From Bulleidia extructa W1219 (GTDB lineage Bacteria > Bacillota_I > Bacilli_A > Erysipelotrichales > Erysipelotrichaceae): a stretch of 64,000 bases of DNA. The position numbers were made by a program, and so were the translations under genes. Of the stretch, positions 1 through 64,000 are shown piece after piece (the first letter of the stretch is position 1; every line of letters begins with the position of its first letter). A model generated the notes under the pieces. It was given only the letters and a program-made list of their open reading frames with translations, did no database searches and had not been told where the DNA came from. The DNA is taken from contig NZ_ADFR01000009.1 of the NCBI RefSeq assembly GCF_000177375.1, forward strand, positions 1 through 64,000, in the 5' to 3' direction.

Positions 1-315
1 TGGGAAATTAAATATAAATTACAAAAACAATTATTTTGGTTTTTATTCCCATCTTATACATTCATGAACTTATCTTTTCTCCTTTACAAAATCATATCCA
101 GACGCTTTCGTTGTCAACATAGAAAATAATCTTTATTTTCATAAATCCATCAAGTTCATATAAAGATTTTCAAACAAATATATTTCGGAACATTAGACAT
201 TATTAGGAAGATTTATTCTGTTTTCAGACCTTTTTAAAATAGACATCTTGTTTCTTGGGTCATTGAGGTTACGGCGTTTAAACCATTTAGAACGAAGCGT
301 GTTATTTTTAAGTCA
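1..315. other. Non-coding left edge
   Basis: AT-rich sequence with no supportable gene on either strand. No promoter, RNA gene or repeat could be recognised here. Confidence 0.5.
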
Positions 316-365
316 TAAAAAAGTACACTCCCTAATCAATGTTTGATTTATGGGAGTGCACTTTT
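316..365 (-). terminator. Intrinsic terminator overlapping the end of the YitT-like gene
   Basis: The arms AAAGTACACTCCC and GGGAGTGCACTTT pair, and on the minus strand the hairpin is followed by a T run. The upstream arm includes the last codons of the YitT-like gene, so the stop codon lies in the hairpin. It would end the minus-strand operon that begins at 2827. Confidence 0.75.
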
Positions 366-947
366 CTCAACTTTATTAGCTGTTAATAATTTGATGGTCA
401 TAACAATTATACCTAATGAAATGGCAGAGAAAAAAGAGGTATAAAATTGTTTCGATATCACGCAAGAAAATATCACAATAATCATATCAATCATAAATAT
501 GATTTTAGATAACTTCCATCGATGATTCATTTTCTGTATTAAATAAGCAATTGTATCCGTGCCTCCTGTTGCACAACGTTCTCGAATGGCAATAGAAATC
601 GATATACCGACCAGTATCCCGCCGAAAATAGAAGCAATGAGTATGTGATTGACCACATGTATCTGCGGTATCATTCGTAAGAATAACGGTATCATAACTG
701 TAATCAGAATCGTTTTAAATACAAATTTATTCCCTAACACAAAAAAACTGATCATCAACAGTGGCACTGAAATACAAAGAGAAATAAAATCAACCGGTAA
801 TCGGAGCAAAGAACTCAATATAATAGCCATCCCCGTAATTCCACCAGGCGTTAATGAATACTCCACAAAGAAGAGCCTGACTGCCAAAGCAGTCAGACCG
901 GAAGATAACACCAAGAAACCAATTTCTTTAAATGACGTCCTAAACAT
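348..947 (-). CDS. YitT/YczE-like integral membrane protein (DUF161)
   Basis: A protein of 199 residues with about five hydrophobic segments and glycine-rich loops such as FGGILVGISISIAIRE and the motif CATGGTDTIAYLIQ. This motif is typical of the YitT/YyaS membrane family (DUF161). Many family members are about 280 residues and end in a soluble DUF2179 domain, which is missing here, so this is the membrane part only. The function of the family is not settled. Its start overlaps the stop codon of the upstream epimerase-like gene by one base (TAATG), so the two are probably translationally coupled. It is the last gene of an operon with an epimerase-like protein and an alcohol dehydrogenase, which hints at export or uptake linked to sugar or polyol metabolism. 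That link is inference only. Confidence 0.75.
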   Translation of the reverse strand: MFRTSFKEIGFLVLSSGLTALAVRLFFVEYSLTPGGITGMAIILSSLLRLPVDFISLCISVPLLMISFFVLGNKFVFKTILITVMIPLFLRMIPQIHVVNHILIASIFGGILVGISISIAIRERCATGGTDTIAYLIQKMNHRWKLSKIIFMIDMIIVIFSCVISKQFYTSFFSAISLGIIVMTIKLLTANKVEKSALP

Positions 948-1666
948 TATTCCAAATTGAACTTTTCGGCCGCATCATCGATTACTTTACGGCATTTTTT
1001 GACAGCGGCAGTGATCCCTTCTGGATCTTTAAAAATAGCTGAAGACATGATGATAACGTCAGGATTACAAGCAATTAACGGTTCCATATTATCCGCCCGT
1101 AACCCACCATCCAGTGCAAGTTCACACTTCGGATTTTTTTCATCAATCAGTTTGCGAGCGCGTACAACTAAATCAGTAACGCTTCTTCTCCATCCCCAGT
1201 TATCTGCGCCATCCGTTTCATCCACACCATGTGTAACAATTTGTAAGCGGTCAATATCATAAATGGATTCTTCCACAAAACAAAGTGGCGTATAACAACC
1301 GATCGTCAAACCAACTTTAATGTTCCTTTCTCGACACCAGTTAATAATATACGTTAGTTGTGCTCCTATAAAATGTTCGGCAGGAACAATCAACATGTTT
1401 GCGCCGGCAGCGTGAATTTGTTCAATAAACATTTTATCCATGGAAACCGTATAAATATGACATTCCACTGGTATTTTAACTTCCGGACGGATTGCCTGAA
1501 TAATTTGCCATCCCCCCATCAACTTCATATTTTGCAAATCATGCATATCCGCCGCATCGGAATGGATATAATCCACACCCGCCGCTTCCGCTTCCCTAAC
1601 AAGTTGTGTTAATTTTCCATAATTAATGTGAGCAAGTCCGGCCGCAATTTTAATGTGTTTCATCAT
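947..1666 (-). CDS. Ribulose-phosphate 3-epimerase-family protein
   Basis: A (beta/alpha)8 protein of 239 residues resembling ribulose-5-phosphate and allulose-6-phosphate 3-epimerases. The expected catalytic features are visible: HSDAADMH near residue 35 (the His-x-Asp part of the metal site), VECHIY near 68, and the second catalytic aspartate in LALDGGLRADN near 185. Family enzymes invert C3 of a ketose 5- or 6-phosphate using a divalent metal. The sequence around the active site (HSDAAD rather than HxDxMDG) departs from housekeeping Rpe, so a specialised sugar substrate is likelier than the pentose phosphate pathway. The gene lies directly after the alcohol dehydrogenase, starting at its stop, and before the YitT-like gene. 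Two consecutive ATG codons could serve as start. AGGAGAG lies just upstream. Confidence 0.75.
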   Translation of the reverse strand: MMKHIKIAAGLAHINYGKLTQLVREAEAAGVDYIHSDAADMHDLQNMKLMGGWQIIQAIRPEVKIPVECHIYTVSMDKMFIEQIHAAGANMLIVPAEHFIGAQLTYIINWCRERNIKVGLTIGCYTPLCFVEESIYDIDRLQIVTHGVDETDGADNWGWRRSVTDLVVRARKLIDEKNPKCELALDGGLRADNMEPLIACNPDVIIMSSAIFKDPEGITAAVKKCRKVIDDAAEKFNLE

Positions 1667-2827
1667 TCATCTCTCCTTTTCTGACCATATTTCTTTTAAT
1701 ATATTCTCTATTGTTTCTTCTGATTCCATCGGTAAATGCAAATTTGTAATAAACATATGGATATGATCAATGGTATCTTGATCCATGTTGTAATCCGAAA
1801 TATGTTTGTTTAATTCGCATTCCTGCATAAATGTATCTACCATTTCTATAAAGCATTTTGCGGCATCAATCTCATCAGAAAATTTCCTTGTTGGGAAAAG
1901 ATACCGTGCAAGAGCGGCGTATTTCTTTTGATACTTTTGTAATGTATGATGCAAAAAAGGCGGATAAACAATAGCCAAAGCCTCACCATGGCATATATTT
2001 GTATAACTTCCGATGATTTCCGAAAGAGGATGAGGTAACATCGCACCACAATTACTTAATGAAATTCCTCCAAATGTATCCGCAAGCATCAATTCTTCTC
2101 GATATTCAATGCGATTTTCCTTTAGAACAAGCGGTAAATTCTTTGTGACTTTTTTAATCCCCTCTTTTGCCAACAGATTACAAATCGAATTTTCACTCCT
2201 TAGAAAAGATTCCACACAATGGGAAAAGGCATCAAACGCTGTTGCTTTTGTAATGGCTGGTGGTAATGACAAAGTCAGAGTTGGATCTAAAATGGCTAAC
2301 GTGGCATAAAGATCTTGATGAAAAATCGTTTTCTTAAGTTTATCTGTATCCGTAAGCACACACGCTTGTGTACACTGTGATCCGGTTCCAGATGTGGTTG
2401 GAATAGCAAACAACGGTAGTCGATTCGTCATCTTCTCATAATGCTTTCGAAAATCATTAAAAGTATCAAACAAGAAATCCCATGTATACTGTTTATTCCC
2501 ATACAGAATTGAGCTGATTTTCGCAACGTCAAGAACCGATCCGCCACCAACGCCAATAACAACATCCGGTTCAAAATCACGCATCATTTTCACTACCGCA
2601 TCAACTGTACGAATAGAGGGATTGGGTTCTACTTGATAGAAAGTTTGAAATGTCATTTTTTTGGAAAGTATGTTTTCGATTCGTGCCAATAAAGGCTGTA
2701 TCGCTTCACATAGAACAGGCCCAATCACAAAAGCTTTCTGACCATATTCAAGTGCATATTGAGCCAGTGAATCGACTTTATTTTTCCCAAATACAATCTT
2801 TGTCGGTTGATAATTTATGAACTCCAT
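1667..2827 (-). CDS. Iron-containing alcohol dehydrogenase family protein
   Basis: A 386-residue member of the group III (iron-type) alcohol dehydrogenases. It has the NAD-binding GVGGGSVLDVAK and IPTTSGTGSQ motifs. The metal-binding pattern follows as DAFSHCVE and, later, LPHPLSEI and CHGEAL, with the histidines that hold iron or zinc. Longer upstream reading is possible, but the ATG at 2827 is preceded by a perfect AGGAGG. It gives the usual family length, while the upstream extension is hydrophobic and not family-like. It heads a three-gene minus-strand operon (dehydrogenase, epimerase-like, membrane protein) and is divergent from the aminopeptidase gene. The context suggests reduction or oxidation of a sugar- or polyol-derived aldehyde. 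The exact substrate is unknown. Confidence 0.85.
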   Translation of the reverse strand: MEFINYQPTKIVFGKNKVDSLAQYALEYGQKAFVIGPVLCEAIQPLLARIENILSKKMTFQTFYQVEPNPSIRTVDAVVKMMRDFEPDVVIGVGGGSVLDVAKISSILYGNKQYTWDFLFDTFNDFRKHYEKMTNRLPLFAIPTTSGTGSQCTQACVLTDTDKLKKTIFHQDLYATLAILDPTLTLSLPPAITKATAFDAFSHCVESFLRSENSICNLLAKEGIKKVTKNLPLVLKENRIEYREELMLADTFGGISLSNCGAMLPHPLSEIIGSYTNICHGEALAIVYPPFLHHTLQKYQKKYAALARYLFPTRKFSDEIDAAKCFIEMVDTFMQECELNKHISDYNMDQDTIDHIHMFITNLHLPMESEETIENILKEIWSEKER

Positions 2828-2976
2828 ACTACCTCCTGATACAAGCATTATAAGAGAAAATAAAAGACTTGTTTTTTTCGCTATATACCAATAGAATGTG
2901 GTACTTTTATACCAAACAAATGCCTCCGAAACTTTTGCGATACAGTTCATTTTTATAGACATCATGTCATCGACAT

Positions 2977-2999
2977 GTAGTGTATTTCCTATACACTAC
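2977..2999. promoter_or_regulatory. Perfect palindrome between divergent genes, candidate operator
   Basis: GTAGTGTAT and ATACACTAC form a perfect 9-bp inverted repeat around a 5-base spacer, in the gap between the divergent dehydrogenase and aminopeptidase genes. A second small palindrome (TGGTA/TACCA, 2899-2914) lies nearer the dehydrogenase. The layout suits a repressor or activator site for one or both genes. The protein that binds it is unknown. Confidence 0.45.
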
Positions 3000-3067
3000 G
3001 GTAATCAGACATTACGACCATACAACTTTAAGGGATTATACTACATATATAGTAGGAGATGAAAAGT

Positions 3068-4285
3068 ATGAAAAAACAACTAGAAAAACTGATTGATATC
3101 TGGTTACAAGTAGGCATCAACATTCAAGGCGGTCAACCGTTATACATTACATTACCGGATGAATACACCTACTTAAAAGAAATCTTTGATGTCAAAGCCC
3201 AGCAATTAGGAGTCACAAATATCACCTATCAATTCACCCAATCTTACGATTCGCTGTTGAAGAATTATCATGGTCATTTTACAACATACGATAATGATTT
3301 AAGAGAACGATACGCCATAAAAGAAGACTTATTAAAAAATAACTGTGCCTATTTGGAAATCAGAAGAGGAATTGATTATTTTCAAGAAAATCAAGCTGAC
3401 GCCTTACAAAGCCTCAAACAAATCGAAAATCGCCACAATCTTTCATTTCGGAACAAGAAAAGACAACAAGGTAATATCGTTTCTTGTAAAACCGTAATCC
3501 CAACACAATATTGGGCCGATTATCTTTTCCCAAAAGAAAAGAATGCTCTGACAAAATTATGGGATTTGTATTTTGACATTACACTAGCCAATTTAGATGA
3601 TGCTATTTCTTTATGGAATCAAAGGATTGATAACATTCAAAAACAGGTTATCTATTTGAATCAACAGCAATTTAAATCATTATCATTTACAACTGAAAAA
3701 TCTCACTTAAATGTCGAACTGGTTGATAACCATGCTTGGGTAGGGGGATGTGAGATAACAGACAAGAATATTCGTTACATGCCTAATTTTCCAACACAAG
3801 AAATATTTACAGCCCCTAAAAAGACCGGTGTAACCGGTGTGATGTGCAACACCAAACCGCTCTGTCATACTGGTAGAGTTGCAGATGATTTTACATTGTG
3901 CTTTGAACATGGAAAGCTAATTCAATATAACGCTATGAAAAACCAGGAATTATTAGAAGAAATCGTCCATGCGGATGAGAATAATTCCTATTGTGGTGAG
4001 ATTGCTATTTTACCGGGAACAACAGAAATTTCCAAAACAAATACTGTCTTTCATACGACAATACTAGATGAAAACGCAGCTTGCCATCTTGCTCTTGGAT
4101 GTGCCTATCCATGTAGCATCCACCAAAAAATAAAATTCACAAAAGAAGAGTTTGAAAAAGCTCATTTGAATTATTCAACTTCCCATGTAGATGTTATATT
4201 TGGAGATCTCAGTATCACTATTATAGCCCACACGAAAAATGGTGAAGTAATTCCCTTGATGCAAGATGGGAAATGGTCTATCTAA
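3068..4285 (+). CDS. M29-family metallo-aminopeptidase
   Basis: A protein of 405 residues matching the thermophilic aminopeptidase family (MEROPS M29, AmpS/PepS type). These are cytosolic dizinc or dicobalt exopeptidases that remove N-terminal amino acids from peptides. The C-terminal half shows the family metal-site pattern: the Glu of FPTQEIFTAP, the Glu of CGEIAILP, the His of ACHLALG, and the His and Asp of SHVDVIFG. The N-terminal half is more divergent. I chose the ATG at 3068 because AGGAG ends nine bases upstream. The in-frame ATG at 3059 touches the ribosome binding site. It is divergent from the alcohol dehydrogenase operon and overlaps the regulator gene tail to tail by eight bases. 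Its pairing with sugar genes is unusual and may be chance. Confidence 0.85.
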   Translation: MKKQLEKLIDIWLQVGINIQGGQPLYITLPDEYTYLKEIFDVKAQQLGVTNITYQFTQSYDSLLKNYHGHFTTYDNDLRERYAIKEDLLKNNCAYLEIRRGIDYFQENQADALQSLKQIENRHNLSFRNKKRQQGNIVSCKTVIPTQYWADYLFPKEKNALTKLWDLYFDITLANLDDAISLWNQRIDNIQKQVIYLNQQQFKSLSFTTEKSHLNVELVDNHAWVGGCEITDKNIRYMPNFPTQEIFTAPKKTGVTGVMCNTKPLCHTGRVADDFTLCFEHGKLIQYNAMKNQELLEEIVHADENNSYCGEIAILPGTTEISKTNTVFHTTILDENAACHLALGCAYPCSIHQKIKFTKEEFEKAHLNYSTSHVDVIFGDLSITIIAHTKNGEVIPLMQDGKWSI

Positions 4286-5772
4286 AAAAACCATTTCTTT
4301 TTTCTTGACGGATATCTTGTATTTTTTCATTTAATAAATGTATGAACTCCGGATTCATCAACTCAGGGATTGAAATCACTTCTATATCAGAAGAGACGTG
4401 ATCAACCGTACTCAAAATAAAATCGCCATGAAAGTTTTGTAATTCCACTTCATCTTGAAGCTCGATAATTTTCATATGAAAGGCAGATGTGTGAAGTATA
4501 TTTAAAAATAACTTCTTTTTAAATGAGTGTGCTTGTGACCAAAATCCGCAAACAATTGTATCGGATTGAATTTCCTGCACCGATGCCAAAAGCAACGTAA
4601 TTGTTGCAATAGCATCTTTTGGTAAAGTGGCTTGTAAAGTGTTTTCTGTAAAAGTATTTATAGAACCGGCAATTGAAAATAGTTTTGGAAATTTATGGAT
4701 AATAAGATCTGTACTCGGATTATAGCAATCGTATTCAAAGTTGAATTTTTGCATCGTCTTTTCTAGAAATGGAAATAATTCTTTTTCAAATTGTTTTGTG
4801 TTTTTGATTTTTACAATCGAATTTATATGATTTGTAAATTGATGAATGATCTCTAGCAGCAAAATGGGATTGCTGGATTCACGATATATATTCATCTGTC
4901 GAACAAAGGTACACCGACAACTGAGCAATGAGATAAATCATTTCTTCATCGGATAATTCCACATGGAAATGACGAGTTAGTGTTTTTAGATGTTCTTCCA
5001 GATAATGGCGAACTTCAGAGTTTTTAATTTTTTGCGCTGTACCTGCATTCAGAGAAGTAAACTGGTGAGCCTGCATTCTGAAAATGGCAATTTGCACAAA
5101 TAAAACGGCTCTTTGTAAGTCACTTTCTGTGATTTTTGTATGAGTTTCTTTAGCGGTTTTAAGAATGAAATTTCTGATTTTTTGTATGATAGATACTTGA
5201 GTTCTATCACTTAGATATTGATAAACTTCTGGCGATAAAGAGTAGACGGATATATCGTGATTCAGCATAGAACAAGTTAAATCCAACAAACAATGTCTAA
5301 TCCGCTTTTCACCGGACAAAATACAAAGACCTGTTTTTCTGTTTTTAGAAATAGTGATGTTATATTTTGAGAAAAATTGTTTGATGTGCTTTAAATCATC
5401 ATAAATACTAGGACGGGTAATATACAATTTCCTTTCTAACATGGAAATCGTCACTTTATGAAAACTGGTCAACAGAAGAAATGCAATAATATTCTGCCGT
5501 ATTTCAGAAGAGACTCGCGTGCTTTTGGTTACTTCGGTTTCACAAAAGTGATAACATTTTAAAATGTCTTCTTTCGTTCCATGTAAGCGAATTCCGATAC
5601 CTGGATTTTTCTGAATTTTTATTTTGTAATTATGAAATAGCGAAATGATTTCAGGCATGTTATTACGGACGGTTTTATTGGATAATTTTACCTTGTTTGA
5701 AATGATTTCATAGGTAAATGTCTCTGTTTCTGTTAGCATTGCAATAGCAATGGTATAAATATTAAGTGGCAT
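4278..5772 (-). pseudogene. PRD/BglG-type transcriptional regulator, frameshifted
   Basis: Two overlapping frames (4879-5772 and 4278-4928) together read as one PRD-containing regulator of about 500 residues. The first part has N-terminal helix-turn-helix domains (ISNKVKLSNKTVRNN, then a second at LERKLYITRPSIYDDL) and a first PRD ending in LSDEEMIYLIAQLSVYL. The second part continues the PRD region and a C-terminal EIIB-like segment. The break falls near 4880-4925. Loss of one AT unit in the ATATAT stretch at about 4885 would join the frames as DEYIYRESSNP. Such regulators are phosphorylated by the PTS and control a neighbouring sugar operon. This one is divergent from the PTS permease gene. 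Whether the frameshift is biological or a sequencing error cannot be told here. Confidence 0.7.
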
Positions 5773-5859
5773 ATATAAACTCCATTTTTATCATTATAAA
5801 CGTGGATATTTACATTTGTATATAATTGCCACAATGAAGTGTTATTTCAAGATAAATTT

Positions 5860-5873
5860 TGTAAGCGATTTCC
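5860..5873 (+). promoter_or_regulatory. cre-like CcpA site upstream of the PTS gene
   Basis: TGTAAGCGATTTCC matches the catabolite-responsive element consensus TGWAARCGYTWNCW at 12 of 14 positions. It sits 36 bases before the PTS permease start, in the gap shared with the divergent regulator. Carbon catabolite repression by CcpA is the expected role. Confidence 0.4.
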
Positions 5874-5908
5874 TTGCTAAACTAAAACCATACTAGTAGG
5901 AGGAGAAA

Positions 5909-7495
5909 ATGAAACTGATTCAAGAGAAATTACAATCATTTGCAGGCGCAATGATGGTTCCAATCATTTTGTTAGTGCTTGTCGGATTTTATGTAGGTAT
6001 CGGCGCTGCAGTAACAAACTACATTATGCCAGGCAAAAATATCATAAATACAATCTTCACCATGTTTACAAAAATAGGATTCATGTTTATGAACAACTTG
6101 CCACTCTGGTTTGCTATCGGCATTTCATTCACATTAGCGAAAAAAGAGAAAGGGTGGGCAGGATTTGCCGGCATCATCATGTTCTTCTGTTATATTACCT
6201 GTATTGGTACTTATGCGAAAGCACAAGGATGGACAGCAGAAACCGTTGCCGTTAAGAATTTAATTAAAATCGGATATACACAAGGAGCAGCTTTAAATTT
6301 CAATGCACTGTGGGGAACTGTTTCGGGAATCTTCACCTTCAACATGGGTATTTTTAGCGGTATCATCGCGGGTATTTCAGCAGGATTTATTCACAACAGA
6401 TTTTGTGAAACAAAGTTTAATTCCATGTTTGCTTTCTTCCAAGGAACAAAATTTGTCATTATCATGGTCACTATTCTGGCTGTACCGTTAGCCATCGTTA
6501 CTTATTATATTTGGCCAATTTTTGCCGGTCTATTACAATCCATTACGAAATTGATCACGTCTTCAGGATACTTTGGAACATGGTTATTCGGTTTCATTGA
6601 CAAAGCGCTATTACCGTTTGGTATTCATCATTTAATTGCCTTCCCAATTGAATACTCCGCTGTCGGTGGAACAATGACCATTGATGGGACGGTTTATGAA
6701 GGGGTTAGAAATATTATCGTTGGTCAAGCGGCTTCTGCCAGTGCTACGGGATATATCGTTCGTAACTTTACAACGGGAAGAATATTATTCCAATTTGCGG
6801 GCTTACCTGGTGCTGCATTTGCTATGTATAAATGTGCAAAAGTGGAAAACCGAAAGAAGGTTGCTTCCTTGCTAATACCGGCAGTACTGACATTAGCTTT
6901 GGTCGGTATTTCTGAGCCAATTGAATATACTTTCTTATTTGCTTCACCAATTTTATATTGGTTGGTATATGCACCATTATGTGGAATATGTTATGTTTTA
7001 ACAGAATTAACGAAAGTATCTATTAATGGAAACGCATTATTCTTTATGATTCCAAATTTATTCCAACCAAACAAAGTACATATTTTCTCATTGTTATACT
7101 TATTACCTCTGACATTTGTTACCTATTATGTAGCATTTAAATTTATGATTAAGAAATTTAACATCAAAACTCCAGGAAGAGGAGATGATGAGGTGAAACT
7201 GATCAGTAAGAAAGAATATCAAAAACTTAAAAACCAAAATTCTGATAATGATCGTCTAGAAGCAAGAATTGTAGAAGCTTTTGGTGGTGCTGATAATATT
7301 GAAAGTGTTACCTGTTGTGCAACACGTCTTCGTGTCACTGTTAAAGATGAAACAAAAGTAGTGGAAGATGAAGATTGGAAAAAATACTTAGAAGCGATGG
7401 GTTGTGTTCATAGTGGAAAGAGTTATCAAATTATCTATGGTGTAAGCGTGAATACAATCACCACTGCTGTAAAAGATATTCTAAAAATAGACTAA
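5909..7495 (+). CDS. PTS glucose/maltose-family permease EIICB
   Basis: A 528-residue phosphotransferase-system permease. Residues 1 to about 430 form the EIIC membrane domain with about ten hydrophobic helices and the substrate-site motif LPFGIHHLIAFPIEY, followed by GISEPIEYTFLFASP, both characteristic of the glucose/maltose/sucrose superfamily. Residues from about 445 form an EIIB domain with the phospho-accepting cysteine in CCATRLRV (Cys470). No EIIA domain is attached, so phosphate must come from a separate IIA protein. AGGAGGAG precedes the ATG. The gene is divergent from a PRD regulator that would normally control it, and a cre-like site lies upstream. The length and motifs are closest to MalX-like alpha-glucoside permeases, but the sugar is not assigned. 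Substrate specificity could instead match the epimerase-like gene nearby. Confidence 0.88.
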   Translation: MKLIQEKLQSFAGAMMVPIILLVLVGFYVGIGAAVTNYIMPGKNIINTIFTMFTKIGFMFMNNLPLWFAIGISFTLAKKEKGWAGFAGIIMFFCYITCIGTYAKAQGWTAETVAVKNLIKIGYTQGAALNFNALWGTVSGIFTFNMGIFSGIIAGISAGFIHNRFCETKFNSMFAFFQGTKFVIIMVTILAVPLAIVTYYIWPIFAGLLQSITKLITSSGYFGTWLFGFIDKALLPFGIHHLIAFPIEYSAVGGTMTIDGTVYEGVRNIIVGQAASASATGYIVRNFTTGRILFQFAGLPGAAFAMYKCAKVENRKKVASLLIPAVLTLALVGISEPIEYTFLFASPILYWLVYAPLCGICYVLTELTKVSINGNALFFMIPNLFQPNKVHIFSLLYLLPLTFVTYYVAFKFMIKKFNIKTPGRGDDEVKLISKKEYQKLKNQNSDNDRLEARIVEAFGGADNIESVTCCATRLRVTVKDETKVVEDEDWKKYLEAMGCVHSGKSYQIIYGVSVNTITTAVKDILKID

Positions 7496-7556
7496 GAATT
7501 TCATCTATCAAAACATTGAGTATCTATCCAGAAATGAGTTACTTATAAATCACTCA

Positions 7557-7602
7557 TAAAAATGCCAAAAGTGTCGTTTATCACAACCTTTGGCATTTTT
7601 AA
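7557..7602 (+). terminator. Intrinsic terminator after the PTS gene
   Basis: AAAATGCCAAA pairs with TTTGGCATTTTT, with an inner GTG/CAC pair, and the 3' arm runs into T-rich sequence. It lies about 60 bases after the PTS stop codon. Confidence 0.7.
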
Positions 7603-7801
7603 TTTACTCTATAAACCTTTTATTTATCATTCTTTAAAACCATATCATGATGTATTTCATCTACCATTTATTTTCCATTTCTTCTCTTACATCAGTAACA
7701 TCTAATTTATTTCCATTTTTAAATTTCTTCATTATTTTCATGATTTCAAAGTAGTCATCTATCAGAATATAAACATAGTAAACCATATATATCAGCTCAA
7801 A

Positions 7802-7832
7802 ACAAAAAAAGTACCATAATCATTTATGGTAC
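7802..7832 (-). terminator. Intrinsic terminator after ahpC
   Basis: GTACCATAA and TTATGGTAC form a perfect 9-bp stem with a 4-base loop, followed on the minus strand by a run of seven T. It ends just before the ahpC stop. The sequence from about 7603 to 7800 holds nothing else I can recognise. Confidence 0.8.
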
Positions 7833-7845
7833 TCACTTTTGAACA

Positions 7846-8409
7846 TTATAACTTGCCTACCAGATCCAATCCCGGTGTTAATGTTTCTTTGCCAGGTTCC
7901 CATCTAGCAGGACATACCTGATCGCCATGTTGTGCAACAAATTGAGCCGCTTGAAGCTTCCTTAACAATTCTTTAGCATTTCTTCCTATGCCATTGGAAT
8001 TAACTTCATATAAAACCACTTCATTTTGTGGATTAATCACAAAAGTTCCTCTTAAAGCTTGCCCTTCTCCGTCAATTAAAACTTCAAATTGTTCAGAAAG
8101 ATGAAAAGATCTATCGGAAATCATTGGATATTTAATTTTTTTGATTGTTTCTGAAGCATCCCACCATGCCTTATGAACAAATTCTGAATCTGTTGATACT
8201 GAATAAATTTCACAATCAATCGCTTTAAACTGATCATAAATCAAAGCTAAATCTTCCAACTCCGTTGGACATACAAAAGTAAAATCCCCTGGATAAAAGA
8301 AAAGAACACTCCATTTTCCTTCCAAATCTTTATCCGTTACCGTTATTAGTTCTCCATTGTGATACGCCGGAACACTAAATTCTTCTATTTTTTTCCCTAT
8401 TAAACTCAC
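7846..8409 (-). CDS. ahpC: Peroxiredoxin AhpC
   Basis: A typical two-cysteine peroxiredoxin of 187 residues, the normal AhpC length. The peroxidatic cysteine is in TFVCPTE (Cys47) and the resolving cysteine in VCPARW (Cys166), followed by the usual C-terminal tail. AhpC reduces hydrogen peroxide, organic hydroperoxides and peroxynitrite in the cytosol. It normally takes electrons from AhpF or a thioredoxin system. No ahpF is adjacent, so the reductant must be encoded elsewhere. The start is GTG at 8409, chosen because AGGAGG lies 6 bases upstream and the protein then begins MSLIGK like its homologues. It is a single-gene unit with its own promoter and terminator. Regulation by a peroxide sensor would be expected, but I saw no clear PerR box. 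Confidence 0.93.
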   Translation of the reverse strand: MSLIGKKIEEFSVPAYHNGELITVTDKDLEGKWSVLFFYPGDFTFVCPTELEDLALIYDQFKAIDCEIYSVSTDSEFVHKAWWDASETIKKIKYPMISDRSFHLSEQFEVLIDGEGQALRGTFVINPQNEVVLYEVNSNGIGRNAKELLRKLQAAQFVAQHGDQVCPARWEPGKETLTPGLDLVGKL

Positions 8410-8451
8410 GATATTTACCTCCTATCATTTTAGTTTCTATCTAAGGTAAGC

Positions 8452-8480
8452 ATACTATATCACAACCAGGAATCATTCAA
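8452..8480 (-). promoter_or_regulatory. Sigma-A-type promoter of ahpC
   Basis: On the minus strand TTGAAT (8480-8475) and TAGTAT (8457-8452) are separated by 17 bases, close to the TTGACA-N17-TATAAT consensus. They lie about 30-40 bases upstream of the ahpC ribosome binding site. Confidence 0.55.
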
Positions 8481-8695
8481 CCACTCATATGACCACATTG
8501 AACATCTCAAATTTCATTTTCACAAACTTACCCATCGTTTCATTTCAACCTTTTTGATACTTGGTTCATCGTTTGATATAACATCCAAAATATGGTTATT
8601 GGTATTCATCCTGTAATGACAGACATGATAAGACCTGATTCTTTTCACATTTATTTTAAAATTTACGAAATATAAGTACTGAGGAAATCGCATAT

Positions 8696-9160
8696 CTAAA
8701 AACAATTATCTCCCATACCGTTTTTTATCTCCTTTTTCAAAATTTTATTGGCTGCTATCATCATAGAAATGAAAAGTGGTGCTACTTGAATGATAAGTGC
8801 TGGAAACAACTTAATGAAAATGGTTAAAACAGTTCCTTTTTTCTCATACCAAGCACTTCCCCAACTTCCATTAACCAAAGGAAATGTCGATTCATAAATG
8901 CCGATAAACCACTTTACAAAAGTGTTATCTACATATTTACTATTTCCGATAAAACCGAATATAAACCAACAAATAACAGGTATGTATATCGTGATGATAA
9001 GCCAAGTTATTTTTCTGGTATTTTTCGTAGCTTTCATTAAGATTTTTTCTTTCTCATCTTCGCTTAAATTTTGTAAAGCTTCATTTTTAAGGCATTCTCG
9101 CTTAAATTTATATTTGATATACCTATACTGAATAGACTTTCGCACATCAAATTTTATCAC
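8696..9160 (-). CDS. Hypothetical membrane protein
   Basis: A protein of 154 residues that I do not recognise. The first 50 residues are charged, with a cluster of Lys and Glu, followed by two or three hydrophobic helices (ITWLIITIYIPVICWFIFGF and, near the end, IFIKLFPALIIQVAPLFISM). It ends in a short charged tail. AGGAG lies upstream of the ATG (plus-strand ACTCCTCCTGAT just after the start). It is a lone minus-strand gene at the boundary between ordinary chromosome and degraded mobile DNA. The sequence between it and ahpC (8520-8695) has a short open frame I do not regard as a gene. No function is proposed. Confidence 0.55.
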   Translation of the reverse strand: MIKFDVRKSIQYRYIKYKFKRECLKNEALQNLSEDEKEKILMKATKNTRKITWLIITIYIPVICWFIFGFIGNSKYVDNTFVKWFIGIYESTFPLVNGSWGSAWYEKKGTVLTIFIKLFPALIIQVAPLFISMMIAANKILKKEIKNGMGDNCF

Positions 9161-9258
9161 TGTACTCCTCCTGATTATCGTTATTTCGGATAGTATCTTA
9201 TTTTATTATTGTTAAAAAGTCAATGTAACTCTCTCGTTAGTTCTTTCCAATTGACAAG

Positions 9259-9277
9259 ACTTTCTAATCATTTTTAT
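9259..9277. repeat. 19-bp copy of element A's left terminal sequence
   Basis: ACTTTCTAATCATTTTTAT occurs here and again at 39189-39207, where it forms the left terminal region of element A (including the end of its TnpW-like gene). The flanking TTGACAAG resembles the TTGTCAAGG of that end. It lies directly against a truncated AAA ATPase gene. It is best explained as the surviving end of a related, mostly deleted element. Confidence 0.6.
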
Positions 9278-9566
9278 CGTCTGTAGTAAATTCCATACTC
9301 ATCGTATCTTGGCATTATATTATCTCTAACAATAATGATTTTCCTAAAGAAATCATCAATTCGTTTTAGAGAGTTTCTTTATCCTATCTTTTAGCAACAT
9401 ACAAAACATAAGCTTTTTCAAAATATGCCAAATACTTTGGAATAGTATTATTTGATATATTTATCTTTTTTCTGAAGCATATTTTATTTGTTGGATAGCT
9501 TAAAAGGATTTGTAAGCGATCCTACTGATGATGATACAAAATCTAGTAAAACTTCTAATACTTTGA
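9278..9566 (-). pseudogene. Degenerate AAA ATPase with DUF4143-type C-terminus
   Basis: Three short frames on the minus strand give consecutive pieces of one known protein family. These are FVSSSVGSLTNPFKLSN, then KKINISNNTIPKYLAYFEKA with YVLYVAKR, then SLKRIDDFFRKIIIVRDN. They match the C-terminal third of ATP-binding proteins with a DUF4143 domain. Stops and frame changes separate the pieces, and a large internal part is missing. The 3' end is cut off at the element-end relic at 9259-9277, and the 5' end abuts the IS3 remnant. It cannot make a functional protein. Confidence 0.65.
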
Positions 9567-9790
9567 AGTGCACCCAATTTCTTGGACACTTTAATTGGCA
9601 GACATGATAAGGCTTGATTTCTTGCCTGACAAGGAGTTAGGCCTTTTAATTTTGTCTGTATTCTTCCAACGTATGGAATTCATATTCATGTCCATAGAGC
9701 ATCTCATTCTTCATCTTTCCAAAGAAGTTCTCCATCACACAGTTGTCTAAGCAGTTTCCTTTGCAAGACATCAATGATGTTTGTAAAGAC
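9567..9790 (-). mobile_element. IS3-family insertion sequence remnant (transposase C-terminus)
   Basis: The minus strand encodes two out-of-frame pieces of an IS3/IS150-type OrfB transposase. They are SCKGNCLDNCVMENFFGKMK with the final catalytic Glu of the DDE triad, and KLKGLTPCQARNQALSCLPI followed by KVSKKLGAL, the typical C-terminal end. One base change near 9660 breaks the frame. The sequence TGCACCCAATTTCTTGGACA at 9569-9588 looks like the right terminal repeat of this IS group. The rest of the element, including OrfA and the first two catalytic aspartates, is absent. Confidence 0.75.
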
Positions 9791-9835
9791 AACATTGAAA
9801 GAGGAAACAATGAGTCACCCTAAGTCTCCTACATC

Positions 9836-9877
9836 AAAAAAGGAGAACTTCTACACTTTAGTGTAAAGAGTCTCCCC
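9836..9877 (-). terminator. Terminator after the surface protein gene
   Basis: A hairpin built from TTTACACT and AGTGTAGAA, flanked by GAGAC and TCTCC arms, is followed by a T run on the minus strand. It is a near copy of the hairpin at 49636-49680 in element A, differing at only a few positions. Confidence 0.65.
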
Positions 9878-9935
9878 CAATTATAACAATGAAAAATATT
9901 CCTATTGTATAATCTTTACTCATTCCTTATTTCTA

Positions 9936-11941
9936 CTATACTTGATTTTTACGTCTATATCCTATTAGTACCAGTAATACTCCTGAGGTGAACATGAACC
10001 ATGTATATTGGAATATGTTATTTCTATCTCCTGTATTTGGCACTCGTGGCTTATTAGATCCCGGATTATTTGGTGTTGGTGTGAAAGGCTTTGTTGAAGT
10101 TTCTTTTTGGCTGATTATTATGAAACCATCTTTCATATTTCCTTTATAAGCCACTTTATATCGCTTTCCACCAATCAAAACACTATTTGAATTTTCTCCA
10201 ACTTCTTTTATTGTATACTTATGTTTTTTCCACCCAGCGTCGCTGATACCGGCAATCCCTTAAATGTTACTGTCCAGTTATTTCTTTTGTTCAACTCTTT
10301 TACATTACCTGTTGCTGTTCCATCTTTATACAGTTCTACTTTGATACTATCTACAGGTGCTTTTATCTTGTTACCATCTGATCCTTTCCAATCTATTGTT
10401 ACTTTGACATCTCTTGTTGGTGGTATCATTGGTGTCCATGGTTTTTCTGGTGTTAGCACTTCTTTCTTATCTGTTACCGTTAATTTATTTCCATTTGTTT
10501 TCACTTCATTTCCATTTGCATTTTTAACTGTAACTTTTCCTTGCTCATCCACCTCAAAAGTAATATCTGTAACTTTTAAGTATCCGTTAGGAGCTACTTC
10601 TTCATGGAATATATAGGTTCCGGCTTTTAACTTAACTGTTTCACTTTGTCCTTCTTTAGATATCCACTCCTTTACCACTTGCCCTTGTTCATCTTTTATT
10701 TGAATTTTGGCTCCCGCGATTTCTTCTGACGCTATGTTTACCTTACTAAAAATCACTTCTTTTTCAACTATTTCCTTAGGTAAAATTGTAAATGTTTGTG
10801 ATTTATCTTTCGGATCTTGATGTAATAACTCTTGTTTCTTATCCGGTTTTCCATCTCCATCCGTATCTATCACATTTCCTAATGAAACAACTTTTTCAAA
10901 TACTACATAAGATTTTCCTGCTTCTAAATTAAGCTTGCCAAAATTTAATATCCATTCACCATTTCCTGTTGCATTCGGTTTTAAATTACTACTATTAACC
11001 AGAGAAACAGGACGCCCCGGATTAACAAGTTTTCCATCTTTTACTTCGTAAATTTCACCTATTACATCATATTCTGCATTTGGATAAAGTCCTTTATATG
11101 TTATCTTATCGGAAACTTCAACTCCACCTTTAGTATCATTTCCCTTTAATGTCGCAATTTCATTTTCAGTTGAAGTTTTTCCCCCGGCTGTTACTGTTGT
11201 CTTTATTTCTCCAACAGGTTGGTCTTTTTTTAATCTACCGGTTACAATAGCTTGATATCCGATTTGACTAGGTTTATAACCACGAAGTTCAAAATCAGCA
11301 GGTACAGTAATATTGTCTACAGCCTCACGCAATAAATATACCGCTTTTCGAGCCTGTTCTGAGTATTTATAAAACCAATATTGGTTACTATCTTTATCAA
11401 CTTTGTAACCATCTGTATAACGCCATATTTCATTTTGAACAACAGTATGGAATTCATTAATTGCATCTTGTTTAGTTGCCCAACCTGATCTTCCAATAAC
11501 ATTTGTAGGATCTTTTAAATAAATATAAATAAGCTTAGATACTTTATTCCAAAGCACGTCATGACTTGTAGAAACGCTACCCGGTAAGTGATTATCTCTA
11601 ACCAGTTTATTAAAACTTTCTTTGTTTAGATTTAATATTTGTTCATATACACCAAAATATTCATCCTTAGCAGCATTGTATCCGGGGTATTTCTTGCTGT
11701 TTGCCATACAAAAACCGAACAGTTCTACCGGAGTATGAGACTCGTCCGATGTAACCATACCTAAACGATTATTGTTACCTGCTGAGTAATATCTACCATC
11801 TGGGGATACCCCTGTGGCATCATTAGGGAATCCACCAGAATTAGTTTTTGAAGATAATTGAATTGTACTTGATATTATCATCAAAAAGATAACCAAAAAC
11901 GAAACTGTGCTTTTAAAAATTTGCTTGCTTCTTTTTTTCAT
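9936..11941 (-). pseudogene. Thioester-domain LPXTG-type surface adhesin, frameshifted
   Basis: A secreted, wall-anchored adhesin read in two frames (10208-11941, then 9936 to about 10240). It has a signal peptide at residues 1-35. The thioester domain has Cys78 in FGFCMANS and Gln169 in VVQNEIW, the pair that forms the internal thioester able to bind host amines. A VaFE/T-Q ester-type repeat (about 230-395, with YVVFEKVV) and SpaA/Cna_B-type repeats (about 400-577) follow. The second frame continues the last Cna_B fold (KKHKYTIKEVGE) and ends with a proline-rich linker, the sortase motif VPNTGD, a membrane helix and a RRKNQV tail. The break lies near 10240. GGAGGAG precedes the ATG. Without a frame repair the protein would be secreted but not anchored. 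Confidence 0.8.
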
Positions 11942-12539
11942 TTCATTACTCCTCCCATATTGAAGCGCAGATCATTTACACCTTAATAATTTCACAGTAA
12001 ATACTCATAATATTTTAGGTCACTTAACTTTATGTAAAAAATATAAACAGATTTTAATTATCATATAAAACCAATCAAAAATGGTTTCAATTTCTTCTAG
12101 TTAACATTTCTAAATTTTTGTCAGCTAAATTATAGCATAAGCTAAAATAAATTGTTGACTGTTTTTACGTACTTTTTATAATATTTATTTTCATATACAA
12201 AATGTAAAGATTGCAATACATATTGCAATTATCTCATCAATCATGCCCTCCTGATGCAATTTGCCGATGGTTACTACTTCAGGTATAATCTACTCTAATC
12301 TCTTAAACAGTTGTTCAAGTTCAATCCGATCACGGATGATTTCTTTAACTGACAGAACATTATCGCTAAGGTGTCAATTAGTGAGCACGTGTCTCTATCT
12401 TCCTTTCCCGTCTGGCAGTCCAAGGAAAACATCATCATAACGGGTGTGCTCGCGGTAAAATTTTTCACTTACCTCTACCTATTTACGGGTACTTTTGAGG
12501 TAGATATCATCCAGTTAACATTTATGTCCAGGAAACTGG
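11942..12539. other. Non-coding stretch with an unrecognised degenerate coding trace
   Basis: The first 300 bases are very AT-rich and probably contain the adhesin promoter. From about 12240 to 12530 the minus strand has short open pieces (EKFYREHTRYDDVFLGLPDG, SVKEIIRDRIELEQLFKRLE) separated by stops. They look like a decayed gene, but I cannot name the family. Confidence 0.3.
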
Positions 12540-12824
12540 ATATACATTAATTCCTCTATCCTCCTTTTTTATCCGCTAGAACCAAATAATGAATATCTTT
12601 AATCACCCTTTCAAAGATCTCAATGTTTTTACTAACAAGTTATTTTACATACTCAAATGTTTCTTTAATGATTTTTGGCTAATTGTAAGTTCCCTAAGGA
12701 CCATATCGGTCTCTTGCAAAGTCAAAGTATTCCCTTCAATTGCATTCAAATTATACGCATATTCCATAGACATTTTATTTTTAAGAATAAGCAAAGTTTT
12801 TTCTCTAGTGTTGTAAGCACTCAA
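12540..12824 (-). pseudogene. Remnant of a Fic-domain protein gene
   Basis: A TTG start with AGGAG upstream opens a frame reading EYAYNLNAIEGNTLTLQETD and MVLRELTISQKSLKKHL. This is the N-terminal SNAIEGNTLT-type region (with its inhibitory-helix-like motif) of Fic/DOC family proteins. After a stop, a shifted frame continues with VIKDIHYLVLADKK and EDRGINVYPV, matching the next part of the same family (HSLVLADRPEDRG). The catalytic HPFxDGNGR core is absent. Fic proteins transfer AMP or other nucleotides onto target proteins. This copy is dead. Confidence 0.65.
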
Positions 12825-12835
12825 TTTATCACTCC

Positions 12836-13240
12836 TTAATATATCTCATAAATAAGTTCTGAATCCGGTTGGAAATTATCATCAAATTTTACTAAAAAAT
12901 ATAATTCTCCAGCAGGAGATTCACCGACATGGTATCCGAAAGCAAATGCGTTATAGCAACCACTGGCATCAAATAAGATATCTGTGAGAGATATTGTTTC
13001 GGTATTTTCGCTATGGAATGTATCTTCGATAATCCGATGTGCTTTTTTATCTAATTCATTCAGTTTGGTAGCAAGCTTTTCCATAAAGTGACATGGAATG
13101 GAATGGATATCTTCTTCACAATATCCGCTGAAGTTAAACTGTAATTCTTGTTCAAATTTATGTCCTATAAAATAAATACCACTGCTACGAGAGTCCCAAT
13201 ATTTTCCATTCCACAGAGCAAGTAATTCTTCTTTTTTCAT
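12836..13240 (-). CDS. Hypothetical protein, possibly immunity-like
   Basis: A small acidic protein of 134 residues with no signal peptide or membrane helix. It starts MKKEELLALWNGKYWDSRSS and ends LVKFDDNFQPDSELIYEIY. I do not recognise a named domain. Its size, acidity and position next to an Imm26-like gene would fit an immunity or DUF2004-type protein, but this is a guess. An AGGTGAG ribosome binding site precedes the ATG, and 30 bases separate it from the upstream gene, so the two are probably cotranscribed. Its stop overlaps the ribosome binding site of the decayed Fic gene. Confidence 0.5.
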   Translation of the reverse strand: MKKEELLALWNGKYWDSRSSGIYFIGHKFEQELQFNFSGYCEEDIHSIPCHFMEKLATKLNELDKKAHRIIEDTFHSENTETISLTDILFDASGCYNAFAFGYHVGESPAGELYFLVKFDDNFQPDSELIYEIY

Positions 13241-13270
13241 AACTCACCTTCCGTCTTATAAAAACCAGTG

Positions 13271-13825
13271 CTATTCGTATTTCGTGACATCATACCCCAA
13301 TTCTCTCAATGCATCTACCTGCTTTCTTTGATGTTCGACAGTGCCACAAGCACAGTTAATATTTGAATAAATATAACTTTCCGGCCAATTATCGTACACA
13401 TTGTCCAAAAATCTGGGAATGCTCTCGTACATGGGCAAGATATTTGAAAGAAAGCCTTTTTTTAGACACTGTATATATTCATCTTTAGTGATTAATGTTG
13501 AACACCCGTTTTTGTCAGATGCATTGCATCTCTCAAGAGAAGCTTTAATGTCCCAAGGAGTGAAATAAATTAAGTAGGAAGGTGTGCTCCAACGCTCGGA
13601 ATCTTTTTTATCCGGAGACGGTAAAATTTTTCCCCAGAATCCTCTTTTTACTGCAAAGGAGCCTGTAGAAATATATAGACGATATGGTGTTTTTTCGAAT
13701 GTTTCGTGACAAATTTCTTTGTCTGTTCGTTCAAATATACCGTATACATCGTGTGATAAGAGACGAGCGTAGTAAGGTATTTGTGCGGGTATCTTATAGA
13801 TTGCGCCAAGTTCATATCTTGCCAT
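13271..13825 (-). CDS. Imm26-like immunity protein
   Basis: A soluble protein of 184 residues beginning MARYELGAIYKIPAQIPYYA, followed by a beta-strand pattern LLSHDVYGIFE. This opening resembles the Imm26 family, whose members start with a Gly-Asp-[IV]-[FY]-x-[IV]-P strand and protect cells against polymorphic or contact-dependent toxins. The C-terminal half contains several cysteines (NINCACGTVEH) of unknown role. I chose the ATG at 13825 because AGGAGG lies 5 bases upstream. A longer upstream extension lacks such a site. No polymorphic toxin gene is seen next to it, so it may be an orphan immunity gene. The family call rests on the N-terminal pattern only. Confidence 0.5.
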   Translation of the reverse strand: MARYELGAIYKIPAQIPYYARLLSHDVYGIFERTDKEICHETFEKTPYRLYISTGSFAVKRGFWGKILPSPDKKDSERWSTPSYLIYFTPWDIKASLERCNASDKNGCSTLITKDEYIQCLKKGFLSNILPMYESIPRFLDNVYDNWPESYIYSNINCACGTVEHQRKQVDALRELGYDVTKYE

Positions 13826-13919
13826 TTTTTCCTCCTGTTTTCTATTTTCACTTTTTGAATGCAACCACTCATAGTCTGAACATAAATATTTTCTCTTTCA
13901 CACTTTCTGAACCTATCAT

Positions 13920-14479
13920 TTATAAAATCTCTGCATATTTTCTGATTTCATCTTCAATGCCAAGAATCTTGCTGTATTTAATAAGATTTCTGATATTTTT
14001 ATCTTGATTCTTAAAATATCCGGTCATTGCATTAATAAATATCTGCTCATCAATTGATTTCCTTCCCAAAATAATATCACAGATACATCTTTCCATGTTA
14101 TAGCATTTAACAGAAGCACCAAGCGGTGTTTTTTTATTAATAGCTCCTAAATGAAAAAATCTCTCTTTATATAATGCACCTTGATGTTAGGAAATTTACG
14201 TTTGATATGCCCTGCATTATACCCTTGTGGAACACTGATATGAAAAACATTAGGTGTTCTGTCACTAAATCCAAGAAGATACAAAGCTGTATGAAAAGAG
14301 AAGACAACTTGCTCATTATTAAGTGATATAGCAGCAAAATCATCATCTACGGCATCTTTTTTCTTGTAGACGCCATTTTTAACTCTCTCCAGTTCACCTT
14401 TTTGGGCAAGTGAAGCTAAGACATGCCTTTTGATACCTATTCTTTCTGCCTGTTTATTTGTAATAATATTATTTTCCAA
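13920..14479 (-). pseudogene. AbiEi-family antitoxin, frameshifted and without AbiEii
   Basis: The first frame (14147-14479) has the AbiEi N-terminal winged-helix domain: TNKQAERIGIKRHVLASLA, then VKNGVYKK and FHTALYLLGFSDRTP. The second frame (13920 to about 14150) continues with LGAINKKTPLGASVKCYNME, RCICDIILGRK and DKNIRNLIKYSKILG, which is the family's C-terminal part. Adding one T to the T6 run at 14144-14149 would join them as RDFFHLGAIN. AbiEi proteins repress their own operon and neutralise the nucleotidyltransferase toxin AbiEii in an abortive-infection system. No AbiEii gene follows, so this is at best a solitary antitoxin. The start is a TTG without a clear ribosome binding site. 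Confidence 0.7.
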
Positions 14480-14576
14480 AATCTATATGTTTATCAACAT
14501 CAAGTTTGGACAATAATGCTATCGTCTCCACATGGATGAACTTTACAAAATACGCAAAAACTATGGAATTTATATG

Positions 14577-14609
14577 GGTAAGGAGATGGAGCGATAGCCA
14601 TCTCCTTAT
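14577..14609. terminator. Hairpin after the TIR gene
   Basis: AAGGAGATGG and CCATCTCCTT form a perfect 10-bp stem with an 8-base loop, just past the TIR stop codon. The T-rich tract lies on the plus-strand side, so its use as a terminator for the minus-strand operon is not certain. Confidence 0.5.
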
Positions 14610-14614
14610 TGTTT

Positions 14615-15193
14615 TTAATGTCTTTCTAGTGCAGCTCCATTTAGCCAGCTCTTTAGAGAAGCATATCTACTACTATCGCCTTGATCTATAACCCAGAACT
14701 CATAAGTACTCTTTCCACTTATTTTTTCATATTCTATGTATGGATAAAGACCTAAATATTCAAGACCTTTAAAAGTACTAGATTCTTCCATTACTGGCAG
14801 TATACATGATTTTCCATTTAACATGCCATCTGCTAACCCCAATTCCCATGGACACCATTTTGAATTAACAATATTTCTAGTGGCGATATAAGATAAGCCT
14901 TTACAATTAGATATTCTATTTTTAATAACATTAGCCGTCTTAGGCGATACATTATTTCTATCCAAATTTTTGTCATCTATCCAATCTACATATACAGAAT
15001 AACCTGCATTGTTAAATAAATCAATTAGTGTTAGTATCAGTTTTTTATCTAAAAAACTATGTGATATAAACAAGTCATATGATTCTTTTTTTGAAAAAAC
15101 CATGTAATTTTCATTTAAAATCCTTGTTTCCGATGCATTACTAATGTCTCTTTTTATAGATTCTCTTCTTAAAAATTCATTTGTTAAAATCAT
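14615..15193 (-). CDS. TIR-domain protein of a TIR-caspase immune operon
   Basis: A protein of 192 residues with a short N-terminal extension and a TIR domain from about residue 38. The TIR features are the first strand YDLFISHSFLDK, the box VYVDWIDD, and the catalytic-glutamate region SKWCPWELGLADG (Glu117). Bacterial TIR proteins with this glutamate cleave NAD+ or make cyclic ADP-ribose-type signals on phage infection. It is the last gene of the operon and follows the caspase-like gene by 11 bases. It has a strong AGGAGG. In type IV Thoeris, as I recall it, a TIR enzyme makes a nucleotide that switches on a caspase-like protease. This protein or the upstream ThsB-like one could supply the signal, or this one could be a second NAD-depleting effector. 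Confidence 0.8.
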   Translation of the reverse strand: MILTNEFLRRESIKRDISNASETRILNENYMVFSKKESYDLFISHSFLDKKLILTLIDLFNNAGYSVYVDWIDDKNLDRNNVSPKTANVIKNRISNCKGLSYIATRNIVNSKWCPWELGLADGMLNGKSCILPVMEESSTFKGLEYLGLYPYIEYEKISGKSTYEFWVIDQGDSSRYASLKSWLNGAALERH

Positions 15194-15204
15194 ATATATT
15201 CCTC

Positions 15205-16182
15205 CTAGAATCTTTTATCTTTTGACAATTTCCAATAATGCAATCCTAAAGGAGTCAACCTGCATGACTTACTATTCATTGCCGCAAAATACATATGTTC
15301 CTCATCGACTGGTTCAATCAAACCAACACTCTCATACAGTTGTAGTTCTTTAAATTTATTAATATTTTCATCTTTTGCATATGGTTCCTTAATTTCAATT
15401 TCATACTCTGGATTATTAGTAAATTCAAAAGATGGGTCTAAAGAATATTCACTATCAGGATTTTGAAAATAATCACTTAACTTCCTTAAAACTTCAATAG
15501 GAACTTTAGGTTTTATTTTTCTAATCGGAAGAAATCTGGATATATTTGTTTTAAAAAGAGGTCGTTGTTCCCATGCTCCCAACGATTGATCAACAAATGA
15601 ATATAAACTTGCTGGTGTGATATTTCCGCCAACATCAGCGGCTCCACCCAACAATCCCTGAATTAACAATTCAGTAAATACTCCATGGCCAGTAATTCCA
15701 TTTTCTACAGCGTATTGATCTCTACTGCTGGCAGTCATAATTGTCACACCTTCGCCTAATACTGTTTCATTTGATGAAATGACTCCCAACTCTCCAAATT
15801 TGCCAGAAAAACAGCAATCCAATATGACAACTTTGTTTTTACTTTTTGACTGTTTTAATAAAGCCAAGATATCCGACATTGATACTCCCATATCTCTGCC
15901 TTTAAAATCAGGTGTAACTATCTTCCCCGTAACTTCATCTGTTCCATGACCTGAAAAGTAAAACAATGAGATATCAGAATCACCTTCACAAAAAAGAGCA
16001 TTTAGCAGATCCAAAAGCTCATCCTTTGTCTGTATATTTGGAGCAAACTTAACTTCAAAATTCGGAGAGCCATCTCCATTTGTTTCAAGTAAGTTTTTTA
16101 TTTCTTCTGCATCATTTACACATCCATTTAAAGGGCAACTCGGATAATCATCAATACCAACAACAAGTGCTTTTCTACTCAT
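15205..16182 (-). CDS. Caspase-like (C14) protease of a TIR-caspase immune operon
   Basis: A 325-residue protein with an N-terminal caspase/metacaspase domain (about 1-215). The catalytic His79 is in FYFSGHG, and the nucleophile is in VVILDCCFSG (Cys124, or its neighbour Cys123). It begins KALVVGIDDYPSCPLNGCVN with DAEEI, the usual C14 opening. After the protease, residues 230-325 form a separate domain, ending in a winged-helix-like pattern with SCRLTPLGLHYWKL. This domain is a candidate sensor or ligand-binding module. The gene lies between two TIR genes in one operon. In TIR-caspase immunity the protease is silent until it binds the TIR-made nucleotide, then degrades host proteins and stops phage spread. 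This specific function is inferred from gene order. Confidence 0.8.
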   Translation of the reverse strand: MSRKALVVGIDDYPSCPLNGCVNDAEEIKNLLETNGDGSPNFEVKFAPNIQTKDELLDLLNALFCEGDSDISLFYFSGHGTDEVTGKIVTPDFKGRDMGVSMSDILALLKQSKSKNKVVILDCCFSGKFGELGVISSNETVLGEGVTIMTASSRDQYAVENGITGHGVFTELLIQGLLGGAADVGGNITPASLYSFVDQSLGAWEQRPLFKTNISRFLPIRKIKPKVPIEVLRKLSDYFQNPDSEYSLDPSFEFTNNPEYEIEIKEPYAKDENINKFKELQLYESVGLIEPVDEEHMYFAAMNSKSCRLTPLGLHYWKLSKDKRF

Positions 16183-16200
16183 CCTAAAACCTCTCTTTCA

Positions 16201-16578
16201 TTATATATTATCAATCCACTTTGAAATGTTTGACCATGTCCAATCCATTAGTCTAATATATCCGCATTCACTTGGAATGGTAACTCCAGAGTGACTATCA
16301 TTTCCGTATATTCCAACAATTGGAATATTTTCATCTTTTGCACACTTCATTTCCCAAATTTGTCCATCTGCATTTTTTGTGTTCTTTGTGACTATTGATA
16401 TCACACCGTCACAGCCTTTTATTCTTGTTCTACAATTTGTTTTCCACTGTGAATCCCATGGTTTTTTAACTGACATATCCACAAATTCAAAGGGGCTATT
16501 TTCATTTTTCGCTTGTCCTTTTAAAAAATCTCTTAAATGTTCATCCTCAATTGCAAAACTAATAAAAATTCTTTTCAT
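16201..16578 (-). CDS. ThsB-like TIR protein (DUF1863/MTH538 type)
   Basis: A single-domain protein of 125 residues. It starts KRIFISFAIEDEHLRDFL, then FEFVDMSVKKPWD, then TRIKGCDGVISIVTKNT and GQIWEMKCAKDENIPIVGI. This is the TIR-like DUF1863 family, which includes ThsB of Thoeris systems. Glu76 in IWEMKCA is at the position of the catalytic glutamate. ThsB proteins sense phage infection and convert NAD+ into a cyclic ADP-ribose isomer that activates the effector. Here the effector would be the adjacent caspase-like protease. AGGAGG overlaps the end of the regulator gene, and the caspase-like gene begins 18 bases downstream, so tight coupling is likely. Which of the two TIR proteins is the signal-maker needs testing. 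Confidence 0.75.
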   Translation of the reverse strand: MKRIFISFAIEDEHLRDFLKGQAKNENSPFEFVDMSVKKPWDSQWKTNCRTRIKGCDGVISIVTKNTKNADGQIWEMKCAKDENIPIVGIYGNDSHSGVTIPSECGYIRLMDWTWSNISKWIDNI

Positions 16579-16580
16579 AA

Positions 16581-16799
16581 TTATTTGACCTCCTTAATGT
16601 CATTAATTTCTATAATATCTTCAATATTACATTCTAAGGTGTTACAAATTCTAAGCAAAACATCTGTGGTAACATTTTGTCCATTCTTTATCTTATAAAA
16701 TGTACTTTTACTGATATTTGCCTTCTCCATCAATTCATTATTAGTCATATCCAAATCTATAAGTTTTTTAAACAACTTCTTATAACTGAAAGTTCTCAT
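16581..16799 (-). CDS. Xre-family repressor heading the TIR-caspase operon
   Basis: A 72-residue helix-turn-helix protein of the Cro/CI (Xre) type: FKKLIDLDMTNNELMEKANI, then SKSTFYKIKNGQNV, then LLRICNTLECNIEDI. It is a stand-alone DNA-binding domain similar to YozG/XRE small regulators. The ATG at 16799 was chosen because GGAGG lies just upstream. It sits at the head of the operon and abuts the ThsB-like gene, with the ribosome binding site of that gene overlapping its stop. It most likely autoregulates the operon. A dedicated repressor is not a standard part of Thoeris systems and may keep the protease pathway low in uninfected cells. Confidence 0.8.
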   Translation of the reverse strand: MRTFSYKKLFKKLIDLDMTNNELMEKANISKSTFYKIKNGQNVTTDVLLRICNTLECNIEDIIEINDIKEVK

Positions 16800-16896
16800 C
16801 CTTTTTCCTCCATTCATCAAAATATAGAGTAATAATATTATATCATATTTTTTCTGTTTTTACATCAATATATTCTCTTTTCCAATACTATCGTAT

Positions 16897-16934
16897 GTAA
16901 AAAGAGCCGGTGCAGTCCTAAGACCACACCGACC
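16897..16934 (-). terminator. Terminator at the end of the ICE transfer operon
   Basis: On the minus strand GTCGGTGTGGTC and GACTGCACCGGC form a stem with one mismatch pair and a 4-base TTAG loop, followed by CTCTTTTTAC. It lies directly after the SSB-like gene and separates the ICE operon from the TIR-caspase operon. Confidence 0.8.
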
Positions 16935-16940
16935 ATATAT

Positions 16941-17600
16941 TTATCTCTCAGCCTCTCTGTTTGCTTCTTTCTTTTCTTTAGGCTTTTCCTTATCTCCAGC
17001 CTGATATTTCTTGATAGCTTCAAGCACAGATTCTTTCTTTTCTTCCTGTCCTTTCATCTGCTCTTTTGCCTTTAACAATTTTGAAGAAAGTATCCTTACA
17101 CTACTATGTTCCTTTCCATTGTCGTCAATGGAAGTTCTGATTTGACCAAAGAGCTTCACAAAATCTCCCTGCTTAAAGTCCTTGGGAATATCACTCTTTT
17201 CTCCATAAGCGGAGCAATTATGATACACCTTATTACCCTCATCATCTTTGGATACTACGGAGAAATTTACCACCTTAAAGGCTTCTCCACTCTTATTTTC
17301 TCTTTCAATGACATCGACCTTGCCTACAATATTTCCGACAATATTGATAAGATTATCCTTTTCTTCCTGAACATAAGGCAGGTCTTTTATCTGTCCCTGT
17401 TCCCTTAAATCCTCAATCATATAGTCAAATTCCTCATGCAGTAAATTAAGGCTGTCATTATCCATATAGGCATCGTATAGCTTATCTAAAGCACTTTCAT
17501 CGTTGATACCTTTTTCCATGCTGATAACCGCCTTAACAAAGTTCTTGTGATTATCATTTACCATATCCTCAATTTTATCTCTCATTGTTTTGTAATCCAT
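16941..17600 (-). CDS. SSB-like ICE protein (OB-fold)
   Basis: A protein of 219 residues. The first 95 residues are helical and acidic. Residues about 100-170 resemble a single-strand-binding OB fold (IVGNIVGKVDVIERENKSGE, then FSVVSKDDEGNKVYHNCSAY). A charged, lysine-rich tail follows. The related small protein at 37899-38210 has the same INCAAYGEKAEKAKDFEKGD pattern, here NCSAYGEKSDIPKDFKQGD. It probably binds single-stranded DNA produced during ICE transfer or replication. The ATG at 17600 follows AGGAG. It is the last gene of the long minus-strand ICE operon, 42 bases after the giant helicase gene. The exact family name is uncertain. Confidence 0.65.
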   Translation of the reverse strand: MDYKTMRDKIEDMVNDNHKNFVKAVISMEKGINDESALDKLYDAYMDNDSLNLLHEEFDYMIEDLREQGQIKDLPYVQEEKDNLINIVGNIVGKVDVIERENKSGEAFKVVNFSVVSKDDEGNKVYHNCSAYGEKSDIPKDFKQGDFVKLFGQIRTSIDDNGKEHSSVRILSSKLLKAKEQMKGQEEKKESVLEAIKKYQAGDKEKPKEKKEANREAER

Positions 17601-17642
17601 ATTTTTATCTCCTTTCATGGTAAAAGGGAGCTTTTCGCTCCC

Positions 17643-20600
17643 TTATCGTACATATTCCTGTTCTTTTGTTGTTTGTTTTTCTTCTGCCTTACTCTCGCTT
17701 TGATAAGCTCTTATCTGTCCTAAGATAGATGGTTTATCACCCGTTTTCTGCGTGGCTTCCTCTTTGGTATGCAAGTTATCTTCCACATCATAAGTTGACT
17801 CAAAATAGTCGCTATCCTTAAAATCATTGTCATATCTATCAGGAATACCGTCATTATCGAGGTCTTTAGAAAGTGGATCATAGAAGTTTCCTTCATCATC
17901 AATATCAAGTCCAGTTGCTGCTCTTAAATCTTCAGAATCAACATAAACCAAATCACTAAAAGAGGACAGCTCTATTTCATTTTTCATATTCCTTAGAGCT
18001 TCATTCTCTCCTTTATTCTCATAATCAAAGCTCACAGTTTTTATGGGTGTATCATCAATGTACTGTGTCCAAGTTTTCTCCTCTAAATCAAGCTCATACT
18101 GAATACCATGCCTTTCATCCGGTGTATTGGTATAGGCGATACCGATATGCTTCAAGTCAGGATACAAGGTATCAAACTCATCATAGCTGTGGTTTTCTTC
18201 ATACTCTCTGTTACAGAAGTCAATAATCGCTCTCTTTACATCTTCCACAAGAGGATTGTCATTTTTCTTTTCTTCCACCTCTCCCATGTCGAGCAGTTTA
18301 TTCAGTTCCGCAAGTCTTAATACCTTACTTTTCAGCTCATCGGCTTTTTCAAAAGGCTTTTTTAATTCTTCTTTGGCATTTTCCAGTTGTTCCTTTGTGC
18401 TGATAAGTTTTTCTTCAAGTCTATTTAATTTCTCAGGCATTTTCTCAATGGCATTATCCAATCTTATGATATTACCGTCTGCACTTGTGCCAAGCTCTCC
18501 TGAATGCTTTGCAGCACCATTTAAGCTGAAATTATGCTCATTGGTAAAGAAGTTATAACTGACCTCTAAATCCATATTTCTATACTTGCCTATCATCTTA
18601 CTTTCATTGATTTTTACTTTAGAAATAGCTTCAAGTAGCTTTTCTCCTGCAATCTTTTTATCAAATATTCTCTCGTCTTTTATGGTAATCGAAGTAAACT
18701 TTTCCTCACCCTCTGCTTTAGGTTCTACATTTGCCATATCTTTCTTTACAGCTTCAATGAGTTTTTCCGTTCTTGTGATTTCTTCAGGATAATTTTTTGC
18801 GACCTTATCCTCTAATCTGTAACGGTTGGACTTGTAGTTTGCTTCCAGCATTTTAAGTTTTGTAACCTCATTGTCCAAATCCATTTTTTCTTTGATTTTC
18901 GGATCGCCTGTCGCCAGTGCTTTAATCTCCGCATAATTAAGGGAGCTTTCGTCTACATCTTCCGCCACTCTGACAGGTGTTTTACTTGTCATAATCTGAG
19001 ATATGAACTTCTGTTTATTCTCTATGGTCTGCCACAAATACGCATCAAAGGTATTCTCCGTTACATAACGATAGATATTTACCTCTTTATTTTCATTTCC
19101 CTGTCTTACAATTCTACCCGCACGCTGCTCTAAATCGGCAGGACGCCAAGGGACATCGAGGTCATGAAGTGCAATCAACTTGTTTTGGACATTCGTACCT
19201 GCTCCCATCTTCTGAGTAGAGCCGAGTAATATCCTCACATCTCCTTTTCTTACCTTTGCAAAGAGTTCATCTTTTTGTTTGTCGGAGTTTGCTTCATGGA
19301 TAAAGGCAATTTCTTCCTTTGGTATCCCTAAATCTACAAGTTTATCTCTAATATCATCATAAATGTTAAAACTACCATCACCCTTTGGTGTAGACATATC
19401 GGAAAATAGAAGCTGTGTTGACCTATCTTCTTTTGTCTTATCCCAAATGGCAAACACATTTTTCACGCATATATTGACCTTGCTATCAGGATTGTCAGCA
19501 AGCAACGGATTGATTAAACGCTGATCTAAAGCAAGTTTCTTACCGTCATTGGTAATTTTCAGCATATTATCTTCATCAGGTTCTACCACTCTGTTTCTGA
19601 CATCATCAGCTCTTTCGGATAAGCTCTTTAGGATTTCCTTTTGCTCCTCACTTGGCAAAGTCTTAATAACTTCATAATGTGCTTCAGGTGTTGGAAGATT
19701 CAGCATATCTGCTGTTTGAATATCTGCAACTTCCTTAAACATAGACATAAGCTCCGGAAGATTATAGAACTTTGAAAATCTTGTCTTAACTCTGTACCCT
19801 GTTCCCTCCGGAGATAATTCAAAGGCAGACTGTGTTTCCCCAAAGGTAGATGCCCAGCTATCAAAATGCTCTAAATTATTCTTTTTAAGACTTTCATACT
19901 GAAGATAACGCTGCATTGTATAAAGTTCCGTCATGGAATTTGATACAGGAGTTCCTGTGGCAAATACAATACCTTTTCCACCCGTCATTTCATCCATATA
20001 TCTACACTTCATAAACATATCGGAGGACTTAAAGGCTTCAGACTGCCCAATCCCTGCTACATTTCTCATTTTTGTGTAGAGATAGAGATTTTTGTAATTG
20101 TGTGCTTCGTCGATAAAGAGCTTATCAACGCCTAATTCCTCAAAGGTAATGACATCGTCTTTCTTAAAATCATCATTTAATTTTTCAAGCCTTGTTTCCA
20201 GTTTTTTCTTGGTCTTTTCAAGCTGCTTTACCGTAAAGTTCTGATTTCTATCATGCTTATATTCCTCAACATAGTTGATGATTTCATCAATCTGATCCTG
20301 AATGTGTTTTTCCTGATATTCTTTACTCATCGGAATTTTTTCAAACTGCGTATGCCCGATTACAACCGCATCATATTCGCCAGTAGCAATTCTTCCTATG
20401 AACCTTTTTCTGTTTTTCGGCTCAAAGTCTTTCTTATCTGCCACCATAATATTAGCTGACGGATAAAGCTGCATAAACTCTCTGCCAATTTGACCTGTCA
20501 GGTGATTCGGTACAACAAATAAAGACTTGGAACACATCCCAAGCCTTTTAGATTTCATTGCGGAAGCCACCATTTCAAAGGTCTTTCCGCTACCAACCAC

Positions 20601-23600
20601 ATGGGCAAGAAGCGTATTTCCTCCGTAAAGGCTTCTTGCAATAGCATTTTTCTGATGAGGTCTAAGCTCTATTTTAGTATTCATCCCCTCAAAAGACAGG
20701 TTGCTTCCGTCATATTCACGATTCCTGATAGAGTTAAAACGCTCATTATACAGTTTTACAAGTCTGCTTCTTCTTTCCTGATCATTAAATATCCAGTTCT
20801 TAAATTCTTCCTTTAGAAGTTCTTGTTTCTGCCCTGCAAGAAGCGTTTCTTTTTTATTTAGCACAGAAGTTTTGGAGCCGTCAGGATTTACAATTTGGTC
20901 AAATACTTTCGTTTCTTTAAGGTTTAATGCATCTTCAATCAGCTTATAGGCACTTACTCTACTTGTACCGTAGGTCATTTCAGCAAGGTCATTTCCTCTG
21001 TCTTTGCTTTTTCCTTCAATATTCCATTCGCTTGTAAGATTTGAAAACTTAACCTTAATATCCCATCTTGCCCAGCCCGGAGTTTTCAGTGTTTCAAAGA
21101 TGAATTTCTCAATATCTTTAATCGGTATCCAAGTAGCACCAAGTCTTACATTGATTTCATTTGCTTCAAGCTCCTTTGGTAAAACTTTTACAAGCTCTGC
21201 CTTTTGGTATTCTAAACGGTTCATCTCATAGCTTATCAGCTCTTTTTCTTTGCCATCTTCCGCATATCCAAGATGAGGTAGCTCTCTTTCCGTTTGTCTA
21301 AGTTTTGATAGATAACTGTCAACAATGGCGATTTTATCCCTGATATTTCCTGATAAATATTCATCTTTTGTTACATAGCCATACTTATATGAATTGCTGC
21401 CGTTTGCACAGGCGAAAGGTAAATCCCCATCTTCCAAGTTAAAGGATAGTGGTCTGTAAAAGTTCTGTTCTTCCCTGATGTTTAGGTATATTTCTCCCCT
21501 TAATTCTTCTATCAAAGTCGATCTGTCTTTTCCTGTCAGGCTTTCCATATAGTCAAAGTCCACATAACCCTTTTCGGACATAGATAACACAAGAGCTTCT
21601 AAAGAAGTATCTACATGGTCGATAGTCTTTGCCTTTGTAATTGTTCTTTTTGAAAAAATATCACCTTTTTCCTTAAAGTTTTCTTCTTCATCAAGGATTT
21701 CAATGGAGGAAACAAGAGGGAAGTTACTATCTTCTTTTAAGGCTCTGGTATTAGAAAGGTTATTAACATACCCATGCTTTTTAGAAAAACTGTCATAGAC
21801 TTCATTTAACTTCTCCTGAACTTTCCTTACTTCATCATCAGAAAAATCTTCCTTTTGCTTATAGATAACATCTTTAAGGGCAGCATTCAGCTCAAGATAA
21901 TCCTTAATCTTTTCCTTGTTTTTATCCGTTACTTCTTTCTTTACAAATAGAGAGTTTTCTCTGTAATACACCTCATCGTCAATAATGGTATAGGAAAAGT
22001 TCTTGACATCGTCTGTTGCGGGTATTGTGCTGATTTCATCATCAAGTAGCTCTATTTCTTCATAATTAGCATCTTTAGAGATTTCTTCACTTGCTTTTGT
22101 AAGTAATTCCTTTAAGTCAGCATTTTCTTTCGGTAGACAAGCAAGGGTATTTCCAAATCTTCCTGATACTTCACGCATTGTGCCGAGTACCTGTTCGGGA
22201 TGATCTACAAAGTATTTGTTATATACAAGTCCCTTTTCATCTTCAGATAGATGTACCCAGTCCTCATCCCTTTCTCTAATACTATCTCTTTTCTTTAGGA
22301 AAATAATGTCCGATGTTACTTCCGTTCCTGCAACGCCCTTAAAAGTATCATTTGGAAGTCTGATTGCTCCTAAAAACTCTGCTCTTGCTGCAATATAGCG
22401 TCTGACACTTTCGTCCTTTTTATCCATTGTGCCTGAAGATGTGATAAAGGCGATAACACCACCATTTCTTACTTTATCAATGGATTTAGCAAAGAAATAA
22501 TCATGGATAAGGAAATTATTTTTGTTATACTCCCTGTCATTTACCTTATATTCTCCAAAGGGAACATTACCGATAACTGCATCAAAGAAGTTATTGGAAA
22601 AGGTAGTTTCTTCAAATCCCTTAATTTGCACTTCACTTTCAGGATATAAGAGTTTTCCAATACGACCGCTTACCGAATCAAGCTCCACACCATAAAACTT
22701 GGACTTTTTCATTTCATCAGGAAGATTACCGATAAAGTTTCCTACTCCCATACTTGGTTCTAATATATTACCGCTCTTAAATCCCATATCAGAAAGTGTC
22801 TTATATACGCTGTCAATAACTGCTTTCGGTGTGTAAAAGCTCGTTAAGGTAGATTCTCTTGCAGCTTCATATTCAGATGGTGATAGATTTTCCTTTAAGA
22901 AACTTCTTGCAACTTCCCATTGTCCCTCTTTACTTTCGTCAAACACATCAGCAAGTCCGCCCCATCCTACATACTTTGCCAAAGTTTCCTGAGCGGTACT
23001 ATCAAGCTCTCTTTGTCCACTCTCTACACGATTAAGCATAGAGATTACTTCAAGGTTATTGTTTAATCTCTCACTTGGAGATAACTTTTCAGGCAGCGTT
23101 TCTTCTGTGATTTTGAAGTTATGAGCCTCAGTTTTCTTTATTTCTACTTCCTCAATAGTCTTTTCAAGTTTCGTATAGGTTAGATTTTGAAATACCCTCT
23201 CAAGGTCACTTTCAAGACGATAAGAAATTACATCGGAGCCTGTTATCATACCGCCAAGATATTCTGTATTGTCCTTAACCGTTACTGTCTTTAGGTTATC
23301 TCCCATATCATCAAAGCGTGTGATGGTATAGGCTTTATCCTTATATTTAACTTCATCACCAACAATAAAATTTGGTCTTTCAATGCTTACCTGCTTTAAT
23401 AAATCCTCATCCCCATCAAATGCTACAATCGGGATTTGATGATTGCCACTTCTTACCGGATCAAGCCATAAATCATTTCTTCCTGTGATTTTGTTTTTAG
23501 AAATCTCCCTAACCCTGTATTCTTCATGGTAAAAATAGACGGTATCGCCTTCTTTAACTGCAAATTCATCGGTAAGACTTTCCTTTTCTTCATTAAGTTC

Positions 23601-26369
23601 TACTTCCTCTCTTTCCTTTAGATAGTCAAATAGCGTTCCTTGAACAGGTGTTGCAGCTACTCTTTCTTCTGTTTCTTCAGATACATCAAGCTCTGTTTCT
23701 TCTTCAAAGCTAAGCTCCCCATTAAAGGCTGATTGAAGCTCCTGCTCATCCATCTGCTTGACAAGTTCCGTATCTTTAAGTTCTCTAAAGGTCTTTGGAA
23801 AATCTTCTAAAATAAGCCTTTGGGCATTTAATTCTTTCAATTCTTCAAGATTGAAATATCCCCATTCAGGTTCAATCCCAAGTACAAGTCCGAAAGCATC
23901 ACCACTTTCCCTATCGTATTCTGTCATATACCAAGTCCAATTACTTCTCAATGGAATGATATATGCAGCATGAACTTGCTTATCTGCTAAAGATACATCT
24001 TCTTGTGCATAAAGTTCAGGCACTCTTTCAAGCATTTCATCCGTCATTAAGTTTTCAGGATTGTCTTTGGAATAATATTGCGGTTCTTTTTCTTCTATCT
24101 CTGTATTACTTTCTATTTTCTTTTCCTCAAGATAAAGATTTTTAGAAAGCAGCTCATCAATATGTTTTGCCACACTTGACCAAGTAAGAAATACATCACT
24201 GCAATCTTTCTTCTGTAATTTAAGTCCCTTAGCATCGTGCCATTCATCACTTCCCATTGCACCTGAAACAGCATGAGAGCTTCCACCTATGCCATACTCA
24301 TCTTTTAAAAAGTTAGCTTTTTCTTGAAGCGTATGGTTTTCCTTGAAAAATTTTGTAATTCGCTCTTTTCCCTTATCTATTCCGCTTCCTCTTGACAGGG
24401 TAGCAAGAACTTCGTCATCTGTAATAAATGGCTTTACTTTAGGAAATTCTGTCAGATTGGTACTATATTCCTTTCGTGGCAGATCAAGTTCCTGTAATTT
24501 CTGATAAAGGTTATCTACCTTGTGATAATGAAATCTTAGTACACCTCTGTTTTCTTTGTAGCCTGCTAAGAACCTACTGTATTCTTTGATTGTTTCCTTT
24601 AGGTATTCAGGATTTTTTAATGCTTCAGACAATCTTTTCGTTTCTTCCGGAAAGTCACCACCTCTTTCTATAAAATCAAAATACCCATGTGCTTTTCCTT
24701 CTTCGCTTAAATCGTGATATATATACCATAGGGATTCTGAAATTCTATCTCTTTCATAATCAAGGGATTCTGAAAGTTCCACATTTGTGGCAAACTCTCC
24801 AGTTTCCAAAAGCTCATTTATTCTACTTGCTGCATCATTCCAGCTTAGAATTTGCGTATCATCTTCTCTTGCTGAAGTCCCATAAGCTAAATGAATGCCT
24901 TTATCCGAATACCAGGAAGATGCCCCTCTTTCATCAATGTAAAATCCGTTTCCACCCCCAAAGGTATCTTTGAGGTATTCTCCTAATTCTTCATTGCTCT
25001 TTCCTTTGGAAAACTCAGCAATAAGAGGAAGTCTACTTCCATCGTGGTTCCCTCCGTTAATAAGGATAGTGTCTATCTCTTTCTGATTAAGAGGAATAGT
25101 AAGCCTCATCTGTCCATAAGAATTCTCAGGTAAAGAAAAAGAAGCCTTATCAGCTTCTCTTATCTCTACTTCAATATTTTCTTTTAGATTTCTACCACTT
25201 CCTTGATGGTCATCTCTTTCAGAGCTGAGATCATTGCCCCATACTGCAGATTGTTCTCGTCCTCTATCTTCCACGCTGCCATCAATTTCGGCTTCTCCGT
25301 TCTCATAAAGTCTATCGCTTGTTTCTGAATATCCATCAGGTGTCCTGTCAGCTTCTTCTCCTTGTATAGGTCTACCAACATCTCGAAGTGGCTCTGCTCC
25401 TCGCTCTGTGATAGATAATCCAGCCTCATCACTGCGTAAGTCGGATTCGGGAATTCTTTCATGAAGTCCGCCTGTTCCTCCAAGCTGTTTAGCGTATTCT
25501 CCCTGATTTTCTCTATTATCTCGTCCGTACTCTCCATTTCGGAGAACTCGCTCGTTTTCATTTCTTTTCTGATCATCTCGTCGAAGTACATTTTCTTCTA
25601 CCTCCTCAATTTCTTCTTTAATCTTATTATATCCTGCTTCTTTTCCTCTTAAAACTTCTTTTTGAAGCTCAATCTCTTTGCTCTTTTGAATCGTCTGATC
25701 AATGACTGTGCTGCTAATATCCGATACAGTTTCACCAAGTAGCATAAGGGATATGCTATCAAGTCTTTGAAAATTCTCTCTTAAAAGTTCGTTATCCATA
25801 GTATAATCAAGCTGAAATCTTGAAGCAACTGCATAGCTTATTGAGTCCCTCACAAACTTTGTAAAAGATATTCTATCCTCATCTGCTATTCTAAGCTCAT
25901 TCATAAGTCTATCTATCTTTTCATCTCCGTAAAGCCTGCTTAAAGAAAAGATATTTTCTAAGATGCTTTCACTCTCTTCATATCCCTCACTTTTTATCAT
26001 TTCCTTTAAGACATCTTGATGAGCTTCCTTATCGAATCTCCAAAGATTGACTTCATTGACATCTCTGTTTCTTGAAACTGTCTGACCTATATCAAAGATG
26101 TAGTCCACTTTCTTGTATGTGCCATAGTCCTCTAAAATAGGGATACCTTTCTGCCCTCTCATAACAGTTCGGTTAAATCGTTCCCTCCAATAATCGAACT
26201 TGGCACAGGCTGTCGCTTCAGGATTTCTATCATAGATACTTAATTGACTTCTAAAGTCATATCTTTGATTGTTTCCGACAACCCTTAGGAGCTTCAGATA
26301 TTCTGCATCACTTTGTAAAATATCTTGTTTTACAAGCTCCAAAATGTTATGAAAATCATTTATTCGCAT
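17643..26369 (-). CDS. Giant ICE protein: N6-adenine methylase plus SNF2/DEAH helicase
   Basis: A protein of 2908 residues, typical of Tn1549/CTn5-type elements. The N-terminus (about 1-90, [19 protein letters not shown]) resembles the ArdC/LtrC-type entry domain. Residues about 1150-1340 form a class I methylase with EPSMGVGNF and NVPFGEYK. Residues about 1900-2450 form a superfamily II helicase: AHVVGSGKT (Walker A), FIDEAHNY (DEAH), [10 protein letters not shown], and [11 protein letters not shown] (motif VI). The last 150 residues carry a DUF4316-like, EF-hand-like segment (DLDNDG, then DRYDNDF) repeated in the NlpC/P60 protein. Family members are thought to protect or unwind incoming ICE DNA. 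The ATG at 26369 follows a perfect AGGAGG. A hairpin lies upstream. Interdomain regions are acidic and probably flexible. Confidence 0.85.
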
Positions 26370-26394
26370 TTTTACCTCCTTCTTTTTTCCAAAC

Positions 26395-26430
26395 AAAAAA
26401 GGTGGTTAGATTTTACTCTAATCACCTTTT
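26395..26430 (-). terminator. Hairpin in the leader of the giant helicase gene
   Basis: GGTGATTAGA and TCTAACCACC form a 10-bp stem with one mismatch, followed by six T on the minus strand. It lies between the AlbA_2 gene and the helicase start. It could be an attenuator that sets how much of the helicase gene is read. Confidence 0.6.
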
Positions 26431-26542
26431 GATTCCGTGTATTGCAACTTACTGCAACTTAATTTTTCTGCTACAAAACCTTATTGCATGGTACTTTTAA
26501 AAATCAATTACCTACTAAAAATCATGGTTCTGCAACTTACTT

Positions 26543-27970
26543 TTACTCGTTAAGTTCCCAATGACCATTATTTCCACTACCTACATATTGCAAATTATCT
26601 ATTTCCTTCAAAGTTCTTTGTATCGTCTTTACACTTACCCCTGCACCTTCTGCAATAGCCTGTCTTGTAATTTTATTATTTAATCTTACTTGTGCTTTTA
26701 TAAATTCAATCAGTTCATCTCTGCCCTGAGGGACACTGTGAGGGACATCGTGAGGGACACTGTGAGGGACATTTCCTCCTCCAACCTTTTGTGTCGCTAT
26801 CTTCTTCAGCGGAATAATCGTTCTGAATATATCTCCTTCCTCAAATAGCGGATTTTGTCCTGAATAAAGCTGTGTGTACTTGTAGGTATTTCTCATTCCT
26901 GAGCCTAATTCATCAGCAAGACCTATTTCTCTAAATACCTTTGATATAGCAGGGTTTTTAGGAAATGGCTCAAATTTCTGCAAGTCTAATGCTCCCATAC
27001 CATGAGCCAAGTTACTGTTTTCAACAGTAATTTTCTCATCATCAATAATCATCTTTGCAGGATACCCACTTGAATAATCTCTATGAGCCAATGTATTGGA
27101 AACTATCTCTCTAAGTATCCTATCTCTTGCATTAACATTTACAATTCCGTCCAATACAAACAAATCATTCAAGTGCTTCTGTCCAAACTCTATAAGCCTG
27201 TCATAGCTATCAATCAGATTTGTTATGACAACATCTCTATCATCATATCTATCTTTATTTTCAACCCTGAATATTGCATCCGTTTTATGCTGTGGAAGAA
27301 CGGACATAATCGAGTTGTCTTTTCCAAATAATAGAATAGCTGCTAATGTAATTCCCTCACGCCTTGTTTCCGGATCAGTCAAAATCAAATTGGCACTTCT
27401 AAGAAGCTCCTCATTACTCATATTTTCCCAAACATGATTTTTATTTCTTACTACAGCCATTTTCTTAGCCTTATCAATTACAGAAGCATCAAGAAAATCA
27501 ATATCAAGATTCGGATATACTTTATTAACAAAATAACTTCCTTGTTTTCTTGCGTATAGCTTATATACAAGTTCAGAATGATCTGTGATATTGATGTCTC
27601 CCTCATAAGACCTATCCCAAATTCTTCCGTTATGCCTGCACACCTGATAACCTTCCGGCACTCTGATGTAAATTACTTTTTTCTCATCTATATCAAAGAC
27701 TTCAGGAAGCAAATAAAGTGGTGGATACATCTTTTGCGAGTTATTGATTGCCGTAGTAAATTCCTTAATCACTTTATCAACTTTCTCTTTACTGACACCG
27801 ACAATCTCTCTTTTATCATTTACACCAAGTAAAATATGTCCGCCATTTCTATTATTGAAAGAGCATACTGTATCAAAGACATCTTTGGTTAAAGCATTTT
27901 TAGATTCTTTAAACTCAACATCTATCTTCTCTCCATTTTGAATTAACTTCTTTATTTCATCTATCGTCAT
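26543..27970 (-). CDS. AlbA_2/AAA_4 ATP-binding transcriptional regulator
   Basis: A protein of about 475 residues with an N-terminal AlbA_2 (AAA_4) domain (about 10-125: EFKESKNALTKDVFDTVCSF, then GGHILLGVNDKREIVGV). A central HATPase-like region with NTLAHRDYSSGYPAKM and GSGMRNTY follows, and a C-terminal winged helix (VRLNNKITRQAIAEGAGVSV, KTIQRTLKEI). Between them lies a tandem VPHS/VPHD repeat. Such proteins are putative DNA-binding regulators often carried by mobile elements. A GTG at 27985 is also possible. I prefer the ATG at 27970, with AGGTGG upstream. It follows the AbrB-type gene by a few bases, and the two are likely a regulatory pair. They are an insertion relative to the usual ICE order of topoisomerase III then helicase. 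Confidence 0.75.
   Translation of the reverse strand: MTIDEIKKLIQNGEKIDVEFKESKNALTKDVFDTVCSFNNRNGGHILLGVNDKREIVGVSKEKVDKVIKEFTTAINNSQKMYPPLYLLPEVFDIDEKKVIYIRVPEGYQVCRHNGRIWDRSYEGDINITDHSELVYKLYARKQGSYFVNKVYPNLDIDFLDASVIDKAKKMAVVRNKNHVWENMSNEELLRSANLILTDPETRREGITLAAILLFGKDNSIMSVLPQHKTDAIFRVENKDRYDDRDVVITNLIDSYDRLIEFGQKHLNDLFVLDGIVNVNARDRILREIVSNTLAHRDYSSGYPAKMIIDDEKITVENSNLAHGMGALDLQKFEPFPKNPAISKVFREIGLADELGSGMRNTYKYTQLYSGQNPLFEEGDIFRTIIPLKKIATQKVGGGNVPHSVPHDVPHSVPQGRDELIEFIKAQVRLNNKITRQAIAEGAGVSVKTIQRTLKEIDNLQYVGSGNNGHWELNE
26726..26772 (-). repeat. 12-bp coding minisatellite (VPHS/VPHD repeat)
   Basis: Four tandem copies of a 12-base unit (minus strand GTCCCTCACAGT or GTCCCTCACGAT) encode Val-Pro-His-Ser/Asp repeats in the linker before the C-terminal winged helix of the AlbA_2 protein. 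The copy number could vary between strains. Confidence 0.75.
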
Positions 27971-27987
27971 CTGCTTTTTCACCACCT

Positions 27988-28167
27988 TTATTTTCCAATG
28001 TTTTCTTCAATAAAAACTTTGGAATTTTGAATTTCAACTTTATCTTTATTGACTACAAAAGTAACATAATCTCCATTTTCTAAATTCAAAAGTTCCCTTA
28101 TCCTTTTCGGAATAGTAACCTGTCCTTTTGCCATAACTTTTGCAGTATCCATAAATATATCTTTCAT
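27988..28167 (-). CDS. AbrB/SpoVT-type DNA-binding protein
   Basis: A protein of 59 residues with the swapped-hairpin AbrB fold: KVMAKGQVTIPKRIRELLNL, then ENGDYVTFVVNKDKVEI. The motif KGQVTIPKxIR is diagnostic of the MazE/AbrB/SpoVT superfamily. Such small proteins act as transition-state regulators or as antitoxins. No toxin gene of a MazF, PIN or VapC type is next to it. It is followed by the AlbA_2 gene with only two bases between the stop and the possible GTG start, so the pair is probably co-translated. It may repress its own operon. Confidence 0.85.
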   Translation of the reverse strand: MKDIFMDTAKVMAKGQVTIPKRIRELLNLENGDYVTFVVNKDKVEIQNSKVFIEENIGK

Positions 28168-28250
28168 ACTTACTTCCTTTCTCCCTACTTTTCCTACAAA
28201 AGATTATAGCACTTTTAGGATATTTTTTCTACTCTGAGATTAGCTGCCTC

Positions 28251-29957
28251 TTACTTTGCATATATCAGAACAGCCTCTTTTATCTCGTTTTCAATATCTT
28301 TCAAAAATTCTTCCTTTGAAGATTTTCCCTGAGCAATATCCGATAATTCCATTTCCCACTTCGCAGTAGTTTCTGCTGACTTAAAGGTATCAGATACTAT
28401 CGTTACAAGACTAATTCCTTTATGCGTGGCTACAAGATTTTTCTTATCTCTCTCTACAAAGCCTTTATAAATTAAGTTCTCTATAATTCCTGCCCTTGTT
28501 GCAGGTGTTCCAAGTCCTTTTCTTTCCACTTCTACACCTTTTTCGAGTGCGTCATTTCCTGCAATTTCCATAGACTTTAGAAGCGTATCTTCAGTAAAGT
28601 GTTTCGGAGGTTGGGTAAATTTTTCTTTAATCTCTTTATTTTCAATGCTTAAAACATCACCAACACTTAAATCAGGCAGTACAGCACCTTCACTCTGTTT
28701 TGATTTGTATTCTTTAAGGTATTTTATAAAGCCCTCATCCTTAATTACCTTGCCTGAACTTGTAAACTCAAAACCGTTAAATTCAGCTACAATCTTCGTT
28801 GTGCTTTCCACTAATGGATAACCTACACTTGCGTGGAATTTATCAGATATAAGCCTATATACCTTTGCTTCACTCTCAGGAATGCCTGATAAATCTTCAC
28901 TCAGTGAGCTTACTGTCGGAATAATAGCATGATGGTCTGTAACCTTTTTAGAGTTAAATACTACCTTGATACGCCCTGTATCAAAGTCATTTTTACCCAA
29001 AATGTTGTTGACTGTACTCACAATCATATCCTCTGTTAAACATCTGCTGTCTGTTCTGGGGTAAGTAATCAGTTTCTTTTCATACAGGCTTTGAGTATAA
29101 TCAAGTGTTTGCTTAGCTGAATATCCAAAATATTTGTTGCACTCTCTTTGAAGTGTTGTCAAGTCAAAAGGCAAATCGGGCTTTGTTATTTTCTCTTTTT
29201 GAATAATATCGGTTATTTCAATCTTATCGCCTACTAAACTTATAAGCTGTTCAGCAGCAACTTCATCATCAATTCTATCCGTTGATAGTGTAAAACCATT
29301 TGTAGAAAGCTCTACTGTATAGTATTTTTCCTTTTTAAAGTTTGCTATCTCATCATCTCTTTTTACAATCATGGCAAGAGTAGGTGTTTGTACTCTGCCA
29401 ACAGAATAATTCTGTTTATAAAGGCAAGAATAGAGCCTGCTAATATTCATTCCGACAAGCCAGTCTGCGATAGCTCTTGCCTGTGCTGATTCAAAGAGAT
29501 TATCATAGTCCTTTCCGTCTTTTAGATTATCAAAGCCCTCTTTAATAGCACTATCTTCCATTGAAGAAATCCAAAGGCGTTTCATCTTCTTTTTGCATTT
29601 CGATTCGTTATATACAAGTCTAAAAATACTTTCTCCCTCACGCCCTGCATCGCAGGCATTGATAACCATATCAATCTCTTTATTATTCATCAGCTTTTTA
29701 AGGATGTTAAACTGCTTCTTGGTTGCTTTTGCTACTTCATACTTGTAGTCGCTCGGAATAATCGGTAAATCAGCCATATTCCACTTGGCGTACTTTTCAT
29801 CATAAGCATCCGGATTTGCCATTTGAATTAGGTGTCCTACGCACCAGCTCACCCTATATCCGTTTCCTTCATAATATCCGTCTTTCTTTTTATTTGCTCC
29901 AATAACCTTTGCAATTGAGATTGCAACACTCGGCTTTTCTGCAATAACTAACTTCAT
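28251..29957 (-). CDS. topB: Type IA DNA topoisomerase III of the ICE
   Basis: A protein of 568 residues. The N-terminal TOPRIM domain starts MKLVIAEKPSVAISIAKVI and contains INACDAGREGESIF, the metal-binding acidic motif in which Gly replaces the more common Asp or Glu. The active-site tyrosine is in LITYPRTDSR near residue 297. It lacks the long zinc-binding C-terminus of housekeeping TopA. Family members decatenate and relax negative supercoils using a 5'-phosphotyrosine link. Copies on ICEs are thought to help with transfer or replication intermediates. The ATG at 29957 is preceded by AGGAGG and gives the standard TopB start. It lies in the ICE operon after the DUF4366 gene. Two small hairpins fill the gap between these genes. 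Confidence 0.93.
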   Translation of the reverse strand: MKLVIAEKPSVAISIAKVIGANKKKDGYYEGNGYRVSWCVGHLIQMANPDAYDEKYAKWNMADLPIIPSDYKYEVAKATKKQFNILKKLMNNKEIDMVINACDAGREGESIFRLVYNESKCKKKMKRLWISSMEDSAIKEGFDNLKDGKDYDNLFESAQARAIADWLVGMNISRLYSCLYKQNYSVGRVQTPTLAMIVKRDDEIANFKKEKYYTVELSTNGFTLSTDRIDDEVAAEQLISLVGDKIEITDIIQKEKITKPDLPFDLTTLQRECNKYFGYSAKQTLDYTQSLYEKKLITYPRTDSRCLTEDMIVSTVNNILGKNDFDTGRIKVVFNSKKVTDHHAIIPTVSSLSEDLSGIPESEAKVYRLISDKFHASVGYPLVESTTKIVAEFNGFEFTSSGKVIKDEGFIKYLKEYKSKQSEGAVLPDLSVGDVLSIENKEIKEKFTQPPKHFTEDTLLKSMEIAGNDALEKGVEVERKGLGTPATRAGIIENLIYKGFVERDKKNLVATHKGISLVTIVSDTFKSAETTAKWEMELSDIAQGKSSKEEFLKDIENEIKEAVLIYAK

Positions 29958-29987
29958 CTGTGTTTTCCTCCTGTTATAAATCAAAAT

Positions 29988-30049
29988 AGGGCGAAAGATG
30001 TCACTCTCCCGCCCTAACTTTGCACCTAAAATAATATGTTTTTAGGTGC
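29988..30049 (-). terminator. Paired hairpins between the DUF4366 gene and topB
   Basis: AGGGCG/CGCCCT (29988-30015) and GCACCTAAA/TTTAGGTGC (30022-30049) form two adjacent hairpins with no strong T run. They may be transcript-stability or weak attenuation elements within the operon rather than true terminators. Confidence 0.4.
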
Positions 30050-30051
30050 GT

Positions 30052-31545
30052 TTATTCTTCATCTTCTACTTCATCTGCATCATTTATTTCTTCCTCGCTT
30101 TCAGCTTCAGAAAAGAGATCATCATCTTCCTCCTCTAAGGCTTCAAGTTCTTTATCTTCTTTCTTTTTCACAACCTTAAAATAGTAGCCTGCTCCTAATG
30201 CACCACCTACTACAAGAAGCAAAATAATATAGGTTCCTAAATTACTCTTTTCGTCCTTTTTCTCAGGCTTTACTTCTTCCTTAACAGGTTCTTCTTTTAC
30301 TACTTCCTGCTTTGGTGCTTCTTTTTTCTCCACCATGTTAAGCAAATCATCTTCAGATACTTCCGTAAGAAGCATTACATTCTCACTATCTTCATCATGA
30401 TTGATGATTAAATAAAAGGTCTTACCGTTTTTCGTTTGAAAGGTAATAAACTGCCTTGCATCGGCTGAATGCTTGTCGGTTTCTTTACTATCCTTATTAT
30501 CGCCATGATGAATTGGATAATCCTTATTGGCATTATCCTTATTTCCCGTAACAGAAGCTCTTGCCTTTGACGGAGTGGAAGCTACGCCTTTATTGGTATT
30601 TACATTTTTACTTGTTCCATCCATAGATGAACCCTGATTGTTGTTGGCAGGAATTTTAGGTGTCAGCTTATTCGGATAGCGAACTTCCTTTTCTTTTGTT
30701 TCTGTATGAGATGTATCTTTTGTAGTAGTCCCTGAATTTGTCTGCGAAGTCATTTCTTTCCCACCATTATTTACAGGTGTTTGACTTGAACCTCCTGAGC
30801 TCGCCTTAATTCTGGAAATAGGACTGTTCGGTGTAGTCGGATTAGATGTTACAGGAGACTTATTTGCTTCATTTGCCTTTTTCTCAAGTTCCCTAATCTT
30901 TTCAGTAAGCTTATCCATTTCCTTTTTCATATCTGCTGATAAGTCCTTATTTTCCTTATCTTTTTTAAGCTTATCCTTTAAGCCCTCAATTTCAGCTTCA
31001 AGGTCTTTGATTTTTTCTTTCTGCTTATCACTTATCTTGTTTTTATCCTTGATTTCGTCATTTAATTTATCAAGTTTTTCTTGAAGCTCCTTAGCCTTTT
31101 TTTCCATTTTGGAAATATCGTCTTTACTAAGTTCTGTCTGAGTTTCTTTATCCTTGACATCAGTCTTTGCTATCTTACGAATAATTTCATCTTTTCCATC
31201 ACCCTTTACCTTATAAAATAGAAACTCATCAATGAATTTCATATCATCAGAAAGTATTGGAAGATCTCCACTATCAAGAAGCTGCCCTTTCTCCGCTTTT
31301 ACCTTTTCTTCCTTATAAACTTTTTCATCTTCAAAGATATACTTTACATTCACTTCCACTTCCCTTTGAACAGCTTTATCGTTTGTAGGTATTTCTGTCG
31401 GACTGATAAATGTTGGAATTAGATGCCCTTGTGCAAATACAATCCCACTGCTTGCAACCATTCCAACAACTATGGCGGTAATTATAAACAAAATTCCAAG
31501 TGCTGACGACCAAAATTTCTTATTCTTTCTCAAACTGGTTTTCAT
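30052..31545 (-). CDS. DUF4366-containing ICE surface/membrane protein
   Basis: A 497-residue protein with a signal peptide or N-terminal anchor (LGILFIITAIVVGMVASSGI). A long charged coiled coil (about 140-225, many Lys/Glu heptads) and a Ser/Thr/Asn-rich linker follow. The DUF4366 domain has RQFITFQTKNGKTFYLIINH and VMLLTEVSEDDLLNM. A second membrane helix (LGTYIILLLVVGGALGAGYY) and an acidic cytoplasmic tail end the protein. It is a standard part of Tn1549/CTn5-type transfer regions, where it is thought to join the membrane or wall-facing part of the transfer machine. It overlaps the DUF4315 gene by 26 bases, so the two are coupled. Its precise role is unknown. Confidence 0.82.
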   Translation of the reverse strand: MKTSLRKNKKFWSSALGILFIITAIVVGMVASSGIVFAQGHLIPTFISPTEIPTNDKAVQREVEVNVKYIFEDEKVYKEEKVKAEKGQLLDSGDLPILSDDMKFIDEFLFYKVKGDGKDEIIRKIAKTDVKDKETQTELSKDDISKMEKKAKELQEKLDKLNDEIKDKNKISDKQKEKIKDLEAEIEGLKDKLKKDKENKDLSADMKKEMDKLTEKIRELEKKANEANKSPVTSNPTTPNSPISRIKASSGGSSQTPVNNGGKEMTSQTNSGTTTKDTSHTETKEKEVRYPNKLTPKIPANNNQGSSMDGTSKNVNTNKGVASTPSKARASVTGNKDNANKDYPIHHGDNKDSKETDKHSADARQFITFQTKNGKTFYLIINHDEDSENVMLLTEVSEDDLLNMVEKKEAPKQEVVKEEPVKEEVKPEKKDEKSNLGTYIILLLVVGGALGAGYYFKVVKKKEDKELEALEEEDDDLFSEAESEEEINDADEVEDEE

Positions 31546-31759
31546 TTGTTTTCTCCTTTTTCATTTCTACTTTTTGTCTGTTTACTTTTGCCATCAAATC
31601 ACTGATTGTGATGTTATTTTTTCTGCAAATCGTAATGATTTCTTCATTTTCAAGTTCTTCTTCACGAATAAACAAAGACTCCAATTCTTTATCAATCAGA
31701 GCCTTTTTATCCTTTAACTTCTTTATTTTATTTTTAACTGTTGTGAGTTCTTTTTTCAC
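31520..31759 (-). CDS. DUF4315-family small coiled-coil protein
   Basis: A protein of 79 residues, almost entirely coiled coil (KKLKDKKALIDKELESLFIR), with the family motif ICRKNNITISDLMAKV. DUF4315 proteins are found next to DUF4366 and NlpC/P60 genes in Tn1549-type ICEs. They are probably structural or regulatory parts of the transfer system. It overlaps the next gene and follows the NlpC/P60 gene by 12 bases. Confidence 0.82.
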   Translation of the reverse strand: MKKELTTVKNKIKKLKDKKALIDKELESLFIREEELENEEIITICRKNNITISDLMAKVNRQKVEMKKEKTNENQFEKE

Positions 31760-31771
31760 ATTATTCCCTCC

Positions 31772-33778
31772 TTATCTTCTTACATTTGGCGGAAAACCGA
31801 AACCTACAGGATGATGTTTACAAAATGTTGCAATCCAATCATCTAAAGTGGTTACTCTTATTCGTCCAATGTTATCAATGACCTTACCATCCCCGATATA
31901 GATCCCGACATGACCATAGGTAAGTCCTGCACTGCCTCCACTGCTACTGCTTTCCACTGCTACAAGCATTCCAACCTTTAGTTTTGACCTGTCTGACGTA
32001 AAGGTATAGTTTCGATACATATCACAGGCATTTCCGCCTATATATCCAAGTCCTGCATTTTGATAAACCTGAGATACCCACATGGCACACCAGCCTGCAC
32101 CCGGAGATGGCGTAATGTATGCTGCTCTTACTATTTTCTTTTGAACTTCATCAGATGCCTCATATTCTTTACCTCCACCAACACCTCCATTTGAAGCACT
32201 TAAGTCGCTATTTCCAAATGCCTCTCTCATGTTTCCTTGTGCAACAAATAACGCTTCATAATGCTTTAGATTATCAGGATGGTTTGCAAATACCTTTCGA
32301 ATAATGCTATCCATCTCTTTTTTATGAAGTGTTACAATAAGCTTTTTATACTTATAAGGTTCTTCATGGCTTTCGGTATGTTCATTCCCATTTTTATCGG
32401 TATAAGTTTTTGTAACTGTTCTGTACCTGATTTCTACTTCTTCCCTGTACTCAAGGTCATACATGGATTCAAACAATTCTTTTAGTATGGAATTTACTTC
32501 AAAAGCTTCTTTTACTTCTCCGCACCTTGATGTAATGTAGGATAAAAGCTCATGGACATTATGACCGATGTACTCTGTGTTATTTAAGATGTACTCATCA
32601 TAGCCGGGATGGTTACTTTTAACATTATCAACTTCATTTTGAAGTTCCTTTTCCATAGCAGAAAAGTTCTGATTGATTTCACTTAGAACATTCGGCTTTG
32701 ACAAATAGCTTGTTGTAAGAACTGAACTTGTAGAGTTCGTAAAGCCTGTCATTCCTGTTCCTGCAAAATTAATAAAGAAAGTTCCCAAAATAATAAGACC
32801 TATGAAAATAATCATAAGTCCCTTTGCTTTTCTTACTATAAATTCCTTTGAGCTTTTCAGTGTTCCGATAAGTCCCTCTTTAATTCTATCTCTAATCCTT
32901 GACTTATTCTCCCGACGAATCGCTGCCTTTACTTGATTTTTCTTTTGAATTCTTTTATAGGCACTTGCTCTTTTATACTCATCTGTCTTTTTAAGATTCT
33001 CTTTGGCATCACGAAATTCAAGTTTTGATTTACGCTTCCTTATTTTGTAATCCTTTTTTGTAAGGTCACAGCCTTTTTTCGCTCTTTTCCTATTTGAGTA
33101 ATTCTTTATGCCATGAATTAGTTTAGAGCTTGCGTCCGCTGTCTTTTCTCCTGCTTCTACCCCTTTATTTTCATCACTTCCATGAGATAAATAATCTCTT
33201 ACCGTTTCACTTCCTTTGGCAAGTCCAGAAAGTGCAGATACTTTTACCATATCTTTCTTTAGCTTTTTCTTCTGCTCTTTATAAATACTGCTATGAACTT
33301 TTTTGCTTGCAGTATCTTTTCCAGTCTTTTTATCTTCAGGTTTATTCTCCTTTAACACATCATCCTTTTTCCTTGTATAAAGGCTTTCGGTATAGTTTTT
33401 TCTCTTATAATTTCTCTTTTGAGCTTTTTGGCTTTTTGAGAAGCTATTTGTATTTTCTGCTTTATGATGAAGATTATCCTCGACATCATAGGTTGACTCA
33501 AAATAGTCGCTATCCCTAAAGTCATTGTCGTATCTGTCTATAATCCCATCATTATCAAGGTCTTTTCCTAAAGGATTATCATCGTCATTTATCTTACTTG
33601 TCTTTTTATGAACTTTATCCTGAAATCTCTCTTTATCGTGGACTATCTTCCCCCTATAATCATCGTTATGCTTTAGTTTACTTTCTTCAGGTGTAATGCC
33701 AGTTTCACTATGGAGAATTTCCCTTTCAATACTTGCCTTATGCCTTTCCTTGAAATCCTTTTTCAGCTTCTTTCCCAT
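31772..33778 (-). CDS. NlpC/P60-type cell-wall hydrolase of the ICE (CD1108-like)
   Basis: A protein of 668 residues. The first 300 residues are cytoplasmic and highly basic, with an EF-hand-like segment at about 70-105 (DLDNDG, DRYDNDF). A membrane helix at about 320-340 (GLMIIFIGLIILGTFFINFA) puts the rest outside. The C-terminal 130 residues form an NlpC/P60-like peptidase with the catalytic Cys in GAGWCAMWVSQVYQ and His in YGHVGIYIG. Such enzymes cut peptidoglycan stem peptides and open the wall for the conjugation channel. It lies between VirB4 and DUF4315 genes, as is usual in CTn5-type ICEs, with three bases separating it from virB4. The EF-hand-like segment is shared with the giant helicase C-terminus. 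Confidence 0.85.
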   Translation of the reverse strand: MGKKLKKDFKERHKASIEREILHSETGITPEESKLKHNDDYRGKIVHDKERFQDKVHKKTSKINDDDNPLGKDLDNDGIIDRYDNDFRDSDYFESTYDVEDNLHHKAENTNSFSKSQKAQKRNYKRKNYTESLYTRKKDDVLKENKPEDKKTGKDTASKKVHSSIYKEQKKKLKKDMVKVSALSGLAKGSETVRDYLSHGSDENKGVEAGEKTADASSKLIHGIKNYSNRKRAKKGCDLTKKDYKIRKRKSKLEFRDAKENLKKTDEYKRASAYKRIQKKNQVKAAIRRENKSRIRDRIKEGLIGTLKSSKEFIVRKAKGLMIIFIGLIILGTFFINFAGTGMTGFTNSTSSVLTTSYLSKPNVLSEINQNFSAMEKELQNEVDNVKSNHPGYDEYILNNTEYIGHNVHELLSYITSRCGEVKEAFEVNSILKELFESMYDLEYREEVEIRYRTVTKTYTDKNGNEHTESHEEPYKYKKLIVTLHKKEMDSIIRKVFANHPDNLKHYEALFVAQGNMREAFGNSDLSASNGGVGGGKEYEASDEVQKKIVRAAYITPSPGAGWCAMWVSQVYQNAGLGYIGGNACDMYRNYTFTSDRSKLKVGMLVAVESSSSGGSAGLTYGHVGIYIGDGKVIDNIGRIRVTTLDDWIATFCKHHPVGFGFPPNVRR

Positions 33779-33781
33779 AGG

Positions 33782-36211
33782 CTACCTCACTTCTTCCGGC
33801 TTGGTAGTCATCTTCTGATATAAAATTGTATCTTTCGGAAACTTATCAAGGAAAGGCACAATGGTATTTCCAAAGAAAAGTAGTCCCTCACCTTCATTTG
33901 AATTAGTAACATATCTGAGCTGTGGAAGTGAGATTTTAAGTTTTCTTGCAAGTATCTCTCTATCTCCTGATGCTTGATTAAGCATTAAGACAAAGTCTGT
34001 ATTGTCAAAGATATTTTCTATCTCATTACTCATAAGTAGGTCTTTGACATTCTGCGTAATACCTGTTGGAATACCTCCCCATTTACGAAATCTTTTCCAA
34101 ATCTCTACGGAATAGGATGCTGTCTGCTCATCTTTTAAAAGCAAATGGAACTCATCGATATAGTACCTTGTAGCCTTGTTTCCTCTGTTTTGTGACACCT
34201 TATTCCACACCTGATCCTGAATAACAAGCATTCCTATTTTCTTTAGCTGACTTCCAAGTTCTTTAATATCAAAGCAAAGGAGCTTCTTATTTAAGTCCAC
34301 ATTTGACCTGTGATTAAAGACATTAAGAGAACCTGATACATATATTTCCATCTCTGTTGCCAGCTTCTTACCAACCTTTTCCTCCTGTCCTTTTAACATA
34401 TCGTATAGGTCTTGTAGTATTGGCATATTACAAGGCTCTGGGTTTTCAAAATACTTTTCATAAATTTTAGGCAGACATCTATCTATAACGGACTTTTCTT
34501 CTGCTGTAAGCCCACTACCGCCAACTACAAGCTCAAGCATAGACATAATGAAATTTGCCTTGTCTTTAAGAGGTGCGTCCCCATCACCGTAGTTCATATT
34601 TATATCAAGGGGATTTAAGTAGTCTTTTGATTTACTGCTGACTTTTATCACTTCTCCCTTAAATTGTCTTACAAGGTTTCCGTACTCTCCTTCCGGATCG
34701 CAGATAATCACATCATCATCCGTTACTAAAATCGCATTTGCCATCTCTCTTTTGGCACTAAAGGACTTACCACTACCCGGAGTTCCTAAAATTAAGCCGT
34801 TCGGGTTTTTAAGTTTCTTTCTGTCCGCCATAATGAGGTTATGGCTCAAAGCATTTAGTCCATAGTACAGACTGTTACTTGAGTTGATAAAAAGTTCCTC
34901 TGTGGTAAAGGGCATAAAGACTGCTGTTGATGAACTTGTCAGTCCTCTGTCTATTTCAATCTTATTTACTCCAAGAGGCAGCACACTCACTAAACCTTGT
35001 TCCTGCGTATGGTCAAGCCTTTTTATTTTACAGTTGTGCTTATTGGCAATAGAGCTTATCTGAGCGATAGTGTTATCAAGCTTTTGCACTGTCTTTGCAA
35101 AGTTCATAAAAACAATACTTACCACAAACATACGCTCATCTCTTGTCTGCAAATCTTTTAAGAGGCTCTTTACATCTTCTCCATAGGTAATTAAATCACT
35201 TGGGAGAATATCCATATCATAACCTGAGCGAACCGCCTTTTTGTTTTCTTCAATCCTCATCTTATCAATATCAGTGTTTTTTCTTTTTACCATCTTGATG
35301 GCTTCAGACTGGTCAATCGCCCTTATATGAAAAGAGATATTGATGTTATCATCAATATCCAAAAACTCCGAAAGCATACGGTCGGACAGTTCACTGGCAA
35401 GGATTTGAAAATGACTTGTTGCACCGATGAATTTTCCAAACTTAAAGTATCTGCTTGGCATAAAATTAAATTCATCCGGCACGATATATGTTTTGGTACC
35501 TTCTTTTTTCTTTAAATCTTTGTAGGAAAATTCAAATGTTTTATTTGGATTTAAAACATCATGAAGTATCTTTAGCCTTTCTTCTCCGTTTAGGCTTTCT
35601 GCTCTCACACCCATGCTCTTTAGATTAGATAATATATCCATCTCCAGTCTTTCAAGTTTTGATGTTGCCTGCTCTAAATTATCCGCTTCCACTGTAAAGG
35701 TTACATACTTTGATTTTTTAAGTCCGTTATTTCCCTTTACAATCTGGCTTTTAAGCATCTCTCTAAATTCAAAGCGTATATCGTCAAAACCGTCCTTTTT
35801 ATCCGGTATCTGAATTGCCGACTTCATTTCTTCGTTTCGTCCGAGCTGATTGATATATGAAAACTCAATGCTGATGCTTGGATCGAAAGAGTTTAGGAAG
35901 TTTGCAAACTGATTAAAAATCAAGTCCCTATCTTCATCTAAAGCAAGCTGATAGTTAATGTCCTGAAAGGCTATACTTTTACTGAAGTGCTTTTCATCAA
36001 GCTGGCATATTCCGCTTTTTAGAAGCCTTAGATAGGGAATGGTATCTTCTACCGTATATCTTTTCGGTTCTTTCTTAAAGATAAGGTCAAGGATTCCTCC
36101 CTTATCTTTTTTTGACTTGCAATTACTTTTCTTTAAGTCCCGCTTTTGACTTCTCAATGCCTTTTCGTTTTGCATGAGTTTTATTTGCTGAATTTTTCTT
36201 TTCTTGTTCAA
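33782..36211 (-). CDS. virB4: VirB4-type ATPase of the ICE transfer channel
   Basis: An 809-residue cytoplasmic ATPase that powers assembly and substrate transport of the type IV secretion system. Walker A is ILGTPGSGKSFSAKRE near residue 475, and Walker B is RYYIDEFHLLL near 686. The N-terminal half matches the TraC/VirB4 core (IAFQDINYQLALDEDRDLIF). The start is TTG at 36211 with AGGAGG six bases upstream, so the gene overlaps prgI by 89 bases. This is long but supported by the ribosome binding site. It lies between prgI and the NlpC/P60 gene. It should work with VirD4, which here is disrupted by two insertions. Confidence 0.9.
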   Translation of the reverse strand: MNKKRKIQQIKLMQNEKALRSQKRDLKKSNCKSKKDKGGILDLIFKKEPKRYTVEDTIPYLRLLKSGICQLDEKHFSKSIAFQDINYQLALDEDRDLIFNQFANFLNSFDPSISIEFSYINQLGRNEEMKSAIQIPDKKDGFDDIRFEFREMLKSQIVKGNNGLKKSKYVTFTVEADNLEQATSKLERLEMDILSNLKSMGVRAESLNGEERLKILHDVLNPNKTFEFSYKDLKKKEGTKTYIVPDEFNFMPSRYFKFGKFIGATSHFQILASELSDRMLSEFLDIDDNINISFHIRAIDQSEAIKMVKRKNTDIDKMRIEENKKAVRSGYDMDILPSDLITYGEDVKSLLKDLQTRDERMFVVSIVFMNFAKTVQKLDNTIAQISSIANKHNCKIKRLDHTQEQGLVSVLPLGVNKIEIDRGLTSSSTAVFMPFTTEELFINSSNSLYYGLNALSHNLIMADRKKLKNPNGLILGTPGSGKSFSAKREMANAILVTDDDVIICDPEGEYGNLVRQFKGEVIKVSSKSKDYLNPLDINMNYGDGDAPLKDKANFIMSMLELVVGGSGLTAEEKSVIDRCLPKIYEKYFENPEPCNMPILQDLYDMLKGQEEKVGKKLATEMEIYVSGSLNVFNHRSNVDLNKKLLCFDIKELGSQLKKIGMLVIQDQVWNKVSQNRGNKATRYYIDEFHLLLKDEQTASYSVEIWKRFRKWGGIPTGITQNVKDLLMSNEIENIFDNTDFVLMLNQASGDREILARKLKISLPQLRYVTNSNEGEGLLFFGNTIVPFLDKFPKDTILYQKMTTKPEEVR

Positions 36212-36512
36212 GGTAAACCTCCTTTCTCACTCTCTTTTTTGGCTGATAAAACTTATGAAGGTAGATATGCTTAAAATATTTCTCAAAGGTCAGTCCGTCC
36301 TTTTCAAATAGTGTGATGAAAAAGATAGGAAGCGTGGACACGATAAGGAATATGACAGCTATGTCATTTGGCACAAGCTTCCTCATAAATAAATATACTG
36401 GTATTCCAACCAGTCCTGCAAGTGTGAAGCCTATGAGCTGCCTTTTCGTTAGGTTAAAAGCAACCTTTGTCTTTACCCTATTTAAGTCTTTAGGGATTGG
36501 TACATACGCCAT
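36123..36512 (-). CDS. PrgI-family membrane protein of the ICE
   Basis: A 129-residue protein with the PrgI-family start VPIPKDLNRVKTKVAFNLTK followed by RQLIGF, two membrane helices (FTLAGLVGIPVYLFM and VIFLIVSTLPIFFITLF), and a basic C-terminal tail with PKKRVRKE. PrgI proteins are VirB3-like partners of VirB4 in Gram-positive transfer systems. A clear GGGAGG precedes the ATG. Its end overlaps virB4 by 89 bases, and the C-terminal tail is therefore encoded in two frames. The overlap is best taken as a tight packing of the operon. Confidence 0.85.
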   Translation of the reverse strand: MAYVPIPKDLNRVKTKVAFNLTKRQLIGFTLAGLVGIPVYLFMRKLVPNDIAVIFLIVSTLPIFFITLFEKDGLTFEKYFKHIYLHKFYQPKKRVRKEVYLEQEKKNSANKTHAKRKGIEKSKAGLKEK

Positions 36513-36515
36513 ATC

Positions 36516-36779
36516 TTACCTCCCATCTTCTTTACCCTTTGACAGCTCCTCAAAGTGTTCATATACAGAGCCGATTTCTTCCTGAATACTCTCTATCTGT
36601 TCATTCGTACTTTTGTTATATCTTTCCTGCATTAAGCAAAAATCATTATGGCAGCGACCGATGTCATCTGTTCTTTCTTCCAATTCTTTTACCTTGTTAT
36701 GAAGCCTGATTCTATCAATTATCGCCATAATACCTGCTCCAATTATTACTGCTGTAAATGTTGTTTTTCTTTTGTTCAT
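36516..36779 (-). CDS. Small ICE membrane/coiled-coil protein
   Basis: A protein of 87 residues with a short hydrophobic N-terminus (FTAVIIGAGIMAIIDRIRL) and a predicted coiled coil (LHNKVKELEERTDDIGRC). I do not recognise a named family. Its place between VirB6-like and PrgI genes, with short spacing on both sides, makes it part of the transfer operon. It could be a structural or lytic-complex accessory protein. Confidence 0.65.
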   Translation of the reverse strand: MNKRKTTFTAVIIGAGIMAIIDRIRLHNKVKELEERTDDIGRCHNDFCLMQERYNKSTNEQIESIQEEIGSVYEHFEELSKGKEDGR

Positions 36780-36796
36780 CCTATCATTCCTTTCTT

Positions 36797-37660
36797 TTAG
36801 TGTGCATTTAATACGCTTTTGGCCAGTGTTCCGCTCTTTAGCATCATTAACCCCAGCAAAACCGCATAGCCAAGTATCGTCATGGTGCTTGTGTGTATAT
36901 CTGTTATCTTAATTGTCTTAACTAATACTGCGTATATTCCAAGACAAACCATTAAAAAGAGTCCCTGTAGTCCAAGTGCAAATAGTCCTTTGATGTAGTT
37001 TGTTCCAATCTGTCCCCACTCCTTGTTTCCCATTGTGGCAAATGGAATGGCTGAAACTGATGAGTAAACATAAATCTCAAACATTCTTCCATAAACTACA
37101 AGCATAATCACAACGGATATTACCTGTATAGCAACCTTTATGAGTGAGGTTTCAAAGAGAATCATGACAAGTTCTCCAAGTCCCTTTTCTTTTAGGGTAT
37201 CCATCATTGCCACTATCTGATCTCCGGAAACGGTGGCAGAGGTATTTATCACCCCTGCCGCCTTATTTACCATGTGCTGTGCCACATCAAAAACTGCCAT
37301 TGAAAACTCAAAGGCATGGGATACTAACCATACAGCGATCCACATCTTGATGATGTACTTGAAAAATTCAAAGGTATCTGTATCGTGCATATTGTTCTTT
37401 TGCATTACCATATTGATAAGCTCGATACAAAGAACTGCTGTGATGATTAGTCCCGCTATTGGAATGATAACGGAATCGTTAATGCTTTTGATAAAGGCAA
37501 ATACATCTCCGTTCCACCCCATAGGCGTTTTACCTACATCTGTTGCAACCGCACCAACTTTATCGTTGATGTCAAGAAACATGGACTCTAAGTTTGCTTG
37601 GATACCGCCCAGTAGAAGTTCCTTAAAGAATTCTTCTATCTTGTCGAATATTCCAAACAT
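36797..37660 (-). CDS. VirB6/TrbL-like channel protein of the ICE
   Basis: A polytopic membrane protein of 287 residues with about six hydrophobic helices, for example VIIPIAGLIITAVLCIELIN and VISVVIMLVVYGRMFEIYV. It starts MFGIFDKIEEFFKELLLGGI, a pattern typical of the CD0411-like VirB6/TrbL family in Tn1549/CTn5 elements. VirB6 proteins form the inner-membrane channel of type IV secretion systems. The gene follows the Maff2-type gene by 19 bases. It is intact here. Confidence 0.85.
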   Translation of the reverse strand: MFGIFDKIEEFFKELLLGGIQANLESMFLDINDKVGAVATDVGKTPMGWNGDVFAFIKSINDSVIIPIAGLIITAVLCIELINMVMQKNNMHDTDTFEFFKYIIKMWIAVWLVSHAFEFSMAVFDVAQHMVNKAAGVINTSATVSGDQIVAMMDTLKEKGLGELVMILFETSLIKVAIQVISVVIMLVVYGRMFEIYVYSSVSAIPFATMGNKEWGQIGTNYIKGLFALGLQGLFLMVCLGIYAVLVKTIKITDIHTSTMTILGYAVLLGLMMLKSGTLAKSVLNAH

Positions 37661-37679
37661 CTAAGCTCTCCTTTTCTTC

Positions 37680-37895
37680 TTAATTGAGTACGTTGGCAAG
37701 TAGTGGAATGAGCTTAAGTCCGATAAGAACGATCCCTCCTCCAGCCATAAGCTGCTTAATACCCTGGCTCTTAGCACCGGGATTGTCATTACCATATCCT
37801 TCCATCAAGTTGATGACGCCCCATGCTCCAAGTCCTGCACCTACTGCCATAACCAAAATCTTTAATACATTAACTGCCTGTGTAAAAAATGCCAT
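37680..37895 (-). CDS. Maff2-type small membrane protein (pilin/VirB2-like)
   Basis: A 71-residue hydrophobic protein with two helices flanking a Gly-rich loop: AVNVLKILVMAVGAGLGAWG and LMAGGGIVLIGLKLIPLLAN. It matches the Maff2 family of ICE proteins located between VirD4 and VirB6-like genes. By size and topology it could be the VirB2-like subunit of the transfer apparatus. This role is inferred from position. Confidence 0.82.
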   Translation of the reverse strand: MAFFTQAVNVLKILVMAVGAGLGAWGVINLMEGYGNDNPGAKSQGIKQLMAGGGIVLIGLKLIPLLANVLN

Positions 37896-37898
37896 AAG

Positions 37899-38210
37899 TT
37901 ATTCCTCCTCGTTTTCTTCTTTCTTTTCAATCTTGTTATATGACTTCACTACAAAGTTTTTGTAAGTCTTTCCCTCTTTTTCACGCTTCTTAAAGTAACC
38001 AAAGATATGAATTAAATCACCTTTTTCAAAGTCCTTTGCTTTCTCAGCTTTTTCTCCATAGGCTGCACAGTTAATATACTCCTTGCTTTTACCGTACTTT
38101 TTTATAAGCGTGAAGTTTGCAACTTCTACTTTCTCTCCTTCATTTTCAAAACTTGAGAAAGTAGGCTCTGCCAATAAGTTGGCGTTGATGTTAATCATTT
38201 CCTGCTTCAT
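37899..38210 (-). CDS. Small SSB-like OB-fold protein of the ICE
   Basis: A 103-residue protein with an OB-fold pattern: NINANLLAEPTFSSFENEGE, then VANFTLIKKYGKSKEYINCA, and AYGEKAEKAKDFEKGDLIHI. It resembles a truncated single-strand DNA-binding protein and is related to the longer one at 16941-17600. It lies between virD4 and the Maff2-type gene, separated from the latter by three bases. It probably coats ICE DNA during transfer. Confidence 0.75.
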   Translation of the reverse strand: MKQEMININANLLAEPTFSSFENEGEKVEVANFTLIKKYGKSKEYINCAAYGEKAEKAKDFEKGDLIHIFGYFKKREKEGKTYKNFVVKSYNKIEKKEENEEE

Positions 38211-38234
38211 TAAAAATTTCTCCTTTTCAATTCA

Positions 38235-38270
38235 ATAAAAAAGCGACTGGAGTATTTCTTTTCCAATCGC
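38235..38270 (-). terminator. Terminator between virD4 and the SSB-like gene
   Basis: GCGATTGGA and TCCAGTCGC form a 9-bp stem with one G-T pair, followed by six T on the minus strand. It may limit read-through from virD4 into the downstream transfer genes or act as an attenuator. Confidence 0.7.
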
Positions 38271-38342
38271 TGATACTCTTTCTATTTAGTTTTTTCTTAG
38301 TGGGACTTCTGATCCTTATCATCTTGCCTCCTGATTTTGAAT

Positions 38343-38375
38343 AAAAAAAACAGCAAATCTTTTTAAGACTTACTG
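38343..38375 (-). terminator. Terminator hairpin containing the virD4 stop codon
   Basis: CAGTAAGTCT and AGATTTGCTG pair, followed by eight T on the minus strand. The virD4 stop TAA lies in the ascending arm. The same hairpin design is seen at 44331, 59424 and 62665. Confidence 0.7.
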
Positions 38376-39170
38376 CATTCTTGTAATAACCGTTTCTCTA
38401 TTTAATTTTGCTTTTCCTTTTCGCTTCATGTAACTTTCTATATCAAACAAATTCTTCTTATCATAGTCCTCAAGTAATCTATAGTTCTTATGCTTTGTAA
38501 TATCGAATTTGTCTGATAGAAATGGTCTGACACCACGAAGCTGAAAAATACATTTGCTACCGTCCATTACGGTAATCTCATCTTGGCTCATAAGCTCCTT
38601 ACCTGTCTTTTGGTAATTAAGTCCAAAGCTCTTTTGATTACTCCTTGTTTCCGATGTGTTATATAAATCTATCGTTTCTTTTCCCAGTGTTTCAGAAAGT
38701 TCCTTTAATGTGGTCTTTTCTTTGCCACCAAGGAATATGGTAGAGTCACAATTTCCAACAATTGTATCTGCATTATCTTTATATATTGCCTTTAATTGTG
38801 ATTGTGCCTGTAAGATAATACTTGCTGATATTTCTCTGGAACGGATTGTTGCAATTAACTTCTCAAACTTAGGTATTAAACCAATGTTTGCAAATTCATC
38901 AAGCAAGCATCTCACATGGACAGGTAATCGTCCGCCATATACATCATCGGCTTTATCACATAAAAGGTTAAATAGCTGCGAGTACATAATTGACACTACA
39001 AAATTAAAGGTGTCATCAGTATCCGAGATAATAACGAAAAGTACTGTCTTTCTATCTCCAAGAGTATCAAGCTCAAGCTCATCCTCTTTCATCAGTTCCC
39101 TAAGTTCCTGAATATCAAAGGGAGCAAGCCTTGCCCCACAGCTAATAAGAATAGATTTTGCTGTTTTTCC
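38370..39170 (-). pseudogene. virD4: virD4 coupling protein, C-terminal half, cut by element A
   Basis: The frame encodes the C-terminal part of a VirD4/TraG-type coupling ATPase. It starts at the junction with GKTAKSILISCGARLAPFDI, then DTLGDRKTVLFVIISDTDD, Walker B-like CLLDEFANIG, and ATIRSREISASIILQAQSQL. The matching middle part lies at 58752-59190, on the other side of element A. Joining the two at GGA restores KLAAGKTAKSI in frame. VirD4 recruits the relaxosome and feeds DNA to the channel. In this state the protein cannot be made, unless a short product starts internally at the ATG at 39092. The ICE should therefore be transfer-deficient until element A (and B) leaves. Confidence 0.9.
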
Positions 39171-39200
39171 TGTAACAACTTGTCAAGGACTTTCTAATCA
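39168..39200. other. Left junction (att site) of element A
   Basis: virD4 sequence ends at TCC (39168-39170) and element A begins TGTAACAACTTGTCAAGGAC. The TCC is repeated at 58752-58754. On the minus strand the shared core is GGA. It contains the GA dinucleotide used as crossover by TnpX/TndX-type recombinases. Confidence 0.85.
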
Positions 39201-39379
39201 TTTTTATGAGTTTTTTTATCTTTTTCTTGCTCCATTTCCCTCAGCATTATCCTTTTCAATTTATCTTGCATAGTTTCAGTTGCATTTTTATTAAAGTGGA
39301 CAACAACCTCGTAAGTTGCCTTCCCAATCTTCTTTATGGTCTTTGTTCCTGTATTCTGTTCATTTTTATTTTCATACAT
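39194..39379 (-). CDS. TnpW-like small transposon protein of element A
   Basis: A protein of 61 residues that resembles the TnpW family of transposon-encoded small proteins. It has TKTIKKIGKATYEVVVHFNK, then DKLKRIMLREMEQEK. The copy in element B (59231-59395) has the same plan, KYTVNLHFKQGTGET and DKILKLIKRE. It ends 24 bases from the left junction, and its 3' end forms part of the 19-bp sequence found again at 9259-9277. The role of TnpW is not known. An AGGAGG precedes the ATG, and a hairpin lies in the leader. Confidence 0.75.
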   Translation of the reverse strand: MYENKNEQNTGTKTIKKIGKATYEVVVHFNKNATETMQDKLKRIMLREMEQEKDKKTHKND

Positions 39380-39407
39380 ATTATTTTCCTCCTGTTTGTT
39401 GCAATCA

Positions 39408-39440
39408 AAAAAGACGATAGAGTTTTATTTTCTACCGCCT
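39408..39440 (-). terminator. Hairpin in the leader of the element A TnpW-like gene
   Basis: GGCGGTAGA and TCTATCGTC form an imperfect stem, followed by six T on the minus strand. A hairpin of similar position precedes the element B copy, so both genes may be attenuated. Confidence 0.5.
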
Positions 39441-39489
39441 TTCACAAGTCTTATGGTTGTTCATTTAATAACGCTTTACCATTTACATA

Positions 39490-40497
39490 TTAAATTTTCA
39501 AATCCTTATTGCTCAGCATTACGCCAAACATCGTATGATACATATCCTTGGAAGATTCCTCTATCTTTGTAATACTTGATATTTTATTTCCTGCATCTTT
39601 TGATGAAGCTCCGCAAAGATAAAAGGCTTCACTGTCTGTTCCATAGTCAATGGCAATATATCTATCGTGATACTTTTTACCTGCAATTTTCATCTTCAGA
39701 TTGATATTAGGGTAATCTTTTCTAAAATCGTTTAGGATATTTTTTGTCAGCATATCCTTGTTTTTCACATTGTCGCTAAAAACTATGACTTCAACATTGT
39801 CTTTTGCAGCCCTTAATAATTCTAAGGTTTTCAAGCCTATATAATTATCTATTACATAAATGCTTTTCTTCGCAGACTTATATATTTTTGTATAGGCAAC
39901 ATCTGCTTCAATCTTATCTCCGTTCATTAAAAGGAAATGCTTGTATGTGTCTGGATCGATAAAATTATCCATAACCTTTTTCAAATCTTCTTTTGTAGCC
40001 ATTTGCGACTTTATTTCAGCTATATCCTTTGTGTTTTGGTTTGTCTGTACTGCTATTTGTACTAATTCTTTTGAACCGATAAAATCTTGGTTTTCTATGA
40101 TAAAGTCTTTCATTTGCTTAAATGTTCTAACTAAGGCTCTGCTTTGCTTAACAGCAAGTTCACCTCTTAGTACAGTCATAAGCATATAGATTCCTTGTTC
40201 TGTAAAGGCATAAGGATTGTATTTAATATTACTTCCTCTACCAGTCCCTCTGTTCAAGGTGAAATTTTTGCACCTTGAAAGTTCTGCCATTTCTTCGTCC
40301 GTTAATTGGAACATGAAGTCTTCACCTTCAAATTTTTCTGCGTTGTTTTTCACCTGTCTATTAAAGTTTTTAGTTTCATAACCATATATTTCAGCTAAAT
40401 CTACATCAAGCATTACTTTCTGTCCACGAATAAGATATATTTTTTTCTGTATGGTTTTATCATCTACAATAACAATCTCTTTATTTTCATCTGCCAT
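39490..40497 (-). CDS. ORF6N-domain protein with a PLD-like C-terminus
   Basis: A protein of 335 residues. Residues about 10-100 match the ORF6N phage-type DNA-binding domain (IYLIRGQKVMLDVDLAEIYG, then AFTEQGIYMLMTVLRG). Residues about 185-335 resemble a single phospholipase D-like unit: SIYVIDNYIGLKTLELL, EVIVFSDN, YHDRYIAID (HxRx4D) and FYLCGASSKDAGNKI. One such motif suggests a dimeric nuclease or phosphotransfer active site. The ATG at 40497 follows GGAGG at eight bases. Phage and ICE ORF6N proteins are usually antirepressor-like. The PLD-like half makes this one a candidate nuclease or defence factor. This is inferred from motifs. Confidence 0.7.
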   Translation of the reverse strand: MADENKEIVIVDDKTIQKKIYLIRGQKVMLDVDLAEIYGYETKNFNRQVKNNAEKFEGEDFMFQLTDEEMAELSRCKNFTLNRGTGRGSNIKYNPYAFTEQGIYMLMTVLRGELAVKQSRALVRTFKQMKDFIIENQDFIGSKELVQIAVQTNQNTKDIAEIKSQMATKEDLKKVMDNFIDPDTYKHFLLMNGDKIEADVAYTKIYKSAKKSIYVIDNYIGLKTLELLRAAKDNVEVIVFSDNVKNKDMLTKNILNDFRKDYPNINLKMKIAGKKYHDRYIAIDYGTDSEAFYLCGASSKDAGNKISSITKIEESSKDMYHTMFGVMLSNKDLKI

Positions 40498-40568
40498 TAA
40501 ATGCACCTCCAACATTATCTAAATTCTTTTCCAATTCGCCACGCACTGAGTAGCTTTTTGAATAAGTC

Positions 40569-40892
40569 TTATATTCTTTTGTATTTTTCTACTCCACCTT
40601 CAGCTTTTCCGATGTGTTCTACATTTTTTACAAGTCCCTTATTTACATTTTCATAAAACCATCTACCAATCAATGCCGGCGGTGTTGCGATTAACTCTCT
40701 TAAAACAAATTCTTTGCCCTTCGGTAAAGAGCTAATTTTGTTTAATAAGGTAGTATATAGGTCAACATAGCTTGTATTTTCTTGTAAACTACTACACTTA
40801 CAATATTCAGTAATGCTTGGGAAACCTCCCTCTATTGCTTTTTTAGTTAAAATTTCAAGTTCTTCATCGGTTACAGTAAATTGAATTCGCAT
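40569..40892 (-). CDS. DUF1413-type small protein
   Basis: A protein of 107 residues with a ribbon-helix-helix-like start (RIQFTVTDEELEILTKKAIE) and a C-terminus LPKGKEFVLRELIATPPALI followed by GRWFYENVNKG, resembling DUF1413. Such proteins are common in mobile elements of Bacillota. It could act as a small DNA-binding regulator. The function is not known. It is separated from the ORF6N gene by about 70 bases and from the replication gene by 180 bases with no recognised feature. Confidence 0.65.
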   Translation of the reverse strand: MRIQFTVTDEELEILTKKAIEGGFPSITEYCKCSSLQENTSYVDLYTTLLNKISSLPKGKEFVLRELIATPPALIGRWFYENVNKGLVKNVEHIGKAEGGVEKYKRI

Positions 40893-41074
40893 TTATATAT
40901 CCTCTCCTTACAACTGAGTTTATTACCATATCATTATCATTTTATCATAAATACGATATTTTTTCCATACTGCAATTTTAAGCCCTTACATGATGTTTTT
41001 ACACTTAGCTATAATCTGATACCTATTTTATGATTAAAGCTCTAAAAACACCTTTCCACCGTCTTATACGAGGT

Positions 41075-41791
41075 CTACAGGTGTACTCCCTTGTCATAAT
41101 CTTCAAAGGTATATACTTTTGATTTACTGCCCTCCTTTAGTTTCCCTTTGTCTTGCTCGTACCAATGAACTAAGGTTGCATAATGGTCTTTATAGTTTCT
41201 TCCTGTGCTTTTTATATAAGTGGATAACTTATCTATCATTGTTTCTGTATGGTCTTGTAATTTGTCCTTTAACTTCTCATATTCTTCATTCGTTAAGGAG
41301 ATATTTTTATATTCTCCATAAAACGAAGATGGGGGATTGTGGTTTCCTTGCTCTACTCTCCCCTCATCTATACTAACCCCATCTAATCTCCCCTTACCTA
41401 ACCTAATCTGCGTATCCAAACTGGATACATTCTGGATACATATATTTTCAGTTTTTTCATAAGTGTTGGTATTCGTGATTTTTAGATATGCTTTCTCGTC
41501 TTTATAAATGGTTTCTTTGTATCTGTCTTTTTGGATATAGTTATTTCTTTTCCAATGAGTTATCACTATAATTCCTGTCTTAAAAACAATGACAAAGCCT
41601 TTTGCTATTAGAAGTTTTAAGTCATCTTCTCCGGCTCCTGTCATTCTTAATATAGTCTTTGGATTACTAACAAAGCCGTCATCATCTGCACAAACATTAA
41701 GGTGCATATATAAGGCTTGTGATGATAACGGCATTTCCAAAAACACATCCGATTGAATAACAGACTTTGATAACATTCTTCTTTCTGCCAT
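41075..41791 (-). CDS. Replisome organiser-like replication protein of element A
   Basis: A protein of 238 residues starting MAERRMLSKSVIQSDVFLEM, then AQALYMHL-like (SSQALYMHLNVCADDDGFVS) and VIVITHWKRNNYIQKDRY. This is the N-terminal winged-helix domain of phage replisome organiser/DnaD-like initiators. The C-terminal half contains a charged segment ending with a helical YKDHYATLVHWYEQDKGK. Such proteins open origins or load helicase. Its presence suggests that element A can replicate as a circle after excision. Its gene follows the small accessory gene by six bases and is the penultimate gene of the mobilization operon. Confidence 0.7.
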   Translation of the reverse strand: MAERRMLSKSVIQSDVFLEMPLSSQALYMHLNVCADDDGFVSNPKTILRMTGAGEDDLKLLIAKGFVIVFKTGIIVITHWKRNNYIQKDRYKETIYKDEKAYLKITNTNTYEKTENICIQNVSSLDTQIRLGKGRLDGVSIDEGRVEQGNHNPPSSFYGEYKNISLTNEEYEKLKDKLQDHTETMIDKLSTYIKSTGRNYKDHYATLVHWYEQDKGKLKEGSKSKVYTFEDYDKGVHL

Positions 41792-41797
41792 TTCTAC

Positions 41798-42082
41798 CTA
41801 CCTTTCTTTCTCCATCTTTATGTCTTCTTTAGTTCGTGCCTTTGGTCTATTTTTCTCTCTTTGCTCCATTTTCTTGTATCTTTCAATCTCTGCTTTAATA
41901 CTTTTCTTTTCCGTATTTTTATCTCGATTGATTTTTACTGCATTTACTTTTTCTCTCATATTTTGGAACACTTCATTTTGTATTTTCTCGGCTTCTTCTG
42001 TTGTTAGGTGATAGAATTTTTGCAACAGCTCTTTTACCATCTGTTCCACCTTTGAATACATTTCTTCTTGCACTTGGCTCAT
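41798..42082 (-). CDS. Small mobilization-region accessory protein
   Basis: A protein of 94 residues, mainly helical and highly charged, with VEQMVKELLQKFYHLTTEEA and a lysine/arginine-rich C-terminus. I do not recognise a named family. It lies directly after the relaxase (7 bases) and before the replication protein (6 bases). It may bind relaxase or DNA. Confidence 0.6.
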   Translation of the reverse strand: MSQVQEEMYSKVEQMVKELLQKFYHLTTEEAEKIQNEVFQNMREKVNAVKINRDKNTEKKSIKAEIERYKKMEQREKNRPKARTKEDIKMEKER

Positions 42083-42089
42083 AGTTTAC

Positions 42090-43724
42090 CTACCTTTCTT
42101 GCCCGGAATATTTTTCTTTTGCTTTTTGTTTGTATTTATCTGTCTTTTCCTGTTGCTCTTGGAATTTTTTCAGTTGTGCAATTACGCTTGGTTTCTCTCC
42201 ACGCTTGATTGCTTTGTCTATTTCAATGGATAAATCTATTCCATACTCTTCATTGACAATCTTTACTGCGTATTTGATATGGTCTATCTGCTTAAATTCG
42301 TCTTGTACTTTAGCTTTATCTTTGGTTAGCTCTTGTATCTGATTTTCAAGGCTTGATATTTCTTTTTGCCAATCACTTAATTTGATGGATGATGTCCCGG
42401 TAAATTTTTCTATGGTCTTTCTTGCTCTTAGGTATCTGTCTATTTTCTTTTTATGAGAATTGTAAAAGCTGTCTTTGAATAGTGTTTTATTTTTATATTC
42501 CTGATAAATTTCTTTATTTTCTCTGATAGCGTCTATGCAACTTACACATTGGTTTAGGTCTTTTATTCTTTGTGTCTTTTCTTGAATATCACCACTTATC
42601 TTTTTACTTTGCTTTGCCAGTTCAAAGACTTTTCCTTGTAGGTCTGCTATGGTTTGAAGATGATTATCTTTCAAATAATAAATTGCTTTTACAAATCTCT
42701 TTAGGTCTGCATTTCCTTTTTTTATCTGTCCATAATAAGACAGATTTTTTGTTTTTTCTCCCTGTATTTCGTTATAAATAGAAATGTATTCATAGAGGTT
42801 AAAGAGTTCCGCTTTGTTCTCCAGTTCATCTTTCTTGGTCTGTTTATACTCATCGTATTTTACTTGCAGATTTCCAAGTAAAGAGTCTATCCAAGAAGTG
42901 ATTTCTTTTATCTTGTTCTTAATGGCTTTTACTAAAGAATTATGCTTTTTGATTTCTCTGTTGATATTTCCTTTGTCGGTTTCGATTCCTTTTTTCTCTA
43001 AGGCACTGGCACTTGCTCCTAAATGAATGGTTGGAATTTCTTCTATCCCTTGCCTTTTATAGGAACGATGATCTACTCTCTTTTCCTGATGATTTTTTTC
43101 TAAATACTGATTACAAAGACTTGCAAAATTCTCTCGCCATTTCTCAGCGTTGCCTTTGTCGTTCCAGTCTGTCAGCTCTACTTTTCTTGTTTTGTAGTTT
43201 CCGCTTTTTAGTTTTATCTTTTCTCCCTTTTCATCAAGGATATATTCCTTTTTTGATTTTGGTTGCCACTCTCCTTTTTCATTGATTGGTCTAAGGGTAG
43301 TCATAATATGTGCATGGATATTATTATTTTCTTCATCACTTTCATCATGGATTGCAAGGTCTACTATCATTCCTTTTGATATAAAATTTTCTTGTATAAA
43401 CTCTGTGATTAGTCTTTTGTTTTCTTCAAAGGATAATTCTTTCGGTAAGGCGATAATGAAGTTTCTTGCAAGCTGTGCGTTGCTTGCTTTCTCATTTAGT
43501 TCAACGCTATTCCATAAAGTAGTTCTATCTTTTAATGCTATAGGGACATTCTCCGGCAAGAAGATTTCTGAATGTAAAAGTCCTTTTTTATTATGATAGT
43601 CATGAACTTCTCCATCCCATTCATTTTTGATTTTCTCGCAAGAGATATATGCTGCACTTGCAACTGCCGATTTACTCTTACCTCTACTTATCATAGAAAT
43701 ACTAAAGTGAAATGTTTCTGCCAT
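42090..43724 (-). CDS. MOBQ-type relaxase (MobA/MobL) of element A
   Basis: A protein of 544 residues. The N-terminal 200 residues form a HUH relaxase domain with the tyrosine in VASAAYISCEK (Tyr26) and the histidine motif NNIHAHIMTTLRPIN, preceded by AIHDES. A long coiled-coil region follows. MobA/MobL relaxases nick oriT and lead the strand to a recipient through another element's transfer channel. A MOBQ-type nic site lies just upstream at 43876-43887. The residues LSFEENKRLITEFIQENFIS are shared in pattern with the element B relaxase (60614-62074), so the two are homologues. Its own element lacks T4SS genes, so a helper ICE is needed. Confidence 0.9.
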   Translation of the reverse strand: MAETFHFSISMISRGKSKSAVASAAYISCEKIKNEWDGEVHDYHNKKGLLHSEIFLPENVPIALKDRTTLWNSVELNEKASNAQLARNFIIALPKELSFEENKRLITEFIQENFISKGMIVDLAIHDESDEENNNIHAHIMTTLRPINEKGEWQPKSKKEYILDEKGEKIKLKSGNYKTRKVELTDWNDKGNAEKWRENFASLCNQYLEKNHQEKRVDHRSYKRQGIEEIPTIHLGASASALEKKGIETDKGNINREIKKHNSLVKAIKNKIKEITSWIDSLLGNLQVKYDEYKQTKKDELENKAELFNLYEYISIYNEIQGEKTKNLSYYGQIKKGNADLKRFVKAIYYLKDNHLQTIADLQGKVFELAKQSKKISGDIQEKTQRIKDLNQCVSCIDAIRENKEIYQEYKNKTLFKDSFYNSHKKKIDRYLRARKTIEKFTGTSSIKLSDWQKEISSLENQIQELTKDKAKVQDEFKQIDHIKYAVKIVNEEYGIDLSIEIDKAIKRGEKPSVIAQLKKFQEQQEKTDKYKQKAKEKYSGQER

Positions 43725-43860
43725 CTGTTTAAGCTCCTTTCATTTTTTTATTTGTTTTCAGGTAAAGGAAAAAGCAGACAGGTTATTTTTTGTATCTTTT
43801 CCTATCTGCTTTATCCGTATGTTTTTATTAAGTTTTGGATTTTCAAAGACTTGCTAAAAT

Positions 43861-43940
43861 CCCTTAGTTTTTCTAAGGGCGCAATTATACACCCTAAAGG
43901 GTGCTTTGCGTCCTGCGAAGCTTTTTACCCTTGCAGGGAG
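43861..43940 (-). other. Origin of transfer (oriT) of element A
   Basis: On the minus strand TAATTGCGCCCT (43876-43887) resembles the MOBQ nic sequence TAAGTGCGCCCT of RSF1010 and pIP501. It is preceded by the inverted repeat CACCCTTTAGGGTG (43890-43903). Element B has the same arrangement (62272-62300) but on the plus strand. Additional conserved blocks (TGCGTCCTGCGAAGC, CTTGCAGGGAGC) follow on the plus strand. Confidence 0.8.
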
Positions 43941-43972
43941 CATCTGAAAAAAACTAAGGTTTTTTATTCTGT

Positions 43973-44302
43973 TTACTCAATGTCTGTTTCATCTTCCATA
44001 TCTTTCCCATTTATCATTTCGTCATAGGCTTGTCTGTATTCTTTTGTGTGAGTAGCAACTTTAAGTAATTCTTCTATCTCATCGTTAGTAAACATGAGAG
44101 GATTTTTAATGACTCTTTCTACTATCAAGCCTCTTTGTATAAGCCTATGATTTCTTCTTTTTCGTTCCTTTTCGTTTGCAAGTTTTTCTAATTTCTTGCC
44201 TTGATTTTGTAATTGTTTCAGCTTCACATCGCACTTTTCTCTTTCTTCCTGAAGTTCAGAAATTTGTTCCTGTACTTCCTGTAATGTGTTTTCTTTCTTC
44301 AT
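43973..44302 (-). CDS. DUF3847-family protein of element A
   Basis: A 109-residue basic coiled-coil protein: QEQISELQEEREKCDVKLKQ and KRRNHRLIQRGLIVERVIKN. It fits the DUF3847 family, which is found beside relaxase genes of mobilizable Bacillota elements. A homologue (62314-62634) has the same position in element B. It probably binds oriT or assists the relaxase, as MobC-type proteins do. A terminator-like hairpin lies in its leader. Confidence 0.75.
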   Translation of the reverse strand: MKKENTLQEVQEQISELQEEREKCDVKLKQLQNQGKKLEKLANEKERKRRNHRLIQRGLIVERVIKNPLMFTNDEIEELLKVATHTKEYRQAYDEMINGKDMEDETDIE

Positions 44303-44330
44303 TTTTCATTCCTCCGTTTCAATTTTTCTC

Positions 44331-44370
44331 AAATAAAAAAACAGTAAACTGTTCCTTTCAATTCACTGTT
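44331..44370 (-). terminator. Leader hairpin of the element A DUF3847 gene
   Basis: CAGTGAA and TTTACTG pair and are followed by seven T on the minus strand. The same CAGT...ACTG plus T-run design precedes the element B DUF3847 and TnpW-like genes and follows virD4. Confidence 0.65.
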
Positions 44371-44450
44371 TTCATATTAGTTGTTAGTTATATAAGCTAT
44401 AATTTACCTATCGCAGTGTGTACTTCATGATGGCAACCAAAACGATAACA

Positions 44451-45278
44451 TCACACTTTCTCAAATATCAAGATTTTCTGTGATAGTTTGTGAGCAATCG
44501 GCAACCAGTTAATAAGCTTAAGCACTGGAAATATAGCAGACATCCCCCTCGTAATATCATCATCCTTTACACTACGGAAACCTCTTGCAATATCCTTAAT
44601 ATCATCAAAGGAATCCGCCCCAAATATAAATTTTGCTCCTGTTTTTTGTATGGACTTTTCAACATTTTCTTTCGCCACCCACCTTTTTGACAGGCACTCC
44701 ATAAGAACATAAGCATTGTCAAAATTCTCTCGAATAATTCTGAGCATTTGGGCATTGTCTTCCCTTGTCAAGTACATTGACAAGCCCTCAATGATAAACA
44801 GAATGTTCCCATCTGCTTTTATTTCTTTTGCCCACGCCGAATCCGTTGCTGAAATACCGATGTTTGAAACTCTGCCGGATTCTGCAAAAATCTGATTCCT
44901 TACCTCAACTGTTTCAGGCAAATCAAGGTTGTACCATGTGATTTTTCCGTTATCCATGCGATAAAATCTCGTGTCAAGTCCACAAGCAATATTTACGACT
45001 GTACAGGTTGGATTTTCGTCAATAAACTCTTTTACCAGTTCATCAAATACAAGCGTTCTTGCAATCACGCCATAACTCATAAGGGAATCATTTGTGGCGA
45101 CAGTAAAATCGTAATCAATTTTTTCAACCAATTCCACCGCTTTGGCATCATAAAATTTATGTCTTTTGCTCTTGGAATATTGTGCTCTTGCATAAAAACT
45201 CTGAAGCATCGTTTCCGCAGCACCGTTCAAAACAGGTTTTATTTTTCTTGCATTTCTATTTCTTCCAAGTATAAACAC
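44451..45278 (-). CDS. Leucine carboxyl methyltransferase-like O-methyltransferase (PF04072)
   Basis: A 275-residue class I S-adenosylmethionine methyltransferase of the PF04072 type (LCMT/TcmP-like). It has VVNIACGLDTRFYRMDNGKI (SAM-binding), WYNLDLPETVEVRN, and ILFIIEGLSMYLTRE. This family methylates carboxyl or hydroxyl groups of small molecules or peptides. It is not an rRNA methylase. The gene ends the cargo block nearest the mobilization genes and follows a small membrane protein by 24 bases. It probably modifies a small molecule linked to the ECF/ABC cargo. The substrate is unknown. AGGAGG precedes the ATG. Confidence 0.85.
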   Translation of the reverse strand: MFILGRNRNARKIKPVLNGAAETMLQSFYARAQYSKSKRHKFYDAKAVELVEKIDYDFTVATNDSLMSYGVIARTLVFDELVKEFIDENPTCTVVNIACGLDTRFYRMDNGKITWYNLDLPETVEVRNQIFAESGRVSNIGISATDSAWAKEIKADGNILFIIEGLSMYLTREDNAQMLRIIRENFDNAYVLMECLSKRWVAKENVEKSIQKTGAKFIFGADSFDDIKDIARGFRSVKDDDITRGMSAIFPVLKLINWLPIAHKLSQKILIFEKV

Positions 45279-45302
45279 CTCCTACTAATTTGAATTTAGT
45301 TT

Positions 45303-45800
45303 TTAAAATAATGTGCATATCCATGCAATGACTAACGATCCGATAATCATAAATAACACTTGAATAATGTGTTCCTTTTTGTTATATCCAAAGAGTTTAG
45401 GACTAAGCTTATCTACCACTTCCGGATAATAATGTTCAAAAAAACTAAAACCTCGATTGCACAAAAGTATCCAATCAAAAAATACAATATCAAAGGCTTT
45501 CAGCAAAAGAAGTATCATCAGAAATCTAATGAAAAACTGAATGTAAGTAAAGTTATTTTGAACACCATCCACTGCACCAACGATAATTGAACTCCCCATG
45601 AATAGTATTGCAATAATAGCTAATATCCATCCAACTAAACTCTGACCACGAAAGCGTTTTTCCTTTGGTTCAATAACATCAAACACTTCTTTAGGACACG
45701 AAGAAAAGAAGTCTTTGTTTTGAATAAATCCAACTCCTGCCCACAGCAATAAGAACAATCCAATCATCATAATAACTGCAAGCAGTATCGTCATATACAT
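45303..45800 (-). CDS. Small integral membrane protein of unknown function
   Basis: A protein of about 165 residues with four hydrophobic helices (TILLAVIMMIGLFLLLWAGV, VGWILAIIAILFMGSSIIVG, and two others) and no motif I recognise. The ATG at 45800 is preferred over an upstream TTG because GGGGTG lies 12 bases upstream. It sits between the methyltransferase and a hydrolase in the cargo block. A transport or resistance-type role is possible, but nothing in the sequence shows it. Confidence 0.6.
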   Translation of the reverse strand: MYMTILLAVIMMIGLFLLLWAGVGFIQNKDFFSSCPKEVFDVIEPKEKRFRGQSLVGWILAIIAILFMGSSIIVGAVDGVQNNFTYIQFFIRFLMILLLLKAFDIVFFDWILLCNRGFSFFEHYYPEVVDKLSPKLFGYNKKEHIIQVLFMIIGSLVIAWICTLF

Positions 45801-45855
45801 AATTATCAATCACCCCACAATATCCACTTTTCTTCTGAAAGCTACCTGTAGAATA

Positions 45856-46794
45856 TTACAAGAGAAAGCTATCATCTTTATCTCCTCGTATTACGGCATA
45901 TATGTTGCTTCTTACTTCCTTTGCCTCAGGTAAAAATCCTGCCGCCGCCCAAGTATGCATCATTCTCTCTCCTATATATGTTTTCATAACCACGCCATCC
46001 ATTTTAGCTTTTTCTTTTGCCTCCGGCAGCTCTGCTATCAACACTTCATAAGAACCATAAATGATATACATGTCAGGTAGCCCCTTCCATGAGTACTCAA
46101 TTGGCGATTTCATATATTCCACATTATTTAAATTTATTCTTTGCATTACTTGATCTTGTTCTTTCATGTAGCAAGCCGGAATAATGCAATCAAACTTATC
46201 AAGTCTCTCCATCTCTTTCATCTGTTCTTTAGTCGGAGGAATACGAAAGGTTGGCGAGTGCATAATCAATCTTTTAGGCATTGGTAAATTCATGTCGTTT
46301 TCAAGAATATGCAAACATATATTTTGTGCAAGGCTTGCTCCACTTGATAAACCAAAAAATATAATATCATCTGCATTAAACACCTTAAGTGCCTCGCTAT
46401 AAACGTTTAGACCTGCGTCGATAATTTGCAAGCCGGTTGCTTTTGGAAAAAGCGGATACCATACAAGCCAAACTTCAGCCTGACTTTGATTAGCTATATC
46501 TTGAGCAAACTCAAAATCACCGGAATTCCCCGGAATGGTATATCCCCCACCAAAGAAATATAACACAAGCCTATTTGTTACTTTATTTTTTGGTTTGACT
46601 GCATAATACAAAGTGTCATTCACATATCTTTCTTCAAAATCATAAGATTTATGAAGCTTTTCAAGAGGTAGTTTAGATTTCTGTTTCTTTTCTTGTTTAG
46701 CAAAATATTCATCCGGATTTTTTATCGCTTTTTTCATCATAGGTTTCACAGTATGACGAAATAAAAATTCCGTTAATTTATATCTAATACTCAC
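45856..46794 (-). CDS. HSL-like alpha/beta hydrolase (acetyl esterase type)
   Basis: A protein of 312 residues with the hormone-sensitive-lipase-type oxyanion motif YFFGGGYTIPGNSG, the nucleophile elbow FFGLSSGASLA (GxSxG), and a C-terminal histidine in MMHTWAAAGFLPE. The likely acid is in YIIYGSYEVL or nearby. These enzymes cleave short esters or acetyl groups. The start is GTG at 46794, with AGGAGG eight bases upstream. It is one of three hydrolases in the same cargo and could release a bound ligand from an imported ester or act as an esterase. The substrate is unknown. Confidence 0.82.
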   Translation of the reverse strand: MSIRYKLTEFLFRHTVKPMMKKAIKNPDEYFAKQEKKQKSKLPLEKLHKSYDFEERYVNDTLYYAVKPKNKVTNRLVLYFFGGGYTIPGNSGDFEFAQDIANQSQAEVWLVWYPLFPKATGLQIIDAGLNVYSEALKVFNADDIIFFGLSSGASLAQNICLHILENDMNLPMPKRLIMHSPTFRIPPTKEQMKEMERLDKFDCIIPACYMKEQDQVMQRINLNNVEYMKSPIEYSWKGLPDMYIIYGSYEVLIAELPEAKEKAKMDGVVMKTYIGERMMHTWAAAGFLPEAKEVRSNIYAVIRGDKDDSFLL

Positions 46795-46832
46795 AATGCA
46801 TACCTCCTTAATTCCAAACATGGCAAATTATT

Positions 46833-47600
46833 CTATTTCTTAACTTCCATTAAATCTCTGAATTGATTAACCATTTTCACAGGATAAAGACTTGCCATGC
46901 TGCCATGACCCATATTTTCAAATTTGATAAACTCTGTATTAGGAAAATGAATTTTCATATATTGGATATCCCATGCACGAGCTTTAGACTCTTTATCACC
47001 ATACCAATATTGAATACGCCCGCTATGTTCTGACACGTTCTTTGGCATAACATAGTTGTTGCAAGATTCAAATGTTCTCCATATCGTTTTATAACTAATA
47101 AAATTAAGGACTTTAGCAACATACTTCAATTCCTCTTCGCTGTATTCATCTGTGGAAAATGATTTTTCAAGAAGCTTTAGCCCTCCAATTTTACCTATAG
47201 AAATCATAAGAAAATCTCTTATGGCAATCATTCTTGTAACAATCCAAGGAAGCTGATATGGTGTTATTGCTCCATCGCAAATAATGTTCCTTATTTTAAC
47301 TCCGTGATTGGAGAACATTTTTAAAGCGATAGAGCCTCCCATAGAACAACCATATAAAAGATCAACTTTCTCAATTTTATGTTCTTTCAGCCACCCTAAT
47401 AAATTATCGGCAATTTCTTCTACACTCGTAAAATTTTCGTTTGGATTTTCTTCATCATATCCGGGAAGTGCAGGAACAATAACATGATACTCTTCTTTAA
47501 GTATAGATAAAATGTATTCAAAATAGTCCCACATGACTAATGAAGGATGAATCAATACAATTATTTTATTTTTATCAGCTCCAAACTCATGTATGTTCAT
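46833..47600 (-). CDS. Alpha/beta hydrolase
   Basis: A 255-residue alpha/beta-hydrolase fold protein. The opening strand IVLIHPSLVMWDYFEYIL is followed by VIVPALPGYDEENP and the nucleophile elbow LLYGCSMGGSIAL (GxSxG). The catalytic histidine is in ENMGHGSMASL near the end. The pattern is that of a lipase/esterase-like hydrolase with a cap. GGAGG lies upstream of ATG. It sits between an esterase-like gene and a methyltransferase in the cargo block. Functional link to the transporter operon is inferred. Confidence 0.8.
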   Translation of the reverse strand: MNIHEFGADKNKIIVLIHPSLVMWDYFEYILSILKEEYHVIVPALPGYDEENPNENFTSVEEIADNLLGWLKEHKIEKVDLLYGCSMGGSIALKMFSNHGVKIRNIICDGAITPYQLPWIVTRMIAIRDFLMISIGKIGGLKLLEKSFSTDEYSEEELKYVAKVLNFISYKTIWRTFESCNNYVMPKNVSEHSGRIQYWYGDKESKARAWDIQYMKIHFPNTEFIKFENMGHGSMASLYPVKMVNQFRDLMEVKK

Positions 47601-47633
47601 CACTAACTCTCCTCCAAAATCCCAATTTTAATA

Positions 47634-48251
47634 TTACTTTTTATAAGCAATCATAACGCCGATGGGTGCAAGCCCTCCATGTATCAAATTCATTTCAACT
47701 ACTGAAAATCCATGCTTCTCAATAAAATCTTTAAATTGTTTTTTATTCCATTCTTGATACATCTTAAATCCCGCAACGGACATTAGCCATTTCTTGAATT
47801 TACTTTGCTTTCCCTCTTTCCATAAAAAAGTAGGAGCAAACAAAATACCATTAGGTTTTAATACTCTGTATATTTCTATCATTGCCTTATCAGGATTTGG
47901 CATTATATGAAGTGCATTAGCAATGACCACACAATCAAATTCTCCATCTACAAAATTTAATGATGTTGCATCGGCTATTTCAAAGGCAAGATTTTCATAT
48001 TCTCCATGCTTTCTCGCTTCCAAAATCATTTGTTCAGAAAAATCTGTCCCAATCCAATTTTTTGTATATTTTGAAAGGCTCAAGGATAGTTGCCCCGAAC
48101 CACAAGCAAGTTCAAGTGCATTCATATCTTTATTCAAATAAGAGCAAATATATTCGCAAACTTTATCATAAACTCCTTTGTCTTTCCTCATAAAAGGAGC
48201 ATATAGCTTGGCAAATTTATCCCAAAATTCTTTATTGCTTTTATCATTCAT
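47634..48251 (-). CDS. UbiE-type class I SAM methyltransferase
   Basis: A 205-residue methyltransferase with motif I LELACGSGQLSLSLSKYTK, motif II LAFEIADATSLNFVDGEFDC and VVIANALHIMPNPDKAM, typical of UbiE/Methyltransf_11 enzymes. These add methyl groups to small molecules. A ribosome binding site AGGGGATG precedes the ATG. It is placed between two alpha/beta hydrolase genes. With the other methyltransferase and hydrolases it might tailor or degrade one cargo molecule. The substrate is unknown. Confidence 0.82.
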   Translation of the reverse strand: MNDKSNKEFWDKFAKLYAPFMRKDKGVYDKVCEYICSYLNKDMNALELACGSGQLSLSLSKYTKNWIGTDFSEQMILEARKHGEYENLAFEIADATSLNFVDGEFDCVVIANALHIMPNPDKAMIEIYRVLKPNGILFAPTFLWKEGKQSKFKKWLMSVAGFKMYQEWNKKQFKDFIEKHGFSVVEMNLIHGGLAPIGVMIAYKK

Positions 48252-48278
48252 TCATAACATCCCCTTAAGTAAGATATT

Positions 48279-49025
48279 TTAACCAATCTCAGTTTTTATC
48301 GTTTTGCAATACTCTTCTATATTCGTTGTTATCTTTGTACAATGGTTTTGCCCATCCCATATTTTTAATGTTGCATATGGATATTCGTTAAAAATAACTT
48401 TCTTCGCATATTTTAAGTTAATTTCCTTAGAGCCATAACAGAATATGCACCTCTTTTGTTCTACTTCTGATAATTTGGGAAGATCTACAAATGCACAATC
48501 ATGGCAGATGTTTTTAATGCTTTGTTTATCTATTCTGATTAAAGTTTCAGCCATCATTCGTCCCATTTTTTCTCCGTATATGCTTATAATTTTTCTATTA
48601 GCTGAGTCATTATTTTTAATCGCTTTTTTCCGTTCATATAGAAAAATATTTCTTATAATAAACTCTAAAATACTCGCATTTTGACATAAACTACATCCCT
48701 CAAATAAAGCTTTAGCTATTTTTATATCCTTGTATTTTAATAATTCTAGTAACACTACACCACCTATTGATGCTCCAAAGGCTAAAGAAATATCTCTAAT
48801 ATCATTTTCTTTAAGATAATTATGCAAATTTTCGCTTTCTTGTCTTACTGATAGATACTTTTTATCAATCAATCTACCATGAGCAGACAAATCCGGAATA
48901 ATATATCTATACTCATTTCCAATATTATCGGCAATTAACTTTTTCATTCCCTCAGCAGAAGAAAGCATTGGATGTATGAGTAAAACTATTTTTTCCTTGT
49001 CTTTATTTATGTCAATATATTCCAT
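48279..49025 (-). CDS. Alpha/beta hydrolase
   Basis: A 248-residue protein with the alpha/beta-hydrolase pattern: KIVLLIHPMLSSAEGMKKLI, YIIPDLSAHGR, then the elbow LAFGASIGGVVLLELL (GxSxG) and a C-terminal DGQNHCTKI in which the His could be catalytic. It has CFCYGSKEINLKYAK-like (RCIFCYGSKEI) and FEGCSLCQNASIL segments with several cysteines. The ATG at 49025 follows GAGGTG by 6 bases. It is the first cargo hydrolase after the sigma-like gene's terminator. Its substrate is unknown. Confidence 0.75.
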   Translation of the reverse strand: MEYIDINKDKEKIVLLIHPMLSSAEGMKKLIADNIGNEYRYIIPDLSAHGRLIDKKYLSVRQESENLHNYLKENDIRDISLAFGASIGGVVLLELLKYKDIKIAKALFEGCSLCQNASILEFIIRNIFLYERKKAIKNNDSANRKIISIYGEKMGRMMAETLIRIDKQSIKNICHDCAFVDLPKLSEVEQKRCIFCYGSKEINLKYAKKVIFNEYPYATLKIWDGQNHCTKITTNIEEYCKTIKTEIG

Positions 49026-49067
49026 TTTGAACACCTCACAAACGGAAGTTAGTCTACATTAACTAAT

Positions 49068-49115
49068 AACATTTTATCATTTTTAAGCCATTTTTCTATA
49101 TCAGCTTTTCGTGTT
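49068..49115 (-). pseudogene. Scar of a serine recombinase 3' end within element A
   Basis: The minus strand AAAGCTGATATAGAAAAATGG and following bases match, with few differences, the end of the element B recombinase gene (63132-63170) including its stop and beyond. Only the last few dozen bases are left. It suggests an element of this family once ended here, or a fusion of two elements. Confidence 0.5.
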
Positions 49116-49136
49116 ACATAACGGTATTTTACAAAG

Positions 49137-49170
49137 AAAGGTTAAGCACCTTTTTTGATACTTAACCTTT
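49137..49170 (-). terminator. Terminator after the sigma-like gene
   Basis: AAAGGTTAAG and CTTAACCTTT form a perfect 10-bp stem with a 14-base loop, directly after the sigma-like stop codon. The T run is weak on the minus strand. Confidence 0.65.
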
Positions 49171-49178
49171 CCAAGTTT

Positions 49179-49592
49179 TTAGATTTTATCTTCTAAAATC
49201 TTTCTCAGTTTTTCTAAAATCTTATCCCTCCTTTTTCCGATTGTTTGATAGCTTACTTTTTCTTTTTTACCGATTGACCTTAGACTTTCCTCTCTGTAGA
49301 AGATGGCTTCCATTAACTCTCGTTCTTCTTTTGTCAGTGTAGCTAATGCCTTGTTTAATTCTTCAATTTGCATTTTTACTTCTACAATTTTTTCTAAGTC
49401 TATTTTTTCATCTATGATGTTATCTACAAAGTGTCCGTCATGATCCAGTGCTGAAAATGATATAACATTATGCTTCCAATCTTTTCTTTGGAGATACTTT
49501 TCATGCTCTGTTATCTTCCAGTAGGCTTTGTAAACTTCTTCACTTACAGGTACAGCTTTTCCTTTTACATAAAGGTAATATTCTTTAGCCAT
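49179..49592 (-). CDS. Sigma-70-like ICE regulator (region 4)
   Basis: A 137-residue protein. The N-terminal half carries a short beta segment YYLYVKGKAVPVSEEVYKAY. The C-terminal half is a sigma-70 region 4-like helix-turn-helix: LTKEERELMEAIFYREESLR and SIGKKEKVSYQTIGKRRDKI. Such small sigma-like proteins are common in Tn916- and Tn1549-type elements and are thought to drive transcription of element genes. It is a single gene between two terminators, downstream of the ABC genes. A direct role in switching the element is inferred. Confidence 0.8.
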   Translation of the reverse strand: MAKEYYLYVKGKAVPVSEEVYKAYWKITEHEKYLQRKDWKHNVISFSALDHDGHFVDNIIDEKIDLEKIVEVKMQIEELNKALATLTKEERELMEAIFYREESLRSIGKKEKVSYQTIGKRRDKILEKLRKILEDKI

Positions 49593-49635
49593 AGTGTTAT
49601 CCTCCTTTTCCTGTTCTCTGTTTTGCTTTTTGAGA

Positions 49636-49680
49636 ATAAAAAAGGAGGACTTCTACACTTTGGCGTAAAAAGTCCTCCAA
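49636..49680 (-). terminator. Terminator between the ABC operon and the sigma-like gene
   Basis: GGAGGACTT and AAGTCCTCC form a perfect 9-bp stem with inner TTTACGC/GTGTA pairing, followed by six T on the minus strand. The near copy at 9836-9877 suggests both came from the same mobile family. The stretch 49681-49846 holds no gene I can recognise. Confidence 0.75.
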
Positions 49681-49846
49681 AAAGAAATGAATCTATCTTT
49701 TCTTCAGATATATTTAGTTGCTTGAGATAATAAGAAACTATAAAGCAAGAAGAATTTTTTGTTATTTCTTTTTTCTATATGAAAAAGATTTTTCATCTTA
49801 CTCACCCATTTCTTACATCTAACTAATATTCATATATCAAACCTTT

Positions 49847-51589
49847 CTAAACTACCCATTCTTCAGATTTTCTTCTATTTGCAATAAAATCTCTATATAT
49901 ACCTTCTTTTGATTTCAGTTCAGTATGTGTTCCTATTTGTTCAATAACCCCATTTTTCAAAACAATTATTTTATCTGCATTTCTTACAGTAGATAGCTTA
50001 TGTGCAATAACTATTGTAGTTTTGCCCTTTAATAGATTTTTTAATGCAATCAATAATTGCTTTTCATTTTCAGGATCTACGCTTGATGTTACTTCATCAA
50101 GAATTACAAATTTACTTTGTTTCAACATTGCTCTTGCTATAGATATTCTTTGCCTTTCTCCACCTGATAAATTAGAGCCTCCTTCTTGTAAAATAGTATT
50201 GTATCCATCAGGAAGTTTCATAATAAAATCATGGCATTGAGCTTTTTTTGCAATATCAATCACTTCTTCGTCAGTAGCATTTGGATTACCAAATTTAATA
50301 TTGTTTTTTACTGTATCATCAAATAAATATACATCTTGAAATACAAAGCTAAAATTAGATAGAAGTTGGTCATAATTATATTCTTTGACATTGCTGCTAC
50401 CAATTTTCACTTCACCTGATTGCACATCCCAAAATCTTGCCATAAGATTGCATAAAGTTGTTTTTCCACTACCAGAGAACCCGACAAGAGCTGTTGTTTT
50501 CCCTTCAGGAATTTTCAAACTTAGATTTTTAAAAAGTTCACTATCATCATAAGAAAAAGAAACATTTTTCATTTCAATTTCTACTGTGTCAACTTTCGTT
50601 TTATTGCCCTCTTTAATCACTGGTAGACTTCTTAAATTTATCACGCTATTTAAATTTTGAACTGCAACCCCTTTAATACTCTGCATACTACCTGCTAATT
50701 CAAACCCGGAAAAAACTATAAAACTCATAACAATCAACATAATAGATTTAGTCGCATCGATACTTCCTGAAAAATATCTCATTAAAGAACTAAATATAAT
50801 TACACATATACCTATTTTAAATACCAACAGAAATAGAAATTGTGTAGGTACTAAAATTTTTTCTACTGCAAAAAAACCTTTACGACTCTCTACGATACTA
50901 TCATTCAATTCTTTAACTGTATTTTCATCTTTTCCAAACGCTTTTATTATTCCAATTCCTTTTACATACTCTATTATTTTCGAACTTAAATCCAACTTAA
51001 GTCCCAGTAATTTTCCAGTTAAAATATCTGTCTTTTTTTGTGTTGACATATTAACTAAGACTCCAACAATCAAAGTTAAAAGGATAATTATGGCTGTTAT
51101 TAAATCATACGGAAGAACAAATAATACCATTATCATTGTCTGTATTGTTCCAACGAGCATTTGCTCAATGATCAAAACTGCCACTGTTTCAAGTTCGCCT
51201 ATAACAGTTGACAATCCGCCTGATACATTTCCCAAAGAATTTGTGGTGAAATATCCCATATTTACATTCTTAAGGCGATCACCTATATACAGTCTGTTTT
51301 CAGCACCTAAGCTATAAGAAGCAATGTATTTATTCCTATCTGCCAAATAACCAAATAAAATTTTTCCAACTACGCTCATTGTTGCAATTGCAAAAACAGT
51401 ATAAATATCCTTAATTACAATGCTTTGACCCTTAAAAATACTTTCACAAATTTTCATTAAGCAAAATAGAATAGCACCTAAAGAAACCCCTTCAAATATC
51501 CCTTTTATTACATCAAAGATAAGCATTTTGGTTATTCTTTTAGAATATGAACCAGAAACCTCGTATAAAGTTTTTAATAATTCTCTCAC
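49847..51589 (-). CDS. ABC half transporter (YbtP/YbtQ- or IrtA/B-like), second subunit
   Basis: A 580-residue half transporter with six N-terminal membrane helices (about 15-310) and a nucleotide-binding domain. Walker A is GFSGSGKTTL, the signature NLSGGERQR and Walker B FVILDEVTSS. It is exporter-type in fold, as are the YbtP/YbtQ and IrtAB proteins that import metallophores. It is encoded two bases after the other half-transporter gene, so the two probably form a heterodimer. Both lie downstream of the ECF genes, all under the TetR promoter. A role in metallophore or small-molecule uptake is more likely than drug efflux in this setting, but the direction cannot be read from the sequence. 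Confidence 0.85.
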   Translation of the reverse strand: MRELLKTLYEVSGSYSKRITKMLIFDVIKGIFEGVSLGAILFCLMKICESIFKGQSIVIKDIYTVFAIATMSVVGKILFGYLADRNKYIASYSLGAENRLYIGDRLKNVNMGYFTTNSLGNVSGGLSTVIGELETVAVLIIEQMLVGTIQTMIMVLFVLPYDLITAIIILLTLIVGVLVNMSTQKKTDILTGKLLGLKLDLSSKIIEYVKGIGIIKAFGKDENTVKELNDSIVESRKGFFAVEKILVPTQFLFLLVFKIGICVIIFSSLMRYFSGSIDATKSIMLIVMSFIVFSGFELAGSMQSIKGVAVQNLNSVINLRSLPVIKEGNKTKVDTVEIEMKNVSFSYDDSELFKNLSLKIPEGKTTALVGFSGSGKTTLCNLMARFWDVQSGEVKIGSSNVKEYNYDQLLSNFSFVFQDVYLFDDTVKNNIKFGNPNATDEEVIDIAKKAQCHDFIMKLPDGYNTILQEGGSNLSGGERQRISIARAMLKQSKFVILDEVTSSVDPENEKQLLIALKNLLKGKTTIVIAHKLSTVRNADKIIVLKNGVIEQIGTHTELKSKEGIYRDFIANRRKSEEWVV

Positions 51590-51590
51590 T

Positions 51591-53303
51591 TTAAATCACC
51601 TCAATTTCCTTAGCTTCTGTATATACATCCCACATTTCTCTATACCTACCATTTAATTCGAGTAATTTTTCATGAGAACCTTCCTCAACAATATTTCCGT
51701 TATCTACTACTATAATTTTATTAGCATTTACAATAGTTGAGAGCCTGTGAGCAATCATAATAACTGTCTTATCTTTAATCAGTGCATCAATTGATTCTTG
51801 AATAATAGCTTCATTATCTGGATCTGAATATGCAGTTGCTTCATCAAGCAATACAATCGGACTATTTTTAAGAAAACTTCTCGCAATTACAATTCTTTGT
51901 CTTTCTCCGCCTGAAAGACTTGAACCTCCCTCCCCTACAACCGTTTCATATCCATTAGGGAGATTCGTAATAAAATCATGACAACTTGCTTTCACACAAG
52001 CTTCTTTGATTTCATCCATGTTTGCATCTTCTTTTGCTACTCTTAAATTCTCTAAAATAGTTTTATTAAAAAGAAAATTTTCTTGAGATACATAGGTGAT
52101 AAGTTCCATATTTTGTTTCAATGGCATGTCGTTAAGGTCAACATCTCCTATAAAAATTTTGCCTTTGTCAATGTTCCAAAAACCAGCTATTAACTTTGCA
52201 ATTGTTGACTTTCCTCCACCGGAGTTCCCAACTATTGCGGTAAGCTCCTTTTCATTTGCTTTAAATGAAATATTATTTAATACATTTTTAGAGTCATCAT
52301 ATGCAAATGATACATTTTGAAACTCTACATCATATGATTTTATATGTTTTAGTTGTTTTCCTCGCTCAAGATCAGGAATTTCCATAACTTTATTTATTTC
52401 TTTCATAACCATTTTCACATTTGCCATAGTTTCCAAATGGCTCATTGCTTTTATAAGAGGTTTATATGAAGCATAAGACAATAAAATACACATAATTAGT
52501 GAACTCATTTCTACGCTTCCTTGCATAAATAAATATAATGATGTTGGTAAAACAAAAATCATCGTTGCAGGTATAGTTTCCATTGCCCCAGTCATCGAAA
52601 AGCAAACACTTAAATACCAATCAAGCATTGACTTTTTATTTTCATTAACCGTCTCTTTAAATTTTCCAAATGACGATGCTGACTTATTAAATGCTTTAAT
52701 GACCTTAATACCATTAACATATTCCACCATTATAGTATTCATAGCCTTAGATGCTTCTTGGTACCTTTTTGATTTTTCTTCATATCCCCTCATCATCATC
52801 ATAAAAAATAGCAAACCAAGTGGAATCGTAAGTAAATTAGCTACCCCTATCCTCCAATCCATAATAAAAATTATTACTACTAATACAATTGGTATAAGTA
52901 AATTTGCAATTACCTCTGGGATTACATGAGCAATAGGCTGTTCCATCTTATCAAGCGTTTCTACCATAAATTGTGACCATTGACCGCTACTTCTTTTTTC
53001 AATCTCTCCCATGGAAATTTTACTTAGCTTATCAACTAATTTTTTCCTTTTTCCCTCAATTACCCTATATGCTAAATTGTGAGAAATAATGGTTGAAAAT
53101 TCATGAAATAATATACTGCCTAAAAGCCCAACCAACACTGCTAATATATATGGAATATAAGCACCTATTTCTACTTTTCCTTCAACAATATTGTTAATAA
53201 TATTTGCAACTGAAAAGTAAGGAATGACACCTAACCCAACTCCTATTATTGCAATTAAAGCAGATGCAAATACTTTTCCCTTATGCTCTTTTAATACTTC
53301 CAT
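51591..53303 (-). CDS. ABC half transporter (YbtP/YbtQ- or IrtA/B-like), first subunit
   Basis: A 570-residue half transporter with membrane helices from the N-terminus (ALIAIIGVGLGVIPYFSVAN) to about 300, then an ATPase domain with Walker A GNSGGGKSTIAKLIAG, signature SLSGGERQRIVIARSF and Walker B VLLDEATAYSDPD. The partner is the protein encoded just downstream. The heterodimeric ABC arrangement after an ECF module matches, as I recall, the transporter end of the equibactin locus of Streptococcus equi ICESe2. The gene is spaced three bases from the ECF ATPase gene, so all are in one operon. Substrate direction is unknown. Confidence 0.85.
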   Translation of the reverse strand: MEVLKEHKGKVFASALIAIIGVGLGVIPYFSVANIINNIVEGKVEIGAYIPYILAVLVGLLGSILFHEFSTIISHNLAYRVIEGKRKKLVDKLSKISMGEIEKRSSGQWSQFMVETLDKMEQPIAHVIPEVIANLLIPIVLVVIIFIMDWRIGVANLLTIPLGLLFFMMMMRGYEEKSKRYQEASKAMNTIMVEYVNGIKVIKAFNKSASSFGKFKETVNENKKSMLDWYLSVCFSMTGAMETIPATMIFVLPTSLYLFMQGSVEMSSLIMCILLSYASYKPLIKAMSHLETMANVKMVMKEINKVMEIPDLERGKQLKHIKSYDVEFQNVSFAYDDSKNVLNNISFKANEKELTAIVGNSGGGKSTIAKLIAGFWNIDKGKIFIGDVDLNDMPLKQNMELITYVSQENFLFNKTILENLRVAKEDANMDEIKEACVKASCHDFITNLPNGYETVVGEGGSSLSGGERQRIVIARSFLKNSPIVLLDEATAYSDPDNEAIIQESIDALIKDKTVIMIAHRLSTIVNANKIIVVDNGNIVEEGSHEKLLELNGRYREMWDVYTEAKEIEVI

Positions 53304-53306
53304 CTT

Positions 53307-54723
53307 TTACCTTCTTTCACTAAATCCGTATATTTCTCCATCAGATATTTCAAATAATTTGTTACAAGCGTTATCAATTAGCTCTTTATCATGTGTTACA
53401 ATAAATACTATTTTATTTTTTGAGAACTCTTTAATAACTTCGCTTATTTGCATCATATTCAAATAATCTAAACCACTCGTCGGCTCATCTAAAATAATAA
53501 TTTCTCTATTCATTAACATACCAACTGCTACAGCCAGTCTTTGCATTTGTCCTCCTGACAAGCACATAGGATGTCTATTTTTCATTTTGATGAGTTCTAA
53601 TTTAGTTAAGATACTATCTATCTGTTCTTTATCAACGCTTGAATCAAACAAAGTGAATTCATCCATCAAACTCTCGGAAAACAATTGATGAATCACATCC
53701 TGCATCACCATATAGCAAAGCGTTCTTCTTTTTTTATATTTATAAAGACTACCGTTATAGCTTATAGTCCCAGCATTTTCTTTTAATAAACCACATATAA
53801 TTTTCATCAATGTAGTTTTTCCTTGCCCATTTTTACCGGTAATTGCTATAATATCTCCCTTGTTAGCAGAAATATTTATATTTTTCAAAACACATTTATG
53901 ATTATTCCTATAATTTAAATTTGATATTACAAACTCATCTGTTTTATGGAATTCAATTGGAATTACAAAATCATTATTATCTTTTTTTGTAAAGGCTCTC
54001 AGCCCCATTTCTTTTCTCATTTTATTATCGATCAGAGCAAATTCTGTATTTGAAAAAGTGTGTTTCACCTTTCCGTCTTCTAAATAAATTGCTTTATCAA
54101 TTAAATCAACAAGAAAATACAATCTATGTTCAGATATAATAATTGTCTTACCTTGTTCTTTAAGTTTAATAAGCATTTCTCTTATTTTATCAATGCCACA
54201 TTCATCAATATTTGCAGAAGGTTCATCAAACACATATATCTCCGGATTTGTAGCGTATACAGAAGCAACTGCAAGAATCTGCTTTTCTCCGCCTGACAAT
54301 TCAAATACATTCCTATTTTTTAAATTCTCTATATCTAATTCATTTATTGTGTTTTGAACTTTAGCCTTTATTAAACAAGGTTCTATCCCCATATTTTCTA
54401 ATCCAAATGACAATTCTCCATCAGAATCCAAATTAAAAAAATTGTGTTTTGGGATTTTGAAATATAGAACCAACTTTTTCAGCAATTTCAAATGTTTCCA
54501 TTTCTCTTACTGATTTATTGTAAATTGTAACCTTACCTTGATAATTGCCCTCAATAGCATGTGGAATTAAACCGTTTATCATTTTTAATATAGTAGTTTT
54601 TCCACATCCACTTTTTCCACACAATAAAACAAATTCACCTGCTTTGATTTCTATATTTAAATCACTAACTTGTATCTCATCTTCTGCTTTGTACGAGAAA
54701 AATACTTTTCTCATTTCAATCAT
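53307..54723 (-). pseudogene. Double-domain ECF ATPase (EcfA-like), frameshifted
   Basis: Two overlapping frames make one tandem ABC ATPase of about 470 residues. The first NBD has GKSGCGKTT and, in the second frame, ELSGGEKQILAV and VFDEPSANID. The second NBD has GKNGQGKTTL, LSGGQMQRLAVAVG and IILDEPTSGLD. The frames meet at QNPKTQFF, where a T7 run (54436-54442 region) has one extra T. Six T would give QNPKTQFFNLDSDGELSFG. This is probably a sequencing error, since the rest is intact. In ECF systems the two ATPases drive EcfT and the S protein. The ATG at 54723 has GAGAGGTG upstream. Confidence 0.82.
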
Positions 54724-54739
54724 TAAATTCACCTCTCTA

Positions 54740-55426
54740 CTACAAAACATTCCCGATTAACAAATATAAGACTGCTAAAAAACTTGCACCAATAACAAAA
54801 ACATCAATCACCTGAATTGACGATTGAATTTCATATGTTCTTTTAGCAGGGTTATCAATTCCACGAGCTATAATTGCTTGACTTAATTCTTCTGCCGTAT
54901 TCGATGCCGAAACCATTAAAGGCATTAAAGCAAACTTTATTTTTTTAATGCCCTTTATATTTCTCAACTTTAGTGCATTTGAAATATGGTGTAGCTCTTC
55001 TTTAAGTGCAGGGAAATACCTCATGCTAATTACCAGTGCAATAATAAGTGCTTTAGGAAACTTAATTTTTTCTAAGGCTTGCATCAACATTCGTATTGAT
55101 GTGGTTTGTATTAACATCTGAGCAGCCAAATAACAAGGAGTTAATTTAATAACAGTAACAATGAGAATGTTAAAATTAGCCACCAAAACTTCAGGCATTA
55201 TAGGGAAAAGTTTGTACTCAATTATGCTTACAAAAGCATAATTGAGTACTGCTGTAAATATTTTGTTACCAATCCCAAGTAAAAATGAAAGCAACATAAG
55301 TATGACAATAAAAGCAGTTACAACAATGTATTTCCCTGTAGAAAAAACACAAATACTTGTTGATAATAGTAAAATTATCTTAGTCCTATCGTCTAACTTA
55401 ATTACTCCATTTGGGATAACGCCCAT
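54740..55426 (-). CDS. ecfT: ECF transporter T protein (EcfT)
   Basis: A 228-residue membrane protein with about five helices and the two coupling-helix Arg motifs of EcfT: LKLRNIKG and AIIARGID. EcfT links the substrate-binding S component to the ATPases. It is encoded between the S component and the EcfA-like gene. Its start overlaps the stop codon of the S component by one base, so translation is coupled. The substrate depends on the S component. Confidence 0.88.
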   Translation of the reverse strand: MGVIPNGVIKLDDRTKIILLLSTSICVFSTGKYIVVTAFIVILMLLSFLLGIGNKIFTAVLNYAFVSIIEYKLFPIMPEVLVANFNILIVTVIKLTPCYLAAQMLIQTTSIRMLMQALEKIKFPKALIIALVISMRYFPALKEELHHISNALKLRNIKGIKKIKFALMPLMVSASNTAEELSQAIIARGIDNPAKRTYEIQSSIQVIDVFVIGASFLAVLYLLIGNVL

Positions 55427-56019
55427 TATATAAGCCCCGCCTTCTCAAAATGTTTTTTTAGTATAACCTTACCTATAAGTCCGCCTATCATTCCTACAAC
55501 AAAAGCTAAAGCCAAACAGCCTATCAAAGAACCAATAGAAATCATATTTTTTAACTGACTAACATATTTAGGATCCATCCCCATATCAATAATTGATTTC
55601 ATGTAGCTTTCTTGGAATAACCACATTGGAAGCGGAGAGCCTATAAACCCCATTGCTAAAATTCCTGATGATATTACCGCTCCTTTTACACTTTTATATC
55701 CTGTTATTGCTCTTGTAATTTCAGCTAATACTCCAACAATTGCAAAGCTCATCAACATTGTCCATGTGCATTCACCTGATATAAAATATATAAGTCCAGT
55801 TATCAAAGAAAGTAATAATGCTGTTCCTTTTTTAGGTACTTTTGTAACCAAAAACATATAAACAAAGCTGCACACAAGTCCTGCTATTGATGGCCATAGC
55901 AACCATATTATTGGAGAAAACATTGCTAAAATCATTGTTAACAATGAAACAACCATATATATAGTCGAAAAAATTCCTATATTGACTAAATCTTTTATTT
56001 TTAATTTGTTTTCATTCAT
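55426..56019 (-). CDS. ECF S component, MptD/Trep_Strep-type
   Basis: A 197-residue membrane protein with six helices: IGIFSTIYMVVSLLTMILAM, IIWLLWPSIAGLVCSFVYMF, and others. It ends with GGLIGKVILKKHFEKAGLI. The pattern is that of the MptD (Trep_Strep) group of ECF substrate-binding proteins, whose ligands are not well defined. It is the first transport gene after the TetR repressor. The leader of 120 bases upstream holds no other gene. The ATG has GGAGG upstream. Confidence 0.8.
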   Translation of the reverse strand: MNENKLKIKDLVNIGIFSTIYMVVSLLTMILAMFSPIIWLLWPSIAGLVCSFVYMFLVTKVPKKGTALLLSLITGLIYFISGECTWTMLMSFAIVGVLAEITRAITGYKSVKGAVISSGILAMGFIGSPLPMWLFQESYMKSIIDMGMDPKYVSQLKNMISIGSLIGCLALAFVVGMIGGLIGKVILKKHFEKAGLI

Positions 56020-56139
56020 TTTTAATACCTCCGTTATTTAGTAAATAATTTTTAATTCTGTTTACTTCCCCTAAAAATGCAGAAAATCGGGATTACCCCG
56101 ATTTCAATAGTCTCTTATATAGTTACCATGTTTAAGTTT

Positions 56140-56751
56140 TCATTTAATAATCCTCCCCCATCCAAAATTCATCGCAGCCTCCATCATGCTGATAAAGTTC
56201 AAGGCGTTTTTATAAGAATATTGATGTGTTATTATCTCAAATAAAGGAGTACAAGCCATCGTGTAAAGTATGTGAAGTTCATCATCATTTAAGTCATTCA
56301 CTTCAATCTCTTTTTCTTTTAAAACTTCAATTAGTTTCTTTGCTCCTTGAACTTCTAAATTTACCAAATCATTACGAATAAATTCATATTCAGTGCCTTG
56401 TGAACAATTAAAAAGCAAATTAAACACAGAAAAATTCTGATAAATAAACCTTAATAATTCTTCGTTGCTATTATCAGACTTTTTTTCAAAACACTCCAAT
56501 CCATTTAATTTAATTTCATTTATTGCCTGATTTGTAAGTTCTTTATTTCTTGTGTATAGATGGTTTAATATTGGACTCACAATAGCCTTAAAAATGTCTT
56601 CTTTAGACTTAAAGTGTTTATATATTGCACCCGGTGTAACTCCCGCATTTTTAGCAATTACACGCACAGATGCCTGTTCAAATCCATGCTCTGTAAACTC
56701 ATCATTTGCACTCTGTAAGATTTTTTTAATTGTAGCTTCTTTGTTCCTCAC
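56140..56751 (-). CDS. TetR-family repressor of the ECF/ABC operon
   Basis: A TetR-type regulator of about 203 residues. The helix-turn-helix is SVRVIAKNAGVTPGAIYKHF followed by KSKEDIFKAI. The C-terminal domain should bind the inducing ligand. I chose the GTG at 56751, with AGAGGTG eight bases upstream. An ATG at 56790 would place the start next to the -10 box. The promoter TTGACT-N17-TAACAT with the palindrome GTTAGCATAATCTAAC lies just upstream, so autoregulation of the whole operon is likely. It is the first gene of the TetR-S-T-A-ABC-ABC set. Confidence 0.85.
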   Translation of the reverse strand: MRNKEATIKKILQSANDEFTEHGFEQASVRVIAKNAGVTPGAIYKHFKSKEDIFKAIVSPILNHLYTRNKELTNQAINEIKLNGLECFEKKSDNSNEELLRFIYQNFSVFNLLFNCSQGTEYEFIRNDLVNLEVQGAKKLIEVLKEKEIEVNDLNDDELHILYTMACTPLFEIITHQYSYKNALNFISMMEAAMNFGWGRIIK

Positions 56752-56790
56752 TAATTTTTCACCTCTATCTAAGATAACACTGTTTACCAT

Positions 56791-56819
56791 ATGTTAGCAT
56801 AATCTAACCTCAAAGTCAA
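56791..56819 (-). promoter_or_regulatory. Promoter and palindromic operator of the TetR-ECF-ABC operon
   Basis: On the minus strand TTGACT (56819-56814) and TAACAT (56796-56791) are spaced by 17 bases. GTTAGATTATGCTAAC (56808-56793) is a palindrome covering the spacer and the -10 box. A repressor bound there would block RNA polymerase. Confidence 0.65.
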
Positions 56820-56830
56820 TCCACAATATT

Positions 56831-58680
<1,850 letters not shown>

Positions 58681-58751
58681 TCAATAAAAAAGAATTAAGA
58701 AGTACATATTTCACTAAAATAGTGATTAAGCGTTCTCCTTAATTCTATTAC

Positions 58752-58754
58752 TCC
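58752..58754. other. Right junction (att site) of element A
   Basis: TCC repeats the left-junction TCC at 39168-39170. To the left is element sequence (TTAATTCTATTAC), to the right virD4 (CGCAGCCAATTTG). On the minus strand virD4 reads KLAA then GGA. Confidence 0.85.
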
Positions 58755-59190
58755 CGCAGCCAATTTGTACTTTTTATATTGCTTCACTGCAAAGTGTGTA
58801 GGTTCTTTCTTCTCCAGTGCTTCAAAGAGTCTATCTATCGGATTCATATAGCTCTCATCATCTTCTCTAACTTCTGAAGCGTCTATCATATCGAGAAGCG
58901 TTGCGAAGTTCTTTTCCTCAAATGGAGCTTCATACCAAATGTATCCAATAAGTGCTGTGTAGTAGAGCTTCTCAGCTTTTACCCAAAAATCTTCACCTGC
59001 TTTTTCTCCCTCTCCTTTCGTATTTGCTATAATTGTCTGCACCAATTTCAAAATATCTTTCTCAGAACGGATATAAGCAAAAGGATTGTATTTCATAGAC
59101 TTTTTGAAGTTAATGGTATTTAAGATTTTTATCTCATAGCCGTTATCTTCAAGCATCTTTCCACATTCAAGGACTATCGTTCCTTTTGGA
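58752..59190 (-). pseudogene. virD4: virD4 coupling protein, middle fragment between two insertions
   Basis: This stretch encodes the middle of the VirD4 coupling protein: PKGTIVLECGKMLEDNGYEI, KSMKYNPFAYIRSEKDILKL, then EGEKAGEDFWVKAEKLYYTA and HFAVKQYKKYKLAAG. It follows directly in frame with the C-terminal half at 38370-39170. On its other side the reading frame stops at about 59190, where element B begins, and the N-terminal half with Walker A must lie beyond B, outside the window. The open frame 58695-59156 also includes 57 bases of element A, so its end is not virD4. Confidence 0.88.
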
Positions 59191-59230
59191 AAGATTTGTC
59201 AAGGACATAAACAAAATTTCTTTGACAAAT
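59191..59230. repeat. Terminal inverted repeat of element B
   Basis: ATTTGTCAA and TTGACAAAT form a 9-bp perfect inverted repeat (about 59194-59230) next to the junction. The TTGTCAAGGAC part is shared with the left end of element A. It is a candidate recombinase-binding site. Confidence 0.55.
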
Positions 59231-59395
59231 TTATATCTTCTCTGTTTCTCTCTTGATTAGCTTTAGTATTTTATCCTTGTATGTTTCCCCTGTACCTTGC
59301 TTGAAATGTAAGTTTACGGTGTATTTTGTTTTTCCAATATCCATTATTAACTGTTTATGTTGTGGTTCTTTTATTACTCTTTTTTCTTCTTCCAT
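59231..59395 (-). CDS. TnpW-like small transposon protein of element B
   Basis: A protein of 54 residues: EEEKRVIKEPQHKQLIMDIG, then KTKYTVNLHFKQGTGETYKD and KILKLIKRE. It matches the TnpW-type small protein of element A in position and pattern. AGGAGG precedes the ATG by 4 bases. It is separated from the left junction by about 40 bases. The function is unknown. The gene is short and could be missed by automatic callers. Confidence 0.78.
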   Translation of the reverse strand: MEEEKRVIKEPQHKQLIMDIGKTKYTVNLHFKQGTGETYKDKILKLIKRETEKI

Positions 59396-59423
59396 GTGTC
59401 CTCCTTTCCGTTTTTAAGCAAAG

Positions 59424-59452
59424 AAAAAACAGCAAACCTTTTTGATTTACTG
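59424..59452 (-). terminator. Leader hairpin of the element B TnpW-like gene
   Basis: CAGTAAATC and GGTTTGCTG pair (with one G-T), followed by six T on the minus strand. It lies between the SAP-like gene and the TnpW-like gene. Confidence 0.7.
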
Positions 59453-59502
59453 CTTTCGTGTTAGCTTTTATTGAATTGTTAGTTTAGCAAGCTAAAAATA
59501 TC

Positions 59503-60120
59503 CTACTTGCAATACTCTTTTATTTTATCGGCATATTCAGTCAAAAGATTCTTTGAATAAATTTTTTCATTTCTTGAATTTCTGACTTCTTTCCAAAGAA
59601 TAGAAGCTACTTTTAATTTGTTTGAGTAGTTGCAACTATTTTCGTCTGCACAGAAATCCTTTAAAAATTGATTCCATTGACAAACCGAATTATCATACTT
59701 TGCATAATCTGATTTCCCATAATAAACTTTTAGCATATCTTGAATTGTAAAACTCAAATCATTTTCTCTTTTTACTTTTCTCCAAACTGTTGCCATATCA
59801 GCAGTAAATTTAAATGGTGAGATACCTGTTAAAACAGTGAAATATTCTCTGAACTTTGCATTAAAAGAAAAACCACATTCAAGTAATGGTGTATCTAAAG
59901 TAATATTTTCCACTTGCTTCTTTTCATTTTTTATTGATGATTTTTTAATCAAATTGCCCTTAAAGTATTGCTCAATAATATAATTGAGTTCCTGTTTTGT
60001 GCCTCTATATTCTAATCCTAATGACTTGCATATCTGTGAAAGTTCTTCACGATACCAATAGTATTTAGTAAATTCATCAAACGATGTAATTTTGTCAAAC
60101 TCAGGTCTACTTTCCATCAA
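59503..60120 (-). CDS. SAP-domain-like cargo protein
   Basis: A 205-residue protein with an N-terminal SAP-like helix-extension-helix (SFDEFTKYYWYREELSQICK, then SLGLEYRGTKQELNYIIEQY) and a C-terminal DUF6434-like region (FSFNAKFREYFTVLTGISPF). SAP domains bind AT-rich DNA. The gene lies 12 bases after the SnoaL-like gene and is preceded by a GGAG-type site. Its function in element B is unknown. Confidence 0.65.
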   Translation of the reverse strand: MMESRPEFDKITSFDEFTKYYWYREELSQICKSLGLEYRGTKQELNYIIEQYFKGNLIKKSSIKNEKKQVENITLDTPLLECGFSFNAKFREYFTVLTGISPFKFTADMATVWRKVKRENDLSFTIQDMLKVYYGKSDYAKYDNSVCQWNQFLKDFCADENSCNYSNKLKVASILWKEVRNSRNEKIYSKNLLTEYADKIKEYCK

Positions 60121-60132
60121 TATTTTATCTCC

Positions 60133-60552
60133 TCAAAACCAATTTACTTTTTCATCTCTAAATAATGGTGTTTCACTCTCTTTGTAAGGATTGTAGTTGT
60201 TACAATTACAACCAAACTCTTTCAACGCCTTTATCTTATTATCGGCTGTCCAAACAATCAAAGAGATACCGTCAAATTCTTCAACTTTCCCCTCATTCAT
60301 TTTATTTTTGAAGTGCCATTCTACAATAGTTTGATTATCCTTATGAAAAAATTGCTTTATATCCCACGCAAGAACTTTTCCTCTTGTATTCCACTCATTA
60401 AACCAGTGCTTTACTGTTTGCCGATTTTCATACTTAGGACACCAACTCTCAATATAAATCACATCATCCAAAAAAATATCATCTATTCCTAAGTCTTGTT
60501 GTGTAAGCCACATATCAAACCATAAACGAATGATTTTCTCTCTTTCATCCAT
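60133..60552 (-). CDS. SnoaL-like (NTF2 fold) protein
   Basis: A 139-residue protein with an NTF2/SnoaL-like pattern: EKIIRLWFDMWLTQQDLGID, DVIYIESWCPKYENRQTVKH, then QTIVEWHFKNKMNEGKVEEF. Such proteins are small-molecule-binding folds or enzymes. The ATG at 60552 follows GGAGG at 11 bases. Cysteines at the C-terminus (FGCNCNNYNPYKE) may be ligands. The gene is cargo of element B. Confidence 0.7.
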   Translation of the reverse strand: MDEREKIIRLWFDMWLTQQDLGIDDIFLDDVIYIESWCPKYENRQTVKHWFNEWNTRGKVLAWDIKQFFHKDNQTIVEWHFKNKMNEGKVEEFDGISLIVWTADNKIKALKEFGCNCNNYNPYKESETPLFRDEKVNWF

Positions 60553-60613
60553 GAATTTAAGCACCTCCAAAATCAAATACTTGTTTAATATTATACCATT
60601 TTTTCGCTTGATT

Positions 60614-62074
60614 TTATAGGTCTAACTCGTTCCATTTTACCTGTGTTAGTTGCTTTGAATGTTCCTGTAACTGTTCAATACAAGTCTTAACTTTTTCAGC
60701 TTGTTCAACTTCTTCTCGTATTTCTAATATTTGATTGTATAGGCTCTTTTTCTCTTTCTTCAAAGTGATAAGTTCTGATTTCCATTTACTGATGGCTAAG
60801 GTCTTGTTTTCTCCTAAATGCTCTTTCAGATATTTCTTAGCACTCTCAAACAAAATAAGCTCTGCGACATGTTCGTTGTAAAAATATTCCTGTTTGCTTT
60901 TCTTCAATTTTGTATAGGCTTTGTAGATGTCTTTATGCTTCAAATACTTCTCTGCTTGTTCGATAAGTTTGGTGTTATCATCCACTTTCTTTTCAACATC
61001 TTTTAAGACTCTTGTAGTCTTGTAGTTCTTATCTCTTAAAGCAAGTATATTTCCTTTTAACTCCGATAATGAAGTGATGTTTTTCTCTTTAAGTAGCTGA
61101 TAACTCTCAATATATTTTTCTAAGTCTGCATTATAGTTATCTGCATTGTTACGGATAAGATTTTCAAAAACAGATAATAGGTTTTCTTTTGGTGGGAGGG
61201 TAGATTTTATGTTTTCCGTTTCTGCTTTTTCTTCTTTTCCAATTCCCCTTATCCAATTTAATAAGGCTTTTATTCTTCTTGAGATTTCTCTTAATATTTT
61301 GTTCTGATATCTGATTTCCCGATTGATATTTCCTCTGTCTGTAACAATACCTTTCTTCTCCATTTGAGTTGCTGATACTCCTAAATGAATTGTCGGTATT
61401 TGCTCTATGCCCTGTCTTTGATAGGAACGATGGTCTACTTTTTCCTGTATGCTGTTTCCTTCAAGATATTTGTTTGTAATACCTGCCCATGCTTTCCTCC
61501 ACTGCTCAGCCTTTTCTTGCTCGTTCCAGTCCGTTGTATTTATCTTTCTTGTTTTGTAATTGCCGTTTTTAAGTTTTACTTTTTCTCCGTTTTCATCAAG
61601 GATATATTCCTTTTTTGATTTTGCTCCCCATGTTGTATCTTCATTTAACGGTCGCATTGTTAGTAGGATATGTGCGTGTGGGTTTCCATCATTTTTATCG
61701 TGTAAGGCAATGTCGGCACACATACCAACATTTACAAAATTATCTTTTACATACTCCCTAACAAGTTCAATCTGTTTTTCTCGATTTAGTTCTTTAGGTA
61801 AAGCAATTTCGATTTCTCTTGCAAGCTGTGAGTTTTTACTCTTTTCTATTTTCTCTACGCTATTCCATAATGTTCCCCTGTCTAAAAATGCCTGTGGTGC
61901 ATTTTGTGGCAATAGGATTTCTGTATGGGCTATTCCTCCTTTTCTTGTAAAGTCATGGACTATGCCGTCATACTCGTTTTTTATCTTTTCGCCACTTCGA
62001 TAGGCGGAAGCTGCTACTGCACTTTTGCCTTTGCCTCTTGAGATAATCTTTATGCAAAGATGATATATCGCCAT
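60614..62074 (-). CDS. MOBQ-type relaxase (MobA/MobL) of element B
   Basis: A 486-residue relaxase with the HUH domain: IKIISRGKGKSAVAASAYRS (Tyr25), DKNDGNPHAHILLTMRPLN with the histidine pair, and IPTIHLGVSATQMEKKGIVT. A long coiled coil follows. The ATG at 62074 is nine bases after AGGAGG. The oriT with a canonical MOBQ nic sequence lies at 62272-62300. It is homologous to the element A relaxase throughout the N-terminal domain, with clear divergence. Confidence 0.9.
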   Translation of the reverse strand: MAIYHLCIKIISRGKGKSAVAASAYRSGEKIKNEYDGIVHDFTRKGGIAHTEILLPQNAPQAFLDRGTLWNSVEKIEKSKNSQLAREIEIALPKELNREKQIELVREYVKDNFVNVGMCADIALHDKNDGNPHAHILLTMRPLNEDTTWGAKSKKEYILDENGEKVKLKNGNYKTRKINTTDWNEQEKAEQWRKAWAGITNKYLEGNSIQEKVDHRSYQRQGIEQIPTIHLGVSATQMEKKGIVTDRGNINREIRYQNKILREISRRIKALLNWIRGIGKEEKAETENIKSTLPPKENLLSVFENLIRNNADNYNADLEKYIESYQLLKEKNITSLSELKGNILALRDKNYKTTRVLKDVEKKVDDNTKLIEQAEKYLKHKDIYKAYTKLKKSKQEYFYNEHVAELILFESAKKYLKEHLGENKTLAISKWKSELITLKKEKKSLYNQILEIREEVEQAEKVKTCIEQLQEHSKQLTQVKWNELDL

Positions 62075-62214
62075 AGTCAAAAACCTCCTTTCCATTTTTG
62101 ATATTGGTGTGGTGGCGATGATAAAGACTTACTAAAAAAATCGGATAGCTTTTATCCGATTGCTTTTGGTAAGTACACAAGGGGTAGGAAATTTATTTCC
62201 GTAGGGGAGTGTAG

Positions 62215-62305
62215 CTCCCCTGTATCAGCTTTAGCTGATATGCTCTCTGCAAGAGCTTTCGGAGAACGCACACACCCTTTAGGGTGTATAAGTGCGCCCT
62301 TGTAA
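62215..62305 (+). other. Origin of transfer (oriT) of element B
   Basis: The plus strand has ACACCCTTTAGGGTGT (perfect 7-bp inverted repeat, 62272-62287) followed by TAAGTGCGCCCT (62289-62300). The latter equals the MOBQ nic region of RSF1010 and pIP501. The counterpart in element A (43861-43940) is on the opposite strand relative to the relaxase gene. Confidence 0.85.
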
Positions 62306-62313
62306 ACAAGGGA

Positions 62314-62634
62314 CTATTCCTCTGTTTCCGTTACTCCCTCTTGTGTTTCTGTAATTTTATTTTCGCTTTGTCCTCGTTCTTCTACTATTTTTAAGATTTT
62401 TTGATTGACTATTTCTTTTATATTCGGAAGTGTGATTAGCTGATAAAATTCGTCTTTGGTAAAATCCCTACTCTCGTTAAAGATACTTTCAAAAACTGCT
62501 CCTTTTTCATATATCCTTTTATCTCTCTTTTTTCTTTCTTCCTGTTTCTGCTGACTGATGAGTTTTCTTCTTTTGTTTTGTAACTGCTTGATTTCTTCTT
62601 CTGCCATTAAAATTTTTTCATCTATATTTTTCAT
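62314..62634 (-). CDS. DUF3847-family protein of element B
   Basis: A 106-residue coiled-coil protein: KILMAEEEIKQLQNKRRKLI, then KRDKRIYEKGAVFESIF. It is the counterpart of the 43973-44302 protein in element A. The ATG at 62634 has AAGGAAA upstream. It lies upstream of oriT and of the relaxase and probably assists DNA processing. Confidence 0.75.
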   Translation of the reverse strand: MKNIDEKILMAEEEIKQLQNKRRKLISQQKQEERKKRDKRIYEKGAVFESIFNESRDFTKDEFYQLITLPNIKEIVNQKILKIVEERGQSENKITETQEGVTETEE

Positions 62635-62664
62635 TTTGATTTCCTTTCTTCTGTTTTTGGACAA

Positions 62665-62695
62665 AGAAAAACAGTAAACCTTTTTTGATTTACTG
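62665..62695 (-). terminator. Leader hairpin of the element B DUF3847 gene
   Basis: CAGTAAATC and GGTTTACTG form a perfect 8- to 9-bp stem with one G-T pair, followed by a run of T (with one interruption) on the minus strand. Confidence 0.7.
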
Positions 62696-62762
62696 TTTCG
62701 TAAGTTGTTATATCATTGCTTGTATTTAATTGTTTTACTTCGACAAACTGGAATTTGGCGAG

Positions 62763-63082
62763 CTATTGATTTTTCTTGTAGAAAAAACTTCCTAAAAAGT
62801 TACCAGTCAGTGAAATCACGCCATATGCCAATATATAAATAGATGCACTGGAGTTATAAAAAATAAATAGGGTCGGTGCAAATATTAGCATAATAATCAC
62901 CGGAAACAACCAGTTAGAAGAATTTTTAACTCCAAAAATTAACGAAACTAAAAACAAATTATTGGAATTACAGTCAACAAAATAAACATTCCACTTCCAG
63001 TATCTTTAATGAGAAATGGTAATAGATAAAAAGCAAGAGTTAATACAACCAAGTATGGTATCATTTTTCTAAATTTTTCCAT
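62763..63082 (-). pseudogene. Small membrane protein of element B, frameshifted
   Basis: Two frames make one hydrophobic protein of about 106 residues: MEKFRKMIPYLVVLTLAFYL with GMFILLTVIPIICF, then LVSLIFGVKNSSNWLFPVII. A T5 run at about 62953-62957 needs one more T to join them. The ATG at 63082 has GGAGG upstream. I do not recognise the family. It is between the recombinase and DUF3847 genes and may be cargo. Confidence 0.55.
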
Positions 63083-63142
63083 TCCAAGACCTCCACAAAT
63101 TCTAATTTGTCTATCTCAATAATTAGTAAGATTATACCATTT

Positions 63143-64000
63143 TTAAGCCATTTTTTCTATATCGGCTTTTTGTGGCACTTGACAGTTGCCTATAAAGTTA
63201 AAATACACATCAACTTGCTGTTTTCTGTCTTTGCCTTTTCTTCCTCCTGTTGCTTCATGGACTACAACTTTTTCTATATACTCATTTATCATTGGTACTG
63301 TAAGTTCTTCAATATCAGTATATTTCTCTATCATTTTTAGGAATTTATCGGTGTCAACTTTTCTTTGATGATAGCTTTCAATTTCTTGTTCAAAATACTG
63401 TATTTGTTTTTCTAAGTCTTGTTGCTCTGTATCATAGGTATTAAATAATCTATCAAAGTGTTTTACAGGAATTTTTCCAAGTGCGTGGTCTTCGTATAGT
63501 TTTGTAATAAGGGTGGTTAGTTCTGTATTTCTTGATGACAGTTTTTCTAACTTCTCTTTATCTCCTTGATACTTTTCTTCTCTTTTTTCATCGGATAATT
63601 TGTTCATCACTTTTAGGAATTCTTGCTTTTCTTCTTTGGCAAAGTCTGTGATTTCTTTGATTGATTTTAGGAGAATTTCATTTACTGTTTTTACTTTGAT
63701 GTAGTGCATACTGCAAGTGCCTTTTCTGTGTCTGTAATGTTGACATACAAAAGAGTAATCACTATCGTATTTCTTTTCTTTATGTTCTGCCGGCTCTCTG
63801 TAGCTTAATTTACCTCCACAATCTGAACAGATTAAAAGCCCTGTAAATGGGTGTGAGGTTGTCCCGTACTTCGGACTTCTTCTTACTGTTTTTCTTAGCC
63901 TTTGGGCGTTATTCCATGTTTCTTCATCAATGATGGCTTCATGGGTATTTTTGAAGATAATGAGTTCATCTTCTTTTGCCTTTCTTCTTTTCTTAGTTTT
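63143..64000 (-). CDS. Large serine recombinase of element B, C-terminal part (partial)
   Basis: The frame is open from the window edge to the stop at 63143. It carries the recombinase domain (EDELIIFKNTHEAIIDEETW, then RRSPKYGTTSHPFTGLLICS), a zinc ribbon (ICSDCGGKLSYREPAEHKEK and VCQHYRHRKGTCSMHYIKV) and a coiled coil ending KADIEKMA. The N-terminal catalytic domain lies beyond 64000. The element A recombinase has the same layout but a different sequence. The gene should move element B. Its 3' end is also found as a scar at 49068-49115. Confidence 0.88.
   Translation of the reverse strand, partial: KTKKRRKAKEDELIIFKNTHEAIIDEETWNNAQRLRKTVRRSPKYGTTSHPFTGLLICSDCGGKLSYREPAEHKEKKYDSDYSFVCQHYRHRKGTCSMHYIKVKTVNEILLKSIKEITDFAKEEKQEFLKVMNKLSDEKREEKYQGDKEKLEKLSSRNTELTTLITKLYEDHALGKIPVKHFDRLFNTYDTEQQDLEKQIQYFEQEIESYHQRKVDTDKFLKMIEKYTDIEELTVPMINEYIEKVVVHEATGGRKGKDRKQQVDVYFNFIGNCQVPQKADIEKMA

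Follow-up and report, generated by a model that had tools for sequence, protein, structure and literature searches.

In type IV Thoeris, as described in papers that cite Rousset et al. 2025 in Science (PMC12847820, PMC13373217), N7-cADPR produced by a TIR protein is the signal that switches on a caspase-like protease (PMC12847820). A split between sensing and signal-making has recently been described for two TIR proteins of type I Thoeris. In the ThsA-ThsB1-ThsB2 system of S. aureus, ThsB1 binds a phage capsid protein and recruits and activates ThsB2 (Roberts et al. 2025; PMC12578639); Phe6 and Glu81 of ThsB2 are required, while the catalytic residues of ThsB1 are dispensable (PMC12578639). 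In the S. equinus Thoeris, the active enzyme is ThsB1 (PMC12578639). We found no description of a two-TIR type IV system in the literature searched, which consisted of papers other than the defining one of Rousset et al. 2025.

We analysed a 64,000-nucleotide stretch of Bulleidia extructa W1219, a low-GC bacterium (the window is this whole stretch). Its minus strand carries, from 16820 down to 14615, a run of four open reading frames for an Xre regulator, a short ThsB-type TIR protein (TIR1), a caspase-like protease and a longer TIR protein (TIR2) (Table 1). The genes are separated by 2, 18 and 11 nt, and each is preceded by a purine-rich ribosome-binding site. An initial annotation had proposed this compact Xre/TIR/caspase/TIR operon, and the proposal holds: all four frames are present, profile searches matched HTH_26, ThsB_TIR (PF08937), Peptidase_C14 and TIR_2 each in the expected gene, and the catalytic residues placed then (Glu76 of TIR1, His79 and Cys124 of the protease, Glu117 of TIR2) are all conserved in homologues. 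The Xre start is likelier to be the ATG at 16799, behind a GGAGG and giving a protein of 72 aa, than the TTG. The T-run of the stem-loop beyond TIR2 is on its plus-strand side.

Table 1. Features of the TIR-caspase operon and its upstream flank, in window coordinates.
Feature	Position	Strand	Evidence or remark
Stem-loop of 13 bp just past the TIR2 stop codon, possible transcript end	14577..14610	unspecified	
TIR2, TIR_2 / ThsB1-type, Phe42/Glu117, proposed accessory phage sensor	14615..15193	-	PF13676 1.5e-7; 192 aa
Caspase-like C14 protease, His79/Cys124, proposed effector	15205..16182	-	PF00656 1e-20; 325 aa
TIR1, ThsB_TIR protein, Phe5/Glu76, proposed signal-maker	16201..16578	-	PF08937 4.2e-6; 125 aa
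Xre-type HTH_26 regulator	16581..16820	-	PF13443 E=1.9e-16; 79 aa from TTG
Candidate extended -10 element TGATATAAT (hexamer TATAAT), operon promoter	16837..16842	-	sequence reading; function inferred
Terminator-like hairpin, end of the preceding backbone gene	16905..16934	-	
Backbone gene of the conjugative element, before xre	16941..17618	-	71% identical to the L160 counterpart, 52% to the L194 counterpart

The pairing of TIR1 with the caspase is far beyond chance and recurs in dozens of plasmids and genomes. A TIR1 homologue adjoins 40 of the 43 plasmid caspases of the window-caspase family, and a TIR1-type TIR accompanies all 13 close relatives from viral contigs. Among the 80 genomic loci closest by similarity to the window caspase, at least 66 have a TIR1-type gene (cluster 0 or 1) that shares the strand of the caspase and lies no more than 2.5 kb from it; as the profiles miss some short TIRs, the true number may be higher. 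The residues expected of such a pair are strongly conserved. Phe5 and Glu76 of TIR1 are invariant in 43 sequences, and the TIR1 model (pLDDT 86.5) superimposes on a B. cereus TIR (8fz9) with a TM score of 0.74. In an alignment of 91 caspase homologues, His79 is kept in all and Cys124 in 90; the caspase model (pLDDT 93.8) has MALT1 and caspases as its structural matches. The protease also has a C-terminal domain, spanning about residues 205-325, which was not identified by Foldseek among the matches, those listed being explained by the protease domain. With TIR and caspase genes adjacent in one operon, the His/Cys dyad present and the TIR catalytic glutamate in place, the window operon, which like type IV systems lies on a mobile element, has the type IV Thoeris layout as judged by gene pair and residues. 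It departs from that layout by its second TIR, which belongs to another family, and by the Xre gene that heads it.

The closest relative of the caspase, 72% identical, is from Streptococcus (L014). Within the host's own order a single other caspase was seen (G643), and near copies in the host's family amount to one TIR1 fragment, 67% identical, at a contig end of G151. In L014 an additional 187-aa gene (4993-5556), matching no Pfam or PADLOC model, lies 39 nt upstream of TIR1. TIR1-caspase pairs were also found in L029, L031 and L033, contigs whose labels name an archaeon (Methanosarcinales), Patescibacteria and Kerfeldbacteria. On a Salmonella IncR plasmid (L009:3989-4937) TIR1 is intact and the adjoining caspase frame is shortened; a closely similar TIR1, with no full caspase among the genes listed, is present in eight more records from Salmonella, E. 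coli and Klebsiella. Chitinophaga and its kin (L047, L050, L053, L055, L058, L064, L092) have a caspase without TIR1; the next gene encodes a TIR-like protein that includes a membrane segment, and small repeat-containing and other conserved proteins are often present as well; this is a different caspase system.

The second TIR is not a recent duplicate of the first, as the two barely align. By sequence, TIR2 matches the PADLOC ThsB1 model at 3e-51 and PDB entry 8btn_B at 2.6e-39, and Phe42 and Glu117 are invariant in eight aligned relatives. Clustering of the TIR genes that surround the caspase gave four main groups. A gene of the TIR2 cluster occurs in 8 of the 80 genomic loci, a gene of another TIR_2-type cluster in 8 more, and 17 of the 80 have at least two TIR genes, although these counts are not unbiased frequencies, the loci having been picked by caspase similarity. 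A TIR1-type gene accompanies the TIR2-family gene in seven of the eight loci, and also in L102; in the eighth, L062, the TIR1 frame is broken. The TIR2-family gene may follow the caspase (L052, L060, L090) or precede it (L024, L034, L068), with gaps of -44 to 52 nt. The initial annotation had asked for homologous operons in the same order. The core order of TIR1, caspase and TIR2 is found again in L060, in L090 and on the E. faecalis plasmid pAT40b-a, where TIR2 is 57.5% identical to that of the window and lies 45 nt from the caspase, so that homologous operons do exist for this core; the four-gene order with Xre was not seen again. The suggested system of type IV Thoeris kind with two different TIRs is supported, and the two-TIR form is a recurrent minority of TIR1-caspase loci.

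TIR2 is not caspase-specific. Only 1 of the best 21 plasmid matches to TIR2 has a caspase of the window family, and neither of the two relatives found in viral contigs has a caspase. Other relatives lie beside a SIR2 ThsA (Moraxella, Sinorhizobium), TPR-S proteins (Pediococcus, Acinetobacter) or a PDC-M50A membrane protein (viral contig L100). ThsB_TIR proteins like TIR1 make up 5 of the 10 neighbours scanned in the TIR2 loci lacking a caspase; at L108 and L110 the neighbours scanned gave no TIR match. In a tree of 28 TIR2-family proteins, which has long branches and modest support and whose details are unsure, the caspase-linked members need six label changes, a single clade of them is rejected (AU p = 2e-8), and the TPR-S-linked Pediococcus protein falls inside the supported group of the window TIR2. 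As its relatives occur with other effectors, TIR2 probably does not determine the nature of the signal.

What, then, might TIR2 do? The initial annotation had left it as a signal-maker, a sensor or a second effector. The staphylococcal system also has two dissimilar TIR proteins in one operon, and by likeness to that pair we favour the sensor. Like TIR1, S. aureus ThsB2 carries a Phe in its N-terminal part and a Glu in the region of residues 76-81; for TIR2, the matching models are those of ThsB1. The window operon thus holds two dissimilar TIRs, one of them ThsB1-like. The systems differ in that S. aureus ThsB1 (41.8 kDa) is larger than TIR2 and in that the staphylococcal effector is a SIR2 ThsA rather than a caspase-like protease. 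No ThsA (SIR2-SLOG) was found in the operon or in the genome, which at 97.9% completeness makes the absence less than absolute, and a type I Thoeris with a distant ThsA was rejected on this ground. Since the genome also yielded no TIR_2 protein other than TIR2, the caspase is the likely effector of TIR2. We infer from the staphylococcal comparison that the signal comes from TIR1 and that TIR2 acts as the sensor, and we give about even chances to TIR2 acting mainly as a sensor or activator of TIR1. TIR2 retains Phe42 and Glu117 and may be catalytic, and because the active enzyme of S. equinus is ThsB1, the roles of the two TIRs may be the reverse of those given here.

The same residues are kept in all eight aligned relatives, and two TIR1-type genes stand beside one caspase in several loci (L022, L042 and L091); both facts speak for a second signal-maker. 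Both TIRs of the window might make signal independently in response to different phage triggers, feeding one caspase, so that TIR2 would widen the range of phages detected. However, the relatives of TIR2 occur beside effectors whose activating signals should differ (ThsA as against caspase), the caspase-linked TIR2s do not form one clade, and TIR2 is rarely alone with a caspase. We regard this explanation as rather unlikely. Far less probable is that TIR2 is an unrelated neighbour brought beside the pair by cargo exchange in a conjugative element. The locus is indeed a probable cargo site with gene exchange, and in L062, L063 and L083 the TIR2-like gene is 0.5-2.2 kb distant, but the 11-nt gap, the ribosome-binding site of TIR2 itself, the shared order on pAT40b-a, the close spacing before or after the caspase in the six genomic loci named above and the lack of a ThsA as a partner all speak against this reading. 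Equally improbable is a second effector, an NAD+ hydrolase adding to cell death: TIR domains with a conserved glutamate are able to deplete NAD+ (PMC12847820), but the named models nearest to TIR2 are those of ThsB1, whose place is upstream of the effector, and relatives of TIR2 stand with complete effectors of different types.

With TIR2 taken as an accessory sensor, we consider it probable that the locus is a type IV-like Thoeris operon that protects against phages by abortive infection, and the TIR1-caspase signalling at its core is very likely. Upon infection, TIR1 would turn NAD+ into a cyclic ADP-ribose signal. This signal, which is N7-cADPR in published type IV systems, would activate the caspase-like protease, presumably via the C-terminal domain, and the active protease would degrade cell proteins and halt the phage. 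TIR2 would most likely detect a phage component and recruit or activate TIR1, as S. aureus ThsB1 does with ThsB2. Against this reading, most type IV loci do without a TIR2, and in these TIR1 presumably senses the phage alone.

The Xre regulator has a different distribution. The initial annotation had viewed it as a dedicated repressor, which we reject: no adjacent Xre homologue was found in other caspase loci, the regulators upstream of these loci show no consistent type, and close relatives of the window Xre precede restriction-modification (RM) and PARIS-like genes, the family heading many unrelated defence operons. Relatives with 82-89% identity along most of their length come from S. agalactiae (L160) and Leptotrichia. 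In the former the xre relative is followed after 0-1 nt by a cytosine methyltransferase and then an enzyme of the HaeIII family; in the latter, PARIS-like genes for an AriA-like ATPase and a DUF4435 protein begin 0-1 nt behind it. Conservation at the DNA level extends through xre as far as the next gene's GGAGG, beyond which the sequences diverge. Of the genes tested behind Xre relatives, 27 of 30 match PADLOC families at 1e-8, as against 3 of 10 control genes upstream (Fisher p 6e-4), a comparison that is rough because the second gene was used for L170 and L192, some PADLOC models are generic and the controls were nearby long ORFs. The families include methyltransferases of types I, II, III and IIG, HamA, AriA, MzaB, DrmD, BrxA and others, and Hachiman, PARIS, BREX and DISARM are among the systems represented. 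The window Xre is thus probably a generic defence-operon regulator rather than a part of Thoeris, and its relatives are possibly a general family of such regulators in Bacillota. It would likely act as an autoregulator of the operon, by repression. The controller (C) proteins of RM systems and RptR are likewise small DNA-binding proteins at the start of defence operons, RptR being from Gammaproteobacteria and mainly found with type I RM (PMC12255303); the window Xre differs in being an HTH_26 protein whose Bacillota relatives head RM, Hachiman, PARIS, BREX, DISARM and Thoeris operons alike. LexA-like Peptidase_S24 regulators lie directly upstream of two other type IV-like operons (L026:4971-5612, L033:3626-4300), hinting at DNA-damage control there.

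The surroundings of the operon are those of a conjugative element, with a MobA/MobL relaxase, a TraG/VirB4-like ATPase, TrbL and a topoisomerase. The backbone gene before xre has counterparts that precede the S. agalactiae Xre-HaeIII operon (L160) and an Xre-methyltransferase operon (L194). Hence three elements have the same backbone gene and Xre, followed by differing cargo (Thoeris, HaeIII-type RM or cytosine methyltransferases). L160, L193 and L194 have in common a AGTTCGAGA element and TGNTATAAT upstream of xre, and TGNTATAAT likewise lies upstream of the window xre, at the candidate extended -10. The shared backbone gene and Xre before different cargo suggest a site at which defence cargo is exchanged while the promoter and Xre in front of it are conserved. 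The gene after TIR2 (14147-14479) specifies an AbiEi-type antitoxin (PADLOC AbiEi 3.5e-30) of 110 aa; the family models are longer.

In summary, the locus is a recurrent two-TIR variant of the known TIR-caspase kind with a borrowed regulator. The ThsB1/ThsB2 split in type I Thoeris is recent knowledge, and a similar pair stands here with a caspase effector. We tentatively suggest, at somewhat less than even odds, that TIR2-family proteins are portable phage sensors, which activate whatever ThsB_TIR cyclase is their neighbour and so serve Thoeris-like systems whose messengers and effectors differ (caspase, SIR2, TPR-S, membrane protein). If so, phage sensing and signal chemistry would evolve independently, and type IV Thoeris would have a two-TIR relay form. 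As relatives of TIR2 are common to several effectors, the interchangeability of sensors between signalling chemistries is directly testable. The locus also suggests that a conjugative element has a site for exchangeable defence cargo, and its Xre is a candidate for a regulator that serves Bacillota defence operons in general.
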